In this document: positions 1 to 64,000 of the stretch, in pieces | How positions within the stretch are numbered: the stretch's first letter is position 1 | Layout: each line of letters opens with the position of its first letter | Source of the DNA: a virus | Length of the DNA: 64,000 bases | Virus record (IMG/VR): IMGVR_UViG_3300046787_000408 | Location: 62,001-126,000 of that record | Reading direction: 5' to 3' (one strand) | Translations under genes and position numbers: made by a program | The notes under the pieces: generated by a model | Told to the model about the DNA's origin: nothing | The model's database searches: none | What the model saw: only the letters and a program-made list of their open reading frames with translations

Positions 1-968
1 ATCACTTGTGTTCCGTCGTCTTGATCAAGCCTCAGCTGACTGATACCTGGTCTCAACACACCATACATACCTATTATAGCAGGCCACATCACGTTACTGC
101 TAGACACAATGGAAGGAGGCACAAGACTTTGGTTGGTTTGATCCACAATAGTGCGTTCTTGTAGGGCTTGTACTTGATTTCCAATTAACACAATTTTGTA
201 GTTGTAAGGAGTAATCACTTGACGAGTGCCCAGTAACAAGTCACTGTTAGTAATAGCGTTCACAGCATCGCCTTGTGCATCGTAGATGGATGCAATCACA
301 CGCTCAATGACTCCTAGCTTCTTGACTTTGGCAGGACTTGAAATCCAGATAGGCAAATTGAATCGTAAGGTAGCAATGTCAATAGGGTTTTCTGTTCCCA
401 TGGGAATAGTACGACTGCTCCACTGCACACTTTCTAGTTCTACCACACTCAAACTGGTCCAGTCAATGTAGTTGTCAGTGCTTTGTATTTCCAAACTGGG
501 ATTGAACAAGGTTAAAATTTGTTCTAGCAACTGCATTTTTTGATTGGTGTTTGTGGTCCAAATATCCAGATTCAGAGTCAACTTGTAAGGCACAGGCATC
601 AAACGCTCAATGCTGAATGCATTGCCTTGTGTGCGTTCAAATGTGTCTGTGGTTTCATCATATGTGCGTTGGCGTACTGCAATTTTGCTCACGTGATATG
701 GCTCTTGCATTCTGGGACGATCATAGTCCATGGCAGCAACATAAAAAGTCATGAGTGGTGCAGCCGGCAAGCTGTTGGCAGAGTTTTCTTGAATTATGGT
801 TTGAGCATTACGGGTAGCATCGCCATATCGCACAGGTACTCGCAACAGGGCAGCAGCATCTCCTTCTTCTTCGCGACCGTATTCAATTTGAAAATTGCTA
901 AAGATACGAGTAAATTGCAAAAGGAATCTGCGTATTTGAGCATCGTAAAAAAATTGGGACATACTCAT
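1..968 (-). CDS. 15: gp15-like tail sheath stabiliser / tail completion protein (3' end cut by window)
   Basis: The minus-strand frame is open from the start at 968 to the window edge, so the C-terminus is missing. The N-terminus (FFYDAQIRRFLLQFTRIFSN, then IEYG and LLRVPVRYGD) matches the T4 gp15 pattern FFY/YFYxxxxRRYxxxxxxxFSNIQI...IRVPITY. Further on it has the family's 'PVPYKLTLNLDIWTTN' and 'EQILTLFNPSL' blocks. gp15 caps the contractile tail and connects it to the neck. Two starts are possible, 968 (MSMSQ) and 962; 968 overlaps the stop of the upstream endonuclease gene as ATGA, so translational coupling is likely. The order 14-endonuclease-15 fits a T4-like neck/tail cluster. Confidence 0.82.
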   Translation of the reverse strand, partial: MSMSQFFYDAQIRRFLLQFTRIFSNFQIEYGREEEGDAAALLRVPVRYGDATRNAQTIIQENSANSLPAAPLMTFYVAAMDYDRPRMQEPYHVSKIAVRQRTYDETTDTFERTQGNAFSIERLMPVPYKLTLNLDIWTTNTNQKMQLLEQILTLFNPSLEIQSTDNYIDWTSLSVVELESVQWSSRTIPMGTENPIDIATLRFNLPIWISSPAKVKKLGVIERVIASIYDAQGDAVNAITNSDLLLGTRQVITPYNYKIVLIGNQVQALQERTIVDQTNQSLVPPSIVSSSNVMWPAIIGMYGVLRPGISQLRLDQDDGTQV

Positions 969-1525
969 TGTTGTTTCTCCGTGTATACTCTTTTGCCATC
1001 AACTAGTTGCCAAGTTTTTCCTTTGGTCCCACTTCTTTCTAACTGCACTTGCCTTAGGCGTTCTTTTGCACTATTGGGCATATGCCACAATCCTGACACC
1101 CCTTTTCTAGGATGCGTCTTGCCTTTCATTGCGCCACCATCTCGACGAGTCCATGTATCTGTGCCACTGGCACGTCGTCGGGCATGAGCTTGTCTTTGAG
1201 ATTCTTTCATCTTTTCTTTTGATTGATCACTGTGTATCTTGTTGTTTCCGGCTTCTCTGAGATTGTAAACCTCGTTTGTTTTTCTGTATTCATCTAACCA
1301 CTGCTGTTCTTTGTTATTAAGATCGTCCAAGCAATGAGCAGAATCAATCACTTCCCATAGGAATTGGTCAATTCCGTATTTTCTCATACTGTTATAAAGA
1401 TGAGTATTTTTGCCTCCCCGAGCATCAGCCTGATGACTGTACCATCGCATCTTTGGATTTTTTTGTATGGTTTGTCCAATGTAAATCTTGTTGTTTACAA
1501 GGTTGGTTATTTTGTATATGTGCAT
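965..1525 (-). CDS. GIY-YIG homing endonuclease (Seg-like, free-standing)
   Basis: 186 residues. The N-terminus carries the GIY-YIG signature in the variant form KITN..NNKIYIGQT, followed by an Arg-containing helix (MRWYSHQ) and the expected conserved Glu region (NNKEQQWLDEYR). The C-terminal half has basic SDQSKEKMKESQRQ and GKTHPRKG segments that look like NUMOD3-type DNA-binding modules. Free-standing GIY-YIG enzymes of T4 (Seg family) cut a homologous locus in a competing phage and spread themselves. Here the gene sits exactly between gp14 and gp15 and overlaps gp15 by 4 nt, so it has inserted without breaking either. A late promoter core lies 5 nt before its start. Confidence 0.85.
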   Translation of the reverse strand: MHIYKITNLVNNKIYIGQTIQKNPKMRWYSHQADARGGKNTHLYNSMRKYGIDQFLWEVIDSAHCLDDLNNKEQQWLDEYRKTNEVYNLREAGNNKIHSDQSKEKMKESQRQAHARRRASGTDTWTRRDGGAMKGKTHPRKGVSGLWHMPNSAKERLRQVQLERSGTKGKTWQLVDGKRVYTEKQQ

Positions 1526-1530
1526 AAGTT

Positions 1531-1537
1531 TATTTAT
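1531..1537 (-). promoter_or_regulatory. T4-like late promoter core (ATAAATA) before the GIY-YIG gene
   Basis: Read on the minus strand the site is ATAAATA. It ends 5 nt before the ATG at 1525, so a T4-type start site would fall on the start codon itself. Confidence 0.6.
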
Positions 1538-1565
1538 GCGTCATCATAAAAGAATTGCTGCATTG

Positions 1566-2912
1566 TTAGTATCCTGGTGGGCGTGGGTTAGGCGGTAAGT
1601 TGCCACCATCATCGCCGTTGTCTGCTTGGGGGCGCAGTATTTCTGACAAGCTTTGGCGGCTGGGAATATTGCCCATGTCTGTGGTGGGCACTGTGTATGT
1701 ATTGTTTACAAAGCCCGAGCGTAATGTTTTGTTCTCTGGACCATTGTTGAGATTGGTGCGTACACGATCTTCAATCTTGATCCAACGACGACCGTCATAT
1801 CTAAACAGCCTATTGGGCTGATAGTCCAAGCGCAATGCATAATCGCCGCTGACAGGATTGGGCGGAAAACTCACACCTGGGGTTACAGGAAAGGCGTTGG
1901 GAGCCAATCCGTCACCAGTCAAATAGCCCATGGTATAACCGTCAGTTCTAGGAGTAACATTCATGCCACCCTCGGTGCCATCGGCGGTAGCAGTACCTAC
2001 GTCGGTAGTGAGACCATAAGGGTTAGCTGGTTGTCCGTCTAGCAAGGTAGGAGTAATGTAAAACTTAGTAACATCGTAACCGCTTAGTGGTACTTCAATG
2101 TCGGCTTGAGCCAGTATAGCATCATTGATTTCGTTGTCTTTGGTACGTGTACTAAACACATCACTTTGTGTGGGCGGTGTGTACTCAATCCATTTAGAAG
2201 TGTCCGTGATAGGTGTTCCAGCAGGCACATTGGCAATAGCTTGATAGTATACGTTGCCTTGGTTTACAATATCGCCAGCAGGATAAAAGTTTCCTGGATC
2301 CCAAATTTGTTCCATCACAACTGGCTTTTTCAAGATATCTTTGTATTCTTGCGCATTGGTTAGTGGTGTAGCTTTGACTCTCCACAAGTGCGGTAACCAA
2401 GTTTGACTAAAACCTTCGCTAGCAAAACTTGCATCTTGGATCACATAGTATTTGGGCAATGGTAATGGAATTGAACTATCCAAGGGATTGTAATCTTTTA
2501 AGTTGGGAACTTCAAGTACATCACCAGCCATGAGCTTGCGTCCCACAGTGTCAATCATGCGGTTGTAGTGAAACGTAATAAACAGTGTATCATTGTTCAA
2601 AAATAAACCAAACTGACTTAGATCAAAATCAATATCTTGAGAGTTGTATACACCGCGCATGACATAAACATCGGGATCGTAAACACGATCACGGTTTTCC
2701 AACAGCAACAAGTCCTGTATGTTCAGTGGACTTTGGTCATCGTAAATGGGCACAGTAACATCGTTGGTACCTTTGGTCTCGCCTGTGATGGGACCTAGAT
2801 ATTTGTGAGTGTAGATGTCAACGCCGCCAACAGTGTACATTTCGGCAATGGTACGATCCAGAAACTGGTAGTCGCGGGTTCGATTGGGGCGGTATAAGCT
2901 AAGTCTTGGCAT
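1566..2912 (-). CDS. 14: gp14-like neck protein
   Basis: 448 residues from MPRLSLYRP at 2912. The open frame continues upstream to 3185, but that part would overlap the divergent gene and its promoter, and a late promoter lies just before 2912, so 2912 was chosen. Residues around 20-40 read EMYTVGGVDIYTHKYLGP, resembling the ESIKMRGVECHYVPREY region of T4 gp14. A later block (FGLFLNNDTLFITF then GDVLEVPNLKDY) resembles gp14's FGMQVQDEVTLSI...GDLIYFPMDN. It is much longer than T4 gp14 (256 aa); the extra C-terminal part is Pro/Gly/Asn rich. The assignment rests on these motifs and on its place next to gp13 and gp15. Confidence 0.6.
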   Translation of the reverse strand: MPRLSLYRPNRTRDYQFLDRTIAEMYTVGGVDIYTHKYLGPITGETKGTNDVTVPIYDDQSPLNIQDLLLLENRDRVYDPDVYVMRGVYNSQDIDFDLSQFGLFLNNDTLFITFHYNRMIDTVGRKLMAGDVLEVPNLKDYNPLDSSIPLPLPKYYVIQDASFASEGFSQTWLPHLWRVKATPLTNAQEYKDILKKPVVMEQIWDPGNFYPAGDIVNQGNVYYQAIANVPAGTPITDTSKWIEYTPPTQSDVFSTRTKDNEINDAILAQADIEVPLSGYDVTKFYITPTLLDGQPANPYGLTTDVGTATADGTEGGMNVTPRTDGYTMGYLTGDGLAPNAFPVTPGVSFPPNPVSGDYALRLDYQPNRLFRYDGRRWIKIEDRVRTNLNNGPENKTLRSGFVNNTYTVPTTDMGNIPSRQSLSEILRPQADNGDDGGNLPPNPRPPGY

Positions 2913-2920
2913 AGTAATAC

Positions 2921-2927
2921 TATTTAT
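2921..2927 (-). promoter_or_regulatory. T4-like late promoter core before gp14
   Basis: Minus-strand ATAAATA, ending 8 nt before the chosen gp14 start at 2912. It lies back to back with the early promoter at 2935-2963 that serves the plus-strand gene. Confidence 0.55.
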
Positions 2928-2934
2928 GTACTGG

Positions 2935-2963
2935 TTGACCATAATTCTTAGACCTGCTATAAT
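2935..2963 (+). promoter_or_regulatory. Early sigma70-type promoter (TTGACC-N17-TATAAT)
   Basis: TTGACC at 2935-2940 and TATAAT at 2958-2963, spacing exactly 17, with TGC in front of the -10 (extended -10). Same layout as five copies at 38.6-39.5 kb and one at 61.8 kb. It drives the gene at 2988. Confidence 0.75.
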
Positions 2964-2987
2964 TACAACAATGCAACAAGGAGTCCT

Positions 2988-4127
2988 ATGAAAGTAGCTA
3001 CCAAACCCGTAAAACCGCTGAACCCCCGCAGTTCGGATACCAATGTAATGGGTCCAGAACCCACTTGGCGTGTGCAACCAGAACTCAATCGCATCAGTGC
3101 GCTGAGTCGTGCATTCTCTTGGTACAACTACTTTTACGGCAAAAAAGATGCTCGAGACATGGTTGTAAGTTATCTTGAAGCCCATGACCGCAAAGCAGAT
3201 GTGCGCACCCTTCGTTCAGTTCCAGATTCAGCTATTCGATTGACCACAGCTTGGTTGTGTCGCATGACCCTGGTAGGTCTAGAACTTACAGAACAAGAGC
3301 AAGTCAAGCTGGATAATTTGTTAAAGGAAATGTTAACAGCCAAACAGGTTGAAACAGATACTGCTGAAGCGTCTGTGCCTGAAGTGCCACGCATTACCAT
3401 TCAAGATCGTCTACGTGAAAAGGTCAGCGAGTGTGCTGGCGAACTAGACGGATTGTTTGATGATTTTGTGGCCAGCGGTGCCAAAATGTCAGCAGACTAC
3501 AAACCAATCATGACCATTCGTGGCATGAATGTGGCTCCACAAATGGTTAGTATGATTTCAGACATTTGGAAACGCAAGCAAGCTGAATTTGAACTAGCAA
3601 TAGGTGGCAAAGATCCGCAACTGGTTGAAGCGTATTCGCATCTGACCAAAATCCAAATGCGGAATGTGCTTAAATTCTGTGAAGCTGTGGTCAACGATTG
3701 TGGTGCGTATGTACAAATCAAGAAAGTTGAGCGCAAGCCACGTGCAGTTAAGGCAGTAAGTCCAGAAAAACGTGCGGCAAAGTTCAAGCATATTACAGAG
3801 TTTGCTGAACTCAAACTCAAAGGATTGCCGGCTGCTAGCTTGGTAGACAAAGCTGAAGCTTGGTTGTATGATACCAAAAAGCGCAAATTGATTCACCTGG
3901 TTGCAGACTCGCATACTCAGTCATTTACAATCAAGAGCAACAGCATAATTGGATTCAGCACTGTGGAAAGCCAGCAAAAAACTGTGCGCAAACCAGCTGA
4001 TGTTCTCAAAGCACTAGGTGCCGCAGGCAAGCCGGCTGCTAGAAAGATCTACAAGGATCTAACCACTACTGAAACACCGTTTAACGGTCGTGGTACTGAG
4101 AACTTGATTGTTATCAAAAGCTGGTAA
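2988..4127 (+). CDS. Conserved hypothetical phage protein, early promoter
   Basis: 379 residues, not recognised. It is Lys/Ala rich, mostly helical in appearance, with a basic N-terminal tail (MKVATKPVKPLNPRS) and a C-terminal half from about residue 230 (KKVERKPRAVKAV onward) that is also basic and includes a probable small beta-rich part (IHLVADSHTQSFTIKSNSI). No catalytic motif is visible. An aaggag ribosome binding site lies before the ATG. Having a strong early promoter while surrounded by late structural genes suggests a nucleic-acid-binding or host-takeover role, but this is inference only. Confidence 0.8.
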   Translation: MKVATKPVKPLNPRSSDTNVMGPEPTWRVQPELNRISALSRAFSWYNYFYGKKDARDMVVSYLEAHDRKADVRTLRSVPDSAIRLTTAWLCRMTLVGLELTEQEQVKLDNLLKEMLTAKQVETDTAEASVPEVPRITIQDRLREKVSECAGELDGLFDDFVASGAKMSADYKPIMTIRGMNVAPQMVSMISDIWKRKQAEFELAIGGKDPQLVEAYSHLTKIQMRNVLKFCEAVVNDCGAYVQIKKVERKPRAVKAVSPEKRAAKFKHITEFAELKLKGLPAASLVDKAEAWLYDTKKRKLIHLVADSHTQSFTIKSNSIIGFSTVESQQKTVRKPADVLKALGAAGKPAARKIYKDLTTTETPFNGRGTENLIVIKSW

Positions 4128-4130
4128 ATA
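4125..4130 (+). promoter_or_regulatory. Late promoter core TAAATA before gp13
   Basis: TAAATA overlaps the stop codon of the preceding gene and lies 18 nt before the gp13 ATG. Confidence 0.45.
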
Positions 4131-4132
4131 AC

Positions 4133-4147
4133 AGGGACGGAGTCCCT
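4133..4147 (+). promoter_or_regulatory. Small hairpin over the gp13 ribosome binding site
   Basis: AGGGAC-GGA-GTCCCT forms a perfect 6-bp stem with a 3-nt loop; the GGAG that should act as Shine-Dalgarno spans the loop and the edge of the stem, and the ATG follows 1 nt after the hairpin. It could hide the site until opened, or simply present it in a loop. Confidence 0.4.
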
Positions 4148-4148
4148 A

Positions 4149-4919
4149 ATGGCAGAACAGCAACAATCCTCGCTTGACACACTCAAGCAAAACTTGATAG
4201 AGTATGTGAAACTCCAGCTCGGTGATCAAATTATTGACATTGAGCTGGACCCTTCTCATTATGAAGCAGCATACCAAAAGACCATTGGCACATATAGACA
4301 ACGTGCCAGCAATGCCTATGAAGAAAGTTACAGCTTCATGGAGCTGGTCAAGGACGTAAACATCTACACCTTGCCGCAAGAAATTGTGAGTGTGCGCCAG
4401 ATCTTTCGTAGAACATTTGGTGATTCAACTGGCCCGTTTGCATCAAACTTTGATCCGTTTGCACAAGCATCTCTCAATGTGTATCTCATGAACTTTAACG
4501 TGGCTGGCGGCTTAGCCACTTATGACTTTTACAGCCAGTATGTTGAGCTAGCGGCACGTATGTTTGGCGGCTACATGAACTACACATTCAACCCTGTGAC
4601 CAAAAAACTGCAACTGATCCGTGATCCAAAAGGCACTGGCGAAAATGTGTTGTTGTGGAGCTACAACCTCAAACCTGAATTCAATCTGTTGAGTGACTAC
4701 CAAATTCAACAGTGGATCAAGGACTACATGGTGGCCAACTGTAAAATGATTGTGGGCGAAGCTCGTGAAAAGTTTGGCTCTATTGCTGGCCCACAAGGCG
4801 GTGGAACCTTGAACGGCACTGCTATGAAAGCTGAAGCACAGGCCCAAATGGATGCCAAAATTGAAGAGCTCAAAAACTACGTGGATGCAAGTCAGCCGTT
4901 AACCTGGGTAATTGGTTAA
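4149..4919 (+). CDS. 13: gp13-like neck protein
   Basis: 256 residues. The N-terminus (LKQNLIEYVKLQLGDQIIDIELDPSHYEAA) follows T4 gp13's [25 protein letters not shown]. The middle has the family's aromatic/Gly region (YSQYVELAARMFGG), the 'YNFNP..KKLQLI' type strand and the C-terminal pattern ...EAQAQMDAKIEELKN...PLTWVIG, parallel to gp13's ...[25 protein letters not shown]. gp13 and gp14 form the neck that seals the DNA-filled head and receives the tail. It is transcribed divergently from gp14 here, unlike T4 where they are adjacent and colinear. Confidence 0.82.
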   Translation: MAEQQQSSLDTLKQNLIEYVKLQLGDQIIDIELDPSHYEAAYQKTIGTYRQRASNAYEESYSFMELVKDVNIYTLPQEIVSVRQIFRRTFGDSTGPFASNFDPFAQASLNVYLMNFNVAGGLATYDFYSQYVELAARMFGGYMNYTFNPVTKKLQLIRDPKGTGENVLLWSYNLKPEFNLLSDYQIQQWIKDYMVANCKMIVGEAREKFGSIAGPQGGGTLNGTAMKAEAQAQMDAKIEELKNYVDASQPLTWVIG

Positions 4920-4949
4920 GCAACGATAGACTTTGTTTGATAGTTCTGT

Positions 4950-4955
4950 TATACT
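4950..4955 (+). promoter_or_regulatory. Extended -10 (TGTTATACT) before the exonuclease gene
   Basis: TATACT preceded by TGT, 6 nt before the ATG at 4962. The -35 region (4927-4932, tagact) is poor. A probable early or middle promoter. Confidence 0.4.
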
Positions 4956-4961
4956 TGCAGT

Positions 4962-5486
4962 ATGGCAGACTTAATGATCGATCTTGAAGGGCTAGCAACT
5001 GGCCCAGATACATGCATACTCACTATTGCGGCCCAGAGCTTTGACCCTTTTGGGCAAGGCTATTCTGGCAAGTCTTACTATGCTAGGGTAACGCTGGAAA
5101 GCCAACCAGATCGGGCAATTGATCAAGGCACGATTGAATGGTGGGCTACCCAACCGGCGCATGCACGGGAAGAAGCCTTCAACGAAGAAGGCCGTATACC
5201 ACTAGATCAAGCACTGGATGAACTCGGCAAACTGATTTGGCACTCCGGACGCATCTGGGCACAAGGCCCTACATATGACATGAACATTCTAGAGCATGCT
5301 TACAAAAGCTACAACAAATCATTGCCCTGGAAATACTTTCAAGTATGCGACAGTCGAACACTGTTTAGATTATGGCCTGATCAACCTATTCCTCCTACCA
5401 GTCACCATGCGCTAGAAGACTGCCGCAGACAAATCGGAATGCTGCAACGCACACTTCGGCACCTAAACATTAAGGAACTAAAATGA
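4962..5486 (+). CDS. dexA: DexA-like 3'-5' exonuclease (DEDDh family)
   Basis: 174 residues with the DEDDh exonuclease motifs in order: MIDLEGL near residue 6 (the D-x-E pair), GPTYDMNIL near 107, and the C-terminal SHHALEDCRRQ that supplies the catalytic His and last Asp. RNase T/T4 DexA-type enzymes remove nucleotides from DNA or RNA 3' ends with two metal ions. T4 DexA is 227 aa, so this is a compact form. It overlaps the next gene by 4 nt, forming a nucleotide-metabolism operon of three genes. Confidence 0.75.
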   Translation: MADLMIDLEGLATGPDTCILTIAAQSFDPFGQGYSGKSYYARVTLESQPDRAIDQGTIEWWATQPAHAREEAFNEEGRIPLDQALDELGKLIWHSGRIWAQGPTYDMNILEHAYKSYNKSLPWKYFQVCDSRTLFRLWPDQPIPPTSHHALEDCRRQIGMLQRTLRHLNIKELK

Positions 5487-5977
5487 ACATTTATCTCGAC
5501 ATGGATGATGTAGTAGCTGACTGGCTAGCACATGCCCAGAACTTTTTGAAACTGCGCTGGGATCACAACAGCGGTGAACGTGTTTCCCAAGAGGAATGGA
5601 ATCGCCTCAAGTCAGACACCCACTTTTATCGCAGTTTGCCCCTTAAATCGGGCGCAATTGAGCTGGTTAACTACTGTCGTGATCTCACACAAAAAACTGG
5701 TGGACACTTGAGATTTTTAACAGCATTACCACATGATTACAGTATGCCTTTTGCTGCTAGCGATAAAGTGTTTTGGGCGCAAGAACACTTTCGTGATATT
5801 CCTGTTACCCTAGGCCCGTTTAGCCATGACAAATGGCGTCACTGCAAGCATCCAACTGATATTCTTATTGATGATCGTCACAGCAACTGTAGCGAATGGA
5901 TTGCAGCAGGCGGGCAAGCGCATGTGTACCGTGATTGGCCTACTTGCAAGACTTGGTTTGAGGAAACAATTGTATGA
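5483..5977 (+). CDS. 5'(3')-deoxyribonucleotidase-like HAD phosphatase
   Basis: 164 residues. The first line is the HAD catalytic motif DMDDVVADW (residues 6-14; first Asp the nucleophile). Motif II is the LTALP strand near residue 78, the motif III Lys lies in the HDKW region, and motif IV is ILIDDRHSNC near 130. This is the NT5C family layout (about 170-200 aa). It would dephosphorylate deoxynucleoside monophosphates. Start and end both overlap neighbours by 4 nt (ATGA), so the three genes are coupled. Confidence 0.75.
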   Translation: MNIYLDMDDVVADWLAHAQNFLKLRWDHNSGERVSQEEWNRLKSDTHFYRSLPLKSGAIELVNYCRDLTQKTGGHLRFLTALPHDYSMPFAASDKVFWAQEHFRDIPVTLGPFSHDKWRHCKHPTDILIDDRHSNCSEWIAAGGQAHVYRDWPTCKTWFEETIV

Positions 5978-6555
5978 ACAAAACGAACAAAATACCTAAA
6001 CTCTTGATTATTGGTAACGCACGCCACGGCAAAGATACAGTGTGTGATATCCTGCGTGAAGAATTTGGCTACAACTTTAGATCCAGTTCAGACTTTTGTG
6101 CTGAAAAGTTTATCTATGCTGAACTAGCACCCAAGTACGGTTACACCACTTACGAGCAGTGTTTTGAAGATAGACACAATCACAGAGCAGAGTGGTACAA
6201 CATGATTCACGAATATTGCCGTGATGATTATGCTCGACTGGGCCGAGAAATTTTTGCTGAAAACGAAATCTACTGTGGTTTGCGAAACAAGGCAGAATTT
6301 CATGCCATGAAGAATACCAACGTGTTTGATTATGCTATCTGGGTAGATCGTAGCGATCACTTGCCGCAAGAAGACAAATCAAGCATGAGCTTGGAGATCT
6401 GGATGGCTGACTATGTGATTGACAATAACGGTACGTTGAGTGATCTCAAACGCAACACTCGTGAACTGGTTAGCCGTCTGGTTGCAGATCACCAGGACGC
6501 CATACTGAATCAGATTTCAATAAATCGACTTCGCAGTTACGGCACACTGTTTTGA
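5974..6555 (+). CDS. Deoxynucleoside monophosphate kinase-like P-loop protein
   Basis: 193 residues. P-loop GNARHGKDT near residues 13-21 resembles the GxxxxGKDT loop of T4 gp1 dNMP kinase and related phage kinases. Towards the end ADYVIDNNGTLSDL parallels gp1's DLVITNDGSLEEL. It probably phosphorylates dNMPs to dNDPs to supply replication, downstream of host DNA breakdown. Its 3' end overlaps the convergent small gene by 86 nt, which is unusual. The exact nucleotide substrate cannot be read from the sequence. Confidence 0.65.
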   Translation: MNKTNKIPKLLIIGNARHGKDTVCDILREEFGYNFRSSSDFCAEKFIYAELAPKYGYTTYEQCFEDRHNHRAEWYNMIHEYCRDDYARLGREIFAENEIYCGLRNKAEFHAMKNTNVFDYAIWVDRSDHLPQEDKSSMSLEIWMADYVIDNNGTLSDLKRNTRELVSRLVADHQDAILNQISINRLRSYGTLF

Positions 6556-6844
6556 GATTTTTTGTGTCGCAGTTGGCAAGATTCCCGTCCACATGATACA
6601 CTAGAGTTTGGGCGGAGTATCGTGCCTTGAATCCGCAACGATCACACTGCATTTTTTTCTTGTACCCAGCTGACTCCCAGCTGGGTTTTCTTGCTTTTAT
6701 GCCACGCCCTTTGCGATTACATGAGTCGCATCTAGCACGATAGTGTGGCACGCCGTCTTTGTGATAGTTTACAGCACAAGGGCGTTGATTACAAGCAGGG
6801 CATAAAGGTCTTTTCACAGGATATTTATGGCGGACCTTTGGCAA
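6470..6844 (-). CDS. Small zinc-ribbon / HNH-like protein
   Basis: 124 residues with four Cys pairs: CPAC, CDSC, CDRC and CRNC. The last part (YHVDGNLANCDTKNLKTVC) has the spacing of an HNH nuclease (H...DGN...N..N L...C..C), but the final His is replaced by Glu, so activity is uncertain. Similar small proteins are common in aquatic T4-like phages as far as I recall. The start at 6844 is TTG; GTG at 6817 is the alternative. A TAAATA lies between the two, so a late transcript could begin at about 6817. It runs tail to tail with the dNMP kinase-like gene and overlaps it. Confidence 0.65.
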   Translation of the reverse strand: MPKVRHKYPVKRPLCPACNQRPCAVNYHKDGVPHYRARCDSCNRKGRGIKARKPSWESAGYKKKMQCDRCGFKARYSAQTLVYHVDGNLANCDTKNLKTVCRNCEVDLLKSDSVWRPGDLQPDG

Positions 6845-6868
6845 AGGGCACCGTAACAGCCCTTTTTT
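6843..6868 (+). terminator. Rho-independent terminator
   Basis: Stem AAAGGGC / GCCCTTT with a 9-nt loop followed by a T run. It would stop plus-strand transcription arriving from the nucleotide-metabolism operon before the sheath gene's own promoter. Confidence 0.65.
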
Positions 6869-6879
6869 AGTGGCGATCC

Positions 6880-6886
6880 ATAAATA
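6880..6886 (+). promoter_or_regulatory. Late promoter core before the sheath gene
   Basis: ATAAATA, 24 nt before the ATG at 6911, with an aaaagga ribosome binding site in between. This is the T4 arrangement for a highly expressed late gene. Confidence 0.7.
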
Positions 6887-6910
6887 TTAGAACTTGAAAA
6901 GGAATCGACC

Positions 6911-9900
6911 ATGGCTTTAATTTCACCAGGCGTAGAAGTAACAGTAATTGACGAAAGTCAATATATCCCATCTGCGGTCAACACAGTACCGTACTTTCTG
7001 ATTGCTACTGCGCAAAACAAAGTAAGTGCTAACGGCGCTACAGTGGCAGCAGGAACGCTTGCAGCTAACGCAAACAAAACTTATCTCATTACTAGTCAGC
7101 GAGATTTGGCAGCTACTTTTGGTGTGCCATTCTTTTATCAGACTACTAATGGTACTCCAATCAACGGTTACGAACTCAATGAGTACGGCTTGTTGGCAGC
7201 GTATTCTACGCTGGGAGTAACTAATCGTGCGTTTGTACAACGTGTGGATATTGATCTGGCAGAACTCACTGCTAGCTTGACTCGTCCTACTGGTAACCCT
7301 GCTGACGGCACATACTGGCTTGATACTGGTACTTCACTGTGGGGTATTCAGGAATGGAATCAAACTACTGCAACATTTACAGTAAAAACTCCAATTGTGA
7401 TTACTGATACAGCTGATGTGGTTGACTTTGAAAATGACAACTTTACACCTCTAGCAACAGTAGGTAGCATTGGTGATTATGCAGTAAGTGCAGTAACACC
7501 CAAGAATCTTGGCTATTACAAGAACACTTCAAACCAGTGGGTATTGATTGGTGGCGATGATTGGAAAACATCATGGGCTACTGTTACTGGTACCGGAACT
7601 CCTACTAGCTTGACTGTTGGTGCAACATTTTATCTCAACAATTCGTTGATCACAGTTGGTTCTACTAACACTGTGGCTGGTCTTGCTGCGGTAATCAACG
7701 CCGCTGCTATTACTGGAGTAACCGCAGCAGCAGTCAGTGGCAAACTAGCAATCTATGCAGATTCAACAGCGGCCAATGATGGATCCACTGCTGACGGCGG
7801 TATTGTTACAATTGATATTGGTGTTGAGCCAGTATCTAGCCAAGCCTTGCTAACTGCACTAGGACTCACAACAGGTGAGTTTTATGCTCCAAACTATTTG
7901 CCTAGCTACAGCTACCAAGTGCCACGTTGGAGAACTACTGACACCAGCCCCCGACCAACAGGTTCTGTATGGAACAACGTTAGTCCAGCCAACAATGGTC
8001 TTGCTTTGCGTGTTAGAAAATACAACGCAGCTCTTGACACATTTGTGTCACAAGCATGTCCTGCATACGCTTCAGACGTGACTGCAATCTATGGACTAGA
8101 TCCCACAGGTGGTGGCAAAAATATTCCAGCTGGCTCAACATATGTTGCTTGGAACACCAATGCTGCTGGTAGCTCTATCGAATCATTCTCGTTTACTATT
8201 CTTGAAAGAATCGCAATTGGTGCTACAGTAATAACTGGTAGCACAACAACACCTGGGCCTTTTGTAAACAACAGTACTTTTAGAATTTCTGCAAGCCAAC
8301 CAGCTACTTCTAGTTCAGTAAGTGCTGTGGCAACATTGGGCGGAACTGGTGTGTCTGACTTTATTGCCGCAGTAAGTGCAGCCAACATTCCATATGTTAG
8401 TGCTAGCGTCAGCTCAGCTGGAAATATTGTGTTTACACACAGCGCTGGTGGTGTTATTGCTTTGCAAAACGTATCTGGAACTCCTGTAACTCTTGCTGGA
8501 TTTACCACAAGTACTGATGGTGTCCGTGAAAGCAACACAACAGCTGGTACATTGTTGTTGAGTAACTGGCGCACAACTCCAGACTTCACATACACAGCTA
8601 GCAGTACAGAACCAGATCAAGATCCTGCTACAGGACGTCTATGGTACTACAGCACTGTGAGCGAAGCTGATATCATGATTCAGAACAACGGTGCCTGGGT
8701 TGGATATCAAAACGTTGCAAACGATGTGCGAGGATTTGACCTGCAAGATACCAATGCTTCGGGACCAATTGTGGCTGCAACTGCACCAACCACACAGACA
8801 GACATTGCAGAAAGTCCGCTAGCATATGGCGATTTGTGGATTGATTCTAGTGACCTAGAAAACTATCCAGCATTGTATCGTTGGGAACCAGTAAGCGGTG
8901 TTGACCAGTGGGTTCCAGTTGATACTACTGACCAAGTAACTGAAAATGGTATTTTGTTTGCAGATGCACGTTGGGCACCTAACGGTACAACAGATCCTAT
9001 TGCTGATCCTATTCCAACTATTGCTAGTTTGCTAACCAGCAACTACTTGGATCTTGATGCACCAGATCCTGCTCTATATCCACAAGGTATGTTGTTGTTC
9101 AACACACGCCGTTCAGGATACAACATCAAGAGCTTCCAGAACAATTACTTCAATGCTACATCATTCCCAGATGACACATTGCCAGCTCAAACTAACACTT
9201 GGCTAACTGCTAGTGGTAACAAGAGCAATGGTGCCATGTGGTCAGGACGTCAAGCACAACGTCAAATGGTTGTAGAAGCCATGAGAGCTGGAATAGATAC
9301 TAGCGCTTCTGCTCGTGAAGAACAAGCACAGTACAGTTTGATTGCTACTCCAGCTTATCCAGAACTGATCCCTAACATGGTTGCACTCAGCAATGAACGC
9401 AACAACACATTGTTTGTGGTTGGTGATACACCAATGAGACTGGCTGCTAACGGAACAGACGTTACAACTTGGGCAACCAACAACAGTGGCCTGGGCTTGG
9501 AAACACAAGACGGCTTGGTAGCTGCTAGTCAGTACCTGGCTACATTCTATCCAAGTTGCCAGACTACAGACCTTGGCGGTCAGTTGGTAGTACAGCCACC
9601 AAGTCACATGATGATGCGTACCATTATTCGTAGTGATGCTGTGAGTTACCCATGGTTGGCTCCAGCTGGTACACGTCGTGGTGTTGTTGACAACGCTACA
9701 GCAATTGGTTACATTGATTCTGCAACTGGTGAATTCCAGCAGATCAACGTGGGCCAAGGCTTGCGTGATGTGTTGTATGAAAACGATATCAACCCAATTA
9801 CATTCATCCCTGGTGTGGGTATTACCAACTTTGGTAACAAGACCACAACTAGTATTACTAGTGCTCTGGATCGTATCAACGTTAGCCGACTGGTTGCGTT

Positions 9901-10189
9901 CTTGCGTGGACGCTTGGAAGAGATTGGTAAGTTGTACTTGTTCGAACCCAACGACGAGATTACTCGTAACGAAATCACCAACACTGTCAACAGCTTGATG
10001 ATTGATCTGATTGCCAAACGAGCAATCTACGACTACTTGGTTGTGTGCGATTTGAGCAACAACACCCCGGGTCGTATTGATCGTAACGAACTATGGGTAG
10101 ACGTTGCTATTGAACCAGTCAAAGCAATTGAGTTTATCTACATTCCGTTGCGAATCAAGAACACTGGTGAAATATCTGGTGGAGCGTGA
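6911..10189 (+). CDS. 18: Tail sheath protein gp18, enlarged
   Basis: 1092 residues. The N-terminus (ALISPGVEVTVIDESQYIPS) and the C-terminal roughly 300 residues (YPWLAPAGTRRGVV, NPITFIPGVGITNFGNKT, DRINVSRLVAFLRGRLEE, FEPND..TR) are the conserved T4 sheath core that forms the contractile tube. T4 gp18 is 659 aa, so about 400 residues of Thr/Ser/Ala/Gly-rich beta-type sequence are inserted, roughly residues 90-700; such insertions form the outward domains of the sheath. The gene starts behind its own late promoter and ends at a strong terminator. Confidence 0.93.
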   Translation: MALISPGVEVTVIDESQYIPSAVNTVPYFLIATAQNKVSANGATVAAGTLAANANKTYLITSQRDLAATFGVPFFYQTTNGTPINGYELNEYGLLAAYSTLGVTNRAFVQRVDIDLAELTASLTRPTGNPADGTYWLDTGTSLWGIQEWNQTTATFTVKTPIVITDTADVVDFENDNFTPLATVGSIGDYAVSAVTPKNLGYYKNTSNQWVLIGGDDWKTSWATVTGTGTPTSLTVGATFYLNNSLITVGSTNTVAGLAAVINAAAITGVTAAAVSGKLAIYADSTAANDGSTADGGIVTIDIGVEPVSSQALLTALGLTTGEFYAPNYLPSYSYQVPRWRTTDTSPRPTGSVWNNVSPANNGLALRVRKYNAALDTFVSQACPAYASDVTAIYGLDPTGGGKNIPAGSTYVAWNTNAAGSSIESFSFTILERIAIGATVITGSTTTPGPFVNNSTFRISASQPATSSSVSAVATLGGTGVSDFIAAVSAANIPYVSASVSSAGNIVFTHSAGGVIALQNVSGTPVTLAGFTTSTDGVRESNTTAGTLLLSNWRTTPDFTYTASSTEPDQDPATGRLWYYSTVSEADIMIQNNGAWVGYQNVANDVRGFDLQDTNASGPIVAATAPTTQTDIAESPLAYGDLWIDSSDLENYPALYRWEPVSGVDQWVPVDTTDQVTENGILFADARWAPNGTTDPIADPIPTIASLLTSNYLDLDAPDPALYPQGMLLFNTRRSGYNIKSFQNNYFNATSFPDDTLPAQTNTWLTASGNKSNGAMWSGRQAQRQMVVEAMRAGIDTSASAREEQAQYSLIATPAYPELIPNMVALSNERNNTLFVVGDTPMRLAANGTDVTTWATNNSGLGLETQDGLVAASQYLATFYPSCQTTDLGGQLVVQPPSHMMMRTIIRSDAVSYPWLAPAGTRRGVVDNATAIGYIDSATGEFQQINVGQGLRDVLYENDINPITFIPGVGITNFGNKTTTSITSALDRINVSRLVAFLRGRLEEIGKLYLFEPNDEITRNEITNTVNSLMIDLIAKRAIYDYLVVCDLSNNTPGRIDRNELWVDVAIEPVKAIEFIYIPLRIKNTGEISGGA

Positions 10190-10196
10190 TGAAACT

Positions 10197-10222
10197 AAAA
10201 GCAGGGCTTCGGCCCTGTTTTT
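10197..10222 (+). terminator. Rho-independent terminator after gp18
   Basis: Stem CAGGGC / GCCCTG with a TTCG tetraloop and a run of five T. A classical strong terminator between sheath and tube genes. Confidence 0.85.
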
Positions 10223-10238
10223 GGGCTAGAGATTACAG

Positions 10239-10245
10239 CTAAATA
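10239..10245 (+). promoter_or_regulatory. Late promoter core (CTAAATA) before the tube gene
   Basis: CTAAATA, 22 nt before the ATG at 10268, with a taggag ribosome binding site between. It gives the tube gene independent late expression. Confidence 0.7.
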
Positions 10246-10267
10246 AAACATATAGGAGATATCAAAA

Positions 10268-10894
10268 ATGGCAGTTTCATCATTACAGAGAATGACAGTA
10301 CCGTTGGCCAGCGATCAAAGTGCAAGCACTCAAGGTCTGCTGATGCCTAAACTCAAATATCGCTTTAGAGTGATGTTTGAAAACTTCGGTATTAGCACTC
10401 CACGAACTGAATTAACCAAGCAAGTGATGACTTTTGCAAGACCCAATTTGAGTTTTGAAGAAATCACATTGCCAATTTACAACAGCACACTCAAGTTGGC
10501 TGGTAAACACACCTGGGCAGACACCACATGCGAAATCCGTGATGATGCATCTGGTGCAGTCAGTCGCTTGGTAGGCGAACAGTTGCAGAAGCAAATGGAC
10601 TTCTTGGAAATGGCATCAGCAGCGTCTGGTATCGATTACAAGTTTACCACACGCTTTGAAATCCTTGACGGCGGCAACGGAGCTGAACAACCACAAGTTC
10701 TTGAAACTTGGGAATTGTATGGCTGCTACTTGAAGTCGGCAGATTACGGCGGCATGAGCTATGCTGAAAGCGCACCAGTTACCATCAACTTGACTATTGC
10801 GTTTGATAATGCAAACCAAATTCCTTATGGAGTTGGCGTAGCAACTGGTGTTGGACGAACACTAGGCGATATTGTAACAGGCGCCGGCGTCTAA
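10268..10894 (+). CDS. 19: Tail tube protein gp19
   Basis: 208 residues (T4 gp19 is 163). It follows the sheath gene, as in all T4-like phages. Recognisable parts are LKYRFRVMFENFG near residue 30, the FARPNLSFEEITLPIYNST strand pair, and ETWELYGCYLKSADYGGMSYA followed by INLTIAFDNA at the end, the typical tube fold closing strands. It polymerises into the inner tail tube. The C-terminal GVGVATGVGR tail is an extension relative to T4. Confidence 0.9.
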   Translation: MAVSSLQRMTVPLASDQSASTQGLLMPKLKYRFRVMFENFGISTPRTELTKQVMTFARPNLSFEEITLPIYNSTLKLAGKHTWADTTCEIRDDASGAVSRLVGEQLQKQMDFLEMASAASGIDYKFTTRFEILDGGNGAEQPQVLETWELYGCYLKSADYGGMSYAESAPVTINLTIAFDNANQIPYGVGVATGVGRTLGDIVTGAGV

Positions 10895-10900
10895 TAGCAA

Positions 10901-12034
10901 ATGGCAGATACCACCTGGGGGCAGAGTCTCCTAAAAGGTTTCTTTGGCACTGACACCTTGCGTGACTACACTCACGCAAGCAAAGTGTTTCGAAGTAACG
11001 GATATGAACTCAAGCCACGTCTTAAGTTTTTATTCCATGTCAGCTTTAGTATCAACGTTAAAGAAATTCCTTATCTTGCTGGAGCCATGGGGCTGTCTGA
11101 TGTAAGCAACCTCAGTCTAGTGGTAAAAACTGTTGACTTACCCAAGTACACAATCCAAACAGAAACTCTGAATCAGTATAATCGCAAGCGCATAATACAA
11201 ACCAAGATCAATTATGATCCCATAAACATCACCTTTCATGACGACGGTGGTGATCTTGTGCGCAACATGTGGTACAACTACTACAGCTATTACTACAAAG
11301 ATCCTACTCAGAAATACGGCAACGACAGCAACACCAATGGCAGCATTGGCCCACAAGCCAACCGCACCGCTGGATTTGGATACAACACACGAGACATATA
11401 CGACAATGATAGACTGGTCAACGACTGGGGTTACATTGGCGAAAGCACAAGTGACGGAGCCAAAGGCAAGCCACCGTTTTTTACAGACATTCGTATCTAT
11501 GGTTTTGACTACCAACACAAGTATGCTGAATACGTGTTGATCAATCCGCTGATAACCAACTGGAGTCATGATCAGTATGATTATGCTCAAGGTTCGGGTA
11601 CCATGCAACATTCAATGACTATCAATTACGAAACAGTCAAATACTATCAAGGTGCGCCCAATACCACAGCCAGTGGATTTGCCAATGAAGCTCATTATGA
11701 CCGCAAGCCAAGTCCAATTGCACGAGCAGGTAGTACACAAACTATTCTGGGTCAAGGCGGCTTGTTGGATGTGGTTGGCGGTATCAGTCAAGACTTGCAA
11801 AGCGGCAGTGTGTTGGGCCTGATAGGTGCAGCACAAAAAGCAGGTACTGCTTATAACACCATGAAAGGTGCAAACCTCAAGAGTATTGCTATCAGTGAAG
11901 CTACTGCCCTAGGCGTAGGCGCTGTTAAAGCAGTGTTGCCTGGAGGTGTGCGAGCAGTTACCAATGCAGTTGACGGTATGATCTTTCCCACAGCAACTAC
12001 CAAGACGCCGCCTAATACAAACCCAGGCAACTAA
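10901..12034 (+). CDS. Second tail-tube-fold protein (tube initiator gp54-like candidate)
   Basis: 377 residues. The N-terminal 260 residues have tube-protein character: RLKFLFHVSFSIN, VKTVDLPKYTIQTETLNQYN, INITFHDDGGDLVRNMWYNYY and a final MTINYETVKYY strand. The last 100 residues are Gly/Ala/Ser-rich (GGLLDVVGGISQDLQSGSVLG...), as in the C-terminus of T4 gp54, the baseplate protein that starts tube growth. It could equally be a tail terminator or a tube paralogue of aquatic phages. It lies 6 nt after gp19 and is probably co-transcribed. Confidence 0.6.
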   Translation: MADTTWGQSLLKGFFGTDTLRDYTHASKVFRSNGYELKPRLKFLFHVSFSINVKEIPYLAGAMGLSDVSNLSLVVKTVDLPKYTIQTETLNQYNRKRIIQTKINYDPINITFHDDGGDLVRNMWYNYYSYYYKDPTQKYGNDSNTNGSIGPQANRTAGFGYNTRDIYDNDRLVNDWGYIGESTSDGAKGKPPFFTDIRIYGFDYQHKYAEYVLINPLITNWSHDQYDYAQGSGTMQHSMTINYETVKYYQGAPNTTASGFANEAHYDRKPSPIARAGSTQTILGQGGLLDVVGGISQDLQSGSVLGLIGAAQKAGTAYNTMKGANLKSIAISEATALGVGAVKAVLPGGVRAVTNAVDGMIFPTATTKTPPNTNPGN

Positions 12035-12037
12035 ATC

Positions 12038-12397
12038 ATGAGCACAGTTAATCAAGTAAACCTACAGCAAGACCTAACAGTACGAGTGTTTGATCGCTTT
12101 TACAGTTTTGACGTTGAGGTTCCTGTCAACGAATACGATGCTGTGTATTCTTACTTTCGCAGTGTAATGACCACAGACCGTGCAGCAGGAAATTTTGCTG
12201 TGAGCCTGTTTAGAATTGCACAGACCACCAACATTCCAGCAATGACACTGTTGGCCGGGTTCCAAGGCCAATCAGGTGTTAACCTCACAGTGAATCTTGC
12301 CTACTATCTCAACTTGATTCGTAGCAAGGCCACACTGTTGGGAGTGAATGCCAGTGCAACTCCCAACTTCTACGCAGCCCGAGCAGTGCTACAATGA
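12038..12397 (+). CDS. Conserved hypothetical structural-cluster protein
   Basis: 119 residues, not recognised. It has no signal peptide or membrane segment and looks mixed alpha/beta (VRVFDRFYSFDVEVPVNEYD, then helical YFRSVM and YYLNLIRSKATLLG). It overlaps the following gp4 gene by 4 nt and follows the tube-like gene by 3 nt, so it is part of the late virion operon, probably a minor tail or head protein or an assembly helper. Confidence 0.75.
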   Translation: MSTVNQVNLQQDLTVRVFDRFYSFDVEVPVNEYDAVYSYFRSVMTTDRAAGNFAVSLFRIAQTTNIPAMTLLAGFQGQSGVNLTVNLAYYLNLIRSKATLLGVNASATPNFYAARAVLQ

Positions 12398-12825
12398 GTC
12401 GTTGGGCAAACGGTCTTTATGAAGTAATCAACCGCGACAAGTATGTGGGTCGTGGAACACCGCGCTATCGTTCAGGATGGGAACACAGCTTCATGCGTTT
12501 CTGCGACACCAATGACAACATTCTGCAATGGGCCAGCGAAAGCATTGCTATACCTTACATGAATCCTGTTACAGGCAAGAAAAGCAACTATGTGCCAGAC
12601 TTCTTGATCATGTATCGCAACAAAGACAACACAATCAAAGCTGAACTGATTGAAATCAAACCCAAGAAACAAAGTGTGATTGAATCAAAAATGAGCAGCA
12701 GGGATCGTGCTGTAGTAGCAGTGAACTATGCCAAATGGGGTGCTGCTCAAAAGTGGTGTGCTCGCCAAGGTTTGACTTTTCGTGTGATTACCGAACAAGA
12801 TATGTTTACCAACGGTCGTAATTGA
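12394..12825 (+). CDS. 4: gp4-like head completion protein
   Basis: 143 residues. RYRSGWEHSFMRFCDTNDN, ILQWASESIAIPYMNPVTGK and YVPDFLIMY...ELIEIKPKKQ match T4 gp4's YRSLWELHFMRYCDSH, LEWSSEEIVIPYINPVTGK and YYPDFLI...IEIKP. The PDF...EIK part is a PD-(D/E)XK nuclease-like core. In T4, gp4 acts at the filled head to prepare the DNA end and join the tail. Confidence 0.88.
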   Translation: MSRWANGLYEVINRDKYVGRGTPRYRSGWEHSFMRFCDTNDNILQWASESIAIPYMNPVTGKKSNYVPDFLIMYRNKDNTIKAELIEIKPKKQSVIESKMSSRDRAVVAVNYAKWGAAQKWCARQGLTFRVITEQDMFTNGRN

Positions 12826-12828
12826 TCC

Positions 12829-12835
12829 ATAAATA
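12829..12835 (+). promoter_or_regulatory. Late promoter core, leaderless class, before gp16
   Basis: ATAAATA ends 5 nt before the ATG at 12841 and no ribosome binding site lies between. Confidence 0.6.
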
Positions 12836-12840
12836 TCCGC

Positions 12841-13332
12841 ATGACGCGGAAACTTGAAGAACTTTTTGATTTGCCATCTTCAGTTGAAATACCAACTGAA
12901 TCGGACACCCCCACTATCGAGGAAACTCGTACTCAGTTGGCAGCAATTGACTCTACCATAGACAAAATAGATGCGGCATTGCCCGCAGTGCGCGGACTTG
13001 ATGCCAGCGACACAGAAATGGACGATCTAGCACAGCTGGCACAAGACAGCTACAAAGATCTCATGGATCTAGGCATGCAAGTGGATAGTCGATTTGCTAG
13101 CGAAATATTCTCGGTAGCATCAAACATGCTGGGTCATGCTATCACTGCCAAAACAGCCAAGCTCAACAAAAAACTCAAGATGATTGATCTACAAATGAAG
13201 AAGATCAAGCTGGATCGAGATGTGCCCGAGGACCAAAAACCCATGCAAACCGCCGAGGGCATGGTGTTAAACCGCAATGATTTGCTGGAGCGTTTGCTAA
13301 AAGGCAAAGACCAAAATGCTGCAAAAGAATAA
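12841..13332 (+). CDS. 16: Small terminase subunit gp16-like
   Basis: 163 residues, the same length as T4 gp16 (164). The acidic N-terminal part is followed by a long helical centre (DLAQLAQDSYKDLMDLGMQV then RFASEIFSVASNMLGHAI and KLNKKLKMIDLQMKKI), matching gp16's helical hairpin that builds the ring (MLMDAAKIFLETAKNA...VFATLMGQM...LKLHKDMKDI). The C-terminus ends with the short MVLNRNDLLERLLKG tail. It recognises DNA and regulates the large terminase; gp17 lies 8 kb downstream rather than next to it. Confidence 0.78.
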   Translation: MTRKLEELFDLPSSVEIPTESDTPTIEETRTQLAAIDSTIDKIDAALPAVRGLDASDTEMDDLAQLAQDSYKDLMDLGMQVDSRFASEIFSVASNMLGHAITAKTAKLNKKLKMIDLQMKKIKLDRDVPEDQKPMQTAEGMVLNRNDLLERLLKGKDQNAAKE

Positions 13333-13335
13333 ATA
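13329..13335 (+). promoter_or_regulatory. Late promoter core
   Basis: ATAAATA overlapping the gp16 stop codon, 17 nt before the ATG at 13353, with a weak tagga ribosome binding site. Confidence 0.5.
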
Positions 13336-13352
13336 TACAATAGGACACTGAC

Positions 13353-13961
13353 ATGAAACCATTTGCAAAATACCTGGCCGAGAGTGAACGCACATACCAA
13401 TATCGTATCAAGATAGTTGGCGACGTGCCCACAGGCTTTATCAAAGATCTTGAATCAAAGATGTCGCAATTTGATGTAGTCAAGATGGGCAAGCCCAAGA
13501 CTGCACCTGTGCGCAAAAACATTCCAGACTTTCCAGCTTTTCCCAATCAGCCCATGACCATTGTGGATGTGGAGTTTCGCTATCCAGCCATTGAGCCACA
13601 AATCAAACAGTTGGCACAGTTGTTGGGCATGGACCCAAATCGTATTGTTATGAACACAGATGCATACGAACAAAGTCTTGACGACGAAGACAAAAAAATT
13701 CTTGATCAAAACAAAGACCTGTTGGACACTGCTGAGTATCCCCAAGATGATGCACAACAACGTGCATTGAAAAAGGACTACGCAACTGGCCCATATGACC
13801 ACGCTGTGCTGAAAAATGCATATCGTACCAAGTTTACTATTGCTGGCGAAAAAACTCCCCCAGCCAAGACCACAAATGAGTTGCCACAAGGTGTCAAAAG
13901 CCCCATGACCAACATCAAGCGTAAACCCAAGCCAGCAACTGGCGCAAACCCAAGAGGATAA
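13353..13961 (+). CDS. Conserved hypothetical, possible internal head protein
   Basis: 202 residues. The N-terminus MKPFAKYLAES closely resembles the capsid-targeting sequence of T4 internal proteins (MKTYQEFIAE), including a YLAE site of the type cut by the gp21 prohead protease (L/I-x-E). It continues YQYRIKIVGDVPTGFIKDLESK..FDVVKMGKPK, a small alpha/beta domain, and ends in a basic Pro-rich tail (RKPKPATGANPRG). I recall related proteins in cyanophage structural clusters without an assigned role. Confidence 0.72.
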   Translation: MKPFAKYLAESERTYQYRIKIVGDVPTGFIKDLESKMSQFDVVKMGKPKTAPVRKNIPDFPAFPNQPMTIVDVEFRYPAIEPQIKQLAQLLGMDPNRIVMNTDAYEQSLDDEDKKILDQNKDLLDTAEYPQDDAQQRALKKDYATGPYDHAVLKNAYRTKFTIAGEKTPPAKTTNELPQGVKSPMTNIKRKPKPATGANPRG

Positions 13962-13965
13962 TAAC

Positions 13966-15858
13966 ATGAGTTTCTTTTACAATCTAAACAACAAACTAAA
14001 CGCTATTCGCGATTTGCCCAGTACTACTCACGGACAACTCAATGAGCGTGACATGAGCCGTGCTGCCAAGGGCTATGAAAAGTATGGCAAAGAAGGCATG
14101 GAAGCTTTGGCCAAGGCTGGACGTGAAGGCAAAGACCTTGACAAGGTTCGCAACAAGTACGACAAGTATGACGAGTCAGTGGAAGAAGGTCTAGGCGACA
14201 TGGCTCGCAAGGTGGGCGGTGCTGTTAAAAAGGTAGCTGGTAAAGCACTAGATACTATTGGACATGGCAATGACGCTGACATGATTCGTGATCTACAAAA
14301 GAAAATGGGCGTGCCACAGACTGGTATGAAGCCAGGTGCAGAACCAAATCCCAAGCAAGTCAAAGAAAAAATGAATCCAGCCAAGGCCAAGAGCTTTGCT
14401 GCACTTGCTGAACCCAAAGACAAAATTACTTTTGCTGACAAGATCGCTGGTGCCAAGAAAGAAGTTGACGAGATGTTAGGTGACGTTGCTGCTGAAGCAA
14501 TGAAGCAAGCACTTGGTGGCGGCAAACAAGTTGTTGCCAGTGAAGACGATGATAACAATCCTTTCACAAACTGGAAGAAGCCACGTGCTGACAAACCCAA
14601 AGTTGGTACAATCACACATGGTCGCAAACACGATGTGGAAGAAATCCCTGGTGGTCGTAGAGTAACTCGCAGAGTTGATCCGAGTGGTATCAGTGTTGGT
14701 GCTGACGACGAAGCTGCACAAAGCGGTGAAAAGCGCGGACGTGGTCGTCCAAAGAAAGCTGGCGGCCCTGCACAAGAGCGAGTAACAGCCAACAGTCGCA
14801 AAGCCGATCGCACAAGATTCCAAAGCAAGAAAAAAGTTGCCGAAGAAGGCGATAACGAAAGCGACGAAATCAAACAAGCAATGGCCATGCTGAAAAAAGC
14901 CGGCTATAAAGTTAGCAAAGCAGCTGACGGTGCTGAACAAGTGGACGAAAAAGCAGTAAGCAAGAAGCAACAAAAGTTCATGGGCATGGTCCATGCAACA
15001 CAAAAGGGCGAAAAAGCTCCTAGCAAAGAAGTTGCTAAAGTTGCCAAGACCATGAAGAAAGGTGATGCAGAAGATTTTGCAAGCACCAAGCACAAAGGTT
15101 TGCCTGAAAAGAAAAAGCCTGAAGGCAAGAAAGAAAAAACTGAAGAAGCAACAGACAGCACTCCATCCAAAGGCGGTATGAAGTTTGGTGGCGGCATCTA
15201 TGACAGCATGAATCGTGAACTTGAAAACATGATCAAAGAAAGCATGGCTCGTCTAGACGAAAGCATGAGCATCAACATGAGCATGAACAATGATGAGCAC
15301 GGCGGCCCTACCAAGAGCCTTACTGTGACTGCTACTGACGATGATGCAATGAAACTGAGTCAGCTGTTGAAAAGCGCAGGCCTGGGCGGCGGCGATGAAG
15401 AAGGTTACGGCGGATCTGGATACAAGAGCGCATGCGGTTGCGGAACACCTGACTGCTCATGTGGTGACGACGAGTTAGACGAAGTGTCCATGAATCAACC
15501 TGACTATCCAACAGAAACAGAAACCAGTAGTGATGCACTGCAATACGCAGGTGGCCTCAACAAGCCTAAAGCAACAGGTCAAACAACCGCTCCAGTTATT
15601 GCTAGCCAAGATGATCGTCAAGAAAGTTATGCTGAAGCTGAAGAAGATGCCCTGCACCGCATGATGGAAATGGCCGGCGTCAAGAAAAAAGAAGTTGACG
15701 AAGAAAAAACTGACGAAGGCAACAAGTTCACTGGCAATCTGGCCAAGGCTCGTGCTGCTGGCAAAAAAGAAGCTGACCTAGACGGTGACGGCGACATGGA
15801 AAAAGTTCAAGAAAGTATTTTTGACTTGACCAATCAATGGAAAGCATACAAAGGATAA
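13966..15858 (+). CDS. Large Lys/Glu-rich, low-complexity virion-associated protein
   Basis: 630 residues, not recognised as a named family. It is strongly charged (KKxxE repeats) and mostly disordered in appearance. Visible elements are an AT-hook-like GRGRPKK near residue 260, a lysine-rich stretch at 335-395, a Cys cluster ACGCGTPDCSCG near 485-496, an EF-hand-like DLDGDGDME near 605 and the C-terminus NQWKAYKG. Several L/M-x-E sites could be cut by the prohead protease. The composition suits an internal head protein or scaffold part that contacts DNA. Spacing to both neighbours is 4 nt. Confidence 0.75.
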   Translation: MSFFYNLNNKLNAIRDLPSTTHGQLNERDMSRAAKGYEKYGKEGMEALAKAGREGKDLDKVRNKYDKYDESVEEGLGDMARKVGGAVKKVAGKALDTIGHGNDADMIRDLQKKMGVPQTGMKPGAEPNPKQVKEKMNPAKAKSFAALAEPKDKITFADKIAGAKKEVDEMLGDVAAEAMKQALGGGKQVVASEDDDNNPFTNWKKPRADKPKVGTITHGRKHDVEEIPGGRRVTRRVDPSGISVGADDEAAQSGEKRGRGRPKKAGGPAQERVTANSRKADRTRFQSKKKVAEEGDNESDEIKQAMAMLKKAGYKVSKAADGAEQVDEKAVSKKQQKFMGMVHATQKGEKAPSKEVAKVAKTMKKGDAEDFASTKHKGLPEKKKPEGKKEKTEEATDSTPSKGGMKFGGGIYDSMNRELENMIKESMARLDESMSINMSMNNDEHGGPTKSLTVTATDDDAMKLSQLLKSAGLGGGDEEGYGGSGYKSACGCGTPDCSCGDDELDEVSMNQPDYPTETETSSDALQYAGGLNKPKATGQTTAPVIASQDDRQESYAEAEEDALHRMMEMAGVKKKEVDEEKTDEGNKFTGNLAKARAAGKKEADLDGDGDMEKVQESIFDLTNQWKAYKG

Positions 15859-15862
15859 TATC

Positions 15863-16033
15863 ATGAGCAAAATTCTTAAAGAATCTGTATTGACCACTGT
15901 ACCAGTCATGAACCCGCATGCTCCTGCACCACAAACAGGTCGTCAAACACCTGTGGAAATTCCAGGAGTGATGTATCAAACTCGTGAGCTGTTTCAACCT
16001 GTGGTCAGTCACCCCAACAAGGATAGCAAATAA
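15863..16033 (+). CDS. Small hypothetical protein, 56 aa
   Basis: Begins MSKILKESVLTTVPVMNPH and ends VVSHPNKDSK. It lies in the structural operon after an aaggata ribosome binding site and its stop overlaps the next start as TAATG, so it is coupled on both sides. It is Pro-rich without any recognised motif. Confidence 0.7.
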   Translation: MSKILKESVLTTVPVMNPHAPAPQTGRQTPVEIPGVMYQTRELFQPVVSHPNKDSK

Positions 16034-16323
16034 TGGCTAATGTATACACCAGTCTGGCCAATGCAACGGTTTACACTGACAAGCTACAAATCTCTACAGC
16101 GGCAAATGCAGTGACTTACCAGTCATATGCAGTGTCGCTGGGTACAGCTAATGCAGTGGGCAACATTTATTCTGCTCCAATTAACATTCCTGCAAACACA
16201 GTGTTTGAAGTGTATGCAGGCGCGGGCAACAAAGTCACAGTAACCGGCACACCTTTTACTGCACTAGAACTAGGCACAGCCAGTTCAGCCACTGCTGGCG
16301 TTTACAACTCAGCAGGCCAATAA
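16033..16323 (+). CDS. Small beta-rich hypothetical structural protein
   Basis: 96 residues rich in Thr, Ala, Val and Asn (TVYTDKLQISTAANAVTYQS...NKVTVTGTPFTALELG), with the composition of a beta-sandwich decoration or fibre-associated protein. It has TAATG overlaps at both ends. No family recognised. Confidence 0.7.
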   Translation: MANVYTSLANATVYTDKLQISTAANAVTYQSYAVSLGTANAVGNIYSAPINIPANTVFEVYAGAGNKVTVTGTPFTALELGTASSATAGVYNSAGQ

Positions 16324-16688
16324 TGAGAGCACGAGAGTTCATGGCAGAAGATGCAGTTGGCAAGATTAGCAAACGCAATCAAAATGCCACTGTGGGCTTG
16401 AACAAGTTTCGAGATCCGCAGTTTGCTGACCGTGTGTATGAACTCAACCGTATCATGATGGCAGTGGCTTCTACTGACGGGACCAATGTACCTGAAATTG
16501 ATAGTGAATCTTGGAGTGGTCGCAACAACGTGGCAGCACCGTACACTCGAGAAGAACAAGCCATGCTGAAAAAAGCATATCAAGCAGTAGGCAGTCGCCA
16601 TGAAGATTTGAATCACGGTGATTTAGATTCAGAAGAGCATCCAGCGGTAAACACAACTAGTCCTGTCAAGGCGTTTCGAGGATACTGA
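16323..16688 (+). CDS. Hypothetical with MRAREF... and ...SPVKAFRGY ends (first of a group of three)
   Basis: 121 residues. The N-terminus MRAREFMAED resembles a T4 capsid-targeting peptide with an FMAE protease-like site. The C-terminus TTSPVKAFRGY is nearly the same as in the next gene (TQSPIKAFKGY), while the middles differ. The middle contains YTREEQAMLKKAYQAVGS, related to EQDALDRMKKAAG in the third gene. Likely an internal virion protein; function unknown. Confidence 0.75.
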   Translation: MRAREFMAEDAVGKISKRNQNATVGLNKFRDPQFADRVYELNRIMMAVASTDGTNVPEIDSESWSGRNNVAAPYTREEQAMLKKAYQAVGSRHEDLNHGDLDSEEHPAVNTTSPVKAFRGY

Positions 16689-17068
16689 TGCGAGCACGTG
16701 AGTTTATTCGTGAGCAGAAAGAACTGCCAGCTGAGCAGGCCAATCCCATGCGTTACACTTATGTGATTCCTGGTCTAAGTGCAGCTGACCCTTATAAAAA
16801 TTATAGATTTGGTGTGGCCATGGCCAGAGCCCGCAGTGATGCTGGCACAGATGGTATCAATGCTAAATTTCCTGAGTGGGATAACGAAACAGCATTTGGT
16901 GAACATGGCGTGGTTGCTGGCATGAATGCCGGTATTGCTCAAGTTATTGATCAAGCATTGAGCATGACCAAAACACCCGGCGGCAAGAAAATAGTGTCTA
17001 CTCCTGCTAGTACAGAACCCACGTTTGTGGACACACAAAGCCCAATTAAAGCATTTAAAGGATATTGA
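16688..17068 (+). CDS. Hypothetical with MRAREF... and ...SPIKAFKGY ends (second of three)
   Basis: 126 residues. The N-terminus is MRAREFIREQ, again like a capsid-targeting peptide; the end is DTQSPIKAFKGY. The middle (YTYVIPGLSAADPYKNYRFGV, GVVAGMNAGIAQVIDQAL) is not recognised. TGATG overlap with the previous gene. Confidence 0.75.
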   Translation: MRAREFIREQKELPAEQANPMRYTYVIPGLSAADPYKNYRFGVAMARARSDAGTDGINAKFPEWDNETAFGEHGVVAGMNAGIAQVIDQALSMTKTPGGKKIVSTPASTEPTFVDTQSPIKAFKGY

Positions 17069-17069
17069 A

Positions 17070-17417
17070 ATGAGAGCCTCAGAAATACTACGCCAAATGG
17101 CTGACATGATTGACGCAAAGTCACAACCTGAACATTCGCATGATGATACGCATGACAGTGACTTGATTCCGGTACCCGATGGTGTGTTTTTGCCCCCACT
17201 ACAAGGCAAGTACGAACTGTTGAAAAAAGCAGTGGGTGTGGACAATGCATTTGATGAGAACGCAGGCAACCAGTCAGACGATCCCGAAGCATCAAACCAC
17301 AAAGTAACGCCCATGGAACCTGATGAACAAGATGCACTGGACCGTATGAAAAAAGCAGCTGGCATCAATGCACTGATTGTGCATGATCTTGGTGATGACG
17401 AGCCATTGGACAGTTAA
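17070..17417 (+). CDS. Hypothetical with MRASEI... start (third of three)
   Basis: 115 residues from the ATG at 17070, chosen because an aaagga site precedes it and it follows the previous stop by 1 nt; the open frame extends upstream inside the earlier gene. Its start MRASEILRQM is related to the two genes before it, but it lacks their shared C-terminus. It has an acidic, His-rich segment (HSHDDTHDSD, possible metal binding) near residue 25 and two KKA(V/A)G(V/I) helices. Confidence 0.72.
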   Translation: MRASEILRQMADMIDAKSQPEHSHDDTHDSDLIPVPDGVFLPPLQGKYELLKKAVGVDNAFDENAGNQSDDPEASNHKVTPMEPDEQDALDRMKKAAGINALIVHDLGDDEPLDS

Positions 17418-17429
17418 GAGTAGCCTGCA

Positions 17430-18896
17430 ATGAACTTTATTCAAAATTTCTATACCAGTCGCGACAACAATACAGATGGCAATACCTATGTAGGGCAACA
17501 GGATCGACTGTGGTGGAATCCTAATACTAATGCAATCTATGTAAATTCAGCCAATGTGGCCGGCGGTACCCCAGTAACATTGCCAGCTACCGCTAACTTG
17601 ACAATCAACAGCCTTACGGCTAACACTGCAACAATCAACACTAACCTAGTGGTCACTGGCAACATTAGCCCAGCAGCCAACAACAAGATTGGCGGTATTG
17701 CACCTGGGCCAGGTATTAACATTTCCAACATTGGTCTGCTCACAATTGACTCAGCCGGACTTCCTGTTAGTTTTGGAGACTTTTATGCCAACGTAAATCA
17801 GTTGAGCATGGTTAATGCTAATGAGGCTATGTACTTGGTATCCAATGGCACAGGCAACATCAATCTCATTGGCGGAGTAAACTTCTACAAACCCAATGGA
17901 TTCCCTCCATCTACGGAACCGTTTTTTAGAGCCAAGAGTGACGGACAACTGAGAATTTTAGTACCAGCTGAAGATCCCTTTGAAGGTGGTGTGGAAATCA
18001 TTGGAAGTTCCACAGGCAATTACCTTGCTCCCGGCAGTCCCGGTACCATGCTACACCTCACTGGTAATCCTGGAGTACCAACTCGCTTGTATATTGACGG
18101 CAATGCTGAATACGCCAGTTTTGTGGCTCGTCGATTCAACGGCAATGTTGCTGTGCCTACGCAGGTCCTAGCTGGACAAGATGTGTTACGCATCAACTCA
18201 ACTGCGGCCACAAATCTTGGTGGCGGCAACGTGGGCAACGTGGCCATGGCACAAATTCGTACCACTGCTCTAGAAAATCAAACTTCCACAGCCCAAGGAT
18301 CATCAATCACATTTACGGTGACACCTATTGGATCAGCAGCAAGTGCTAGGGTAGATGTTGCCAACGTCACAGTAGCCAACGGCATTACAGCTACTAAATT
18401 TACTACAACAGGCAATATCTCTGGTGGAAATCTCAATCTTTCTGGAAATATAACAGCTGACTATGTACAAGCCAACAATTTTGGTAATGTAGGCAATGTT
18501 GAAATTGAAGCCGGCGAGACCTATTGGTATTTTAATACAGACAACACATTCACAGGCAACGGTAACATCATAGTTGACACAGTTACTGCCAACCTTATAG
18601 GCACAGCTACCACGGCCACAAACCTCGCCGCAGCCACCAGCATATTGGCCGGCACATTGACCATAGACCCTGCCAACATCAACAAAACTTCAGCCAGCAC
18701 ACAGACTTTTACTCTAACTGGATTGACCACCAGCCACAAAATTGTAATCACTTCGGGAACAGCACTAACTTATGGTGTTGTCATTGCGGCCGCTTGGGCC
18801 AGTGCAGCTGATACAATCAGCATTGAGTTCCAAAACTACACTGGCGGCGGTGTTAATCTTGGCAGTACAAACATACAATACTTTGCCTGGGTATAA
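17430..18896 (+). CDS. Fibre-like structural protein
   Basis: 488 residues rich in Asn, Thr, Gly and Ala, built from irregular beta repeats (TANLTINSLTANTATINTN..., TTGNISGGNLNLSGNITAD). The first 40 residues (MNFIQNFYTSRDNNTDGNTY..QDRLWWNPNTNAIYV) may attach it to the tail, and the last 110 residues resemble a knob domain (TFTLTGLTTSHKIVITSGT...IQYFAWV). It is probably a tail fibre, whisker-like or other adhesin component. The exact location is not determinable. Confidence 0.65.
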   Translation: MNFIQNFYTSRDNNTDGNTYVGQQDRLWWNPNTNAIYVNSANVAGGTPVTLPATANLTINSLTANTATINTNLVVTGNISPAANNKIGGIAPGPGINISNIGLLTIDSAGLPVSFGDFYANVNQLSMVNANEAMYLVSNGTGNINLIGGVNFYKPNGFPPSTEPFFRAKSDGQLRILVPAEDPFEGGVEIIGSSTGNYLAPGSPGTMLHLTGNPGVPTRLYIDGNAEYASFVARRFNGNVAVPTQVLAGQDVLRINSTAATNLGGGNVGNVAMAQIRTTALENQTSTAQGSSITFTVTPIGSAASARVDVANVTVANGITATKFTTTGNISGGNLNLSGNITADYVQANNFGNVGNVEIEAGETYWYFNTDNTFTGNGNIIVDTVTANLIGTATTATNLAAATSILAGTLTIDPANINKTSASTQTFTLTGLTTSHKIVITSGTALTYGVVIAAAWASAADTISIEFQNYTGGGVNLGSTNIQYFAWV

Positions 18897-18898
18897 CA

Positions 18899-19156
18899 TT
18901 GGAAGTTACCTGGATTAATCCCGTAGTCCGGGGCAGTTGTAATTCACAACTCTGCGGTGGTGCTTGCTGTCGTTTTAAAAACTATACCAGTTCCACAGAA
19001 TACACAGAGTCATGGTGCGAGCATTTTGATCAACAAAACTTGAAGTGTCAAATATACGAAACTCGTCCCGAAGGATGCCGTAGGTATCCAGATGTTTTTT
19101 CCTTAACATCTTTCCCCACATACTCTGGTTGCGGATACCGTCTTGAAGAAGCATAA
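18899..19156 (+). CDS. YkgJ-like zinc/iron-chelating cysteine-cluster protein
   Basis: 85 residues, TTG start 3 nt after the previous stop; no in-frame ATG is available. Cysteine layout CGGACCRF near residue 20, CEHFD near 42, CQIYETRPEGCRRYP near 50-64 and a final SGC fits the small UPF0153/YkgJ family (CxxxCC...C...L.C.IYE.RP..C), thought to bind Zn or an Fe-S cluster. The function of the family is unknown. The next gene's late promoter overlaps its 3' end. Confidence 0.7.
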   Translation: MEVTWINPVVRGSCNSQLCGGACCRFKNYTSSTEYTESWCEHFDQQNLKCQIYETRPEGCRRYPDVFSLTSFPTYSGCGYRLEEA

Positions 19157-19159
19157 ATA
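19153..19159 (+). promoter_or_regulatory. Late promoter core, leaderless class, before the thermonuclease
   Basis: ATAAATA ends 7 nt before the ATG at 19167, without a ribosome binding site between. Confidence 0.55.
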
Positions 19160-19166
19160 TCAAACT

Positions 19167-19604
19167 ATGAAAAAACTTCTAACACTTTTACTCATCGTGC
19201 CTTGCTTGGCATTTGCACAACCCAAACAAAAACCTGGTGTTGTGTATGACGCTGTGATCACTAGAGTGATCGACGGCGACACAGTAGGCATTCAAGCCAC
19301 TTGGTTGCCAGCACCACTCAAACCAGAACTCAGCATTAGAGTGTTTGGCGTTGATACTCCTGAAAAAGGACATCGTGCTCAGTGTGCTAGCGAAGCTCAA
19401 CGTGGCGAAGCAGCCACTGCTTTTACCAAGGCAGCAATTGCCAACAGTCAAAAGCGACAGATTGTGCTCATGGACTGGGACAAGTATGGTGGACGTGTGC
19501 TTGGCGACGTTTTGCTGAACGGTGTTAGCCTACGCCAACAACTGATTGCCAATGGATTTGCCCGTGAGTACTACGGCGAAGCCAAAACTTCTTGGTGTCA
19601 ATAA
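19167..19604 (+). CDS. Secreted thermonuclease (micrococcal nuclease family)
   Basis: 145 residues. The start at 19167 gives a textbook signal peptide (MKKLLTLLLIVPCLAFAQ); the upstream ATG at 19143 would spoil it and lies before the promoter. The SNase core follows: RVIDGDTV (metal Asp), RVFGVDTPEKG (catalytic Arg and Asp), and KYGGRVLGDV (second Arg). Such enzymes hydrolyse DNA and RNA with Ca2+. Export to the periplasm would remove DNA outside the cytoplasm, for example that of a superinfecting phage, or degrade released nucleic acid at lysis. The role is inference. Confidence 0.85.
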   Translation: MKKLLTLLLIVPCLAFAQPKQKPGVVYDAVITRVIDGDTVGIQATWLPAPLKPELSIRVFGVDTPEKGHRAQCASEAQRGEAATAFTKAAIANSQKRQIVLMDWDKYGGRVLGDVLLNGVSLRQQLIANGFAREYYGEAKTSWCQ

Positions 19605-19612
19605 ACTGCCCG

Positions 19613-19618
19613 TAAATA
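19613..19618 (+). promoter_or_regulatory. Late promoter core inside a palindrome, leaderless class
   Basis: TAAATA in the centre of the perfect palindrome-like CCCGTAAATACGGG (19609-19622); the ATG follows at 19623, 4 nt after the motif. Confidence 0.55.
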
Positions 19619-19622
19619 CGGG

Positions 19623-20762
19623 ATGAGTAATTTCTTTTGCGCAGCCCCTTGGCGTGGGCTGCATATCAATCCCCGTGGCGATGTCAAAACCTGCTGTGCC
19701 GGCGACCCCAACATGTTGGGCAACCTCAACAGCAACACCATCACAGAGATACTGGATTCAGATCTCTTAAAACAAATACGCAGCGAAATGTCACAAGGAC
19801 GAGCACACAAATACTGCTCCAACTGTGTACAGGCCGAACGCTTTGGTGCAGATTCAGAACGCAAGTGGCACAACGACACCAATCCCAATTTTGACTATGC
19901 CACAGCTGGAGAGCAGTATCACTATCCTGTGATTGTGGATGTGCGTTGGAACACCACTTGCAACCTCAGTTGTAACTATTGCAGTGAATGGGCCAGCTCC
20001 AAATGGTCAGCACTCAAGGGCATTCCGTTCAAGTCAGGCTCAAGGCCCTACTATGAACAAGTGTGTGACTTTCTTGAACAACACAAATCGCACATTCAAG
20101 ACGTTGCACTTGTGGGCGGAGAGCCTTTGCTGCTACCCGAAAACGAACGACTGTTGGATGTTATCCCAGAAGATTGTGCTGTGACCTTGATCACCAACAT
20201 GAATGTGGATCTTGACAAGAACAAGATCTTTAAGAAACTAGCACAACGCAAACGAGTTGGGTGGAGCATGAGCTTTGACAACATTGGCGACAGATTTGAA
20301 TATGTGCGTTATGGCGGCAAGTGGAGCATGCTAACAGAGAACTTGGTCAAAGTCAAAGACTTGTTCAAACAAGGCCAGTGGGGTGGTATTCATGCAGTGT
20401 ACAACATCTACAATGCCACACGTATTGTGGAGTTTCGTGAATGGGCTGCTGAACAAGGTGTGTCAGTGTTGTGGCAGAATCTGTTTCAACCCGATTATCT
20501 GGATCCGTTCTTGCACGGACCAGAAGTTGCTGCCGCTGCCGCAGCTGAAATTGAAAGATTCTATGCTACAGGCCTAGCAACACCAGCAGAGCGTCAATTC
20601 TTTGACAATGCTTTGACCACATACCGTGCAGTTACACAAGAACGATCAGGTATCACCAGCAAGTTTCGAGAACATATTGCCGAGATTGAAACTCAATACC
20701 ACAAAGACCAAGCTGGAAAGTTTGCGCAGTTGTGGCCTGAATTATCACATCTAGTACTATGA
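19623..20762 (+). CDS. Radical SAM protein with N-terminal SPASM/twitch-like cysteine region
   Basis: 379 residues. The radical SAM motif CxxxCxxC is C113, C117, C120 (CNLSCNYC), followed by VGGEPLLL, the GGE motif of SAM binding. Before it, residues 5-70 read FCAAPWRGLHINPRGDVKTCC...YCSNCVQAE, the pattern of an auxiliary-cluster SPASM/twitch region, normally C-terminal. The protein should bind a [4Fe-4S] cluster and make a 5'-deoxyadenosyl radical; the substrate is unknown. It overlaps the SGNH hydrolase gene by 4 nt, suggesting joint action. Confidence 0.85.
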   Translation: MSNFFCAAPWRGLHINPRGDVKTCCAGDPNMLGNLNSNTITEILDSDLLKQIRSEMSQGRAHKYCSNCVQAERFGADSERKWHNDTNPNFDYATAGEQYHYPVIVDVRWNTTCNLSCNYCSEWASSKWSALKGIPFKSGSRPYYEQVCDFLEQHKSHIQDVALVGGEPLLLPENERLLDVIPEDCAVTLITNMNVDLDKNKIFKKLAQRKRVGWSMSFDNIGDRFEYVRYGGKWSMLTENLVKVKDLFKQGQWGGIHAVYNIYNATRIVEFREWAAEQGVSVLWQNLFQPDYLDPFLHGPEVAAAAAAEIERFYATGLATPAERQFFDNALTTYRAVTQERSGITSKFREHIAEIETQYHKDQAGKFAQLWPELSHLVL

Positions 20763-21496
20763 AACCATTACACGCTTGGAGTAGCTATGCAGGACAAACG
20801 ATTGATTGGATCAGCCCTGACAGCAAAGAAAACTACCAACAGCACATGAATGATCCTGACAAACGCAAACTGTTGCAATTGTTTGGGTGGGAACACCAAC
20901 AGATCAAGTATACATTCAACAGTGACGGTTTTCGTACAAATGAGTTTGGTGGCGGCCCCAACTTTGTAACTATTGGATGCAGTTTCACTCAAGGTGTTGG
21001 AGTGCATCGTGAAGACACTTGGGCACAATTGGTTAGTGATCAACTGGGATTGCCTGTGTACAATCTTGGAATATCTGGAGCTAGCTCAGACACTTGCTAC
21101 AGAATCATCAAACATTATGCACCAATACTCAAGCCACAGTTTGTGGTATTGCTGGAGCCTAGAATCAATAGAACTGAGCTACATCACAACGCAGGCCAAC
21201 CGCCACATGTGATCAACTGGGCATATGACGCTGCTTCCTGGGGCAACAGTGCCTATACAAAAACTTGGTTAAGCAATGATACCAACTTGCAGCTACACGC
21301 AGAAAAGAATCAAGCAGCAATTGCGCATGTGTGTGCTCAACTTGGTATTCCTGTAGTAATGTATGCACCCGACGACTACCTAGATCTTGTGGTAGACAAA
21401 ACACAACTGGACTTGGGTCGCGACTTGTTGCATCCTGGACGCTTAAATAATCGTGCATTTGCGCAAGTGGTATATGACCACGTGAAAGACTTATGA
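20759..21496 (+). CDS. SGNH/GDSL-type hydrolase
   Basis: 245 residues. Block I is TIGCSFTQGVG near residue 75 (nucleophile Ser), block II the GISGASSD Gly near 100, and the C-terminal RDLLHPGRLNNRAFA supplies the Asp...His pair near 225. SGNH enzymes are esterases or deacetylases, often acting on sugar or peptidoglycan acyl groups. It is coupled to the radical SAM gene before it and to the large terminase after it (both 4-nt overlaps), an odd place for an accessory enzyme. Confidence 0.75.
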   Translation: MKPLHAWSSYAGQTIDWISPDSKENYQQHMNDPDKRKLLQLFGWEHQQIKYTFNSDGFRTNEFGGGPNFVTIGCSFTQGVGVHREDTWAQLVSDQLGLPVYNLGISGASSDTCYRIIKHYAPILKPQFVVLLEPRINRTELHHNAGQPPHVINWAYDAASWGNSAYTKTWLSNDTNLQLHAEKNQAAIAHVCAQLGIPVVMYAPDDYLDLVVDKTQLDLGRDLLHPGRLNNRAFAQVVYDHVKDL

Positions 21497-23079
21497 GTAT
21501 CAAACCCACATTAGACACAGTGCTGGTAAAATCCCCGCACCGTAAAGAAACATACACACAAGACCAGCTAACTGAGTTTGCTCGTTGTGCTGACCCTGTA
21601 ACTGGTCCCATGTATTTCATGGATAACTTTTTCTATATTCAGCATCCCACACGAGGCAAGATGTTGTATCAGCCATTTGAATATCAAAAGCGACTGATTG
21701 AAAATTATCACAACAGCAGATTCTCAATTTCCTTGATGCCTCGACAAACTGGTAAGTCAACATCAGCAGCAGGTTATTTGCTATGGTATGCTATGTTTGT
21801 TCCTGACGCTACTATTCTAGTGGCTGCACACAAGTATCTAGGCGCACAAGAGATTATGCAACGTATAAGATATGCTTATGAGTTGTGCCCCAATCACATT
21901 AGAGCAGGTGCTACCAGCTACAACAAAGGCTCGCTAGAGTTTGACAACGGATCACGTATTGTATCGCAAACCACTACAGAAAACACTGGTCGTGGTATGT
22001 CTATCACGCTGCTGTATCTGGACGAATTTGCGTTTGTGCGACCCACAATTGCCAAAGAGTTCTGGACTTCTATTACGCCTACACTGAGTACTGGTGGTAA
22101 AGCTATTATTACAAGTACTCCAAACTCCGACGAAGATCAGTTTGCGCTGATTTGGAAAGGTGCCAACAAAGTCGAAGACGAGTACGGAAACCCTAGACCC
22201 AATGGCTTGGGTATCAATGGATTCCGAGCGTTTCGTGCGTTCTGGCGTGAACATCCTGATCGTGATGATTCATGGGCTGACGAACAACGAGCACAGTTGG
22301 GAGAAGAACGATTCCGTCGAGAAATGGACTGCGAATTCGTTATCAACGACGAGACCTTGATTAGTCCACTAAAATTGTTGGATCTCGAAGGTGTAGAGCC
22401 CTCCAGCAAGACTGGACAAGTGCGTTGGTACAGACCTATACAAGCAGACAAGATCTATATTGTGGCCCTGGATCCTAGTCTAGGCACCGGGGGTGACCCT
22501 GCTGCTATACAAGTATTTGAAGCAGACACCACAGAGCAAGTAGCTGAATGGCGACACAACAAAACAGACGTGCCCACACAAATCAAGATCATGGTAGATA
22601 TCATAAAAGAACTACATGCTGTGGTCAAAGACGAAAAAAAGATCTACTACTCTGTAGAAAACAACACTCTAGGCGAAGCAGCACTAATTTCTATCAACGA
22701 ATACGGTGAAGAAAACATCCCGGGTTATTTTCTCAGTGACAATTCAGTACAAGGACAAAACGGGCGCAGAATTCGCAAGGGATTTACCACCACAAACAAA
22801 AGCAAGATTGTGGCCTGTAACAAGTTCAAGATTCTAGTGGAATCGGGGCGTATGAAACTGTACAGTAAACCCTTGATTAGTGAACTCAAAAACTTTGTTG
22901 CACTGGGCAGTAGCTATGCAGCCAAGCCTGGCGAAACAGACGACCTAGTAATGAGTACTTTGCTAGCTACCCGCATGCTGATGTTGTTGCAAACTTATCA
23001 CCAAGAACTAGATTCGCACCTTAAAGATCATGGGGACAACATCATTGAACCTATGCCTTTCATTTCTATGATGCGCTAA
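21493..23079 (+). CDS. 17: Terminase large subunit gp17
   Basis: 528 residues (T4 gp17 is 610). Walker A is SLMPRQTGKST (about residues 80-90), with the R-Q-TGKS form typical for T4-like terminases; Walker B with catalytic Glu is LLYLDEFAF (173-181). The RNase H-like nuclease starts VALDPSLGTGGDPAAI near 328 and has later acidic residues (SVENNTLGE, GETDDLVMS). It powers DNA packaging and cuts concatemers. The shorter length comes mainly from the N-terminus. Confidence 0.95.
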   Translation: MSIKPTLDTVLVKSPHRKETYTQDQLTEFARCADPVTGPMYFMDNFFYIQHPTRGKMLYQPFEYQKRLIENYHNSRFSISLMPRQTGKSTSAAGYLLWYAMFVPDATILVAAHKYLGAQEIMQRIRYAYELCPNHIRAGATSYNKGSLEFDNGSRIVSQTTTENTGRGMSITLLYLDEFAFVRPTIAKEFWTSITPTLSTGGKAIITSTPNSDEDQFALIWKGANKVEDEYGNPRPNGLGINGFRAFRAFWREHPDRDDSWADEQRAQLGEERFRREMDCEFVINDETLISPLKLLDLEGVEPSSKTGQVRWYRPIQADKIYIVALDPSLGTGGDPAAIQVFEADTTEQVAEWRHNKTDVPTQIKIMVDIIKELHAVVKDEKKIYYSVENNTLGEAALISINEYGEENIPGYFLSDNSVQGQNGRRIRKGFTTTNKSKIVACNKFKILVESGRMKLYSKPLISELKNFVALGSSYAAKPGETDDLVMSTLLATRMLMLLQTYHQELDSHLKDHGDNIIEPMPFISMMR

Positions 23080-23082
23080 ATA
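23077..23082 (+). promoter_or_regulatory. Late promoter core overlapping the gp17 stop, leaderless class
   Basis: TAAATA shares its TAA with the terminase stop codon; the next ATG is 7 nt further at 23090. Confidence 0.6.
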
Positions 23083-23089
23083 TACTACT

Positions 23090-25072
23090 ATGGCCCAAGA
23101 ACACAACATTGAACAAAAATTACACGACCTGCTGATCAGCCGGGACTTTCATCCTGAATTAACTGGCAAAGACGGCCGTCCAAGCGATGCTGCTGAAGCC
23201 AAAACATTCACGTTTGACTATATTAGCAGTACTGGCAAAAACTACGGCACCATGGTAATTGTGTTGGCCAATGACAATGAAATGAAAATCATGTACGGCG
23301 ACAATTTGGGCAGGACCATGGAAGGCAACGACAAGCAAGAGTTCTTTGACTTTCTCCAGGCCGTACATCAGTTTGCTGTACGAAACTTTTGGACACCTTC
23401 TGCTGAAGATCTCAGCAAGCTCAAGTATGTGCAAGCTGGCATGGCTGCTATCAAAGAAGGCTTGTTTGAAGGCTACTATGGCAATCGTCGTGTGAGCTAT
23501 GCTGGCGAGCCCACAGAAGCCAGAATGATGATTCGTCACAGTCGTGTGCTAGGCGAAAATGATGCTAGATTCCGATACATTGAAAGTATCTATATTGAAA
23601 CAGCTGACCAAGAACGTTTCAAACTACCATTTACAAACATGACTGGAGCTCGAGCCATACTAGAGCATGTGCGTCAAGGCGGTAAGCCCTATGATGTGCG
23701 TGGTAATCACATTTGTGAGATGGTGAGTGAACTCAAGGTCTTGAACCGTTTTAATCGAGCCAGTGCTGGCCGTGTAATGGAAGGTGTCACACAAGCCATT
23801 GTGGAACAAGCACAAGCATATTACCAAAGCCTACGTGAAAGTCTCAAACGCCTGGGTCACAGTCGCGGCTACGCTACCTACTTTGAGTCATGGCACCCAG
23901 CAGAAATTGCTGAACACGAAAGCCTAGTAGAAGATATCAAAACCATGTTTGTGCAACAAACATTGGACACCAGAATCGAAGCAGCATTGCCATTGCTGGC
24001 TCGCATACAACAACAAGGAAATGCTATGAAAGAAGCTGAAATTTTTGAAAGCTGGATCAACAATATAACTGAAGGCACATGGAACTTGCCAGAAACACCT
24101 GAGCAAGTGGCCAAACTAAAAGACCTCATGAGCCAAGAACTTATTGTGGGCCCTGATGCTACCAATGCTACTGAGCAACTGTACGACTTGGTAGGCGATG
24201 ACGAATTGTTTGATCGTCTTGGTGATCTAGCTCAACGTGATCCGCGAGCAAACGCCTGGAACGACACAGACGTTATGGATCGTCTGCGTGAGTTGGGCAT
24301 CGAAACAGAAACACAAGCACCTGCTGGTGCCGAAGGTGATGCAGCACCAGTTGACCCTGCTGCTGAAGTTCCTGCTCCTGAGCAACAACCGATAGCAGAA
24401 GCTGGCGGTGCAAAACAATACAGCGCATTCAAGCGTGAGTGGCGTGCTAAACACGGTAGTGATGCTAAAGTTCCAGCATACGACAGTAAAGAATACACGT
24501 CCTACTGTTATCGCCAAAACGATAAAAAGCAAGGGGTAGCAGAAGAAATCAATGTCATGCGCAAGGCAGCTGGGTTGCCAGTGGTAGAAGGTCGTATGCT
24601 TGACGAAAGCGGCGAAACATTGAGTCATATCATGGATCGGTTCAAACACGAAGTTGATCAGTTTGAAAAAGGCGGCGACCTAGACGACGATTTGTACTAT
24701 GCATTGTTTGACTACTATTCAGACCACGGTGAGATCCCATACGGCATTGCTAAGGGTCGTGATGGAGATCCTTTTGAATGGATCACAGATCGTTTAGATC
24801 AAGAACTTAGTACAGGCAATTACGCTCCGCGAGTATCAGAAGCAGATGCACTTGCTACATTTGAAGTCATGAGTGGATTTGACGCACCAGTTGCTGAAGG
24901 GTCATGCAACATGACTGCTGAGGGCGAGTACTGCCCAGAACATGCTTTAGCCGAGTGTGGAGGCATGTACGAAATGGGTACTGTAGCTGGATCAGTAGCG
25001 CCTGTGATTGGTGAAAATCGAGACAGTGATGCATTGCTGGCACGAATAAAAAGTCTGGCACTGATCAAGTGA
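23090..25072 (+). CDS. Large conserved hypothetical (virion-associated candidate)
   Basis: 660 residues, no named family recognised. N-terminal 200 residues look globular (TFTFDYISSTGKNYGTMVIV, FLQAVHQFAVRNFWTPSAED). The middle (250-410) is helical. A Pro/Ala/Gln linker (about 415-445) leads to YSAFKREWRAKHGSD and an acidic DDDLYYALFDYYSDHGEIPYGIA domain; the end has a small Cys/His group (CNMT..GEYCPEHALAECGG). Several L-x-E sites fit prohead protease cleavage. Related proteins of aquatic T4-like phages sit near the terminase, from memory. Confidence 0.75.
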   Translation: MAQEHNIEQKLHDLLISRDFHPELTGKDGRPSDAAEAKTFTFDYISSTGKNYGTMVIVLANDNEMKIMYGDNLGRTMEGNDKQEFFDFLQAVHQFAVRNFWTPSAEDLSKLKYVQAGMAAIKEGLFEGYYGNRRVSYAGEPTEARMMIRHSRVLGENDARFRYIESIYIETADQERFKLPFTNMTGARAILEHVRQGGKPYDVRGNHICEMVSELKVLNRFNRASAGRVMEGVTQAIVEQAQAYYQSLRESLKRLGHSRGYATYFESWHPAEIAEHESLVEDIKTMFVQQTLDTRIEAALPLLARIQQQGNAMKEAEIFESWINNITEGTWNLPETPEQVAKLKDLMSQELIVGPDATNATEQLYDLVGDDELFDRLGDLAQRDPRANAWNDTDVMDRLRELGIETETQAPAGAEGDAAPVDPAAEVPAPEQQPIAEAGGAKQYSAFKREWRAKHGSDAKVPAYDSKEYTSYCYRQNDKKQGVAEEINVMRKAAGLPVVEGRMLDESGETLSHIMDRFKHEVDQFEKGGDLDDDLYYALFDYYSDHGEIPYGIAKGRDGDPFEWITDRLDQELSTGNYAPRVSEADALATFEVMSGFDAPVAEGSCNMTAEGEYCPEHALAECGGMYEMGTVAGSVAPVIGENRDSDALLARIKSLALIK

Positions 25073-25074
25073 TT

Positions 25075-25080
25075 TAAATA
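25075..25080 (+). promoter_or_regulatory. Late promoter core, leaderless class
   Basis: TAAATA overlaps an in-frame ATG at 25080; the next in-frame ATG at 25086 lies exactly 5 nt after the motif. Confidence 0.55.
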
Positions 25081-25085
25081 TGGGC

Positions 25086-25667
25086 ATGCTAAACTTCAAA
25101 GATGCCCAACAAATCCTTCCCACAGTCTGGCGCTTGCCAGACTTTTTCTTGGACTACGAATCTGTGCAGCGCAGTTATCGCAGAGCAGAGCAGCCGTGGA
25201 CCACACAGTATCCCAACAGACTACTAACACCCTGGGCTACTAATTCCTTGTTGGAAGCAGCCTTACAGCAAGCACCTGACTTGATTCAAGAACTTACCGG
25301 GCATGCAGTACAGTCGCAAGTGTCCTATGCCAGTTTGGATCTAAGCGGCAGCAAGATTATGATGCATAGATTGCATCCAGACATTAAGTGTTTTATACAG
25401 GTGTACATGGGCCAAGAGCCAGCACCTGAACTCAGCAGTGTGTTCTGTAACAATGTAACTGTAAATGCCGAACACCCAAATGACTATGCTGACATATCAG
25501 AGTTTAGTTCACAAGATTTAGTCAAAATAAAGTACCGCCCCAACGAAGCCTGGCTCATGATCAATCAGCCTAGAACGTTCTTTGGAACGGCACATGAAGT
25601 TGCACCTAACTCGGTGCGTGAAACTGTAAACTTACACTTTGGCGCGGAACTGCCAGCAAGCACTTAA
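25086..25667 (+). CDS. Hypothetical, possible 2OG-Fe(II) oxygenase-like fold
   Basis: 193 residues from 25086; an ATG at 25080 lies inside the late promoter and would be upstream of the expected transcript start. MLNFKDAQQILPTVWRLPDFFLD opens like small prolyl-hydroxylase-type phage proteins (a PDFFLD strand), and the C-terminal ETVNLHFGAEL could be the last strand of the fold. The HxD pair is not clear: MMHRLHPDIKCFIQVYMG near residue 93 is the best candidate. Tail-to-tail with, and similar in size to, the next minus-strand gene. Confidence 0.6.
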   Translation: MLNFKDAQQILPTVWRLPDFFLDYESVQRSYRRAEQPWTTQYPNRLLTPWATNSLLEAALQQAPDLIQELTGHAVQSQVSYASLDLSGSKIMMHRLHPDIKCFIQVYMGQEPAPELSSVFCNNVTVNAEHPNDYADISEFSSQDLVKIKYRPNEAWLMINQPRTFFGTAHEVAPNSVRETVNLHFGAELPAST

Positions 25668-26171
25668 CCGTGTGCCTGTGATAGTGTCTGCATGATGCTC
25701 TTTGAGATCAGTGTTTAAGTTGATATAGCCTGTGTTGGGAACAAAATCAAAACGTGTGCGAGGATCACTGTGAGTAAATTCAGTACCATGTACATCACCG
25801 TGTGTCCACAAGTACACTTGATAAGTCACAACCAGTAAGTCAGCATCTGAGTGATATGGGCAATGCCAATTACTCAAATCTAGCCACATCTTGCACTCTG
25901 CGGGCATTAGCTTGACCCCAGTAATTTTTTCTAGCTCAGGCATGATTTTGGGAGCCATGGCTTGCAATTGTTTTAGGGTAGGACTATCTGGAGTCAATTG
26001 CAACCGATATTCCAAACAGTCAGGGTGACGATGCCAAGAGTCTTGATGATTTAGGTGTGTGGTGGCCAACTGTTGAAAGGTGCTGTCAGCAAAGCAGTTT
26101 TTTACGCTCCATAGTTGGCTAGCAACAGAGGTAACGTCAGAATCAGTATCATAAATGCGGTGTATGGTCAT
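25632..26171 (-). CDS. Putative 2OG-Fe(II) dioxygenase-like protein
   Basis: 179 residues from MTIHRIYDTDSD at 26171. The start was chosen because a TAAATA ends 5 nt before it and the longer frame would overlap the next minus-strand gene. It has a candidate iron-binding HxD (PYHSDADLLVV), a GTEF and VPNTGYINL strand, and a distal His followed by Arg (LKEHHADTITGTRLSACW), the order expected for a double-stranded beta-helix oxygenase. Substrate unknown. Its 3' end overlaps the convergent gene by 36 nt. Confidence 0.55.
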   Translation of the reverse strand: MTIHRIYDTDSDVTSVASQLWSVKNCFADSTFQQLATTHLNHQDSWHRHPDCLEYRLQLTPDSPTLKQLQAMAPKIMPELEKITGVKLMPAECKMWLDLSNWHCPYHSDADLLVVTYQVYLWTHGDVHGTEFTHSDPRTRFDFVPNTGYINLNTDLKEHHADTITGTRLSACWQFRAKV

Positions 26172-26176
26172 AATGT

Positions 26177-26182
26177 TATTTA
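26177..26182 (-). promoter_or_regulatory. Late promoter core, leaderless class
   Basis: Minus-strand TAAATA ending 5 nt before the ATG at 26171. Confidence 0.55.
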
Positions 26183-26190
26183 CAAGATGT

Positions 26191-27516
26191 TTATTGCTGT
26201 GTGTAGAAAGGTTTGTGAATAAACTCACAGATGTCATTTAGCTGCTGCTGAGGCAAAGACATCAGTAGTTGTTGGTTGTGGTCCAGCACCTCACGATATT
26301 TGGCATACATGGTTCTTGGATCATGATGATACAAGCGTACTATCTGCTGCCAGGCCATAGTGTAACGTTTGGCATTGTCAGGTTCGCTGTCATAACTTTC
26401 GTCAATATCGTCACCATGAAATGTTCTGAACCCTAATTCATGCAATCGATTCAGCAACCCAGCGGCTGCAAACATAATAAAAATACGACGACCAAACAAA
26501 CATTTGGCAGTTTTTTCAGTTAAAAAATTACTTGACGATCCCCAATCGGCTGTTTCACATATGATGCTGTACCAACTACTTTGATAAACTCCCCAAGGCA
26601 CAATAACACTCATGGGGGCATTTTCGCCTGGAATGTTAAACCCTACTCTATTGACTAAATTTACACTGTACTGATCTCTTGGAGACAGATCTTTGGTTCG
26701 GTCTTTGAATTTTTGTACTATAGGCTCTTCAAGATCATACAAAGCAGGGGAAGTATAAGACTCAATAATTCCGTGCTTTGCTACTCCCTCAGGGTCAACT
26801 TGGTCAATCCATAATGGATCTGGCCAAGGCCTTGGCTGTAAGTTTATCAAACACTGATTGATAAAATCAGACTCCAACAAGCGATACAATAGGTAAAGTC
26901 TACCTGTTTTGAGTGTGCCCATTAGCACATCAAACATGTATTTGCGAAAAGGTACTGTTGTTTCGCTGACATCTTGAATTTGGTTAGAACACGCCACATA
27001 CGAAAAGAAACTCATTTGATCGTTAAAAAATCTATCAGTTGGCGGGTTAGAATATGATTGATGGCCAGCAAACACACATTTGATTTGATCGTTGTGTATG
27101 GCATTGTTGATATCACCATAAATGCGCGGCCACCAGCTTTGCATGGGTTCGGTGCTGTGAGTTATCACAATGTCTGCCCAATTAAGATTGATGTTGGCTA
27201 TCAAGGTTGGTTGATCTTCAATTGGTCCGGAGTCAGCAATTTGTCCACCACTCAGTGGCCTAGCAAAATGTTCAAAAAACAACAACGCTACTTTTTTTCT
27301 GGTGTCATTGTGCCCAAATTCCCCGGGGCCCGGAGGTCGCACACCTCGATAGATCTCAGCACGTGGAAACCATTCCTGCCCCAGCATCAAGGCTTTGTTG
27401 TACTCCCACCATGAATGCGGATCCCATACAAACCATTCCGTTTCATGTCGCATGTCAGGATTGCTGGTCCAGACCCTGCGATGATTGTCCCATACATAAA
27501 AAACATTGTTGTCCAT
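26191..27516 (-). CDS. Glycosyltransferase-like protein, GT-B type candidate
   Basis: 441 residues. The C-terminal half has SSNFLTEKTAKCLFGRRIFI followed by FAAAGLLNRLHELGFRTF, a signature I know from phage and bacterial fucosyltransferase/glycosyltransferase-like proteins (FxTEKTxKPxxxxxPFI...G...YL..LGF.TF). The N-terminal 200 residues include a WADIVITHSTEP strand and AHNDQ/AGHQSY segments of a Rossmann-like domain. The donor and acceptor cannot be read. It is on the minus strand, as several other accessory genes here. Confidence 0.55.
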   Translation of the reverse strand: MDNNVFYVWDNHRRVWTSNPDMRHETEWFVWDPHSWWEYNKALMLGQEWFPRAEIYRGVRPPGPGEFGHNDTRKKVALLFFEHFARPLSGGQIADSGPIEDQPTLIANINLNWADIVITHSTEPMQSWWPRIYGDINNAIHNDQIKCVFAGHQSYSNPPTDRFFNDQMSFFSYVACSNQIQDVSETTVPFRKYMFDVLMGTLKTGRLYLLYRLLESDFINQCLINLQPRPWPDPLWIDQVDPEGVAKHGIIESYTSPALYDLEEPIVQKFKDRTKDLSPRDQYSVNLVNRVGFNIPGENAPMSVIVPWGVYQSSWYSIICETADWGSSSNFLTEKTAKCLFGRRIFIMFAAAGLLNRLHELGFRTFHGDDIDESYDSEPDNAKRYTMAWQQIVRLYHHDPRTMYAKYREVLDHNQQLLMSLPQQQLNDICEFIHKPFYTQQ

Positions 27517-27561
27517 TGCTATACTTATTGAACAAAAAACTTTGCCTTTTGTATTGCAATG

Positions 27562-27568
27562 CTAAATA
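27562..27568 (+). promoter_or_regulatory. Late promoter core in the gp32 leader
   Basis: CTAAATA, 93 nt before the gp32 ATG; further upstream of its gene than any other such site in the window. Confidence 0.4.
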
Positions 27569-27597
27569 AAGTCGTATACAATACAACTTGTATGCAC

Positions 27598-27643
27598 AGG
27601 CAACATACAATCTAAGAATATTAGATAGGCAAAACATAGGCAA
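27598..27643 (+). promoter_or_regulatory. gp32 mRNA leader with three AGGCAA repeats and a hairpin
   Basis: AGGCAA occurs at 27598, 27627 and 27638, the last two only 11 nt apart, and TCTAA-GAATA-TTAGA (27611-27625) can fold. In T4 the gene 32 leader is an autoregulatory operator bound by gp32; these repeats are the best candidate for a similar site here. Confidence 0.4.
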
Positions 27644-27661
27644 CTTACAGGAGATATTACT

Positions 27662-28654
27662 ATGGCATCATTAGCAGAAATTCGCGCAAGACTACAGGCA
27701 GCAGAGAACAAAGGTGGGCAATCCACTGGGGGCGGAGACAAATCGATCTATCCGCATTGGAACATGGAAGAAGGCCAAAGTGCCGCACTGCGTTTTCTTC
27801 CCGACGGCAACAGCAAAAACACTTTCTTTTGGGCAGAACGAGCCATGATTCGACTGCCATTCAACGGCGTCAAAGGTGAAATGGATTCCAAGCAAGTTAT
27901 GGTCCAAGTACCTTGCGTTGAGATGTGGGGCGAAGCTTGCCCAATCTTGGCAGAAGTGCGCACCTGGTTCAAGGACAAGAGTCTTGAAGACATGGGTCGC
28001 AAGTACTGGAAAAAGCGTTCATACATCATGCAAGGCTTTGTGCGTGAGAACCCAATTGCTGACGACAAGACTCCGGACAATCCAATCCGCAAGTTTATCA
28101 TTGGACCACAGTTGTTCACCTTGATCAAAGGTGCCTTGATGGATCCTGAATTGGAAGAATTGCCAACAGACACTCTGCGTGGCTTGGACTTCCGTATTGC
28201 AAAGACCTCCAAAGGTGGTTACGCAGACTACAACACTAGCAAGTGGGCTCGCAAGGAATCAGCATTGACTGAAGCTGAACAAGCAGCCGTAGAAACACAT
28301 GGCTTGTTTGACTTGAGCACATTCTTGCCCAAGAAGCCAACTGATGTTGAGTTGAAAGTGATCAAGGAGATGTTTGAAGCATCTGTAGATGGCCAGCCTT
28401 ACGACACAGAGCGTTGGGGTCAGTACTTCCGTCCAGCTGGCGTTAATGCCCCAGCAGGCGGCGCTACAGATGAGGCAGCACCAGCACCAGCACCAGCACC
28501 AGCAGCTCGTCCAGCACCTGTGGCAACTCCAGTTGCAGAAGCAGCACCTTGGGAAGAAGACGCTGCTGAAGCAGCCGCAGCACCAGTTACTGCACCCAAG
28601 GCAACACAAAATGCACAAGACATTTTGGCCATGATTCGTTCTAGACAAAAGTAA
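27662..28654 (+). CDS. 32: Single-stranded DNA-binding protein gp32
   Basis: 330 residues. Conserved blocks are the N-terminal MASLAEIRARLQ basic segment used for cooperative binding, YPHWNMEEGQSAALRFLPDG, and RKYWKKRSYIMQGFV with IIGPQLF in the OB-fold. The T4 zinc site is reduced: PCVEMWGEACPI keeps two Cys but the third position of the usual CPxC is Leu, so zinc binding is uncertain. The C-terminal third is a Pro-Ala linker (APAPAPAPAA) and an acidic tip for partner binding. A long leader with repeats precedes it. Confidence 0.93.
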   Translation: MASLAEIRARLQAAENKGGQSTGGGDKSIYPHWNMEEGQSAALRFLPDGNSKNTFFWAERAMIRLPFNGVKGEMDSKQVMVQVPCVEMWGEACPILAEVRTWFKDKSLEDMGRKYWKKRSYIMQGFVRENPIADDKTPDNPIRKFIIGPQLFTLIKGALMDPELEELPTDTLRGLDFRIAKTSKGGYADYNTSKWARKESALTEAEQAAVETHGLFDLSTFLPKKPTDVELKVIKEMFEASVDGQPYDTERWGQYFRPAGVNAPAGGATDEAAPAPAPAPAARPAPVATPVAEAAPWEEDAAEAAAAPVTAPKATQNAQDILAMIRSRQK

Positions 28655-28677
28655 GTCTATTGCGTTAACCACACGTA

Positions 28678-29598
28678 ATGACTTATTTGATAGATTATCG
28701 AGTAGGTGGCATGGGTAATACTATTTTTACCCATGCCATGTATGCTTGCAACAAAGTTGATTTGAACCTGGATACTTTTTTCTCATCCACTGGAAACGCA
28801 CATAAAATTAGACCAAACTATCTTTATGATCAGTTGATTCCAGTACACATAGATGAAAACCCAGAACTTGTTCCTGAAAACAGTCGTTGTATAATCGAAG
28901 TTAAAACATCATTGTGGTACAAGTTGTTGGAAATCAAAATGGGATATCGTAAATTTCTAGGTAAAGAACCTAATTTTACAAATGTTCTAGATTTTTTTGC
29001 AATTAACAAGCAACAGATTGATCATAAAAAAGCATGGCAGGAATTCTACCAGAACTTTAAAGATCCATCTTGGCCAGTATGCGACACATACAATGATGTT
29101 CAATTGTTGGCAACAGATATTCAGACTGAAATATACAAAAATTACAAAACACCAGAAGTTGGCATTACTGACGACAACTGGATAAGTTTGTTGACATTTG
29201 CATACTATGATGTTTTACTGAGTTCTAAAAATCATCAGTCTAGATTTGGTGGCGACATTTTTTTACTAGATGATTATTTTTCTAGCAAGATTGATGTTGT
29301 AAAAAAGCAAATCACTTGTTATCTAGGTTGGACTTGGGACGATCAGAAAAGTGACATATTTCAACAACATGTTCTAAAGAACAATCAGGTCTATTTAGCA
29401 TGGCTTGATAACCTTAGAGAATTGTTTAGCAAAACAGTTGATAAACAACTTGTTCAAGTTACTATAGATCCTTGGGAGAAGGCTTTGTTGATGGCAATGT
29501 TTTGTGCTCAATACAACAAAGATCCAAGGGAATTGCCGTGGGACACTATTGGCAAGCTAAATTCTAACAAAGAATTAATTACTATTTTTAAGGATTGA
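28678..29598 (+). CDS. AT-rich orphan gene between gp32 and uvsX
   Basis: 306 residues, not recognised. It begins MTYLIDYRVGGMGNTIFTHAMY, where GGMGNTIF resembles the nucleotide-sugar-binding loop (GGLGNQLFQ) of alpha-1,2-fucosyltransferase-like proteins, but the rest gives no clear support. Base composition and codon use are distinctly more AT-rich than its neighbours (many AAA, TTT, ATT and TTA codons), and it splits the replication pair gp32-uvsX. This suggests a recently acquired cargo gene. Confidence 0.65.
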   Translation: MTYLIDYRVGGMGNTIFTHAMYACNKVDLNLDTFFSSTGNAHKIRPNYLYDQLIPVHIDENPELVPENSRCIIEVKTSLWYKLLEIKMGYRKFLGKEPNFTNVLDFFAINKQQIDHKKAWQEFYQNFKDPSWPVCDTYNDVQLLATDIQTEIYKNYKTPEVGITDDNWISLLTFAYYDVLLSSKNHQSRFGGDIFLLDDYFSSKIDVVKKQITCYLGWTWDDQKSDIFQQHVLKNNQVYLAWLDNLRELFSKTVDKQLVQVTIDPWEKALLMAMFCAQYNKDPRELPWDTIGKLNSNKELITIFKD

Positions 29599-29599
29599 T

Positions 29600-30661
29600 A
29601 TGGGAAAACCATTTGATATTTCAAAATTCCGCAAGGAAATTACCAAGAGCATTGACGGCCTAAGTATTGGCTTCAACGATCCCACAGACTGGATCTCCAC
29701 TGGCAACTATGCACTAAACTACCTGATCTCAGGTGACTTCCAACGTGGCATTCCCTTGGGCAAGGTCACTGTGTTTGCTGGTGACTCAGGTGCAGGCAAG
29801 AGCTATATCTGTTCAGGCAACATTATCAAACATGCACAAGAGCAAGGCATCTTTGTTGTGCTGGTTGATAGTGAAAACGCCTTGGACGAAAACTGGCTCA
29901 AGGCACTTGGCGTTGACACTAGTGAGCAAAAATTGCTCAAACTCAGTATGGCCATGATTGATGATGTGGCCAAGACTATTGCTACATTCATGAGCGATTA
30001 CAAAGCACTGCCTGATGGCGAGCGTCCTAAGGTACTGTTTGTTATTGACAGCTTGGGTATGTTGTTGACTCCAACAGACGTTAACCAGTTTGAAGCAGGC
30101 GAAATGAAGGGTGATCTTGGCCGTAAGCCAAAAGCGCTCACTGCCTTGGTGCGTAACTGTGTGAACATGTTTGGTTCATACAACGTGGGCTTGGTATGTA
30201 CCAACCACACATACGCAAGTCAGGACATGTTTGACCCCGATGATAAAATCTCAGGCGGTCAGGGTTTCATTTACGCTAGCTCAATTGTTGTTGCTATGAA
30301 AAAGATGAAGCTGAAAGAAGACGAAGACGGTAACAAAGTTAGTGAAGTCAATGGTATCCGTGCTGGCTGCAAGGTCATGAAAACACGTTATGCCAAGCCC
30401 TTTGAAGGTGTGCAGGTCAAGATTCCATACACAACAGGTATGAGTCCTTACTCGGGTCTTACTGACTTGATTGAGAAAAAAGGCCTGCTCAAGAAAGAAG
30501 GCAACAGCCTGGTGTTTACCACAAGCCAAGGCGAGATCATCAAGAAGTTCCGCAAGGGATGGGAACGCAACGATGACGGTTGCCTGGATACTGTAATGAA
30601 TGACTTTGGTAACATCAAGGAGGTAAGTACTCCTGAAACTGAATTAGAGGATGCAGAATGA
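29600..30661 (+). CDS. uvsX: UvsX recombinase (RecA/RAD51 family)
   Basis: 353 residues. Walker A is FAGDSGAGKSYI near residues 58-69, Walker B the KVLFVIDSLGML strand near 140-150, and the L1/L2 region lies around GGQGFIYASSIVV. The N-terminal DWISTGNYALNYLISGDFQRGIP is typical for UvsX. It assembles on ssDNA with UvsY help and performs strand invasion for recombination-dependent replication. It lies 1 nt after the orphan gene stop and overlaps the next start by 4 nt. Confidence 0.95.
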   Translation: MGKPFDISKFRKEITKSIDGLSIGFNDPTDWISTGNYALNYLISGDFQRGIPLGKVTVFAGDSGAGKSYICSGNIIKHAQEQGIFVVLVDSENALDENWLKALGVDTSEQKLLKLSMAMIDDVAKTIATFMSDYKALPDGERPKVLFVIDSLGMLLTPTDVNQFEAGEMKGDLGRKPKALTALVRNCVNMFGSYNVGLVCTNHTYASQDMFDPDDKISGGQGFIYASSIVVAMKKMKLKEDEDGNKVSEVNGIRAGCKVMKTRYAKPFEGVQVKIPYTTGMSPYSGLTDLIEKKGLLKKEGNSLVFTTSQGEIIKKFRKGWERNDDGCLDTVMNDFGNIKEVSTPETELEDAE

Positions 30662-30918
30662 GTTCAATTGTAGCAAGCGAAATCTGGAACGAACTAAAGC
30701 GTTACGTAAACACAGTGGATCGGCAGGAAGCTGCTGAAACGCTGGTGTCAGTGTTGATTGATCATGACGAAGATGTTGAAGACATTCGTGATGCGTTCAA
30801 GCATGACAGTGATATCAAGCGAGCGCTTACGGCATATCTTGACAATGACAAAAGTTATGATGACGAAGACGATGAAGAAGCCGACGACCTAGACGACGAA
30901 ACCGACTGGGAAGACTAA
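30658..30918 (+). CDS. Small acidic protein following uvsX
   Basis: 86 residues. N-terminal helices (ASEIWNELKRYVNTVDRQEAAETLVSVLIDHDEDVEDI) are followed by an almost purely Asp/Glu C-terminus (DDEDDEEADDLDDETDWED). From memory a protein of this type follows uvsX in many cyanophages. The acidic tail suggests interaction with DNA-binding proteins such as gp32, UvsX or UvsY, or DNA mimicry. Role unknown. Confidence 0.8.
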   Translation: MSSIVASEIWNELKRYVNTVDRQEAAETLVSVLIDHDEDVEDIRDAFKHDSDIKRALTAYLDNDKSYDDEDDEEADDLDDETDWED

Positions 30919-31371
30919 ATGTGGTACCATCGTGTAACATCGGACTTGAGTAATATTCCGGGATTCATTGCACACTATGAGACTGAGCTGATTGACGCCA
31001 AGAGAGATTGCAAGATTGGCGGCACCATGGAACATCATATCAAAGAGTTACCCGGTATCACAGAACAAAGATTCAACCAGCTACAAGAAATTGAAGCTGT
31101 GTTGAACTTTCTCAACATTCAATTACGAAAAATTCGTCGCAAGCATTTTCAAAAGTATCTTGAAGGCTACGCTCGGGCACTTACCAGTCGTGACGCTGAA
31201 AAATACGTGGATGGTGAGGACGAAGTAATTGACTTTGAGACCATTATCAATGAAGTTGCACTATTGCGCAACAAGTGGTTGGGTATCATGAAGGGGCTTG
31301 ATAGCAAGCAATGGATGTCAGGTCACATTGTTAGACTTCGTGCAGCCGGTATGGAAGATATTACACTGTAA
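30919..31371 (+). CDS. uvsY: UvsY recombination mediator
   Basis: 150 residues (T4 UvsY is 137). Helical protein with LNFLNIQLRKIRRKHFQKYLEGY and ALTSRDAEKYVDGEDEVI, matching the conserved basic helix and the D-G-(D)E turn of the family, and ending in RLRAAGMEDITL. It loads UvsX on gp32-covered ssDNA. It directly follows the acidic protein, so the order uvsX-small-uvsY makes a recombination operon. Confidence 0.85.
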   Translation: MWYHRVTSDLSNIPGFIAHYETELIDAKRDCKIGGTMEHHIKELPGITEQRFNQLQEIEAVLNFLNIQLRKIRRKHFQKYLEGYARALTSRDAEKYVDGEDEVIDFETIINEVALLRNKWLGIMKGLDSKQWMSGHIVRLRAAGMEDITL

Positions 31372-31384
31372 TAGTTTGAGTCAG

Positions 31385-31390
31385 TAAATA
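31385..31390 (+). promoter_or_regulatory. Late promoter core, leaderless class, starting the sugar island
   Basis: TAAATA ends 5 nt before the ATG at 31396. Confidence 0.55.
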
Positions 31391-31395
31391 ACTGC

Positions 31396-32154
31396 ATGAA
31401 AATTGTTATTGTTACAGGTGGTTTTGACCCCATACATTCTGGTCATCTTGCTTACTTTAAAGCAGCCCGAACACTCGGAGATATGCTAGTTGTAGGTCTC
31501 AATTCAGATGCATGGCTTGCTCGAAAAAAGGGCAGGCCATTCATGCCCATGAATGAAAGATATGCACTGGTTAGTGCGCTGTCTATGGTAGATGAAGTTG
31601 TGATCTACAACGACAACGACAACAGTAGTTGTGATGCTATTCGCAAAGTCAAAGAATCCTACCCTGGCCACGAAATTATTTTTGCCAACGGTGGCGACCG
31701 CACTCGAGACAATATCCCTGAAATGATATTTGATGATGTGGAGTTTGTGTTTGGTGTAGGCGGTGAGGACAAGAAAAACAGCTCAAGCTGGATTCTTGAA
31801 GATTGGAAAAAGCCCAAAACAGATCGTACCTGGGGCTATTATCGTGTGCTACACGAAGTGGGCAATCACGTCAAACTCAAAGAGCTTACTGTAAACCCCA
31901 AAACATGCTTGAGCATGCAACGGCATGAAAATCGTGCGGAGTTTTGGTTTGTGGCTGAAGGTGAAGCTACTGTGTACACTGTGGACCCGCATAGTACAGA
32001 ATATGACTTGCTGTCCAGTCCTGCTCGTCACCAACACACTTGGATTCAGCTCAACCAGTGGCATCAGCTGTGCAACGAAACAGATCAACCACTACGGTTG
32101 ATTGAAATTCAATACGGTGAACAATGTGTTGAGGAAGACATTGAACGCAAATGA
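31396..32154 (+). CDS. Cytidylyltransferase-like nucleotidyltransferase fused to a phosphomannose isomerase-type cupin
   Basis: 252 residues. N-terminal half (1-135) is a HIGH-type nucleotidyltransferase: VTGGFDPIHSGHLAYF (motif xDPxHxGH), GLNSDAW, and NERYALVSAL near residue 55 (the RxxxxxA motif). These enzymes make CDP-activated alcohols or sugars (glycerol-3-P, heptose-1-P, ethanolamine-P). C-terminal half (140-250) is a cupin of mannose-6-phosphate isomerase type: LSMQRHENRAEFWFVAEGEATV, then HQHTWIQLNQWHQLCN. A single polypeptide may thus isomerise and activate a sugar precursor. It overlaps the next GT gene by 4 nt. Confidence 0.8.
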   Translation: MKIVIVTGGFDPIHSGHLAYFKAARTLGDMLVVGLNSDAWLARKKGRPFMPMNERYALVSALSMVDEVVIYNDNDNSSCDAIRKVKESYPGHEIIFANGGDRTRDNIPEMIFDDVEFVFGVGGEDKKNSSSWILEDWKKPKTDRTWGYYRVLHEVGNHVKLKELTVNPKTCLSMQRHENRAEFWFVAEGEATVYTVDPHSTEYDLLSSPARHQHTWIQLNQWHQLCNETDQPLRLIEIQYGEQCVEEDIERK

Positions 32155-32828
32155 AGCCAATTCCTGTGTTTGTGGGCTACGACCCTCGTGAAGCTATTGC
32201 TTACCATACCTGCGTTAACAGTATTATTCGTAACAGCTCTCAACCTGTGGCTATTGTGCCAGTTGCACTGAACTTGTTTCGAGACTATTCTGAAACCCAT
32301 ACTGATGGATCTAACCACTTTATCTACACACGCTTCTTGGTTCCTTATCTTTGTGATTTCTCTGGTCATGCTATCTTCATTGATGGCGATATGATTGTAC
32401 GCGGTGACATTGCTGAACTATGGAACATGCGTGATTCAGTCTGTGATGTGCAAGTGGTCAAACATGATTATAAAACTCGCATGCCTGTAAAATACCTAGG
32501 AGCAAAGAATGAAGATTACCCAAGAAAAAATTGGAGTAGTGTTATTTTGTGGAATTGTAATAGTTTCCCTAATAGGAAGCTTACTCCTGATTTCATCCAG
32601 CGATCTACCGGTGCTGAGCTTCACCGTTTTACCTGGCTAGATGACAGACGAATTGGCGAACTCCCTCCTGAATGGAACTGGTTGCCCGATGAATACGGGC
32701 CAAATGCCGACGCCAAGTTACTGCACTACACACTTGGCACGCCATGCTTTCAAGAGTTTGCTGATACGCCGCAAGGCAACGAATGGCACAGAGAACGTAT
32801 TCTAACTGAATACTGTCAACAACGTTAA
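32151..32828 (+). CDS. Glycosyltransferase, GT-A fold (family 8-like)
   Basis: 225 residues. VFVGYDPREAIAYHTCVNSI is the usual opening of this group; the DxD metal motif is AIFIDGDMIVRGD near residue 75; a later HYTLGTPCF near 187 gives the third metal ligand region. It would transfer a sugar from an NDP donor. Coupled to the cytidylyltransferase-cupin gene, probably acting in the same glycan pathway. Confidence 0.75.
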   Translation: MKPIPVFVGYDPREAIAYHTCVNSIIRNSSQPVAIVPVALNLFRDYSETHTDGSNHFIYTRFLVPYLCDFSGHAIFIDGDMIVRGDIAELWNMRDSVCDVQVVKHDYKTRMPVKYLGAKNEDYPRKNWSSVILWNCNSFPNRKLTPDFIQRSTGAELHRFTWLDDRRIGELPPEWNWLPDEYGPNADAKLLHYTLGTPCFQEFADTPQGNEWHRERILTEYCQQR

Positions 32829-33466
32829 CGCCAGTGTGCCTTGACCAGTGCATGATCCATCATGGTGCTGGGTTTTTGACTTGTTTTTCTAAACATCAAT
32901 AGCTTGACTTGGTCAAGAGTGTAATTCATATCTCTGCGTGATGCTATGTGAAACCATTCGGTTGGGCAGTGATCAGTTAGCAACGTGTGGGCAGTGTGCT
33001 CACTCACAATAGCTTGGTCTCCGTACAACGGTGGTACACTATACAGTTTTTCCCAGTGCGCAAGTGAACGACTATTGTACAGATCCCACAAGTGACTGTA
33101 ATCATCATTCCAATACATCAAGGCACTTGAGTGTATGTTCTTGTCGGCTTCAACCCACATCACAAACTTTTGGTGTTGTATGCGACTGATCATTTCGTCC
33201 AAGTTGCCACAAATCACAGTGTCAAGATCCAGGAACAGGGTTGGGCCCGATAACACTCCAGGGCGAAACAACTGCATCTTGCTCCAGAAACCATGATCAC
33301 CGGGCAACAACTCAATCCGCTTGCATGGTACATCACAGTCACTAAAGCATATGAATTCGTGAGGTAGTGTTAGATTGCGTTGAACTCCGCGTTGAAGCTT
33401 TTCAACCCAGGAGGCATCATACCCAACTTTGCCGCCTTGGCGCAGCAAACAAACTACGTTAATCAT
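32825..33466 (-). CDS. Glycosyltransferase-like protein, GT-A fold
   Basis: 213 residues. The DxD-type motif is TLFLDLDTVICGNLDE near residue 78. YSVPPLYGDQAIVSEH near 141 is the typical acceptor-side segment with a GDQ, and KAHWR closes the protein. Related in design to the GT at 37857. Third gene of a minus-strand operon of three (34540 to 32825); its start overlaps the methyltransferase stop by 8 nt. Confidence 0.7.
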   Translation of the reverse strand: MINVVCLLRQGGKVGYDASWVEKLQRGVQRNLTLPHEFICFSDCDVPCKRIELLPGDHGFWSKMQLFRPGVLSGPTLFLDLDTVICGNLDEMISRIQHQKFVMWVEADKNIHSSALMYWNDDYSHLWDLYNSRSLAHWEKLYSVPPLYGDQAIVSEHTAHTLLTDHCPTEWFHIASRRDMNYTLDQVKLLMFRKTSQKPSTMMDHALVKAHWR

Positions 33467-34001
33467 TGTAGCGTTCTAATACCAGTAGTCCAGATGATTT
33501 GTTGCAGTGTTCAACAATGTGCCAATCTCTGTTGTAGTGCAAATACTCTATCACAGCTTCAAACACACCTGGCCAATCACTGGGGTCGTGTAGCACAACA
33601 TATCTCTTGGCCAGGCCAGCATGTTTGTTTAGCTCGGCAATACAATGATCTCGTGTATGCACAGTATCAATAAACAACAAGTCACATTCTTCAGCTTCAA
33701 CTTTTAGGCTGTCACCCACAGTAAACTCAAAGTCAGTTCCGTTTTGATCAGCATTGTGTTTTAATTCGTCAAGCACAGTTAGATACTTGTCAGTGATATC
33801 ATAACTTCGCAAGCGTTTGGGTTGACCAGACAGCCATGCGCAAGTGCTTAGACCGGTGTACACTCCAAACTCTATGATACTATCAACCCTGCTGGCGTAT
33901 TGCTTGTAGGTATCAAACCTTGTGGGACTATCGCCTAACCAGTTGGTTGGGACAATCTTTAAATCAATGTAATCAGCTTTTAGCTCTTGCAGTGTTCTCA
34001 T
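33459..34001 (-). CDS. SAM-dependent methyltransferase (class I)
   Basis: 180 residues from MRTLQELKADY, where the ATG overlaps the previous stop as ATGA; an ATG 12 nt earlier is possible. Motif I is DSIIEFGVYTGLSTCAWL near residues 40-57; motif II the RLRSYDIT strand; ECDLLFIDTVHTRDH and GLAKRYVVLHDPSDW give the later strands. It resembles cephalosporin-hydroxylase/sugar methyltransferase-type proteins. Probably methylates a sugar. Confidence 0.7.
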   Translation of the reverse strand: MRTLQELKADYIDLKIVPTNWLGDSPTRFDTYKQYASRVDSIIEFGVYTGLSTCAWLSGQPKRLRSYDITDKYLTVLDELKHNADQNGTDFEFTVGDSLKVEAEECDLLFIDTVHTRDHCIAELNKHAGLAKRYVVLHDPSDWPGVFEAVIEYLHYNRDWHIVEHCNKSSGLLVLERYND

Positions 34002-34540
34002 CTTGACATCCAATACACGCCCAGTTTGCTTTTTTGGCTTTTGCGATACGAGTCCTTGATGTAGTGTCCCCAGGTGGCTACAACTTCGTCATGACTCCAG
34101 TCATCCTTGATGTGTGCTTCGTGCGGGTTAGGATACGCATGTTCGTCCTGTGGCATGTGCCTGATAGGGATACTAACAATCAGCATGTCTGCCACTTGCA
34201 AAATACGATCCACAAGAGCAACGGCGTCCTCTTTGGTCATGTGTTCTAGTACATCGCCGGCTATGACCACGTTGGGATTGAACGCTGCCCAGTCCACAGT
34301 GCGAACGTCTTGATTTAGTATCTGATTGTATCTGCGTTCTAATTCAAATTCTTCAATATAAGGTTTCCAAATTTCAACACCAATCCAGTTAGCGTCTACA
34401 CAACATTTGGCATCTTCTCTTATGAGCTTGACATACGTTCCTGATCCTGGACCGATATCTACTACAGTTTTGATAGTTTCTTGATTGGATTGGAACCAAG
34501 CCAGTGTTTCGGCTTTTCCTGATTTTAGACTATACGACAT
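33998..34540 (-). CDS. SAM-dependent methyltransferase (class I), first gene of operon
   Basis: 180 residues. Motif I TVVDIGPGSGTYVKLI near residues 26-41, acidic motif II at the end of WIGVEIW, and NVVIAGDVLEHM near 90 as the typical VLEH motif of Methyltransf_11/12-type proteins, then DMLIVSIPIRHMPQDEHAY. A sugar or lipid methyltransferase is likely given the neighbours. It has an aagga ribosome binding site and an exact TATAAATA late promoter. Confidence 0.75.
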   Translation of the reverse strand: MSYSLKSGKAETLAWFQSNQETIKTVVDIGPGSGTYVKLIREDAKCCVDANWIGVEIWKPYIEEFELERRYNQILNQDVRTVDWAAFNPNVVIAGDVLEHMTKEDAVALVDRILQVADMLIVSIPIRHMPQDEHAYPNPHEAHIKDDWSHDEVVATWGHYIKDSYRKSQKSKLGVYWMSR

Positions 34541-34565
34541 TGTTTTCCTTGTAAGTTTTGCGCCA

Positions 34566-34578
34566 CTAAATATTTATA
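34566..34578. promoter_or_regulatory. Bidirectional late promoter
   Basis: CTAAATATTTATA holds CTAAATA on the plus strand (34566-34572) and exact TATAAATA on the minus strand (34571-34578), overlapping by 2 nt in the palindrome TAAATATTTA. It faces the methyltransferase operon on one side and the GT25 gene on the other. Confidence 0.65.
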
Positions 34579-34592
34579 TACACACATAATAC

Positions 34593-35348
34593 ATGAAAGC
34601 ATTTGTAATTTACCTACCTGAACGCCCGCACAGTGTGGCATCTTCTCGCGACATGATAAAAAGTCTCAAGAGTTACAACATTGATGCTGAACTGTTTGAA
34701 GGCACACCTGGAGATCAAGCAGTGGCCATGGCCAACAAGGCACAAAAAACCTTGTACCCTTACAGCATCAAGAATCGACTGCTGGATGATCATGATATTG
34801 AGCAACTGATACGTCCAGAGCTGTACGAGGAATTCAAAAAGAAACATCGTTACGAAATAATTGAACGTCAGCTTATAGGTGAAAAAGATAAAGGCAAACT
34901 GAGTCGTCCAGGAGTAATTGGTTGTTTTTACAGTCATTACAACTTGTGGAAAAAGTGTATAGACCTTGGCGAGCCTATCATGATTTTTGAAGACGATGTC
35001 AAGTTCTATAGAGGTTACACTCCTGTGGCATTTGACGGTGTACTGATTCTAAGCCTTGGCAAGAGTTCGTTCATGAGTGATCCCCAAAAGACCTACTTGG
35101 AAAACCCCTCAGGTCCTGCTCAAGCTCGCAAGTGGCAGAATTTTAGCATGCCCGGAGCCAGCGGTTATGCTATTACTCCAGATGCTGCTTTGGCTTTGAC
35201 CAAGTTTTATCGTCCCTATTGGTATCCCGCAGACAATGCTATCAATCAGTTTGTGGTGCCTTTGCAGATCAGCACATACTTGATGGGGCGCAACACTTTG
35301 CCAGAAGAAGGCAATATATCAATGACCAAAGCCAAGGATTGGGTATGA
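34593..35348 (+). CDS. Glycosyltransferase family 25-like
   Basis: 251 residues. SRPGVIGCFYSHYNLWKKCIDLG then PIMIFEDDVKF near residue 130 is the family 25 signature (G.iGc..SH...w......p.liLEDDv). GASGYAITPDAALAL near 192 and the FVVPLQIS stretch complete it. Family 25 enzymes add galactose and similar sugars to lipopolysaccharide. Expected to act on an NDP-sugar and a growing surface glycan. Confidence 0.8.
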   Translation: MKAFVIYLPERPHSVASSRDMIKSLKSYNIDAELFEGTPGDQAVAMANKAQKTLYPYSIKNRLLDDHDIEQLIRPELYEEFKKKHRYEIIERQLIGEKDKGKLSRPGVIGCFYSHYNLWKKCIDLGEPIMIFEDDVKFYRGYTPVAFDGVLILSLGKSSFMSDPQKTYLENPSGPAQARKWQNFSMPGASGYAITPDAALALTKFYRPYWYPADNAINQFVVPLQISTYLMGRNTLPEEGNISMTKAKDWV

Positions 35349-36256
35349 AAGTAGGAATTTTTTACAACTCAATATCAAACCCTGCCAAGTTCTCAAACAA
35401 GGTCATGCTCATGGACAACTTTGCCGAAGGAGTAAGATCACAAGGTGACGAAGTTATTGAATTTCGAGATAACCGATTGCCTGATCAAAAACTGGATGCT
35501 GGATTCGTACTGGGCTACACACTAGAAGAAAACTTTAGGAAAAAAATTATTGATCAGTTACGCCTGCAAAAAACGCCCAGTGTGTTTGTGGACAGCAACA
35601 TCCTGCACTATGCTAGACCCGAACACGAATGGCATCGTTACAGCATAGGTTCAGTATACCCCAATTCAGGCACGTATTTTTTTGATCAGTTGGACACTAG
35701 CAAGTGGTATAAATTTGCTGGATGGCACAACGTTACACTTCGACCCTGGCGCCAACACGGTAGTCATATCTTGATCTTGTGTCAACGCCCCAAAGGATTC
35801 AACATGTTTACAGACCAAGAAGTTTGGCTGGACAAAACCATTAGCAAAATACGCAAACACAGTAACCGCGACATCATGATTCGCATGCACCCTGGTGACG
35901 GCGCACGGTTCAAACAAATAGAAAAGATACAGAAAAAGTACGGCACCACAGTGACTATTAGTGAACATGCCAATATTCGTGATGCCTTGGTAAACTGCTG
36001 GTGTACTGTGGGTCTTAACTCAACGCCCAATGTTGTGGCAGCTATAGAAGGTGTGCCAGGTTACATTGAAGACACCACACGGTCATGGGCAGCTGACGTG
36101 GCATTTACTGATCTATCCATGATCGAAAACCCACCTTTGCCTGACCGTACAGACTGGTCTCACAAAATTGCCAACATACACTGGAGCAATACTGAAGTAC
36201 GTTCAGGCCTGCTTTGGTCAGCTATCAAAAAGTATATCGGTTCTTCTCTGCGATAA
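35345..36256 (+). CDS. GT-B-type glycosyltransferase-like / capsule-related protein
   Basis: 303 residues from the ATG at 35345, which overlaps the previous stop by 4 nt. GIFYNSISNPAKFSNKVMLMDNF opens an N-terminal Rossmann domain; the C-terminal one has DIMIRMHPGDGARF, TISEHANIRDALVNC and GLNSTPNVVAAIEGVPGYI, which is the layout seen in capsule polysaccharide proteins (R.HP....E...S..S....A..A...vPv). Similar in design to the gene at 37048. Its 3' end overlaps the convergent GT gene by 32 nt. Confidence 0.62.
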   Translation: MKVGIFYNSISNPAKFSNKVMLMDNFAEGVRSQGDEVIEFRDNRLPDQKLDAGFVLGYTLEENFRKKIIDQLRLQKTPSVFVDSNILHYARPEHEWHRYSIGSVYPNSGTYFFDQLDTSKWYKFAGWHNVTLRPWRQHGSHILILCQRPKGFNMFTDQEVWLDKTISKIRKHSNRDIMIRMHPGDGARFKQIEKIQKKYGTTVTISEHANIRDALVNCWCTVGLNSTPNVVAAIEGVPGYIEDTTRSWAADVAFTDLSMIENPPLPDRTDWSHKIANIHWSNTEVRSGLLWSAIKKYIGSSLR

Positions 36257-37016
36257 ACTTGGGTAGATCTTTACGTGTGCCTTTGGCGGTCCATATCACA
36301 CTGTCTGGTCTCATGTCCCAATCAATCAGACTAATGGGCAAATTGCCACTGGCATATCGTGGCACAATTTGATCTAGAATGTCTTGATCAAGTCCCCAGT
36401 AGATATAATCATTTTCAATACTGGATCTTAGCGCTTGCGAATACTGATTCAAGAACTCACTGCTTCGCCCTTGTGCATTTACATACATTCCGCCAGCTAG
36501 AATGCGAGCTTTGGCGCCAGTGATCTTGTGCAGATAAAAATCATGTTGCTGGCTCAGTCTAGGAATAGTGTTACGTATCACAGCATCCACATCCATGCTC
36601 ATGAATGATGCAGAACCGGCTAGTTCAGCCAGTCTAATAAATCTTGCACAGGCATAGTAGGTTTTTTGCATGCGATGGTGTAGGTCAATATCTTGCCCTT
36701 TTTTCATGGCATTTCGTGTGCGTTCCAGTTGTGCCCTGCGCACTGGGTCAGTGGCCATGTCCCATTGAGCAGCGGCTGTGTCAAATTGATCTGGGGTCAC
36801 ATACTCGTAGGTTACAGTAACACCCACCTGGTCAGCACAATAGTCCAATTGATCTTGACGTGGGTTAAAGATATGCAAGTGTAAAGGATCTGGCGAGTTG
36901 GCTCTTGAGCTGTTGATTAGTTCACGTGCAAACTGGTCAAAGTAGCTTTGATCACATGCTGAATAGATAAAAAAGTCTGCGGTAGGCGCAGCGCCGTGCA
37001 TTTGTGGTAATATCAT
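36225..37016 (-). CDS. Glycosyltransferase-like protein, GT-A fold
   Basis: 263 residues. ADFFIYSACDQSYFDQFARELI opens the fold; KTYYACARFIRLAELAG and ASFMSMDVDAVIRNTIP near residue 140 supply the DxD metal motif; WGLDQDILDQI near 207 is the acceptor-side acidic helix. Alone on the minus strand and convergent with the previous gene. Confidence 0.62.
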   Translation of the reverse strand: MILPQMHGAAPTADFFIYSACDQSYFDQFARELINSSRANSPDPLHLHIFNPRQDQLDYCADQVGVTVTYEYVTPDQFDTAAAQWDMATDPVRRAQLERTRNAMKKGQDIDLHHRMQKTYYACARFIRLAELAGSASFMSMDVDAVIRNTIPRLSQQHDFYLHKITGAKARILAGGMYVNAQGRSSEFLNQYSQALRSSIENDYIYWGLDQDILDQIVPRYASGNLPISLIDWDMRPDSVIWTAKGTRKDLPKFIAEKNRYTF

Positions 37017-37035
37017 ATGTGGGTATTTAACGGTG

Positions 37036-37041
37036 TAAATA
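37036..37041 (+). promoter_or_regulatory. Late promoter core, leaderless class
   Basis: TAAATA ends 6 nt before the ATG at 37048. Confidence 0.5.
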
Positions 37042-37047
37042 TCCTGT

Positions 37048-37893
37048 ATGAAAATTGCCTACTTCCCTGCACAAGTTGCACTCAACGGCGCACCTGTGAT
37101 GGAGGCGTTGTTGGACTGTTTGCAAGCCGCTGGACACGAAACACAAGAGAACTCATGGGAGTCAGATGCCGCAGTAATATGGTCAGTATTGTGGCACGGG
37201 CGCATGGCTGCAAATCAAGCAGTGTATGAACACTATCGTGCTCGAAACAAGCCTATTATAGTGGTAGAAGTTGGCTCGCTGTACAGGGGCAACACCTGGA
37301 AGATTGCAGTTAATCACGTGAATGGCACAGGCTATTACGGACATCAAGATAACCTGGATTGGGATCGTCCACGCAAACTAAAGATCAGTTTGGCCACGCA
37401 ACTAGTCACACGTTCTGAGATTGTTATTGCGGCCCAGCATCAACACAGCTTGTTGGCTCAACCTATTGTTCCTGTTGATCAATGGGTACATACTCAAATA
37501 CAACTGATCAGAAACAACAGTGACCGTCCCATTGTGGTGCGATCACATCCTAGGTCACTGTTGAACATACGCAACTTGCCGCCAGGTGTAACACTACAAC
37601 GACCCAATCGTGTAACTGGCACCTACGACAGTTACGACATGCACTATGATTGTCATGCTGTGATCAACTATAATTCTGGTCCTGGCATTCAAGCTGCAAT
37701 AGCAGGCGTGCGTCCTGTAGTGGATTCAAGTAGTCTTGCATATCCAGTAGCAGTAGGGTATGCGGACCTGGAACAACCTTATCTGGTAGACAGAGATCTA
37801 TGGCTCACACAGATCTGCCACACAGAATATACCGTAGAAGAAATCAAACAAGGATTATGGCTAAACAGACTAGCACCAGCACTGAACCTGTAG
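37048..37893 (+). CDS. GT-B-type glycosyltransferase-like protein
   Basis: 281 residues. N-terminal Rossmann half (AYFPAQVALNGAPVMEALLDC, KPIIVVEVGSLYRG) and C-terminal half with RPIVVRSHPRSLL, DCHAVINYNSGPGIQAAIAGVRPVV and DSSSLAYPV, resembling capsule-type glycosyltransferases. Its end overlaps the next GT gene start by 37 nt. Confidence 0.62.
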   Translation: MKIAYFPAQVALNGAPVMEALLDCLQAAGHETQENSWESDAAVIWSVLWHGRMAANQAVYEHYRARNKPIIVVEVGSLYRGNTWKIAVNHVNGTGYYGHQDNLDWDRPRKLKISLATQLVTRSEIVIAAQHQHSLLAQPIVPVDQWVHTQIQLIRNNSDRPIVVRSHPRSLLNIRNLPPGVTLQRPNRVTGTYDSYDMHYDCHAVINYNSGPGIQAAIAGVRPVVDSSSLAYPVAVGYADLEQPYLVDRDLWLTQICHTEYTVEEIKQGLWLNRLAPALNL

Positions 37894-38594
37894 ACTGTGC
37901 ATGCGTGATACACGGCACTGGCTATGACTGGGTGTATGTAGAACGACTATACAACATGCTACAGCGCAACATACCACAAGGTATTCGCATGCATGTGTAC
38001 ACCGAAGCTGAGAGACCAGTTCCCTCACACATGATCCGGCATGACTTGGTAAGCTGGCCCAATGTGTCTGGTCCTAGACGCAGCTGGTGGTACAAGCTAC
38101 AACTGTTTGACCCCAGGCATCATCAAGGCAATATGCTGTACTTTGATCTTGATACTGTGATTGTTCGAGACCTTACATGGATACTGCGTTTGGATCCTGC
38201 ATACTTGTGGGGCATAAAAGATTTCAAGTACTTGCAGAATCCCAACAAGCTGACTTTGAACAGCAGTATCATGTGGTGGCACGTGCCCAGTTTTGGCGAT
38301 GTGTGGCACAATTTCAGCAGTCAAGACATTGCCACTGTTACACGTAGATATCCCGGAGATCAAGATTACATACAAGCTGCCTTGGGACACAATCGTATTC
38401 GTTATTTTGAAACACAACATGTTCAAAGTTGGCGCTGGCAGTGCTTGGACGGTGGCTACGACTTTGCATATAGAGCACATCGTCGTCCGGGCACAGGCAC
38501 AGTAATCAACAATGACACCAGTGTAGTGGTGTTTCACGGCAACCCCAAACCACACAAAATTACAGAATCTGTAATTGCAGATTTGTGGCATTAG
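37857..38594 (+). CDS. Glycosyltransferase-like protein, GT-A fold
   Basis: 245 residues. The start at 37857 (MAKQTSTST) follows a caagga-like site; the earlier in-frame ATG at 37800 lies deep inside the preceding gene. The DxD motif is NMLYFDLDTVIVRDL near residue 96, and RYPGDQDYIQAALG near 163 parallels YGDQAIVSEH in the gene at 32825, so the two are probably distant paralogues. Confidence 0.7.
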   Translation: MAKQTSTSTEPVDCACVIHGTGYDWVYVERLYNMLQRNIPQGIRMHVYTEAERPVPSHMIRHDLVSWPNVSGPRRSWWYKLQLFDPRHHQGNMLYFDLDTVIVRDLTWILRLDPAYLWGIKDFKYLQNPNKLTLNSSIMWWHVPSFGDVWHNFSSQDIATVTRRYPGDQDYIQAALGHNRIRYFETQHVQSWRWQCLDGGYDFAYRAHRRPGTGTVINNDTSVVVFHGNPKPHKITESVIADLWH

Positions 38595-38595
38595 G

Positions 38596-38624
38596 TTGAC
38601 CAATTAATCCCAATTTGCTATAAT
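38596..38624 (+). promoter_or_regulatory. Early promoter (TTGACC-N17-TATAAT), cassette 1 of the small-gene region
   Basis: Spacing 17; CCCAATTTGC before the -10 is shared with the cassettes at 39105 and, with small changes, 39504. Drives the gene at 38649. Confidence 0.8.
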
Positions 38625-38648
38625 AACAACATAGCAACAAGGAGCAAC

Positions 38649-38876
38649 ATGTCATATTACATTTTTAATCGTAACAAAGACTATGGTCCACGCAAGGGTT
38701 TAGAGGGTCCGTTTCATTACCCCAACGGAGCGGTGCTGTACTACGATCCCAAAGAAGGCGAGTACTACGATCCTACTACAGATTTTTATGTGCCCCGCGA
38801 CGAAGTTGCAGAGTTGCAGAACACAATTTTCGACGTATTAAAAGTTAATACTTCAGTAGTACAAAAAAACATTTGA
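38649..38876 (+). CDS. Small early protein, Tyr/Asp-rich
   Basis: 75 residues with YYIFNRNKDYGPRKGLEG, GAVLYYDPKEGEYYDPTTDFYVP and a C-terminal helix. No family recognised. It has its own sigma70 promoter and an aaggag site. Early small phage proteins of this kind often act on host functions; that is inference. Confidence 0.8.
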   Translation: MSYYIFNRNKDYGPRKGLEGPFHYPNGAVLYYDPKEGEYYDPTTDFYVPRDEVAELQNTIFDVLKVNTSVVQKNI

Positions 38877-38901
38877 CCCAAATTGGGCAATTTGTTATAA
38901 T
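38873..38901 (+). promoter_or_regulatory. Early promoter, cassette 2
   Basis: TTGACC-N17-TATAAT overlapping the stop of the previous gene; drives the 57-aa gene at 38927. Confidence 0.75.
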
Positions 38902-38926
38902 TAACGCTTAACACAAAGGATCTACA

Positions 38927-39100
38927 ATGGCTGGCAAAGCAACTTCTTGTTATCTAACAATTTGTGCCAAAGGCACTCACACCGCAGTGACTCGCAAAGT
39001 GTTTTTCACTGCGGCTGCAATGAATCAGTACCTCAAAAGCGACGAGTGCAAAGAGAAATTTCCTGCAGATCAGTTTGATTTTGTAAAAGAAATCTACTAA
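38927..39100 (+). CDS. Small early protein, 57 aa
   Basis: MAGKATSCYLTICAKG start, ending FDFVKEIY. Preceded by its own early promoter and an aaagga site. Basic with three Cys; no motif recognised. Confidence 0.75.
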   Translation: MAGKATSCYLTICAKGTHTAVTRKVFFTAAAMNQYLKSDECKEKFPADQFDFVKEIY

Positions 39101-39104
39101 AAGG

Positions 39105-39133
39105 TTGACCAAAAATGCCCAATTTGCTATAAT
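39105..39133 (+). promoter_or_regulatory. Early promoter, cassette 3
   Basis: TTGACC-N17-TATAAT with CCCAATTTGC before the -10; drives the gene at 39163. Confidence 0.8.
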
Positions 39134-39162
39134 ATACACATAGCAAAGCAAAAAGGATCATG

Positions 39163-39300
39163 ATGCAGTACACATTGATTTCAGGTAATGGTAAAGTATA
39201 CACTTTTTTCCTTCGTGCAGTAGCTGAAACATATCAGCAAGCATATGGCGGTGTTGTAATTACGCCACAAGTGCTTGCGGAACAAACGGTTGACCAATAA
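39163..39300 (+). CDS. Very small early protein, 45 aa
   Basis: MQYTLISGNGKVYTFF start; an ATG 3 nt earlier is too close to the agga site. Its last codons (ACG GTT GAC CAA) contain the -35 of the next promoter cassette, so the two are fused at the sequence level. Function unknown. Confidence 0.65.
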   Translation: MQYTLISGNGKVYTFFLRAVAETYQQAYGGVVITPQVLAEQTVDQ

Positions 39301-39318
39301 TTGCCATTTTGCTATAAT
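39290..39318 (+). promoter_or_regulatory. Early promoter, cassette 4
   Basis: TTGACC-N17-TATAAT; the -35 lies inside the coding end of the 45-aa gene. Drives the gene at 39349. Confidence 0.8.
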
Positions 39319-39348
39319 AGTGGCATAGTAAGAAAAAAGGAGCCAGCA

Positions 39349-39507
39349 ATGACACGCATTTTGTTTTATACCAAAGACTCCCGTGAAGTTCTGCGCTATA
39401 CCAGTTTGGACCTTCAAAAAGCCGGTAGCATTTGGATGGAAGCATGGGCACATCCTTCAGACATTGAAACGTTTCGCCTTAATGGCTGGTGGTTTGAAAC
39501 CATTTGA
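39349..39507 (+). CDS. Small early protein, 52 aa
   Basis: MTRILFYTKDSREVLRYTSL start, Trp-rich end (WMEAW...NGWWFETI). The start at 39349 follows an aaggag site; the open frame upstream covers the promoter. Its stop overlaps the next cassette's -35. Function unknown. Confidence 0.75.
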   Translation: MTRILFYTKDSREVLRYTSLDLQKAGSIWMEAWAHPSDIETFRLNGWWFETI

Positions 39508-39532
39508 CCATTAATTCCCAATCTGCTATAAT
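39504..39532 (+). promoter_or_regulatory. Early promoter, cassette 5
   Basis: TTGACC-N17-TATAAT with CCCAATCTGC before the -10; drives the AAA ATPase operon. Confidence 0.8.
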
Positions 39533-39563
39533 TTAATTTTAACGCACACAAAAGGAGCCAACC

Positions 39564-40580
39564 ATGAGTGCAATTCGAGTCCTTAACGGTAACTACCGCG
39601 GCTACACTGTTCAGAACACTGAGTTTGAACTGGTGTCAGGTTTTCAAACTGGCGCCAAAGGCAGTTATGTCACAGTAAAAAACAACGGACACTTCCCGCG
39701 CTTTGGTGACACTATCCGTATCCGTGTTGACAATATCGCAGACATCGTGTACACTAGCGGCATGAATACAGATACCACTCCAGTACAAGAACCCCTTGCA
39801 ACAGAAACAGACGAGCAAGCCATGGATCGTATCCGTGAGCGCTTTGACATCTTGCACGAAATGACAAAAGCCACAGTAACAGGCGACATCCGCGCCATGA
39901 TTGTGAGCGGCCCTCCAGGCGTGGGCAAGAGCTTTGGTGTTGAGCAAGAAATTGAAAAAGCCACAATGTTTGACAAGCTGGCAGGCAAGCGCTTGCGAGC
40001 AGAAGTTGTCAAAGGCTCAGCAACTCCTATCGGCCTGTACCAGACTCTTTACAAGTATAGCGACCCCAACTGCGTGGTTGTGTTTGACGACTGCGACAGC
40101 ATTTTGCTGGATGACGTTGCACTGAACTTGCTGAAAGGTGCCCTGGACTCAGGCAAGAAGCGCAAGATTTCTTGGTTGAGCGAATCCAGCTCACTGCGCC
40201 GTGAAGGCATCCCAGACAGTTTTGAATTCAAAGGCAGTGCTATCTTTATCACTAACTTGAAGTTTGACAAGATGAAGTCGCAGAAACTGCGGGATCACTT
40301 GGATGCATTGCAAAGCCGATGCCACTACTTGGACTTGACTCTGGACACCATGCGTGACAAGATCCTGCGTATCAAGCAAATTGCCAAAGACGGTGTATTG
40401 TTCGCAGACTATGACTTTGATGAGTGTGTACAGGACGACATCATTAACTTTATGAATGATAATCAGAATCGCTTGCGTGAAATGAGCCTGCGTATGGCAA
40501 TCAAGATTGCAGACTTGCGCAAGAGCTTTCCCAACAACTGGAAGCGCATGGCAGAAACAACTTGCATGAAGGCAGCATAA
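39564..40580 (+). CDS. AAA-type ATPase
   Basis: 338 residues. Residues 1-70 form a small beta-rich N-domain (VLNGNYRGYTVQNTEFELV...IRIRVDNIADIVYTSG). The ATPase domain has Walker A IVSGPPGVGKSFG near 113-125, Walker B CVVVFDDCDSI near 170-180 and sensor I IFITNLKF near 228. Single AAA domains of this kind occur in many aquatic phages and may remodel protein complexes or assist replication; no specific partner is visible. First gene of an early operon running to about 42276. Confidence 0.8.
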   Translation: MSAIRVLNGNYRGYTVQNTEFELVSGFQTGAKGSYVTVKNNGHFPRFGDTIRIRVDNIADIVYTSGMNTDTTPVQEPLATETDEQAMDRIRERFDILHEMTKATVTGDIRAMIVSGPPGVGKSFGVEQEIEKATMFDKLAGKRLRAEVVKGSATPIGLYQTLYKYSDPNCVVVFDDCDSILLDDVALNLLKGALDSGKKRKISWLSESSSLRREGIPDSFEFKGSAIFITNLKFDKMKSQKLRDHLDALQSRCHYLDLTLDTMRDKILRIKQIAKDGVLFADYDFDECVQDDIINFMNDNQNRLREMSLRMAIKIADLRKSFPNNWKRMAETTCMKAA

Positions 40581-40581
40581 T

Positions 40582-40764
40582 ATGACTTGGGTACTTGTAT
40601 TGTTCTTGCATGCTGGCATGCTGAGTGAAAAAGACAGCATGGCTCTGACCACAGTAACGGGCTTCAAGTCCGAAGTGGCTTGTCTAACAGCTGGTAAAGC
40701 CAGCCTGGACTTGGGCAAGCGCACCACCAAAGAAGTCAAGTTTGTTTGTTTGAAGCAGGAGTAA
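40582..40764 (+). CDS. Small hypothetical protein, 60 aa
   Basis: Starts MTWVLVLFLHAGMLSEKDSM: the first 15 residues are hydrophobic and could be a membrane anchor or signal. Two Cys in the C-terminal half (VACLTAGKASL, KFVCLKQE) could pair in the periplasm. Follows the ATPase gene by 1 nt. Confidence 0.65.
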   Translation: MTWVLVLFLHAGMLSEKDSMALTTVTGFKSEVACLTAGKASLDLGKRTTKEVKFVCLKQE

Positions 40765-40767
40765 ACC

Positions 40768-40947
40768 ATGCGTGAACTGGTTATTGATCGTCTCAAAAGC
40801 ATGATTGAAGTTGACCCAGAATATGGTATTCCTCGACACATTGATTGCGATGAGGAAGAGCACATTACTGATGTTGAAGAATTGAACACCATGACCGACC
40901 AGCAACTGTTGGAAGCGTTCGAAAGTTCAATTGGGTTTTGGGGCTGA
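40768..40947 (+). CDS. Small acidic hypothetical protein, 59 aa
   Basis: MRELVIDRLKSMIEVDPEYG start, then DEEEHITDVEELNTMTDQQLLEAFESS, helical and acidic. A tgaagcaggag ribosome binding site precedes it. Similar short proteins are frequent in T4-like early regions. Confidence 0.7.
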   Translation: MRELVIDRLKSMIEVDPEYGIPRHIDCDEEEHITDVEELNTMTDQQLLEAFESSIGFWG

Positions 40948-40948
40948 T

Positions 40949-41182
40949 ATGAAAGACATGCTGGGTCGTGAACTTGCAGTAGGTGACTTTGTGGTGTTCT
41001 ACTCCAACCTTTATCAAGTCACTGCCCTGGGTGCTCATGCAATCTCAGGACACGGCTATGCCAAGATCATGATTCATCCGCCCAGCAAAACATCCAAGCC
41101 TGCGCGAAAGTACAGCCGAGAAATGGTGCAAGTGCCGGCAGCAGATGTGACCTTGCACTTGTTGAAGAATGGTGGCGTGTGA
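40949..41182 (+). CDS. Small hypothetical protein, 77 aa, SH3-like
   Basis: From the ATG at 40949, 1 nt after the previous stop. MLGRELAVGDFVVFYSNLYQV is the usual opening of small beta-barrel (KOW/SH3-like) phage proteins (GREL.vGD.V.y), ending in VQVPAADVTLHLL. Function unknown. Confidence 0.72.
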   Translation: MKDMLGRELAVGDFVVFYSNLYQVTALGAHAISGHGYAKIMIHPPSKTSKPARKYSREMVQVPAADVTLHLLKNGGV

Positions 41183-41289
41183 TGGAATCAGATAAAGCCT
41201 TCTTTGGAACAGTACTTGCCATGATGGCTTTGTTGTTTGGCTATCCTGTTGCGGCATTTTTTATATTTTTGGTTGCGGTGATGTCATGA
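41182..41289 (+). CDS. Very small membrane protein, 35 aa
   Basis: MESDKAFFGTVLAMMALLFG followed by a second hydrophobic run; essentially one or two membrane segments. The start overlaps the previous stop and its own stop overlaps the next start. Real by position in a tightly packed operon, but too short for homology. Confidence 0.55.
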   Translation: MESDKAFFGTVLAMMALLFGYPVAAFFIFLVAVMS

Positions 41290-41438
41290 ATGCGTGGACA
41301 ATTGTTAACATCCTTTGTGCTTGGCTCTTATGGACCTGGGCCCAACGTGACTTTGAAAACGGTCACAACAAGACAGGCTGGTTTAATATCTTTTTCAGTG
41401 CTTGGAACGCGGCAGCAGCCGCTAATGCAATTCTTTAA
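41286..41438 (+). CDS. Very small Trp-rich protein, 50 aa
   Basis: MNAWTIVNILCAWLLWTWAQ start with a probable membrane segment, then RDFENGHNKTGWFN and an Ala-rich end. ATGA-type overlap with the previous gene. Possible envelope-located early protein. Confidence 0.55.
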   Translation: MNAWTIVNILCAWLLWTWAQRDFENGHNKTGWFNIFFSAWNAAAAANAIL

Positions 41439-41446
41439 GGAACATT

Positions 41447-41557
41447 ATGTTTGAAATTTGGGATGGTGATTTGTTTTTGTACTCAGTTGATACTCGTTAC
41501 GAAGCTGACGAAGCTGACGAAGCTGGCTTTACTGTGAAACAATCTGTTGCGGAATAA
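41447..41557 (+). CDS. Very small hypothetical protein, 36 aa
   Basis: MFEIWDGDLFLYSVDTRY then EADEADEAG: the GAAGCTGAC codon triplet is repeated in tandem. An aaggaac site precedes it. Low confidence because of its size. Confidence 0.5.
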   Translation: MFEIWDGDLFLYSVDTRYEADEADEAGFTVKQSVAE

Positions 41558-41558
41558 C

Positions 41559-41891
41559 ATGAGACCATTTTTATTGATTGCATTTGTGCGCTGGATCTTT
41601 AGCAAAGTGTTTTCCAGTGTAATTGAACTCAACGAAACATTCCGCGAACTCCTGCGAGAAACACCGTGGATTGCTGTGTTTGCCTGGATCACAGGAACGA
41701 TAATTTTTATGGCGGTTGTGTCATTGTTTGGTCTGAACTATGTGGACACTTCAGAACAGCTGGGACAGTTTCTCCTGGCACAAATATCTATCGCAGTGTT
41801 GTATCTTGCGGTGAATGGTGTTACAATAATGTACGAAGCATTCAAACGGGATCGTGAGGAACTGTTTAATGTGCTGAAAGACACAAAATGA
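41559..41891 (+). CDS. Small membrane protein with two transmembrane segments
   Basis: 110 residues from the ATG at 41559, 1 nt after the previous stop. A hydrophobic/basic N-terminus (MRPFLLIAFVRWIF), membrane segments around 47-65 (WIAVFAWITGTIIFMAVVSL) and 78-97, and a charged C-terminal tail (KRDREELFNVLKDTK). Early inner-membrane proteins can block superinfection; this is a guess. Confidence 0.65.
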   Translation: MRPFLLIAFVRWIFSKVFSSVIELNETFRELLRETPWIAVFAWITGTIIFMAVVSLFGLNYVDTSEQLGQFLLAQISIAVLYLAVNGVTIMYEAFKRDREELFNVLKDTK

Positions 41892-42052
41892 TTAGGCTTT
41901 GGGAGTTCCTGGTTCACGGGTGCTGGCATCAGTGGCGTGCCATGGAAAAGACCAAACTCGTAAGCAGTGCTAAAGATGAAATAGGCTATGGCATGCGTTA
42001 TACCTACCAATGTGGCAAATGCCATCGTATCAAAAAACAGGATGTAAAATGA
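41888..42052 (+). CDS. Small zinc-finger-like protein, 54 aa
   Basis: MIRLWEFLVHGCWHQWRAME, then YTYQCGKCHRIKKQ: a C-x-H and C-x-x-C-H arrangement that can bind one zinc ion. The layout (HGC.H.W....YQC..C) is common in small phage proteins. ATGA overlaps at both ends. Confidence 0.65.
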   Translation: MIRLWEFLVHGCWHQWRAMEKTKLVSSAKDEIGYGMRYTYQCGKCHRIKKQDVK

Positions 42053-42276
42053 CACAAACAATTTATGGATTAACATATGACTACGGTGACGGAAGTGCCG
42101 GAATGCGTTGGTATCGCAACAAAGCAATCGTTGACGCCAAACTAGATGAGGATGGCCCAGACTGGGATGAGATGATGTATGGCAACGAAGGTACACCTAG
42201 CATGGTCTTAACCTTCCCAGCAGATTTGGATCTTGAGAAGTGTGGCTTCTACTTTGACGATGAGGATGAAGACTAA
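42049..42276 (+). CDS. Small acidic hypothetical protein, 75 aa
   Basis: From the ATG at 42049, overlapping the previous stop; the frame is open further upstream only by reading into the previous gene. TQTIYGLTYDYGDGSAGMRW, then an acidic end (FYFDDEDED). Last gene of the early operon before two hairpins. Confidence 0.68.
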   Translation: MTQTIYGLTYDYGDGSAGMRWYRNKAIVDAKLDEDGPDWDEMMYGNEGTPSMVLTFPADLDLEKCGFYFDDEDED

Positions 42277-42298
42277 CTTGCGTTAACTACAGTTTTTT

Positions 42299-42329
42299 CC
42301 TGGGCAACAACGGTTGGCTCCGGCCCAGG
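42299..42329 (+). terminator. Hairpin (first of two) after the early operon
   Basis: Stem CCTGGGC / GCCCAGG with a 17-nt loop followed by CTTTA. A weak T tail, but it lies just before a stronger terminator. Confidence 0.45.
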
Positions 42330-42337
42330 CTTTACAA

Positions 42338-42368
42338 CAGGTACCCTTAAAACGGTACCTGTTTTTTT
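42338..42368 (+). terminator. Strong rho-independent terminator
   Basis: Stem CAGGTACC / GGTACCTG, 8-nt loop, seven T. It ends the early operon; the last two T are part of the next promoter's -35. Confidence 0.85.
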
Positions 42369-42395
42369 GACTTGAGGTTCGCAACAATATATACT
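42367..42395 (+). promoter_or_regulatory. Sigma70-type promoter before the uvsW operon
   Basis: TTGACT-N17-TATACT, overlapping the T tract of the terminator; 6 nt before the ATG at 42402. Confidence 0.65.
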
Positions 42396-42401
42396 ACAGT
42401 T

Positions 42402-43268
42402 ATGAGCATTCTGTATATCCAACTTGAAGATCTAACACTACAGTTTCGTGTGCTGGCCACTCCTGTAGCAGAGCTATGGCAGGAGCGAATGAGCCAACGT
42501 CATGCTTGGCCTTTGGATCATCCCAAACGTTTTTATGGATTTGACAGTGCCAAAATTGAAGCAGATCGTGCAATTTCTGAGATCAATCGCTGTGTGAGCA
42601 CAATCAACCAGTACCAGCAAATTATTGACCGTGGCGTAACAGATGTGCATGATCAAGACACGTTGAATTATCTGCACAACATATTTGAACGCTATCACGG
42701 TTTGTTGGATCAGCAGAACAATGAATACTGGGTCTCTGCTCCGGAGCAGGTTCGTGTGGCACTAGCAGAACTCAACTTGGCTGTGCATAGATGTGAGACT
42801 GCACAATCAGCACCAAACCCCAGGATGGTCTGCACCTGGTACGGACAACCCAAACAGTACACTTTGCCGCTGACAATGCAACAGCAATATGGCACCACAA
42901 GTCCGCCCTGGGGCAGCGTTTGCTTGAACTACTGCGAAATAGGCAAAACACTAGAAGACCTGGCTCGTGACAACGATCACTATATTGGTGATGATGCGTT
43001 TCGGCCATTTTCTCATTACAGTAGTGACTTTGTAGTGAGATTCTTTGAACACTTGCCACAAACACTTGACAACCTCCGTGCAAATATGCAACAATACTAC
43101 AATACGCACCAAGAGTTTTTTCACAAGCGTGGGTTTGCATCTTTTGATGACACCCGACTACAACCATTGCGGTTCCCAGTAGCACAATTAATAGAGACTA
43201 TGCCAAGAGCTCGATTGTTACAGGAGATAGCAGCCAGACAACAAGTGAGCAGTATACAAATACAATGA
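42402..43268 (+). CDS. Conserved hypothetical protein before uvsW
   Basis: 288 residues from the ATG at 42402, since the promoter covers the upstream part of the frame. Helical, with YGFDSAKIEADRAISEINRC and VRVALAELNLAVHRCETA; a middle GKTLEDLARDNDHYIGDD. No known motif. It overlaps uvsW by 4 nt, so a link to recombination or replication is likely. Confidence 0.75.
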   Translation: MSILYIQLEDLTLQFRVLATPVAELWQERMSQRHAWPLDHPKRFYGFDSAKIEADRAISEINRCVSTINQYQQIIDRGVTDVHDQDTLNYLHNIFERYHGLLDQQNNEYWVSAPEQVRVALAELNLAVHRCETAQSAPNPRMVCTWYGQPKQYTLPLTMQQQYGTTSPPWGSVCLNYCEIGKTLEDLARDNDHYIGDDAFRPFSHYSSDFVVRFFEHLPQTLDNLRANMQQYYNTHQEFFHKRGFASFDDTRLQPLRFPVAQLIETMPRARLLQEIAARQQVSSIQIQ

Positions 43269-44734
43269 AACAAGCAACCATAGTAATCAAAGACGAAGTA
43301 AACATCAAGATAGAGGGCCTGGATCTTGACTGTCGCAAAAAATTAGTAAACACCTTCAAGTACGAAATACCCGGTGCACGATATCAACCTGCTGTGAGAT
43401 TGGGTAGGTGGGATGGTAAAGTGGCATACTTTCAACTGGGCGGATCCAGCTATATCAACCTGTTACCTGAGATACTGCCTATACTGGAACAGTATGACTA
43501 TGATGTTGATCTAGATGATCAGCGTGACTACCAAACTGTTTTTGAGTTCACACAAATACGTGAAGACTCATTCTCTCACAAGGTATGGCCCAAAGGACAT
43601 CCTGTGGCTGGCCAACCAGTAATGTTGCGAGACTATCAAGTCAAGATTGTAAACGACTATTTGAGCAATCCGCAGTGCATACAAGAAGTGGCCACAGGTG
43701 CAGGCAAAACATTAATGACTGCTGCCTTGAGTCTTAGTGTAGAACAATATGGCCGCACTATTGTGATTGTGCCCAACAAGGACCTGGTACGACAAACCGA
43801 AGCTGACTATATAAATCTAGGTCTAGACGTAGGCGTATACTTTGGAGACCGCAAAGAGAAAGGTCGTACTCACACCATTTGCACTTGGCAAAGTCTCAAC
43901 GTGCTATTAAAAAACACACAAGCTGGTACTGGAGACTTTACAATACACGAGTTTATTGAAGACGTGGTATGTGTAATTGTAGACGAAGTACACATGGCCA
44001 AAGCTGATGCACTCAAGACTCTGCTGTCAGGTGTAATGAGTCGTATCCCTATTCGTTGGGGACTCACTGGTACGGTGCCAAAAGAACCATATGAGTTCAA
44101 GAGCTTGTTGGTAAGCTTGGGACCAGTGATTAGTCATCTTAGTGCTAGTGAACTACAAGATCGCGGGGTACTGGCCAACTGTCACGTGAACATTGTGCAG
44201 TTGATAGATCATGTGGAGTACAAAGAATACCAAAGCGAGCTTAAATATTTGCTGGAAGAGTCGGGCAGGCTTGATGCAATGTCTGGGTTGATCAAAACTA
44301 TCAACGAAACAGGCAACACTCTTGTGTTGGTAGATCGAGTGGCTGCTGGTCATGCCTTGGTTGAACGGCTGGGTGACAAAGCAGTATTTGTGAGTGGTGC
44401 TACTAAATCCAAAGACCGACAAAACGAATATGCTGAAGTTGCAGATGCAACAGACAAAATCATTGTGGCCACTTATGGTGTGGCTGCTGTGGGTATCAAC
44501 ATACCTCGTATTTTTAATCTGGTACTTGTGGAGCCTGGCAAAAGCTTTGTTCGAGTCATTCAAAGTATTGGACGCGGCATTCGCAAAGCTGAAGACAAAG
44601 ATCATGTGCAAATCTGGGACATAACTTCCACATGCAAATTTGCCAAGCGTCATTTGACCAAGCGCAAGCAGTTTTACAAAGATGCTAACTATCCTTTCAC
44701 AGCAGAAAAGCTGGACTGGATGAAAATTGCTTGA
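43265..44734 (+). CDS. uvsW: UvsW RNA-DNA and DNA helicase
   Basis: 489 residues (T4 UvsW 503). The N-terminal 85 residues form the family's DNA-binding domain (KYEIPGARYQPAVRLGRWDGKV). Superfamily 2 motifs: Q-like LRDYQVKIV, I ATGAGKTL near 142, II VDEVHMAKADA near 240 (DEVH form), III GLTGTV near 264, V and VI at YGVAAVGINIP and RVIQSIGRGIRK near 432. It unwinds branched DNA and R-loops, moving replication from origin to recombination mode. Confidence 0.94.
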   Translation: MKQATIVIKDEVNIKIEGLDLDCRKKLVNTFKYEIPGARYQPAVRLGRWDGKVAYFQLGGSSYINLLPEILPILEQYDYDVDLDDQRDYQTVFEFTQIREDSFSHKVWPKGHPVAGQPVMLRDYQVKIVNDYLSNPQCIQEVATGAGKTLMTAALSLSVEQYGRTIVIVPNKDLVRQTEADYINLGLDVGVYFGDRKEKGRTHTICTWQSLNVLLKNTQAGTGDFTIHEFIEDVVCVIVDEVHMAKADALKTLLSGVMSRIPIRWGLTGTVPKEPYEFKSLLVSLGPVISHLSASELQDRGVLANCHVNIVQLIDHVEYKEYQSELKYLLEESGRLDAMSGLIKTINETGNTLVLVDRVAAGHALVERLGDKAVFVSGATKSKDRQNEYAEVADATDKIIVATYGVAAVGINIPRIFNLVLVEPGKSFVRVIQSIGRGIRKAEDKDHVQIWDITSTCKFAKRHLTKRKQFYKDANYPFTAEKLDWMKIA

Positions 44735-44759
44735 CATTACCTACTAATACCTGTACACT
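44731..44759 (+). promoter_or_regulatory. Sigma70-type promoter
   Basis: TTGACA-N17-TACACT, with the -35 starting over the uvsW stop codon; 6 nt before the ATG at 44766. Confidence 0.6.
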
Positions 44760-44765
44760 TAACAC

Positions 44766-45269
44766 ATGCGAATTCTAACACTTGACCAAAACACCGCTTA
44801 TGACCTTGATCATCTTCCTGAAGAAGTAGATGACATGCGTTTTGCTATTCTAGATAACTCGGACCCCAAAGATCCTGACTATCAGTTTATACCACTTATC
44901 TTTCTAGAAAGTTTCAACAGTCCTGCTCTAGTATTGCGCATTGGCAAAAACACAATTCGAATGCCCATGGACTGGCAAATCTTGATTGGCGAACCTGAAG
45001 TAGGTGATCTTGAAGTGTTACCGTTAACATCAATTAACGATCGAGGATTCAAAGTATTTCAATTCAACCCACTCAGTAGCTTTAGGCCCAGTTTTCCTGA
45101 CATTGAAATCTTGGATGTTTATCATGAAGTTTCGTGGTATGCTCCCAAGCTCAAGAATGGGCAAATGCTGGCTGTGCCTTTGAGTGATGAAGCTGAACCT
45201 GACTGTGTGTATTTTGTAAAAGATGTTAGTCGCAACTGCGAGATCGTGGATTACAACAAGGCGTGGTAA
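44766..45269 (+). CDS. Conserved hypothetical protein after uvsW
   Basis: 167 residues. MRILTLDQNTAYDLDHLPEEVDD start and a mostly beta-rich body (QILIGEPEVGDLEVLPLTSI, YFVKDVSRNCEIVDYNKAW). I recall related proteins beside uvsW in cyanophages without a function. It has its own promoter and is close to the next gene. Confidence 0.75.
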   Translation: MRILTLDQNTAYDLDHLPEEVDDMRFAILDNSDPKDPDYQFIPLIFLESFNSPALVLRIGKNTIRMPMDWQILIGEPEVGDLEVLPLTSINDRGFKVFQFNPLSSFRPSFPDIEILDVYHEVSWYAPKLKNGQMLAVPLSDEAEPDCVYFVKDVSRNCEIVDYNKAW

Positions 45270-45271
45270 TC

Positions 45272-45529
45272 ATGGGCGATCTAACTCCTGGTGCCACTTA
45301 CATATATGAACGAGTTGGAGACACTGTGTTTAGACGAGAACCAGGATCTTTAGAGCGCGAAGTAGTAGGGTACGATCATCGTACCTCAGATGGTAGGCCC
45401 TTGCACGAACATATTATGGATGCCAAGATGTGGGGTGAGATTAGACGTGCAGCACCTTCGAACCCTGCTTTACAAGATGCCCTGGACCGTGTTATAATGA
45501 TATATCAACTGAGCCGAACCAATGAGTGA
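45272..45529 (+). CDS. Small conserved hypothetical protein, 85 aa
   Basis: From the ATG at 45272 (MGDLTPGATYIYERVGDTV), 2 nt after the previous stop; an upstream ATG at 45263 overlaps the earlier gene. The PGATYIYER opening and the end AAPSNPALQDALDRVIMIYQLS (a helix) look conserved in T4-like aquatic phages from memory. Function unknown. Confidence 0.72.
   Translation: MGDLTPGATYIYERVGDTVFRREPGSLEREVVGYDHRTSDGRPLHEHIMDAKMWGEIRRAAPSNPALQDALDRVIMIYQLSRTNE
45470..45498 (+). promoter_or_regulatory. Possible internal sigma70-type promoter before the gp62-like gene
   Basis: TTACAA-N17-TATAAT with TGT before the -10, inside the coding end of the previous gene. Confidence 0.4.
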
Positions 45530-45968
45530 TAAACTAAACATTGCCAACGAGATGCGAGTGTTTGACCGCAAGGACAGAACATTCTATGACAATCTAACAC
45601 CCGAAGAGCGCAAGAAGTTCAGCAACTTTCTAATGTTGCGTTGGGGCAGTTCAGTTGAAGGTTCTCGAGACCTACAAGAGTTTTATGTGATCAGTTGCAA
45701 TGAACGTTTCAACAAACACTTTTTTGATCTAGGAAAACATCCTAAATTGCAATGGCTGTTGGCCACAACAGTAAGTCCAGACATGGGAACACCGCGCCAC
45801 CCCTGGATTGCACCCAAGAAAAAAGAGCCCGGCGCAAGCTCGTTCAAGAAACAACTGAGTGAGTTGTTTCCACACTTGAAAAATGATGAAATTGATTTGT
45901 TGGCAGCAATCACTACCAAAAAAGAACTAGATGCATACATTCGTCAGCATGGCAACGACCCCAAGTAA
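45522..45968 (+). CDS. gp62-like clamp loader small subunit (tentative)
   Basis: 148 residues (T4 gp62 is 187). KFSNFLMLRWGSSV, then NKHFFDLGKHPKLQWLLATT and SPDMGTPRHPWI, resemble gp62's KFMVENALSQ... and [21 protein letters not shown]. The C-terminal LKNDEIDLLAAITTKKELDAYIR is a short helical tail. gp62 with gp44 opens the gp45 clamp. gp44 and gp45 are not in this window, and the similarity is from memory, so the call is moderate. Confidence 0.5.
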   Translation: MSDKLNIANEMRVFDRKDRTFYDNLTPEERKKFSNFLMLRWGSSVEGSRDLQEFYVISCNERFNKHFFDLGKHPKLQWLLATTVSPDMGTPRHPWIAPKKKEPGASSFKKQLSELFPHLKNDEIDLLAAITTKKELDAYIRQHGNDPK

Positions 45969-46638
45969 ATTCAGCTGTGACTTTTGCAACAAGACCTTTG
46001 CTAAGGAAACTAGTATAGCAGTTCACATGTGTGAGGCCAAGCGCCGTCATCAAGAGCAGAACGAGCCTGGTGTAAGACTGGGCTTTCAAGCCTACGTGAA
46101 GTTCTATGCAACAGTACAACGATCAGCCAAGACCAAGACATTTGAAGACTTTGCTGGCAGCGCATATTACAAAGCATTTGTAAAGTTTGGACGATACTGT
46201 GTAGATACTCGCACAATCAATCCTGGTCAGTTCATGACATGGTTGTTGAAGCACAACAAAAAGATTGACTACTGGTGTTCAGACAGAGTGTACACAGAAT
46301 ACTTGTTGGACTATCTCAAGGTAGAAGCTGTGGAAGATGCACTGGCACGAGCTATTGAGTACAGTATGACCTGGGCAGAAAACACTCAAGCATCTCCACA
46401 TGATTGTTTGCGTTACGGCAATGTGCATGCTTTGTGCTATGCTATATCGTCTGGCAGACTAAGTCCGTGGACCATATACTGTAGTGATTCAGGACAGAAG
46501 TTTCTCAGCAACTTGGATGCAGCGCAGGTCAGTTTGATCTGGCCCTATATTGATTCAGACGTATGGCTAAAAAAGCTACAGCAGAATCCTGATGATCAGG
46601 CATATGCTAGAACAATTTTAACTCAAGCAGGATGGTAA
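45949..46638 (+). CDS. Conserved hypothetical with N-terminal C2H2-like zinc finger
   Basis: 229 residues from MATTPSKFSCDFCNK at 45949, overlapping the gp62-like gene by 20 nt. FSCDFCNKTFAKETSIAVHMCEAKRRH is a C-x-x-C...H...(C/H)-type finger near residues 9-34. A helical body follows with RYCVDTRTINPGQFMTWLLKHNKKIDYW and TIYCSDSGQKFLSNLD. The finger suggests nucleic-acid contact. Position between gp62-like and helicase genes hints at a replication role. Confidence 0.72.
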   Translation: MATTPSKFSCDFCNKTFAKETSIAVHMCEAKRRHQEQNEPGVRLGFQAYVKFYATVQRSAKTKTFEDFAGSAYYKAFVKFGRYCVDTRTINPGQFMTWLLKHNKKIDYWCSDRVYTEYLLDYLKVEAVEDALARAIEYSMTWAENTQASPHDCLRYGNVHALCYAISSGRLSPWTIYCSDSGQKFLSNLDAAQVSLIWPYIDSDVWLKKLQQNPDDQAYARTILTQAGW

Positions 46639-46639
46639 C

Positions 46640-46987
46640 ATGATTAGAAGTATCACAGGCGGAAACGGCATAACGGTTTCAGGCAGCGTGTACAGCGCCC
46701 CTTATATCGACAACTCACGAGCCAGTGCTGGCATGGTGCGGTACAACAGCGGCAACGTTGAAGTATATGATGGTAGCTCCTGGGTGACCATGCAATCTGG
46801 CTACCCTACCATTGAACTGGATGGAGTAACACAAGAAGCAATACAATGGGTAAAACGAAAAATGATTGAAGAAAAGCGCATGCTTGAGCTGGCCAAAACT
46901 CATCCCGCAGTGGCAGATGCATTGGCAGCACAACAACGAGCCGAGGAAGCAGTGCGCATTGCAGTGGCCCTGTGTGACGTGCAATGA
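46640..46987 (+). CDS. Small hypothetical structural-type protein
   Basis: 115 residues. The N-terminus (SITGGNGITVSGSVYSAPYID, GMVRYNSGNVEVYDGSSWVTM) is like the repeat found in phage fibre/structural proteins (RYNxxxxxxEVYDGxxW), and the C-terminus is a helix (VKRKMIEEKRMLELAKTHPAV). Likely a minor virion protein, although it lies inside the replication block. 4-nt overlap with the next gene. Confidence 0.72.
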   Translation: MIRSITGGNGITVSGSVYSAPYIDNSRASAGMVRYNSGNVEVYDGSSWVTMQSGYPTIELDGVTQEAIQWVKRKMIEEKRMLELAKTHPAVADALAAQQRAEEAVRIAVALCDVQ

Positions 46988-47733
46988 ATGATCATCCATT
47001 GATCTACTGTAACGGAGATAGTTACAGTGATGAGAATTACCACACTTCTCTTGTGGGCAAAACATACGCTCACGTGCTAGGGGAACACTTAAATGGTTTT
47101 GTAATCAACAATGCACTACGAGGTAGTTGTAATCGCCGCATAATTAGAACCTCAGTGCATGATTTAATACAACAACGACAACAAAACCCTGAACAAAGAA
47201 TTATTGCATTAATTGGGTTGTCTTTTGAAATAAGGTCAGAACTTTGGATTGAAAATGCAACCCCCAAGTCAGCACAAGAATCAAATTTTCAAACACATAC
47301 ATTTGCTGACAAAGACAACTGGCGTGACCTGCTGCTAGCAGGAAAAAAGATGTTTGATAAAGAGAACAAATTCCTTGACAAATATAACCAAGGTCGTGCA
47401 TACTACTACAGTCCGTACGCTGAGAGAGCAAATCTTTTGTGCGATTGTGTGATGTTCCAAGCACTAATGAAAGATTTAAACATCGAATTCTTGATGTTTC
47501 AATCGCCACAAGCTGAACAGTTAGAAAATGAATATCTTGTTGATTTTTTTAAATCACAGCTGGACAACAACTGCTTTATTGACTTTGAATCATTTGGGTT
47601 TGTGGATTGGTGTCACGAACAAGGATTTGTTCCGTTAGATTTCCTAGATCGCCCCAACATTGGACACCCTACTGCTCAAGCCCATCGTGCATTTGCAGAA
47701 CAGATTGTTATACCCTACTTTGGTAAATTATGA
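46984..47733 (+). CDS. SGNH hydrolase-like protein (second)
   Basis: 249 residues. LIYCNGDSYSDENYH near residues 6-20 carries the GDS nucleophile block; ALRGSCNRRI near 45 fits block II; RPNIGHPTAQAHRAFAEQIV near 225-240 supplies the catalytic His with a preceding acidic residue. It shares this layout with the SGNH gene at 20759 but little sequence. More AT-rich than its neighbours. Esterase/deacetylase activity on a glycan is likely. Confidence 0.68.
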   Translation: MNDHPLIYCNGDSYSDENYHTSLVGKTYAHVLGEHLNGFVINNALRGSCNRRIIRTSVHDLIQQRQQNPEQRIIALIGLSFEIRSELWIENATPKSAQESNFQTHTFADKDNWRDLLLAGKKMFDKENKFLDKYNQGRAYYYSPYAERANLLCDCVMFQALMKDLNIEFLMFQSPQAEQLENEYLVDFFKSQLDNNCFIDFESFGFVDWCHEQGFVPLDFLDRPNIGHPTAQAHRAFAEQIVIPYFGKL

Positions 47734-48308
47734 GCGCAGATATTGACATTGACATGCCCGACAGGGACGCTGTGCTGAAGTTGATTCAGCATACTCCGGC
47801 ACGGATTGAATCAGGAACATCTGTACGCAAACACAATTCAGGTATCTATGTTACAGATATCCCACAAGATCCTGTGCATGGTGTATCTGCATTAGACTAC
47901 GAAACTGCTGAAGCTCGTGGCTATTTCAAACTGGATTTTCTGAACATGAGCGTGTACAGTTTGATTCAAAGTCCCGAACACTATGATGCTATGCTAGCAG
48001 AAACTCCTCCATGGAGCCGCTTGTGGACAGATGCTCATTGGGTCAGCCAGCTGTCACATGTAGGCAGTTATTATGATTTGTTGAAAGAAATGAAACCAGA
48101 CAGTATACCAAGACTGGCTGCTTTTATATCAATTATTCGTCCAGGAAAAGCACATCTACAAAGAAAACCTTGGGCAGAAGTGTTTGCAAGTGTATGGGAT
48201 GGAGATACCAGTCGGGGCTACACATTCAAAAAGGCACATGCAATTAGCTATGCAGCCTTGGTAGCGCTACACATGAATCTGCTTAATCAATCCGCCGAAC
48301 CAGTGTAA
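47730..48308 (+). CDS. Miniature DnaE/PolC-like protein
   Basis: 192 residues, yet it lines up with scattered conserved blocks of bacterial DNA polymerase III alpha (over 1000 aa): ADIDIDMPDR (residues 3-12; alpha has PDIDIDFxxxR with two catalytic Asp), HNSGIYVTDIP (35-45; alpha's HAGGVVIS), GYFKLDFLNMSVYSLI (64-79; alpha's GLVKFDFLGLxTLTVI with the third Asp), RLAAFISIIRPG, and YTFKKAHAISYAALVA (alpha's YGFNKSHAAAYxLVA). D6, D8 and D69 could form the palm triad, but most of the polymerase is absent. Function unknown. Confidence 0.65.
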   Translation: MSADIDIDMPDRDAVLKLIQHTPARIESGTSVRKHNSGIYVTDIPQDPVHGVSALDYETAEARGYFKLDFLNMSVYSLIQSPEHYDAMLAETPPWSRLWTDAHWVSQLSHVGSYYDLLKEMKPDSIPRLAAFISIIRPGKAHLQRKPWAEVFASVWDGDTSRGYTFKKAHAISYAALVALHMNLLNQSAEPV

Positions 48309-48660
48309 TTGATTTTCTCTTGCTTTTTTTGCGAGCAATGTCCAGTAAGCTGCAAGCAGGTCCGTGCAGTATTTCTAGGTCTTTGTTTGAAAATGTACGC
48401 AAGGTGTGTCTGAATCGATCCCATTCTCCGCGCAAGAAAATGTTAATGGGTATGCTGCGATTGCTCTCCCACCACCAGGTATTTGCTAGTTCTAGGAATA
48501 CCAGTTTGTCTTGTAAGTCAGTAACATGACCAAAGTCGTAGATGGTAGTAACAGTGTCGTCTCTGTTTTGAACTATGCCCACGTATTCCACGTTTGCGTA
48601 CAAGCAAAGCGTGATAAAGGGGTATTTTTCTGCTAACTTAGTAAAGATGTCGTTGCCCAT
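48283..48660 (-). CDS. Conserved hypothetical, 125 aa
   Basis: Minus-strand gene whose last 26 nt overlap the DnaE-like gene. DIFTKLAEKYPFITLCLYANVEYVGIVQNRDDT, TTIYDFGHV, and a basic end (LLDIARKKSKRKSITLVRRID). From memory similar proteins occur in T4-like aquatic phages without a known role. The ATG at 48660 abuts the divergent late promoter of the next gene. Confidence 0.7.
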   Translation of the reverse strand: MGNDIFTKLAEKYPFITLCLYANVEYVGIVQNRDDTVTTIYDFGHVTDLQDKLVFLELANTWWWESNRSIPINIFLRGEWDRFRHTLRTFSNKDLEILHGPACSLLDIARKKSKRKSITLVRRID

Positions 48661-48665
48661 AAATA
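48659..48665 (+). promoter_or_regulatory. Late promoter core
   Basis: ATAAATA, 15 nt before the ATG at 48681, with a gagga site between; the normal, ribosome-binding-site class. Confidence 0.6.
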
Positions 48666-48680
48666 TTGTTCGAGGATCCT

Positions 48681-49751
48681 ATGTATTCCACCACAGCATA
48701 CTTATACCAACAAATTACCAAAGTATTATTGATTGACACCAGTGGTGGCTATTTCCAAGCGAGGTATAACCCAGTGTACGCAAAACAACTAACTATCAAC
48801 AAGGGCGTGGACAACGTTCTGTTGTTTGAATTCATCAATCAGGACCAAAAGCCTGTGAACATCACTGGCAGCGCCTTTGTGTTTAGATTGATCAGCCAAG
48901 ACGGTGACGAACTGTTGCTGTCCAAGGACATGACCATTCTTAGTGCCCCATTAGGGCGAGTCAAAGTCACTTTAGATACCGCAGATACTATCAATCTCAT
49001 GGCACAACCGGCCAGCTACAGTATTCAACGCACATCTGGCGATTATGTTCAAGCAGTGTATACTGATGCAAATTCACAAGCTCGCGCCGACTGCAACATT
49101 GTAGATTCTGTGTTTCCTGAATTCCAACTCAGCAACAATCTTACAATTCCCACAATATATGGCCCAACTAGTTGGCCGCAAAATCCGCCTGCAGGCTGGC
49201 CGGACTGGGCACTGACCCCGCAACCACAAAACTACACTCAAACAACTGAATTTTACTCTAGTGAAATCCCCACACACGGGGCTAGTTTGACCACAATCAA
49301 AATGGACCTGCATCATTTTACTGGAACCATCAAGGCCCAAGCAGCAGAAGACTATGAGTCTGCTTGGTATGACGTTACTGCCAGCACACAGTATCTAAAT
49401 GAAACCAGTACTATCTATCTGAATGTACCAGGATTTCATCCACTAATTCGGGTAGCATTTAACCAAAGCCAAGGTTGGGGCGCACAAGCCACAGCCACAG
49501 TAGTAGATGGTGTGGTTACTGGTATCACTTTGCAGAACCCAGGACAGAATTACATTGCTGCACCCAATGTGATTATTGTTGGTAACGGTGCAGGTGCTGA
49601 AGCTGTGGCGTCTTATGCTGGCGACGGACAAGTGGGTGCTATCACTGTCACTGCTGGTGGCGCTGGATATTTGCCAATCACATTCGGCAGTCCTACCTAT
49701 GCCAATGTTGTCATAAACAACGGTACAGTTACCAATTTACTTTATAGATGA
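48681..49751 (+). CDS. Structural protein with BppU-like N-terminal domain
   Basis: 356 residues from the ATG at 48681 with a gagga site; a TTG 15 nt upstream is the alternative. Residues about 30-130 (TINKGVDNVLLFEFINQDQK, NITGSAFVFRLISQDG, GRVKVTLDTADTINL) have the look of the immunoglobulin-like domain of baseplate/fibre proteins such as BppU. The C-terminal part carries repeats (GVVTGITLQNPGQNY, GAITVTAGGAGYLP) of a type common in phage fibres. Probably a tail accessory protein. Confidence 0.65.
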   Translation: MYSTTAYLYQQITKVLLIDTSGGYFQARYNPVYAKQLTINKGVDNVLLFEFINQDQKPVNITGSAFVFRLISQDGDELLLSKDMTILSAPLGRVKVTLDTADTINLMAQPASYSIQRTSGDYVQAVYTDANSQARADCNIVDSVFPEFQLSNNLTIPTIYGPTSWPQNPPAGWPDWALTPQPQNYTQTTEFYSSEIPTHGASLTTIKMDLHHFTGTIKAQAAEDYESAWYDVTASTQYLNETSTIYLNVPGFHPLIRVAFNQSQGWGAQATATVVDGVVTGITLQNPGQNYIAAPNVIIVGNGAGAEAVASYAGDGQVGAITVTAGGAGYLPITFGSPTYANVVINNGTVTNLLYR

Positions 49752-49763
49752 GTCTACTTCTGT

Positions 49764-49769
49764 TATAAT
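49764..49769 (+). promoter_or_regulatory. Extended -10 before primase
   Basis: TGTTATAAT, 6 nt before the ATG at 49776; the -35 at 17 bp spacing (tttata) is weak. Confidence 0.45.
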
Positions 49770-49775
49770 TAACAG

Positions 49776-50744
49776 ATGTTGGACATTCTCACTTATCTGC
49801 CTGCCAAGCGTAAATCAAGCCCTAGTGGCTGGTTGAGCTTTAATGCAGTATGTTGTAGTCACAATGGTGCTAGCCTAGATCGTCGCAGTCGCGGCGGCAT
49901 CAAACTGTCCGATCAAGGATGGAGTTATCATTGTTTCAACTGCGGGTATACTGCTAGCTTTATTCTTGGCCGCTCGGTAAGCTACAAAGCCCGTAGACTC
50001 TTGAGCTGGCTGGGTGTACCTGATCGTGATATTGAACTGATCAACCTTGACAGTCTAAGACATCGCAACATCAATGGGTTAATTGAGGATCGGCAACGCA
50101 CATTTAACGTACTGCAAGGTATTGAGTTTGAAGAACGTGAATTGCCTGCTGGCGCAGAGTTTGTGCAACCTGGCACCACTTACTGGAGCTACCTATCCGC
50201 ACGCCATGCCCCGACCAATTTTCCGTTCATGATTGATCCCATGAGCAAGCGCAAAGGTATCATTATACCTTTCACACACAACAATCGTGTGGTAGGATGG
50301 ACCAAGCGTTTCCTGGATGCACATAACCCCAGATACTTTAGCGATAGTCAGCCAGGCTATGTGTTTGGTACTGATTTACAACATCCAGACTGGCAGCATG
50401 TGATTGTAACTGAAGGCATCTTTGATGCACTCAGCATTGGTGGTCTAGGTCTAATGCACAACGACATCAATGATGCTCAGGCTAGACTGATACGCAGTTT
50501 GGAGCGTCAAATCACTGTGGTACCTGATCAAGACAGTGCAGGCTTGGCTCTGATTGATCGTGCTGTGGAATTGGGATGGGCAGTGAGCATACCCAACTGG
50601 GATGATGGCGTCAAGGACGTTAATGATGCGGTGAAGAAATACGGGCGTTTGGGTACCTTGCTAACTATTATGCAGGCACGAGAAACCAGCAGAATCAAAA
50701 TTGAACTAAGGAAAAAAGCACTTGTTAAAAGAATACAACACTGA
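49776..50744 (+). CDS. 61: DNA primase gp61
   Basis: 322 residues (T4 gp61 342). Zinc-binding domain: AVCCSHNGAS near residue 25-32 and YHCFNCGYTASF near 52-63. TOPRIM part: HVIVTEGIFDALSI near 207-220 (Glu of motif 1) and TVVPDQDSAGLALI near 245-258 (D-x-D). It makes pentaribonucleotide-type primers with gp41. Overlaps the helicase by 23 nt. Confidence 0.92.
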   Translation: MLDILTYLPAKRKSSPSGWLSFNAVCCSHNGASLDRRSRGGIKLSDQGWSYHCFNCGYTASFILGRSVSYKARRLLSWLGVPDRDIELINLDSLRHRNINGLIEDRQRTFNVLQGIEFEERELPAGAEFVQPGTTYWSYLSARHAPTNFPFMIDPMSKRKGIIIPFTHNNRVVGWTKRFLDAHNPRYFSDSQPGYVFGTDLQHPDWQHVIVTEGIFDALSIGGLGLMHNDINDAQARLIRSLERQITVVPDQDSAGLALIDRAVELGWAVSIPNWDDGVKDVNDAVKKYGRLGTLLTIMQARETSRIKIELRKKALVKRIQH

Positions 50745-52158
50745 AGTACAGCGATTGTTTTTGGAAATGATGTTAGAAGACGCCAGCTCGTATGTGCGTG
50801 TGCAAAACATTTACAATCCAGAAAACTTTGATCGTAGTCTACGCAAAGCCGCAGAGTTTATTAAAGAACACTCAGACAAGTACAAGACTCTGCCAGATCG
50901 CACACAGATATCTGCGGCATGTGGTGTTACATTGCAAGCAGTACCTGATCTAAACGAAGGGCACAATGAATGGTTCATGTCTGAGTTTGAAAGCTTTACC
51001 AAGCGTCAAGAACTTGAACGTGCTATTCTCAAAGCAGCCGACTTGCTGGAAAAGGGTGATTTTGATCCTGTGGAAAAACTGATCAAGGATGCAGTGCAGA
51101 TCAGCTTGACCAAGGACATGGGTACAGACTATTTTGCTGACCCTGCAGGCCGTATCAACAAGTACTTCAATTCAGGCGGACAAGTTAGCACAGGCTGGCC
51201 ACAAATGGATCGACTGCTGTATGGCGGATTCAGTCGTGGTGAACTCAACATCTTTGCAGGTGGATCAGGTTCAGGCAAGTCACTTGTGATGATGAACATT
51301 GCGCTGAACTGGTTGCAACAAGGTCTAAGTGGTGTTTACATCAGTCTTGAATTGAGTGAAGAACTGACATCGTTGCGTACTGACGCTATGTTGACCAGTA
51401 TGAGTACCAAGGACATTCGCAAGGACATTGATTCAGCAGAGCTCAAGGTCAAGATGACAGGGCGCACAGCAGGCAAATACCGTGTTAAAGCATTGCCAGC
51501 ACAAAGCAACATCAATGATATTCGCAGTTACATCAAAGAAGTGCAGATACAAACAGGTATCCGCGTGGACTTTATCATGGTAGACTACTTGGACTTGCTG
51601 ATGCCAGTAAGCGCCAAGGTCAGTCCCAACGACTTGTTTGTGAAAGACAAGTATGTGTCAGAAGAATTACGAAACTTGGCCAAAGAGCTGGGTGTGTTGC
51701 TGGTAACAGCATCACAGTTGAATCGATCAGCGGTGGAAGAAATTGAATTTGATCACTCACACATTAGTGGTGGTATTTCAAAGATCAACACAGCTGATAA
51801 CGTGTTTGGTATCTTTACTAGTCGTGCTATGAAAGAGCGCGGCAAGTATCAAATACAGTGTATGAAATCTCGAAGCTCGACCGGCGTTGGTCAAAAAATT
51901 GATTTGGAGTATAACATTGACACTATGCGTATTACTGATGAAGGCGGGGACGAAGGCGGATACAACAAACCGCAAAGTGCTATCATGGAATCAATCAAGG
52001 CCAAAAGCCAAGTCAAGGCTGCTGATGCCGAAACAAACAGCAGTGCTCCATGGGAACGTGCAACAGGAACCCCTGCATGGGAGCAAGGACCCAAAGTATC
52101 AGCAGACGTTCAAAGTTCTAAACTAAAACAAATGCTGGGCAAGATCAAAGCAGGGTAA
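50722..52158 (+). CDS. 41: Replicative helicase gp41 (DnaB family)
   Basis: 478 residues (T4 gp41 475). TTG start; the sequence from the first codon (LKEYNTEVQRLFLEMMLEDASSY) looks like the conserved N-terminus of aquatic T4-like gp41, and an aaggaa site precedes it. Walker A FAGGSGSGKSLVMM near 178-191, Walker B FIMVDYLDLLMP near 275-286, and the arginine-finger region VTASQLNRSAVE near 330. The C-terminal 60 residues are Ala/Lys rich. It unwinds DNA 5' to 3' on the lagging strand. Confidence 0.94.
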   Translation: MLKEYNTEVQRLFLEMMLEDASSYVRVQNIYNPENFDRSLRKAAEFIKEHSDKYKTLPDRTQISAACGVTLQAVPDLNEGHNEWFMSEFESFTKRQELERAILKAADLLEKGDFDPVEKLIKDAVQISLTKDMGTDYFADPAGRINKYFNSGGQVSTGWPQMDRLLYGGFSRGELNIFAGGSGSGKSLVMMNIALNWLQQGLSGVYISLELSEELTSLRTDAMLTSMSTKDIRKDIDSAELKVKMTGRTAGKYRVKALPAQSNINDIRSYIKEVQIQTGIRVDFIMVDYLDLLMPVSAKVSPNDLFVKDKYVSEELRNLAKELGVLLVTASQLNRSAVEEIEFDHSHISGGISKINTADNVFGIFTSRAMKERGKYQIQCMKSRSSTGVGQKIDLEYNIDTMRITDEGGDEGGYNKPQSAIMESIKAKSQVKAADAETNSSAPWERATGTPAWEQGPKVSADVQSSKLKQMLGKIKAG

Positions 52159-52159
52159 C

Positions 52160-53113
52160 ATGATTACTTGCGTAGATGCGTTTAAAAATCTAAACGTTGT
52201 TATACAGCAAGGTGGTACTAGAATATCGCCTTGTTGTATATCGCCTACTGTGCCGGTACAGCAGTTGGATTTTAACCACAGCTACCTAACTTCTATTAGA
52301 GAAAGTTTTTCTCAAGGAACATGGCCTTCTAGCTGTGTTAATTGCAAAACTAACGAGCAAGCAGGATATACTAGTAGACGGATAGGCAGTAACCAATGGT
52401 ATACTGATCATCAAATAAACAACCACTCAGTTGAATTAACTAGGATAGACTATTGGACTGGTGACACCTGCAACCTTGCTTGTGTAATATGTGGTCCTGA
52501 AAACAGCAGTATGTGGCAACAGGAATTGGGGATTCAAAAATCATCAGTTGCCAACACACTATGGAAGCAACTGAATCTAACAGCATTAAAATCTGTACAC
52601 TTCAACGGAGGAGAACCGTTGTTGAGTAAAGAGCATGTGCGATTTTTACATGCAATTCCAAATAAATCACAAGTATATTTAAATTACAATACCAACGGAA
52701 CTATTTTACCTAATCAAGAGCTACAACAATTGTGGGCTGAATTCAAGTTAGTACAATTGGATTTTAGTATTGATGATGTAGGCAAAAGATTTGAATACCA
52801 GCGATATCCTGCCCAATGGGATACAATTGAAAACAATTTACAATGGTACATTGAATCTGCTCCGCACAATTGTATGTTCGCAGTCAACACCACAGTGGGG
52901 ATATTGAATCAAAATAACTTAGCTACTCTTGATCAGTGGTTGTTGGAGCATTTTACCCAATCAAGATTTGGTGATCCAATTGAGCATCGTCGACAGAATG
53001 CATTGGGTAAATTTTCAATAACATCTGATATTATACAGGTACGACTGCACCTTGACACACTAGATCAAAGACGCAAAACCAATTGGCGTCTTGTGTTCCC
53101 AGAGTTAGCGTGA
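52160..53113 (+). CDS. Radical SAM protein with N-terminal SPASM/twitch-like region (second)
   Basis: 317 residues. CxxxCxxC is C104, C108, C111 (CNLACVIC), followed by HFNGGEPLLS. N-terminal cysteines are C4, C25, C26, C59 and C62 (SPCCIS...SSCVNC), the same design as the gene at 19623. The core is shorter than in that gene. It starts 1 nt after gp41 but is much more AT-rich, so it looks inserted. Substrate unknown. Confidence 0.82.
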   Translation: MITCVDAFKNLNVVIQQGGTRISPCCISPTVPVQQLDFNHSYLTSIRESFSQGTWPSSCVNCKTNEQAGYTSRRIGSNQWYTDHQINNHSVELTRIDYWTGDTCNLACVICGPENSSMWQQELGIQKSSVANTLWKQLNLTALKSVHFNGGEPLLSKEHVRFLHAIPNKSQVYLNYNTNGTILPNQELQQLWAEFKLVQLDFSIDDVGKRFEYQRYPAQWDTIENNLQWYIESAPHNCMFAVNTTVGILNQNNLATLDQWLLEHFTQSRFGDPIEHRRQNALGKFSITSDIIQVRLHLDTLDQRRKTNWRLVFPELA

Positions 53114-53752
53114 AGGCCAAACTGGAGCGTCAGCAGTGTAAATGGTTAAGCCCAACAAGCCACTGTAACGAACAGAATCTGTGCGATTCCAACCTTCGTG
53201 CCAGGTGTAGTTGCCATTTTGATGCCACCATCCATCACCAAAGTTGGTAGTCATACGCACAGGATCATCTCGTTGTTCTGTGCGGTAAAAGTAACTGCTG
53301 AGATCTTCGGTGTCATGATCGCTAAAGTATATCATGCCGGTGGCAATTAGTTTTCTGTAGTCAGTGTGCAGCCCGTTTACAAAGCCCGGCATGTCACGAG
53401 TAAATTCAATGTGTGTTTGGCTTTGTCTAAACATAGTGTCTCGATCCATGCCCCACGCAACATCTGTACCAGGATAGTTGTCGTACATCCAGTCAATGCT
53501 TTGACGTTTGAATTCTGAACCACCAAAGTATCGACTGATAGCAGTTAGTTTTTTGTTCTCCCACTTTGGACTCAGCACCTTGTAACGCATGCCTGGCCAA
53601 GGGTTGTGCCCAACAGGAGCCACATCACCGTGTGGTTTCCATTCTTCATTTTCTAGTTCTGCAATAATATCACTGTAGCTGAATGGCATTTTGAGATGCA
53701 GTTTGCTCACAAGATAACGAATGGGAGTGAATATAGTGGATAGTTCTGTCAT
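53105..53752 (-). CDS. 2OG-Fe(II) dioxygenase-like protein
   Basis: 215 residues from the ATG at 53752 (MTELSTIFTP); the ATG at 53761 lies in the late promoter. The iron site is NGLHTDYRKLIATGMIYFSD (H-x-D near residue 133-136) with a distal His in NYTWHEGW near 190 and the oxoglutarate Arg in VRYSGLLGLTIY. This is the prolyl-hydroxylase-like layout common in aquatic T4-like phages. Substrate unknown. Lies between two radical SAM genes on the opposite strand. Confidence 0.7.
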   Translation of the reverse strand: MTELSTIFTPIRYLVSKLHLKMPFSYSDIIAELENEEWKPHGDVAPVGHNPWPGMRYKVLSPKWENKKLTAISRYFGGSEFKRQSIDWMYDNYPGTDVAWGMDRDTMFRQSQTHIEFTRDMPGFVNGLHTDYRKLIATGMIYFSDHDTEDLSSYFYRTEQRDDPVRMTTNFGDGWWHQNGNYTWHEGWNRTDSVRYSGLLGLTIYTADAPVWPSR

Positions 53753-53760
53753 AGCATACA

Positions 53761-53766
53761 TATTTA
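53761..53766 (-). promoter_or_regulatory. Late promoter core, leaderless class
   Basis: Minus-strand TAAATA, ending 8 nt before the ATG at 53752. Confidence 0.5.
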
Positions 53767-53785
53767 ATCATGGGATACACACACA

Positions 53786-54982
53786 ATGGAAAAAGGTAAA
53801 AATTTGTATTGTGCCTGGGCTGACACAGGCCTAGCACTGCATAATTCAGGACGATGCTTGCTGTGTTGTCATAGCCAAACTTATTTGCAGGACACAAATG
53901 GCCAGGAAATATACCTGGACACAGGCTCTATTGAACAGGCCTGGAACAGTCCCACTAGAAAACAAATTCAAGCAGATCTTGAAGCTGGTATTCAGCATCC
54001 CAATTGCAGCGCATGTTGGAACGAAGAAAGTGCAGGGCGTGCAAGTCGCCGCACAGAAGCCAATCGACAGTTTGCTGATATCACTGTCAACCCTGACCGT
54101 CCGCAACTGGTAGACCTTAAACCTGGCAATACCTGCAACTTGGCATGCAGAACCTGTTGGCCTGAAGTCAGCAGCAAATGGTATCGAGACTATTGGGAAG
54201 TTGAAGCTCAGAAATGGGAACCAGACTACCGCAAGTATCTTGATGGGTGGAAACGTATCCGCACCAGTTATGACCGCGATAACGTAAAGCTGTGGTCTGA
54301 CCTAGAATCGTGGTTTACAGACGTAGAGTACTATGACATCTACGGGGCAGAGCCAATGCTGTTGGACAATGTGTTTGTGATCTTACAACAAAGTGTGGCA
54401 TCAGGTAGAGCAGCACATCAAGGCATACACATCAACACCAACTGTACTATATGGAATCAAAGCTACATTGATATTCTTGCACAATTCAAGAACGTGGTTA
54501 TTGACGTTAGCATTGATGGGATTGGCGCACAATATGACTATATTCGTTATGGCGAAACTTGGAGCACTGTGGAACTGAATCTTGCTAGGTATCAGAATCT
54601 AGTTCGTAACCACAGCAACATTCGCATGCATGTTTGTGTCACTGTGTGTATTCTAAATGTATTGCAAGTGATGAACCTGCAGGAATATTTTTGTGCCCGT
54701 GGTGTTCCTGTATTTTTTAACATGGTACATCATCCACAACACTTGAATGTGAGATCCTTGCCTGACACTATCAAACAACAGGTACGAGCCAAGTTTGCAC
54801 CTGCTGAACCCAATTGGCAAATAACCAGTATACTGGATTTCATGGACATGCCCCTGGACAATCAACCTCAACTGTGGCTCAAGTTCTTGGAGTCAACAAA
54901 AAAGCTAGACCTGTTACGAGAACAAGATCTAGCTGAAACGTTTCCTGAATTGGCAGAATTGATTAGCCGGCTACAGCCTTGA
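53786..54982 (+). CDS. Radical SAM protein with N-terminal SPASM/twitch-like region (third)
   Basis: 398 residues. CxxxCxxC is C117, C121, C124 (CNLACRTC). The expected GGEP motif is altered to IYGAEPML near 192. N-terminal cysteines C9, C24, C27, C28, C74 and C77 repeat the design of the genes at 19623 and 52160. The insertion between motif and GxE is longer (RDYWEVEAQKWEPDYRKYL). Its 3' end overlaps the convergent structural gene by 20 nt. Confidence 0.83.
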   Translation: MEKGKNLYCAWADTGLALHNSGRCLLCCHSQTYLQDTNGQEIYLDTGSIEQAWNSPTRKQIQADLEAGIQHPNCSACWNEESAGRASRRTEANRQFADITVNPDRPQLVDLKPGNTCNLACRTCWPEVSSKWYRDYWEVEAQKWEPDYRKYLDGWKRIRTSYDRDNVKLWSDLESWFTDVEYYDIYGAEPMLLDNVFVILQQSVASGRAAHQGIHINTNCTIWNQSYIDILAQFKNVVIDVSIDGIGAQYDYIRYGETWSTVELNLARYQNLVRNHSNIRMHVCVTVCILNVLQVMNLQEYFCARGVPVFFNMVHHPQHLNVRSLPDTIKQQVRAKFAPAEPNWQITSILDFMDMPLDNQPQLWLKFLESTKKLDLLREQDLAETFPELAELISRLQP

Positions 54983-55904
54983 TCACAGCAAAGTTAAAGA
55001 CTGGTTGTTCAGTAGTGGTTCCTGCAGTGGTTTTATAGCTGATACGGAAACTACCTGCAGCCACAGCAGTAACGTGTATTTCATACAGATCAGTGCCAGA
55101 CTTTTGATTTACAATAACAACGTCAGTTGCAGCCACTGTGGAATTGGTTACAGTAAAGCTCTGCCAAGATGTCGTACCAGCAGCAGAAAACAAAGTAATG
55201 GCACCAGATACTGTGTTTAGTGTAACACCTGTGGTTCTACTGGTACCTTGTGTTACAGCACCACCTGCACCTGTAGCGTAGCCAATACCAGCTGTGGCAG
55301 AATTAGAAGTTACACCATTGGTGTAACGATTCAATGGACGGTTAAGGTCTTGAATAGTTATTGCTGCACCGCTATCGTATGTGGTAAATTCAAATGTGTA
55401 TGTGCCAGTAGCAGCAAATGTGATCACACTGCCTGCTAGGCCTTGAATACCAGTAGTGCCCAAACTTACTTCAGCAGGTAGTGTCACAGTGTGTGCGATA
55501 TTGGTAATGTTTATTGTTACACGAACCCATCCTGCAGAGTTATTGGCGGGCCAGTTAGAAAAGCCCAATTGAATACTGCCAGTTGTGCTAACAGTTTGGT
55601 AATGCCCAGCAGTGTAGTCAATGCTGACCAAGCCCGAAGTAGTTGCAATCTGTACCAATGTTGCGCTAAAATTACGTACTTTAGCACCAACTAACGGTGC
55701 GCCCAACATGTTGTTGTCTAACGTGCTGCCAGTTAATGCTTCTTTGAATATAGATTTGTTCTGTAATTCAGTGATTTCATTAGCAGCATACTCAAAGTTG
55801 GTTTTGGTATTGGTAAAATTATCACGGAACCCTTTGGTATTATTGGGTTGTCCAGCAACAGGGTAGTTGCCGTTGATGTCTTGGGGATTGATTTGACTAG
55901 TCAT
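54963..55904 (-). CDS. Fibre/neck-type structural protein
   Basis: 313 residues. The N-terminus SQINPQDINGNYPVAGQPNN then GFRDNFTNTKTNFEYAANEI is one I recall as widespread in T4-like cyanophage structural proteins. The rest is Thr/Ser/Ala-rich beta sequence (GSIQLGFSNWPANNSAGWVRV, TGTYTFEFTTYDSG), ending with a compact strand set (YEIHVTAVAAGSFRISYKTT). Probable virion surface protein. An aaggaac site and a late promoter lie upstream. Confidence 0.68.
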   Translation of the reverse strand: MTSQINPQDINGNYPVAGQPNNTKGFRDNFTNTKTNFEYAANEITELQNKSIFKEALTGSTLDNNMLGAPLVGAKVRNFSATLVQIATTSGLVSIDYTAGHYQTVSTTGSIQLGFSNWPANNSAGWVRVTINITNIAHTVTLPAEVSLGTTGIQGLAGSVITFAATGTYTFEFTTYDSGAAITIQDLNRPLNRYTNGVTSNSATAGIGYATGAGGAVTQGTSRTTGVTLNTVSGAITLFSAAGTTSWQSFTVTNSTVAATDVVIVNQKSGTDLYEIHVTAVAAGSFRISYKTTAGTTTEQPVFNFAVIKAVAG

Positions 55905-55934
55905 GTTGTTCCTTTGCTTTGCAGCAGTTGTAGA

Positions 55935-55941
55935 TATTTAT
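55935..55941 (-). promoter_or_regulatory. Late promoter core for the minus-strand structural gene
   Basis: Minus-strand ATAAATA, 30 nt before the ATG at 55904. It is divergent from the CTAAATA at 55958. Confidence 0.55.
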
Positions 55942-55957
55942 TAGAATTCAGAATCCG

Positions 55958-55964
55958 CTAAATA
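55958..55964 (+). promoter_or_regulatory. Late promoter core (CTAAATA)
   Basis: 19 nt before the ATG at 55984. Confidence 0.6.
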
Positions 55965-55983
55965 ATCCAAAGGCCCTTGAACA

Positions 55984-56244
55984 ATGCAGAAGAAAACAAA
56001 AAGTATCTTGGAAGAATTGGACACATTGTACGAAGAAAAATATGCCGAGAGAGATCGCAGGTATATTATTGAAACTCGTGCTAGCAATGTAATTGCTTCT
56101 GCCATTCGCTTGATAGAACAAATTGAGTCAGAGTTCCCCGGGGAACAAGCAGAAAATCTCACACGCAAGCTGCTCAATGCCATAAGAACAAAAGACTCTG
56201 GAAAGTTTTCCAGATCAGTAAGGAAAACCGATGCAGATTCATGA
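55984..56244 (+). CDS. Small conserved helical protein, 86 aa
   Basis: KKTKSILEELDTLYEEKYAERD then ASNVIASAIRLIEQIESEF, a probable coiled coil. From memory, similar proteins occur in cyanophages near structural genes. It overlaps the next gene by 14 nt. Role unknown. Confidence 0.75.
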   Translation: MQKKTKSILEELDTLYEEKYAERDRRYIIETRASNVIASAIRLIEQIESEFPGEQAENLTRKLLNAIRTKDSGKFSRSVRKTDADS

Positions 56245-56908
56245 AATAACACACCGACAGATAAACGAAATATTGGGCACAATGGCCAAGGCTGTGGGCG
56301 GCGCCCTAGCGCAAAAAGCTGCATCAACACAAGGTATTGACCTAGACAGTCAACCTGACAAAGTGGGCGTGGGACAACGACAGGGTGCTGCCATGAAAAT
56401 GAACGCTGGCCTTATTCAAGCCCTGGCCAAGAAAGCACAAGAATCCTGGACCACAGAAGTACAAAACATGATTGTAAAAAGTGAGCCCAAGATCATGAGT
56501 GCGTCCCAGATCAAACTGCCCACAATTGAATTGGAACTTCAGGCCTTGATCAACAGCTTGGCTGGATTTGATGTAACCAGCCTGGCATCGGCCAAAGACC
56601 CCAGTGGACAAAGTCAACTTACTATTAAACAGCTATTGCAGGCCAAAGATGAAGTGGTCAAGGCCACTGTGGCACCCAAGGCTGATCCTGCTGCAATGAG
56701 TCGTGCATGGAACAGTTTGGCTACCATGATTTCCCAAGCACAAAACGTCAAGGCATTTGTGCCAGCTGAAGCTGGCGGCACACAGCCAGCAAAAATTACA
56801 TTCGACGCACAAGGTAAAATGTTGTACAACAACAAGCCTTTTGACGCTAGAGATCAAAGCCATGTCATGGCTCAACAACTTCAGGCCAAGGCCGCACCCA
56901 AAACATGA
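56231..56908 (+). CDS. Hypothetical virion-cluster protein, 225 aa
   Basis: MQIHEITHRQINEILGTMAKAV start (a short targeting-like helix with an INEI site), then Ala/Gln/Lys-rich helices (KMNAGLIQALAKKAQESWTTEVQNMI, LELQALINSLAGFDVTSL) and a small beta end (PAKITFDAQGKMLYNNKPF). Not recognised. Overlaps the next gene by 4 nt, so it is expressed with the large two-domain protein. Confidence 0.72.
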   Translation: MQIHEITHRQINEILGTMAKAVGGALAQKAASTQGIDLDSQPDKVGVGQRQGAAMKMNAGLIQALAKKAQESWTTEVQNMIVKSEPKIMSASQIKLPTIELELQALINSLAGFDVTSLASAKDPSGQSQLTIKQLLQAKDEVVKATVAPKADPAAMSRAWNSLATMISQAQNVKAFVPAEAGGTQPAKITFDAQGKMLYNNKPFDARDQSHVMAQQLQAKAAPKT

Positions 56909-58824
56909 AACTATTACAAACTCTATTAGAAGGCGGTAATGTCTTTAAAGACAAACAAGGACAGCCATTAACACAGCGCATCAATCAAGCAGATGTGCCT
57001 GCTACCATTGCCTATCTTGAAAACATTCTAGGCATGGAATTCCCCCAAGAACGTTGGTTGGGATCCACAGGTCGCAAGCCCACATCTGGAGACTTGGATT
57101 TAGCTGTGGATCTTGGCGAAATCAACAAAGATCAACTTGCTGCCAAGCTCACACAGTTTGTGCAAAGTCAAAAACAAGACCCACGTGAGTGGGTTAAAAA
57201 AGCCGGCGAAGTGCATTTCCGCACTCCCATTGCTGGAGATCCCAACAAAGGCTACGTACAAACAGACTTTATGTTTTTCCCTAACTTGGACTGGGGCACA
57301 TTCTTCTACGGTGGCGCAGAGGGATCCAACTACAAAGGCATGAATCGCAATGTGCTGATGTCAAGCATTGCCAAAGCACTGGGACTCAAAGTGGGTGCCA
57401 ATGGCATGTTTAGCCGTGCCACAAATGAATTGGTTCGAGGCGGTCAAGATCCCAACTATGTGGCCAACGTTTTGCTGGGACCTGCATTCTCCCGAGAAAA
57501 TCTAAAAAATGTTGAAAGCATTTACAAAGCACTCAGCAATGATCCTGATCGAGAAATCAAACTAAAAGACTTCCGTGAATATCTAGCACGTGAAGGCCTA
57601 CAAGAGCCACAACAGTCCATGGCCGAAGATGGCGTGGGCTTTTTGGGACGACTTCGCGATCGCATTGTAAATCAAGGCATGATGCCCTTGGTAGAAGCGT
57701 CTAACCCTTATGAATTGTACGAAGCAGAAGCAGCCGGTGTAGGCGGCAGAGCCAAGGGCATTGAACACTTGGAAGATCTAGTGTTTCGCCGTGGTACCCA
57801 GGGTATCCTAGATGCCTTGGAAATTGTGCAACACGCCACAGAAAAACCCAGTACAACCACTGCTAAATGGGACGGCAAACCTGCTGTGATATTTGGTCGT
57901 AAGCCTAGTACAGGTGAGTTTGTGCTTACAGACGGATCAGGGTTCGAAGCCAAGGGCTACGATGGTCTAGCTACCAGTCCCAGAATGATGGCAGACATAC
58001 AAAGTCGACGTTCGGGCGACAGAACAGAACTGATTCAATTGTATGCTACTCTGTTCCCGGTACTGGAGGCTGCACTGCCCTCCAACTTCCGTGGCTATGT
58101 CAAAGGTGACTTGTTGTACATGTCAACACCTCCTGAGATTGCAGGAAACTATGTGTTCCGTCCCAATACTGTTGAGTACAAAATTCCAGCACGAAGTTCC
58201 TTGGGGCAACGCATTGGCAACAGCAACATTGGCATTGCTATTCACAGCATGTATGCAGATGTTGGCGATGCACGTCAGCCCTTGAGCGGCGTAAAGTTCA
58301 ATGATGTTCCAGGCTTGATGTTAGAGCGTCCTGCTACACCGCGACAACTCACTACAGAACCTGCCAAGGTCAAGCAACTCAAACAACTGGTACGTAGCAG
58401 TGGTTCGGCAATCAACACACTGTTCAACCCTGTGGAATTGCGTGCTAACAAGATCACTGACTTGGCCAAACTGTGCGTGGACTATATCAACACCAAGGTA
58501 GGAACTCCACTCAACCCACAAACACTATTGCCTGAGTTTGGGGAATGGCTCAAGACCAAGGTAACACCGCAAAAGTTCCGTAACATTGTGGAATACCTGC
58601 AGAGCCCTACGTCAAATACACAGGCCATGGCTGCTGCATTTACAGCGTTCTTGTTGTTGCATGACATCAAGATGGATATCTTGCGACAAGCTGATCTTGA
58701 GCATCCTGGACAAGAAGGTTGGGTAATGGCTACCCCTGCAGGCTATGCCAAGGCAGTAAATCGCTTTGACCCCAATGCATTTGCTGCTCAAAATAGAATG
58801 CAAAATAATCCTCAAACCCGGTGA
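56905..58824 (+). CDS. Two-domain protein: Pol-beta-type nucleotidyltransferase plus KxDG ligase-like domain (DUF6267-like)
   Basis: 639 residues. The N-terminal part has RWLGSTGRKPTSGDLDLAVD: G53-S54 and D63/D65 fit the GS...DxD of MNT/Pol-beta nucleotidyltransferases, with a third acidic residue D121 in YVQTDFMFF. Residues 310-450 contain AKWDGKPAVIFG (K321-x-D-G, the nucleotide-binding motif of DNA/RNA ligases), then FRGYVKGDLLYM near 395-406 and NTVEYKIPARSS near 421, which resemble motifs III and IV. From memory the second half corresponds to a phage family of unknown function (DUF6267). It starts MKLLQTLLEGG, possibly a capsid-targeting peptide (LLE). Substrate unknown. Confidence 0.7.
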   Translation: MKLLQTLLEGGNVFKDKQGQPLTQRINQADVPATIAYLENILGMEFPQERWLGSTGRKPTSGDLDLAVDLGEINKDQLAAKLTQFVQSQKQDPREWVKKAGEVHFRTPIAGDPNKGYVQTDFMFFPNLDWGTFFYGGAEGSNYKGMNRNVLMSSIAKALGLKVGANGMFSRATNELVRGGQDPNYVANVLLGPAFSRENLKNVESIYKALSNDPDREIKLKDFREYLAREGLQEPQQSMAEDGVGFLGRLRDRIVNQGMMPLVEASNPYELYEAEAAGVGGRAKGIEHLEDLVFRRGTQGILDALEIVQHATEKPSTTTAKWDGKPAVIFGRKPSTGEFVLTDGSGFEAKGYDGLATSPRMMADIQSRRSGDRTELIQLYATLFPVLEAALPSNFRGYVKGDLLYMSTPPEIAGNYVFRPNTVEYKIPARSSLGQRIGNSNIGIAIHSMYADVGDARQPLSGVKFNDVPGLMLERPATPRQLTTEPAKVKQLKQLVRSSGSAINTLFNPVELRANKITDLAKLCVDYINTKVGTPLNPQTLLPEFGEWLKTKVTPQKFRNIVEYLQSPTSNTQAMAAAFTAFLLLHDIKMDILRQADLEHPGQEGWVMATPAGYAKAVNRFDPNAFAAQNRMQNNPQTR

Positions 58825-58837
58825 TTTTTGTCACTTG

Positions 58838-58845
58838 TATAAATA
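58838..58845 (+). promoter_or_regulatory. Exact T4 late promoter (TATAAATA)
   Basis: Full consensus, 40 nt before the ATG at 58886, flanked by CACTT and AAGTG (58832-58849), which can pair around the site. Confidence 0.75.
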
Positions 58846-58885
58846 AGTGTAGGGCTAAAGCCCACAAACTTAAAGGAAAACAATC

Positions 58886-59272
58886 ATGGCATATCTAACC
58901 CCAGTTAACGGTGACGCACAACCGGTATTTAACATTGACGTTCGTAACGGACCAGTTGCAGCTTCTGCATCTACCGCAGCTACTCCAGTAAACTTTACTG
59001 GTCCTAAGCTGGACTTCTTCCGCGCTGTGGCCAACACTACTGTTGTGACACAACAAGGTGTGAACGAGTACGTGGCAAACGTTATTCAAGCTGTACAACA
59101 AACCAGCACAGTAGCAATGTATCAAGTTGACGGTACAGTGTTGAGCTTCGCAGTGTTCCCAACAGGCGCATTTGCTGACGCTGCTGCTTTCTTGGCTGCT
59201 GCCAACGTTACCTACACAGGTTACCAGTTGGACAGCGCAACCAGCATTGGTTTCAAACTAGCAGCTTCCTAA
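58886..59272 (+). CDS. Small structural protein under strong late control
   Basis: 128 residues: YLTPVNGDAQPVFNIDVRNG, VNFTGPKLDFFRAVANTT and a helix EYVANVIQAVQQTSTVAMYQ. It is alone between an exact late promoter with a taaagga site and a strong terminator, the layout of an abundant virion protein (head decoration or tail accessory). From memory similar proteins occur in cyanophages and pelagiphages. Confidence 0.72.
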   Translation: MAYLTPVNGDAQPVFNIDVRNGPVAASASTAATPVNFTGPKLDFFRAVANTTVVTQQGVNEYVANVIQAVQQTSTVAMYQVDGTVLSFAVFPTGAFADAAAFLAAANVTYTGYQLDSATSIGFKLAAS

Positions 59273-59293
59273 TCAATAACTGATTAACAGAAC

Positions 59294-59323
59294 AGCCCAG
59301 GGTAGAAATATCCTGGGCTTTTT
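59294..59323 (+). terminator. Rho-independent terminator
   Basis: Stem AGCCCAGG / CCTGGGCT, 10-nt loop, T run. Confidence 0.85.
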
Positions 59324-59332
59324 GTTGGCCGT

Positions 59333-59338
59333 TAAATA
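59333..59338 (+). promoter_or_regulatory. Late promoter core, leaderless class
   Basis: TAAATA ends 8 nt before the ATG at 59347. Confidence 0.5.
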
Positions 59339-59346
59339 CTGGTAGA

Positions 59347-59781
59347 ATGAAAATATTGTGTAGAACTTTTTTTGATTGCAGTGCCACCGGTATTACAGGG
59401 CATTTTAGGCCCAGCCAGGTGCCCTTTAGTGATCACAGCGGCCGCGAAATTCAAGATCAACGATCTTGGAATTATGCACGAAATCAACAACGCAACTGGG
59501 AAACTCTAACTCAATTGATCAGTTTGAGAACACAACCTTTGTCAGTAACTAGCTTGGGGCAAGATCGCGGCATCTGGAGTTTTGAATTTGAAGTAGAATC
59601 CAGCTTGGTATACAGTACATCCGGACAAGCGGATGATATTTCAGGGTTGGTTAATGAGTGTGCTGGCGTTCCCATGATAACTGGCCTAACTGAGTCCCTA
59701 ACTCAAGAAACTGTATTGATCACCACAGGACCTGATCAGAACATTTGGTTTACTCCCATAAATACATCACTGGAGATTTAA
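59347..59781 (+). CDS. Conserved hypothetical, 144 aa
   Basis: KILCRTFFDCSATGITGHF, HSGREIQDQRSWNYARNQQRNWETLTQLISL, then a beta-rich end (GIWSFEFEVESSLVYST). I recall proteins with the same KILCRT.FDCS opening in T4-like cyanophages; function unknown. It is 1 nt from the next gene, so the operon continues. Confidence 0.75.
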   Translation: MKILCRTFFDCSATGITGHFRPSQVPFSDHSGREIQDQRSWNYARNQQRNWETLTQLISLRTQPLSVTSLGQDRGIWSFEFEVESSLVYSTSGQADDISGLVNECAGVPMITGLTESLTQETVLITTGPDQNIWFTPINTSLEI

Positions 59782-59782
59782 C

Positions 59783-60046
59783 ATGGTCGACACGACTGAC
59801 ATTGAAAAAAAGAGTTTGGAAGCCCACGTTGAATTGTGTGCTGAACGTTACAAGATGCTGGAACTCAAGCTGGAGTCTGTTGACGGCAAAATTGCAGAAG
59901 TGCATGCAGATGTTGCCACTATTGCAAGCACAGTAAACAAAATGGCTGAAAAACGCAACGATCAACTGATTGCTTGGGGCGTTGGTATAATTGGTGCGTT
60001 GACATCCACAGTGGTATGGATGTTGACACAATACGTATTCAAATGA
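59783..60046 (+). CDS. Coiled-coil protein with C-terminal membrane anchor (XhlA/holin-like candidate)
   Basis: 87 residues. A helical N-terminal part (SLEAHVELCAERYKMLELKLESVDGKIAEVHADVATI) precedes a single membrane segment (LIAWGVGIIGALTSTVVWML) and a short tail. This is the plan of haemolysin XhlA-type and other phage lysis accessory proteins. It could instead anchor another phage protein. Confidence 0.6.
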   Translation: MVDTTDIEKKSLEAHVELCAERYKMLELKLESVDGKIAEVHADVATIASTVNKMAEKRNDQLIAWGVGIIGALTSTVVWMLTQYVFK

Positions 60047-60540
60047 TCAAACACGAGAAACTTGAACGCTTTGCCACTAAAGAAATGCAAAGTCTAGCTA
60101 CCAGGCTTATTGTGCCTGATGGCAAGGACGGCTATCATGCATTTGGCAAGTATCATGTATCTCCCAAAACTGAACATGTTACTGTTGGTATCAAGAATAG
60201 AGATCCACTAACCTTTGGAAGCAAACGCAGCGCTATCAGTTGGTGTGTAGCAGATCACCTAAATCAGCACGCTCTAGCACGTAGCATTCATTTGCTAGAC
60301 AACAAAAAACATAGCCTAGCGGCGGACATACAGTGCCGACGGGCTCTAGCCGAAAGAAGTCGCAGCCAAGACTTCTATGAATCAGTAACAACCAAGATAC
60401 AAAGCAAGGTTGAGTACTATAATGTGTTGACTCAGGAATTAGAGAAATGCATTAATTCGGCTAAATATTGGCAAATAAGAGGATTCTCCCATGAAACTGA
60501 ACGACCTGGCCGCTCCGCGTCCCACAAAACAAATCGCTAA
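60043..60540 (+). CDS. Conserved hypothetical, 165 aa
   Basis: From the ATG at 60043 (ATGA overlap with the previous stop). YHAFGKYHVSPKTEHVTVGI, TFGSKRSAISWCVADHLNQ and a long C-terminal helix (LAADIQCRRALAERSRSQDFY...EYYNVLTQELEKCI). Not recognised. It overlaps the next gene by 50 nt. Confidence 0.7.
   Translation: MIKHEKLERFATKEMQSLATRLIVPDGKDGYHAFGKYHVSPKTEHVTVGIKNRDPLTFGSKRSAISWCVADHLNQHALARSIHLLDNKKHSLAADIQCRRALAERSRSQDFYESVTTKIQSKVEYYNVLTQELEKCINSAKYWQIRGFSHETERPGRSASHKTNR
60461..60467 (+). promoter_or_regulatory. Late promoter core (CTAAATA)
   Basis: Inside the coding end of the preceding gene, 23 nt before the ATG at 60491, with an aagagga site. Confidence 0.6.
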
Positions 60541-61435
60541 AGTATTTGAAAGTTACTTTGGTACTGGTATCAAGTTTGAAAGCCTAAGTCGCAATCAGAC
60601 TCGAAATCTGTTGAGCCGTGTGCAAGGCTTGCTCAAAGAGCACCGTAGCACATCAGCTAGACACACCAGCGAACAAAATCCCAGTTACCTCAAACTGGTT
60701 ATGATGGAACAAGCACTGACTCAGCGAGTTAAAGAAAACATGGTGCCGCCAGTGGGTCAAACTACTCCACCTGGACAACCAGCCAAGCCTGGACAACCAG
60801 CCAAGCCTGGACAACCGGCCCCTGCTGTGGCAGGCGCTGCGGCTAAAGATCCCAAGTTGGCTGCGGCACTGAAGAAAAGCCAAGCAGGCCAAACACTGAA
60901 TCCTGAAGAACAAAAGATGGTAGCTGGTGCTGCCATGATGGCGCAAGAAAGTCGTTTACGCCGTGCCTACAAGATGTTGAAAGAAAGTGAAGTTCAACAA
61001 GCTCAAGTTGTTCTTGCTGCCCAAGACATGGTAGACAAAATGCAAGGTATGTTGGAAGACGTATCTGAACTACAGTTCAAAGAACTGCCAGCCTTGGTTG
61101 ATTCAATCAAGAACCAAGTTGGTATTGACCAAGCCACTCAGTTCAACGGTGATGCTAGTGCTGCACTCAGCGGACTCATGCAAAACCTGCAAGCAGCCAA
61201 GCAACAACTGGACCAAGCCCTGGGCGTGGTAACTGGTACTGCTGCTCCAGCTGCTCCTGACGCTGCGGCAATGGGTGCTCAAGCTGGTGCTGAACTAGGC
61301 GCAGAAGCTGGTGCTGACATGGGTGCTGAACTAGGCGCAGAAGCTGGTGCTGAAGATGACCTAGCTGCTGTTGATGCTGAAGCTGAACTAGGTGCAGAGC
61401 CAGCTGGTGCTGCTCTAGGCCGCGCACGTAGATAA
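60491..61435 (+). CDS. Ala/Gln-rich virion or prohead-associated protein with repeats
   Basis: 314 residues. KQIAKVFESYFGTGIKFESLSRNQTRNLLSRV and NPSYLKLVMMEQALTQRV form a helical N-part. PGQPAKPGQPAKPGQPA (about 95-111) is a tandem repeat, and GAELGAEAGADMGAELGAEAG near 265-290 another. The middle (VVLAAQDMVDKMQGMLEDVSELQFKELPAL) is a coiled coil. Composition is that of a scaffold/core or internal head protein; from memory a homologue occurs near structural genes in cyanophages. Confidence 0.7.
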   Translation: MKLNDLAAPRPTKQIAKVFESYFGTGIKFESLSRNQTRNLLSRVQGLLKEHRSTSARHTSEQNPSYLKLVMMEQALTQRVKENMVPPVGQTTPPGQPAKPGQPAKPGQPAPAVAGAAAKDPKLAAALKKSQAGQTLNPEEQKMVAGAAMMAQESRLRRAYKMLKESEVQQAQVVLAAQDMVDKMQGMLEDVSELQFKELPALVDSIKNQVGIDQATQFNGDASAALSGLMQNLQAAKQQLDQALGVVTGTAAPAAPDAAAMGAQAGAELGAEAGADMGAELGAEAGAEDDLAAVDAEAELGAEPAGAALGRARR

Positions 61436-61785
61436 TGAAAATATTTGAAGTAGCCGGAGACTCATCTACACCCAGTCCTGACCAATTGTTGGGACTGGTG
61501 CAGTTTCTTGCAGGCCGCGCTGACGATACTAGCGCTCCAAAACAGATCAGTGTAGATGCGTTTGTGAACTTGGCGCAGAGCCTAGACATCAACGTAAACC
61601 GAAACAACGTTGAAGAAATTGTAGGACAACCACCACTCAGTAGTGTGTTGGAACCATTTGAACCTGACACAAACCAAATTGTGTTCAAAGGTGCCGAACA
61701 GTCTGGTCCTACCCAAATGCCCGTAAACAAAGCACAAGACATTGTGGCCGCAGCAGCCAAATCGGCGATGAAACGTAAACGATAA
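61435..61785 (+). CDS. Small conserved hypothetical virion-cluster protein
   Basis: 116 residues, MKIFEVAGDSS start (short targeting-like peptide), then PDQLLGLVQFLAGRADDTSA and a basic end (AAKSAMKRKR). The FVNLAQSLDINVNRNNVEEI helix is recognisable in related phages from memory. Overlaps the previous gene by 1 nt. Confidence 0.72.
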   Translation: MKIFEVAGDSSTPSPDQLLGLVQFLAGRADDTSAPKQISVDAFVNLAQSLDINVNRNNVEEIVGQPPLSSVLEPFEPDTNQIVFKGAEQSGPTQMPVNKAQDIVAAAAKSAMKRKR

Positions 61786-61789
61786 CCGG

Positions 61790-61818
61790 TTGACCTTGAC
61801 CGGCAAATAGTGTATAAT
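61790..61818 (+). promoter_or_regulatory. Early promoter (TTGACC-N17-TATAAT)
   Basis: Same layout as the cassettes at 38.6-39.5 kb. TTGACC is doubled in tandem (61790 and 61796); only the first has the 17-bp spacing. Starts the exported-protein/IscU operon. Confidence 0.75.
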
Positions 61819-61837
61819 GCACTAAGGAGTTTTACAA

Positions 61838-62131
61838 ATGATCAAAATTATCACAGCAGTAGCACTTTTGTTTGCAACCAATGCACATGCCTGGGGCGAT
61901 CGTGAGCAAGGCGCTTTGGCAGGTATTGTGGGCACATTGATTTGGCAAAAGCTAGAACATCAAAATCACCCACCAAGGCCTCAAGTGATTCATCAGCCGG
62001 TGTATACACAGCCCACAGTGATTTATCAGTATCCACAGCCCATGCCCGAGCGTCAGTGCTATGTGGTACGTGAAACTCGCAACTACAACGGTTCCTACAC
62101 CAGAGAGATTCACTGTCATGGCCTACAGTGA
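61838..62131 (+). CDS. Small exported protein
   Basis: 97 residues with a clear signal peptide (MIKIITAVALLFATNAHA, cut after AHA). The mature part has a Gly/Ala helix (EQGALAGIVGTLIWQ), a His/Pro/Tyr-rich spacer and two Cys (RQCYVVRE, HCHG) that could pair in the periplasm. It has an early promoter, so an envelope role during infection, such as superinfection exclusion, is possible. Overlaps the IscU start by 14 nt. Confidence 0.75.
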   Translation: MIKIITAVALLFATNAHAWGDREQGALAGIVGTLIWQKLEHQNHPPRPQVIHQPVYTQPTVIYQYPQPMPERQCYVVRETRNYNGSYTREIHCHGLQ

Positions 62132-62513
62132 CAAAGTAGTAGATCACTACGAAAACCCCCGCAACGTTGGTTCGTTTGACAAAAACGACTTGGACGTGGG
62201 CACTGGCATGGTAGGTGCACCTGCATGCGGTGATGTAATGAAACTGCAAATTCGAGTTCAAGATGGAATTATTACAGATGCAAGATTCAAAACCTATGGT
62301 TGCGGTAGTGCAATCGCAAGTTCCTCTCTTGTTACCGAGTGGGTTAAAGGCAAGACGTTGGACCAGGCCGCAGCTCTTAAAAATTCAGAGATTGCTGAAG
62401 AACTTGCACTGCCCCCAGTCAAAATCCATTGTAGCATCCTTGCTGAAGACGCCATCAAAGCCGCAGTAGACGACTATCGTAAACGTCATGAAAATACAAC
62501 ACAGTCACAGTGA
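62118..62513 (+). CDS. iscU: IscU iron-sulphur cluster assembly scaffold
   Basis: 131 residues, start at MAYSDKVVDHYENPRNVGS, as in bacterial IscU. All cluster ligands are present: C37 and D39 (GAPACGDVM), C62 (YGCGSAIASSS) and H104-C105 (LPPVKIHCSILAEDA); the LPPVK motif for the HscA chaperone is intact. It is remarkably like proteobacterial IscU, from memory, suggesting recent transfer. It builds [2Fe-2S]/[4Fe-4S] clusters with host IscS and chaperones, and probably supports the phage's radical SAM enzymes. Confidence 0.93.
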   Translation: MAYSDKVVDHYENPRNVGSFDKNDLDVGTGMVGAPACGDVMKLQIRVQDGIITDARFKTYGCGSAIASSSLVTEWVKGKTLDQAAALKNSEIAEELALPPVKIHCSILAEDAIKAAVDDYRKRHENTTQSQ

Positions 62514-63060
62514 ACATCTAGCAGAATACGCAACTCATCTAAAGAATCTTACCGAGCAAGATAGATATACACGGTTTGGTTATGCCGCATCACCGGCTGC
62601 CATTGACTCCATGATCTTGAACATGCTGTATAATCAGAGTCAACATCATTTGTTTACGTATCGCATTGACAATCGTGTTGTGGGCTTTGGGCATTTGGCA
62701 CGTGAAGGAGCCGACTGGGAACTGGCAGTTAGTATAGATCATGAGTACCAAGGACGAGGTATTGCCAACGAACTAATGTCACACATGATTGCTTGGGGCA
62801 AGGTACACGGAGTTCATTCAGTGTTCATGCATTGTATTACAGACAATCAAAAAATACAACATCTGGCTCGCAAGCATGGATTAAAAACCATGAGTCGTGC
62901 CGGGCATGAAATAACTGCACAAGTAGAACTGCCAGATCCCACTGTGCTAGATTATACCGCAAACTTTGTAGCTGAACAACAAGAGCTAGCCCAGGGAATT
63001 GCAAAGCTACAACGCACCTGGCTCAGGAATTGGTTGAAGCCTAGTAATCATGCAGTATGA
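62488..63060 (+). CDS. GNAT family acetyltransferase
   Basis: 190 residues. LFTYRIDNRVVGFGHLA and WELAVSIDHEYQGRGIANELMSHMI near residues 85-105, with Q-x-G-x-G/A as the acetyl-CoA site (HEYQGRGIA). VHSVFMHCITDNQKIQHLARKHGL closes the fold. It starts 26 nt inside the IscU gene and ends 11 nt inside the next radical SAM gene, so the three are coupled. Acceptor unknown. Confidence 0.82.
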   Translation: MKIQHSHSEHLAEYATHLKNLTEQDRYTRFGYAASPAAIDSMILNMLYNQSQHHLFTYRIDNRVVGFGHLAREGADWELAVSIDHEYQGRGIANELMSHMIAWGKVHGVHSVFMHCITDNQKIQHLARKHGLKTMSRAGHEITAQVELPDPTVLDYTANFVAEQQELAQGIAKLQRTWLRNWLKPSNHAV

Positions 63061-64000
63061 AATCAATCATCTGCATCTTGAACTAAGCTCACTATGCAAT
63101 GCACGATGTCCTTTTTGTCCCAGGACTGTGCAGGGATACCCTGTAAACCAGGGATTCGTTGAGACCAATCTAAGTCTTGCTGACTTTAAAAAAACATTTG
63201 TACCTCCTCGCCTTGGACGAGTGCATCAAACCGTGATCAACGGCAACTTTGGGGACTTTGTAATGAATCCCGAAAGTATAGATATTATCAAGTATCTACG
63301 CCGCAGCCGACACAACATGGATATTCGTATTCATACCAACGGCAGTGCAAGGGATCGTGAATTCTGGCACACTCTAGGTAACATTGGAGTCACAGTACTG
63401 TTTGGTATTGACGGTCTAGAGGACACACATGCCTTGTATCGTCAAGATACCAACTTTGATAATATCATACGAAATGCTGAAACTTTTATAAGTGCAGGCG
63501 GCAATGCTATTTGGAGTATCAATCAGTTTGATCACAACCAAGCACAACTTCCTGAAATTCATGCCCTGGCTGAAAAAATAGGATTCTCAGAAGTGCAGGT
63601 TCGCCCCACTGCACGTGACAACGGACCAGTGTACAATCGTCGTGGACAAAAAGTTGCTGGTATCAAGACTGATTGGAACTGGCCTGATCAGCTGGATAAA
63701 TCTTTTATTGAAATAAAAGTTGCTCAACAAGTTGCTGCACACAAAAAAACAGTCAATATTGCATGCTGGGCAATTCAAGAACGCAGTGTGTACATGGCTG
63801 CTGACGGGCATGTGTATCCTTGTTGTTGGACTGGCCACAATCCTGCTGAGTACAGATCTCCCAACACAGTTTCTGTCTGGAACAACGAGTTGGTTAAATA
63901 TGTTAGACATAACCATGCGCCCACAGTTGGTATAGAAGCAGCATTAGATTGGTTTGACGATCTGGCTGCATCGTGGAATACGCATGACCAACCAAGAGTA
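63050..64000 (+). CDS. Radical SAM/SPASM protein (fourth), cut by window end
   Basis: 317 codons are visible, without a stop. CxxxCxxC is C16, C20, C23 (CNARCPFC) near the N-terminus, and a C-terminal SPASM-like NIACWAIQE..VYMAADGHVYPCCW lies near residue 240-265. So the domain order is the usual one, unlike the three others. It overlaps the acetyltransferase gene and follows IscU, the scaffold that could supply its clusters. Confidence 0.85.
   Translation, partial: MQYEINHLHLELSSLCNARCPFCPRTVQGYPVNQGFVETNLSLADFKKTFVPPRLGRVHQTVINGNFGDFVMNPESIDIIKYLRRSRHNMDIRIHTNGSARDREFWHTLGNIGVTVLFGIDGLEDTHALYRQDTNFDNIIRNAETFISAGGNAIWSINQFDHNQAQLPEIHALAEKIGFSEVQVRPTARDNGPVYNRRGQKVAGIKTDWNWPDQLDKSFIEIKVAQQVAAHKKTVNIACWAIQERSVYMAADGHVYPCCWTGHNPAEYRSPNTVSVWNNELVKYVRHNHAPTVGIEAALDWFDDLAASWNTHDQPRV

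Follow-up and report, generated by a model that had tools for sequence, protein, structure and literature searches.

The probable C-terminal half of a split minimal DNA polymerase III alpha in an uncultured jumbo phage

The DNA analysed here, referred to below as the window, is a stretch of 64,000 nucleotides (positions 62,001 to 126,000) of the IMG/VR virus record IMGVR_UViG_3300046787_000408. At window positions 47730-48308 (+), a gene with an ATG start encodes a protein of 192 amino acid residues; the reading frame and the sequence agree with the initial annotation, in which the product was described as a miniature DnaE-like protein. We call it the C-half, as we assign it below to a minimal DNA polymerase III (Pol III) alpha split in two, of which it would form the C-terminal part. 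Downstream are genes for a gp61-like DNA primase (49776-50744 (+); phrog_47, E = 8e-26) and a gp41-like, DnaB-like replicative helicase (50722-52158 (+); phrog_19, E = 3e-74), matches that bear out the earlier placing of the protein next to primase and helicase. Among related loci with room for them, the primase gene was found downstream of the C-half in 157 of 161 and the helicase gene in 49 of 51. A 125-aa gene of phrog_11637, to which no function is assigned (48283-48660 (-)), overlaps the C-half gene with its 3' end. It lies on the minus strand although the surrounding genes are almost all on the plus strand, and this convergent arrangement is kept in 193 of 228 related loci. The upstream neighbour, phrog_11058 (45931-46638 (+)), is present in 198 of 211 loci, and its protein has a weak single C2H2-type zinc finger at the N-terminus.

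Profile searches were required to detect the relationships of the C-half. A single-sequence phmmer search against the PDB gave no match, and Pfam alone gave only a weak one under the cut-off (PF17657, E = 0.065). The protein matched phrog_11778, annotated as 'DNA polymerase' (E = 1e-52), and phrog_405, the family of full-length phage DnaE proteins (E = 4e-6). The C-half is not rare, since its relatives are encoded in 63 phage records and in 542 IMG/VR stretches. Their size is constant, nearly all of them having 184-221 residues from stop to stop (254 loci). The identity of the C-half to members from cultured phages is 28-45%, and its genome belongs to an uncultured freshwater-type lineage with numerous near metagenomic relatives. 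Relatives of the C-half are annotated as hypothetical proteins or even as 'putative membrane protein'.

To place the C-half on Pol III alpha, a profile made from 208 distinct C-half sequences was aligned with the profile of six full-length DnaE proteins (E. coli, Mx1, PB1, RHph_N1_15, LinStu, and Yasdnil); E. coli alpha numbers in this alignment are the template numbers minus 6. Three collinear blocks were obtained, in which C-half residues 2-14, 31-139 (E = 5e-7), and 150-177 correspond to E. coli alpha 399-411, 507-641, and 739-767, respectively. All five conserved blocks listed in the initial annotation are present in DnaE order, and given these collinear blocks and the phrog_11778 match this is not a chance resemblance. 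The homology to DnaE proposed at that time is thus supported by both the profile alignment and the phrog_405 match. Judged by the alignment, the C-half is homologous to the DnaE palm and to part of the DnaE fingers.

The catalytic residues can be read from this register. D401, D403, and D555 are absolutely conserved in C-family polymerases, and an additional Asp, D405, is common to all DnaE groups and replaced by Asn in PolC (PMC3919608). In the C-half, the codons of D4-I-D6-I-D8 (47739-47753 (+)) align with the metal ligands D401 (D4) and D403 (D6) and with D405 (D8), and those of K67-L-D69 (47928-47936 (+)) with K553 and the third metal ligand, D555. As the D405 equivalent is present, the C-half is of DnaE type. 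The triad had earlier been given as D6, D8, and D69; the third member stands, whereas the pair is off by one Asp. H170 (codon 48237-48239 (+)) aligns with H760, the presumed steric gate of E. coli alpha (PMC8485763). The full Asp set, D4, D6, D69, and D8, is kept in 208 of 208 sequences. The distance between the second and the third Asp, put at about 61 instead of about 150 in the initial annotation, is indeed short: 63 residues in the C-half and 59-65 across the family, versus 152 in E. coli. It is short because the thumb (alpha about 412-506) is absent; the fingers segment alpha 642-738 is also absent. From the register with alpha, the three Asp residues would be expected to meet in space.

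The remaining part of the active site is encoded elsewhere in the genome. The 299,983-base jumbo-phage record contains a single match to PF07733, which covers the N-terminal part of the catalytic domain of Pol III alpha (G000:C1:207477-207686). The match is in a gene for a protein of 172 residues (G000:C1:207174-207692 (+)) that lies outside the window, about 97 kb from the C-half gene. This protein, the N-half, matches phrog_11127 (E = 1e-35) and terminates in WGVGRGSSVASYVLYKLGVHRIDSLYYELDPAEFLR. In a search against solved structures, the family profile of the N-half matched E. coli alpha 320-393 (E = 6.6e-5), and N-half residues 100-172 were aligned with alpha 321-393 (E = 3e-9); the corresponding single-sequence phmmer search against the PDB yielded only repeat-protein noise (PPR proteins). 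The N-half C-terminus is located 29-31 residues past the GRGS motif in 98 of 98 distinct sequences. In E. coli numbering, the N-half runs up to 393 and the C-half begins at 399; therefore, neither half alone holds a complete active site. On the alignment, the split separates the GRGS (GS) helix from the DxD strand and is located in the loop that connects them. Residues 1-72 of the N-half were unmatched among the structure chains aligned; this region (L084 1198-1413) might stand in for a part of alpha that was lost, or it might contact a partner in the replisome. In the genome of the window and in others, the N-half gene precedes a GroES-like gene and the gene for the clamp loader large subunit. 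The genes of both halves sit in replication clusters.

Predicted structures of the two proteins were examined separately. AlphaFold models were built from the family alignments, with good confidence for both halves, and compared with known structures by VIA-align. The C-half model (pLDDT 90.6, pTM 0.79) matched above noise solely Pol III alpha and PolC structures, with Z of 6.2-9.4 over 180-190 residues in the E. coli range 399-781; the best unrelated structure had Z of 3.2. Matches of the C-half model at Z of 3.2 or less (NusA, FosB, and others) were taken as noise. The N-half model, made for the close relative L089 (pLDDT 89.2, pTM 0.70), likewise matched above noise only Pol III alpha and PolC, with Z of 7.6-11.8 over 92-99 residues in the E. 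coli range 278-393, the next structure being at Z of 2.0. The ranges of E. coli alpha matched by the two halves, 278-393 and 399-781, are complementary.

The combination found here corresponds to a described system. Iyer et al. (2021, PMC7824862) reported that group 2.2 jumbo phages encode, in addition to a family B polymerase, a phage-specific Pol III alpha of minimal size, which is divided between two proteins with genes far apart, one N-terminal for NTP binding and one C-terminal for Mg and template binding; the halves were described from sequence and proposed to be likely to reconstitute the enzyme. The N-half had been taken earlier for a truncated Pol III alpha, as CBB_328 (PMC5259590) and gp316 of Atu_ph07 (PMC6102473). 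We found no experimental follow-up of the split Pol III alpha in the literature searched. The same two proteins (phrog_11127 for the N-half and phrog_11778 for the C-half, as in Atu_ph07, CBB, RaK2, and PA5oct-like phages) occur in the genome of the window, with the same cut between the NTP-binding and Mg-binding parts, with distant genes, and with a family B polymerase (PF00136) in the same record. Besides the palm and fingers homology of the C-half and the separate, distant N-half gene, no other alpha domains were found in the record, which is possibly incomplete; PHP (PF02811) and HhH (PF14579) were both sought in it. Nothing essential differs from the system of Iyer et al., the lineage here being uncultured, and the gene in the window belongs to a kind already described. 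What our analysis adds is the exact position of the cut, the residue-level register including the steric gate, the invariance across a large sample, the selection, the co-occurrence counts, and the complementary structural matches.

The relation to bacterial replicases is one of homology. DnaE-type alpha subunits (E. coli DnaE, Taq alpha, and M. tuberculosis DnaE1) share with the phage proteins the Asp triad, D405, K553, H760, GRGS, the palm fold, and the order of the blocks. In place of the one-chain layout of an ordinary DnaE (PHP, palm, thumb, fingers, HhH, and clamp motif), the phage version consists of two chains and lacks PHP, thumb, part of the fingers, HhH, OB, and the C-terminal domain. 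The C-half is accordingly a DnaE homologue rather than an ordinary member of DnaE. The idea of a stand-alone mini-protein is not upheld, as the GRGS half is a separate gene 97 kb away that is present together with the C-half in 59 phage records among those listed (lists compared by hand).

Of the 60 C-half records listed, only one, an unannotated record of 109 kb, does not have the N-half. The sole N-half-only record among those listed is that of Myxococcus phage Mx1, which matches the N-half and encodes a full-length DnaE. All nine metagenomic phage contigs longer than 290 kb that we checked have both halves and a family B polymerase; one contig of 251 kb and one of 262 kb have one half only and may be fragments. 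A related 337-kb contig has the split halves and, in addition, an ORF of 568 residues with a strong match to the whole of PF07733 (G015:C1:94733-95365 (-), E = 3e-39); this ORF is perhaps part of a conventional DnaE. No fusion of the halves was found in 254 C-half and 111 N-half loci, the sole ORF holding both being the full-length DnaE reference from phage LinStu. In MIJ3, the family B polymerase has been reported to undergo protein splicing (PMC6892783). For the two halves, a hidden intein was considered but is not supported, as there is no fusion ORF in these loci and no extension of either half at the cut.

D4, D6, D8, H35, G38, P45, K67, D69, L71, W95, P123, R137, P138, K140, and H170 are invariant in the 208 distinct C-halves, and R103, E107, G138, G140, R141, G142, S143, L150, and F170 in 98 distinct N-halves. 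Down to sequences of 28% identity, no substitution occurs in the metal ligands or in GRGS, and there is little or no variation in the RPG and KKxH finger blocks, which are specific to Pol III alpha. The dN/dS ratio is about 0.02-0.14 for both halves; dN is thus far below dS, which indicates purifying selection. The distance matrices of the two halves are correlated (Mantel r = 0.875, 0 of 10,000 permutations), which shows co-inheritance and is not evidence of binding.

We consider it very probable that the C-half belongs to a split Pol III alpha and functions in a complex with the N-half. Most likely, the two polypeptides would associate non-covalently to restore a single nucleotidyltransferase active site of the Pol beta type, in which R141-G142-S143 of the N-half (R362, G363, and S364 of the GRGS loop) would hold the nucleotide triphosphate, D4, D6, and D69 of the C-half would bind the metals, and H170, as the steric gate, would serve for the sugar; the C-half would also bring part of the fingers. 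The heterodimer would have about 364 residues, without PHP, thumb, part of the fingers, HhH, OB, and the C-terminal parts. Because the genes are far apart, coordinated expression of the halves is only assumed. Of the initial annotation, the DnaE homology, the retained catalytic Asp residues, and the replisome gene context are borne out, and the reduced nucleotidyltransferase suggested there fits this prediction.

Templated DNA synthesis by the pair is uncertain because it has no thumb and lacks much of the fingers, and we give this activity roughly an even chance. The same loss, together with the fact that GS plus DxD...D is the general plan of the Pol beta superfamily, leaves some room for a complex with an intact site but another reaction, such as terminal transfer, nucleotide addition to another substrate, or RNA primer extension. 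We regard such a reaction as possible but rather doubtful, as the His of the steric gate is retained along with the RPG and KKxH blocks and both genes sit in replication clusters. Small size alone is no bar to polymerase activity, because enzymes of family X, a different family in the Pol beta superfamily, carry the GS plus DxD...D plan in a very small single chain. A non-catalytic part in the phage replisome, as scaffold or regulatory subunits, would suit a phage that owns a family B replicase and the replisome gene context; a scaffold, however, would not need metal ligands and GRGS invariant down to 28% identity, and this role is improbable.

Two further readings had been raised with the initial annotation, and neither survived. 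In alpha, PHP binds the host epsilon, and the C-terminal parts bind the clamp and tau. A decoy for the host clamp, tau, or other replisome proteins has only the resemblance to host alpha in its favour; exactly the host-binding parts (PHP, clamp motif, and C-terminal domain) are missing from both proteins, no PHP or HhH domain is found in the record, and conservation falls on catalytic residues, so that we hold a decoy to be extremely unlikely. The absence of large parts of alpha could also suggest a decaying relic of a full-length DnaE, but the low dN/dS, the constant size in 254 loci, and the catalytic residues, including metal ligands invariant in 208 homologues, make decay just as hard to credit.

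Under the preferred reading of a split Pol III alpha, the pair, if active, would be a low-processivity helper beside the T4-like family B polymerase of the phage and not the replicase, because the thumb, PHP, HhH, OB, and clamp-binding parts are lost. Its role would perhaps be in primer handling, gap filling, or repair. There is about as much to be said for as against a working thumbless C-family polymerase, its site assembled in trans from two unspliced proteins, next to a family B replicase in one T4-like replisome. If this is true, two kinds of polymerase would divide the labour in one phage. An active heterodimer would represent the catalytic core of a C-family polymerase in extremely reduced form, a minimal Pol III occurring in nature, and would offer a simple two-subunit system for testing the contribution of thumb, PHP, and clamp binding to bacterial replicases. 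It would also bear on the question of what makes a phage that owns a family B replicase retain, under strong selection, a second active site of bacterial type. For annotation, it matters that the puzzling 'mini-polymerase' is resolved as half of an enzyme.

Other genes in the window were noted by eye. An IscU/NifU-like iron-sulphur scaffold protein, here in a phage, appears to be encoded at 62061-62513 (+), and three radical SAM/SPASM-like enzymes at 19623-20762, 52160-53113, and 53786-54982 (all +).

Follow-up and report, generated by a model that had tools for sequence, protein, structure and literature searches.

A family-X-polymerase-like domain fused to a probable ligase-type DUF6267 domain in large phages, with head-targeting-like signals

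What does a phage do with a single protein that carries two different nucleotidyltransferase-type sites and is encoded among its structural genes? The question is raised by an open reading frame (ORF) in the window, a stretch of 64,000 nucleotides (bases 62001-126000) from the virus record IMGVR_UViG_3300046787_000408, which is 300 kb long and has contractile-tail, terminase and replication genes. An earlier note on this DNA had read the first site as Pol-beta/MNT-type and the second as ligase-type, and every residue that it named (G53-S54, D63, D65, D121, K321, D323 and G324) is found exactly at the position claimed. The features of the locus are collected in Table 1.

Table 1. Positions in the window of the fusion ORF, its parts and its structural neighbours (a slash marks a putative cut)
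Feature	Position	Strand	Remarks
Small virion-protein homologue	55984..56244	+	phrog_11854, head and packaging, E 4e-14
Fusion ORF, 639 aa	56905..58824	+	ATG start; about 170 fused homologues
N-terminal leader MKLLQTLLE, capsid-targeting-like	56905..56931	+	ends L-x-E just before GGNVF
Family-X-polymerase-like domain, about residues 10-230	56932..57594	+	AlphaFold model, PDB fold search
Polymerase motif G53-S54 ... G62-D63-L-D65	57061..57099	+	G53, G62, D63, D65 invariant, 84 sequences
Third catalytic-type aspartate, D121	57265..57267	+	invariant, 84 sequences
Linker, residues 231-284	57595..57756	+	about 34-57 aa long among homologues
Possible internal prohead-protease site L262-V-E264/A265	57688..57699	+	linker [LI]xE[ASG] enrichment
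DUF6267 domain, probable ligase-type nucleotidyltransferase, residues 286-621	57760..58767	+	Pfam PF19782, E 1.1e-30
Motif I, K321-W-D-G	57865..57876	+	invariant, 68 sequences including cyanophages
Motif III, G401-D-L-L	58105..58116	+	D invariant; G and L nearly so
All-helical insert, about residues 486-599, between motif III region and motif IV	58360..58701	+	predicted secondary structure
Motif IV, E604-G-W-V	58714..58725	+	E, G and V invariant
Motif V, K616-A-V	58750..58758	+	K and V invariant
Downstream virion structural protein homologue	60491..61435	+	phrog_14154, E 2e-11

The fusion ORF overlaps the stop of the upstream gene as ATGA. Its proposed location in a structural cluster holds, as neighbours on both sides match PHROG virion structural proteins. 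A homologue of the upstream neighbour is kept at the same locus in PA5oct, Atu_ph07 and Phosso, and one of the downstream neighbour stands in the same order in PA5oct and Phosso. Elsewhere in the window, the tail sheath protein (6911-10189) is unusually long (1092 aa), a radical SAM/SPASM-type ORF (53786-54982) and a related ORF (52160-53113) match each other with E 1e-22, and a further radical SAM ORF lies at 19623-20762.

Hundreds of IMG/VR stretches match the polymerase-like half and hundreds match the DUF6267 half. About 170 distinct ORFs bear both, which excludes a local assembly error as the origin of the fusion; the two-half architecture is real and widespread. Two loci have the fusion broken into two adjacent ORFs (L051 1200-3137 and L218 983-2879), by frameshift, sequencing error or a true split. 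In the homologues from L033 and L038-L042, the polymerase half is about 80% identical and the DUF6267 half only about 34%, which suggests domain exchange by recombination in the linker.

The catalytic-type motif residues are not there by chance, since they are invariant or nearly invariant in alignments of 84 N-half and 68 C-half sequences. The N-half alignment, made of phage homologues, served as the basis of an AlphaFold model (mean pLDDT 90.4, pTM 0.80), whose palm and thumb are closest to family X structures. All 50 of the best listed PDB matches were family X DNA polymerases (Pol mu, lambda, beta, TdT, Thermus PolX and Leishmania Pol beta), with E values of 1.9e-4 to 1.2e-3 (40 of the 50 below 1e-3), probability 1.00 and TM around 0.45. 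The palm has the GS..GDxD motif and third Asp of family X, and 13 of the 84 homologues weakly match the Pfam PolB thumb model. Two details of the sequence, the G-S-x8-D-x-D spacing with a Gly before the first Asp and a K-G-x2-R segment after the third, are a better fit to family X than to MNT. The MNT-like assignment of this half is corrected accordingly. The N half of the window protein has no Pfam match up to E 10, and we call it family-X-like rather than a member by profile because no thumb or palm model was matched over its cut-off. A clear 8-kDa lyase domain is absent from it, PDB sequence searches with either half gave chance matches only, and a narrow pattern scan detected no relative of the N half in cellular genomes.

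The second half had been taken for a phage DUF without an assigned role. This is borne out: it passes the curated cut-off of DUF6267, a family of unknown function (107.7 bits against 27). In the 68-sequence alignment, which reaches down to 23% identity, the conserved motifs follow one another as ligase motifs I, III, IV and V do in the covalent nucleotidyltransferase superfamily; the motifs III and IV suspected after the KxDG are present as GDL and EGxV, and conserved. The ordered pattern occurs in 194 of 207 DUF6267 homologues. With its strict form, a single match was obtained among this genome's 90 genes of 300 aa or more; a form with looser spacing selected just the fusion and the genuine DNA ligase of the phage. 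An AlphaFold model of the C half (pLDDT 93.9, pTM 0.88) has strands that bear or adjoin the four motifs, with the helical insert, some 115 residues, preceding motif IV.

The fold comparison of the two halves that had been called for gave a clear result for the first, with matches to family X and not to MNT, and a weaker one for the second. The top five PDB matches of the C half were ATP-dependent DNA ligases at E 0.013-0.21 and TM around 0.2, followed by unrelated entries and a human capping enzyme; no PDB fold match reached E 1e-3. In the viral structure library, matches after its own family include an RNA ligase and a capping enzyme. The helical insert probably hampers the alignment. An OB-fold domain with motif VI is absent, only about 20 residues following motif V, and nick sealing by this half is uncertain because of this absence and of the weak PDB matches. 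We consider it likely, from motifs and predicted topology mainly, that the C half is a ligase-type nucleotidyltransferase. The claim of a ligase-type second site is supported, and so is that of one protein joining two nucleotidyltransferase-type folds that differ, the second of them a probable one. The possibility that the fusion is the phage's replicative DNA ligase was rejected: the fusion does not match Pfam DNA_ligase_A_M, and the only gene of the genome that does is a separate replicative ligase at G000:146247.

We then come to the signals at the N-terminus and in the linker. All 170 homologues with a readable N-terminus have [LIV]-x-E before a conserved GG[N]F start, and this ending is kept while the leader varies from 4 to 10 aa. 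Unfused relatives, those of PA5oct, Atu_ph07 and Phosso, lack the leader and begin with M-[GS]G, so that cleavage after the Glu would yield the same mature start. A short leader ending in (L/I)xE, together with a gp21-type protease encoded by the same phage (here E 8e-25), is what one expects of capsid-targeted cargo, as in T4, where a capsid-targeting sequence is trimmed by gp21 (PMC9958956). Of 126 unique linkers, 100 contain the motif [LI]xE[ASG], where shuffling predicts 14; these sequences, like those of the leaders, are related and are not independent events. In the split marine phages L164-L167 the halves are encoded separately, by overlapping genes in unchanged order, and each gene has a leader of its own (MILKE/GG and MRLVEFKEVDKKNLALKE/SR). 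A genome-wide leader scan gave 10 matches where 2 were expected, which is only suggestive because several are clearly not leaders. Leader-like N-termini are also seen in the window at 13353-13961 (MKPFAKYLAE/S), 56231-56908 (MQIHEITHRQINE/I) and 61435-61785 (MKIFE/V), and may mark further head cargo. The PA5oct homologue of the polymerase-like half is listed as structural by mass spectrometry; this is soft evidence, since thymidylate synthase and other cytoplasmic enzymes bear the same label. As judged from these sequence patterns, head targeting of the fusion protein gains support, and the capsid-targeting-like N-terminus suspected at first rests on firmer ground than a single sequence could give it.

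The two halves are not always found together. The polymerase-like gene stands alone in PA5oct, Atu_ph07 and Phosso, at the corresponding place after primase, helicase and the small head protein, and a separate KxDG protein is encoded 0-2 genes upstream of it. When DUF6267 was compared with these neighbouring ligase-like proteins by hhalign, the alignment was confined to motifs IV-V (E 0.003, probability 11%), which does not establish that the two ligase partners are directly homologous. IMG/VR gave no PA5oct homologues. In Atu_ph07 (L083 9606-16108), eight tandem paralogous genes directly follow the polymerase-like gene. Nearly all begin with M[KR]W.QL.E and many have a YRGM segment; they look like a family of head-targeted effectors, perhaps, we presume, ADP-ribosyltransferase-like, and have no Pfam match.

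Conversely, DUF6267 occurs without the polymerase-like half in 467 phage records, mostly of cyanophages. There, an NMNAT-like cytidylyltransferase gene adjoins it in 78 of 80 IMG/VR loci, and in S-PM2 the two are joined, with a fused product of 591 aa in the structure library. In the deposited S-PM2 sequence (p141/p142, L346 3026-4805) DUF6267 is divided between two annotated genes, and the second extends into the cytidylyltransferase; given the fused product, this split may be a frameshift. The cyanophage partner begins with MRFIQFIRE/A or MNFTQFLRE/A, a leader that we take to resemble those of T4 internal proteins. Its family, T4-GC190, was detected in purified S-SM1 virions (PMC3037559), and a cytidylyltransferase in S-CREM2 virions, whose authors caution about carry-over (PMC10665884). 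The cyanophage arrangement is like ours in that the same domain adjoins or is fused to a nucleotidyltransferase, and differs in that this partner is a HIGH-superfamily transferase instead of a family-X-polymerase-like one. Taken with the fused and adjacent cases above, it indicates that the ligase-type module is linked time and again to a nucleotidyltransferase, the fold of which varies.

Proteins joining a polymerase and a ligase are known. Bacterial LigD, which works with Ku in NHEJ, has a polymerase and an ATP-dependent ligase in one protein. It differs from the phage fusion by a polymerase of primase-polymerase (AEP) type and a ligase with an OB domain; background on it is given in PMC3656841. 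Closer is PgVPolX of Phaeocystis globosa virus, a single viral protein in which a ligase domain comes after a polymerase core of Pol-beta-like type, and for which gap filling and sealing were proven biochemically; it is an enzyme of 1093 aa from a eukaryotic giant virus, with an NAD-dependent LigA-type ligase and a lyase activity, and the part of that paper available does not mention virion processing signals (PMC5537341). The phage fusion, in contrast, belongs to tailed phages, has DUF6267 without an OB fold as its ligase half, and bears head-targeting-like signals. In this last respect it recalls the T4 internal proteins and Alt, which carry at the N-terminus a short capsid-targeting peptide, cleaved by gp21, and are packaged in the head (PMC9958956). 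These are neither polymerase nor ligase, whereas the phage fusion would be a precursor of two enzymes and probably has a second cut site.

From these comparisons we infer how the protein might be packaged, cut and injected, and on what it might act. The reading that we place first, and hold tentatively, is a virion-delivered precursor of a polymerase and a ligase for the repair of ends or gaps in incoming DNA. The single gene would produce a precursor of a family-X-polymerase-like nucleotidyltransferase and a DUF6267 adenylyltransferase of ligase fold. The leader ending in L-x-E would direct it into the prohead, where the gp21-like protease would cut the leader off after E9 and probably also the linker after E264, leaving two separate enzymes in the mature head. 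Both would enter the cell with the phage genome. The polymerase would supply one or a few missing nucleotides at a gap or an end. The nick would be closed by the ligase domain, with AMP attached to K321. The target would most likely be the incoming phage DNA, before the replicative ligase is made; the presence of that ligase elsewhere in the genome makes a special early role of the fusion plausible.

RNA repair, which we rank second to DNA repair at entry, appears possible but rather doubtful. Host or phage tRNA that defence nucleases have cut would regain its lost nucleotides through the polymerase-like half and be rejoined by the ligase half. Such a reading finds an analogy in jumbo phages, where RlaP, a Pol-beta-superfamily enzyme, is functionally paired with KxDG ligases, the Rnl RNA ligases (PMC7824862). 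It is also favoured by the C half, which unlike DNA ligases has no OB domain and counts RNA ligases among its viral fold matches, and by the ligase-like neighbours of Atu_ph07 and Phosso, which weakly match Pfam RNA_ligase (E 0.002 and 0.085). Unlike the RlaP-Rnl pairs, however, the phage protein is fused, family-X-like with a thumb, and provided with head-targeting-like signals, and DNA ligases rank first in the PDB matches of its C half. Membership of RlaP (PF10127) was rejected, as the whole genome record has no match to this profile at E 10.

An intracellular enzyme that is never packaged, with LxE sites in leader and linker that are coincidental or structural, seems unlikely. The position of the gene directly after primase and helicase, which are replication genes, and the indirect nature of the mass-spectrometry evidence for packaging speak in its favour, but it does not readily account for a leader pattern kept throughout despite variable length, for a second leader in the split genes and the enrichment in the linker, or for the detection of the cyanophage partner family in virions. 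Less probable still are injected enzymes that modify the host, either by putting nucleotides on host proteins or small molecules in the manner of T4 Alt, or by NAD/NMN handling. Packaged T4 enzymes such as Alt do modify host proteins (PMC9958956), and the cyanophage partner of DUF6267 is NMNAT-like; the thumb-bearing family X fold and the ligase motif set nevertheless suggest polynucleotide ends. Finally, the toxin-antitoxin-like role that had been considered, which the Pol-beta superfamily motif favours, is very improbable and was rejected, since it loses its basis once the N half falls with family X polymerases rather than MNT, no partner toxin is seen, and PADLOC returned no match.

Returning to DNA repair at entry, a pure gap-repair role leaves the cyanophage pairing of DUF6267 with an NMNAT-like enzyme unexplained. 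A broader and more speculative proposal, to which we give limited credence, is that large phages of a widespread group inject a self-processed repair kit, in which cleavage of a polyprotein by the prohead protease would release a family-X-like polymerase and an OB-less ligase onto the incoming genome, the NMNAT-like partner found elsewhere possibly regenerating the nucleotide donor.

A literature search covering 5.39 million papers found none mentioning DUF6267. The domain itself is present in hundreds of records from T4-like cyanophages and in hundreds of contigs from freshwater phages. Reading DUF6267 as a ligase-type domain, with a changing nucleotidyltransferase partner and head-targeting signals, gives the family a testable function. 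If the reading is true, phages would deliver nucleic-acid repair enzymes together with their genome, as T4 does Alt.
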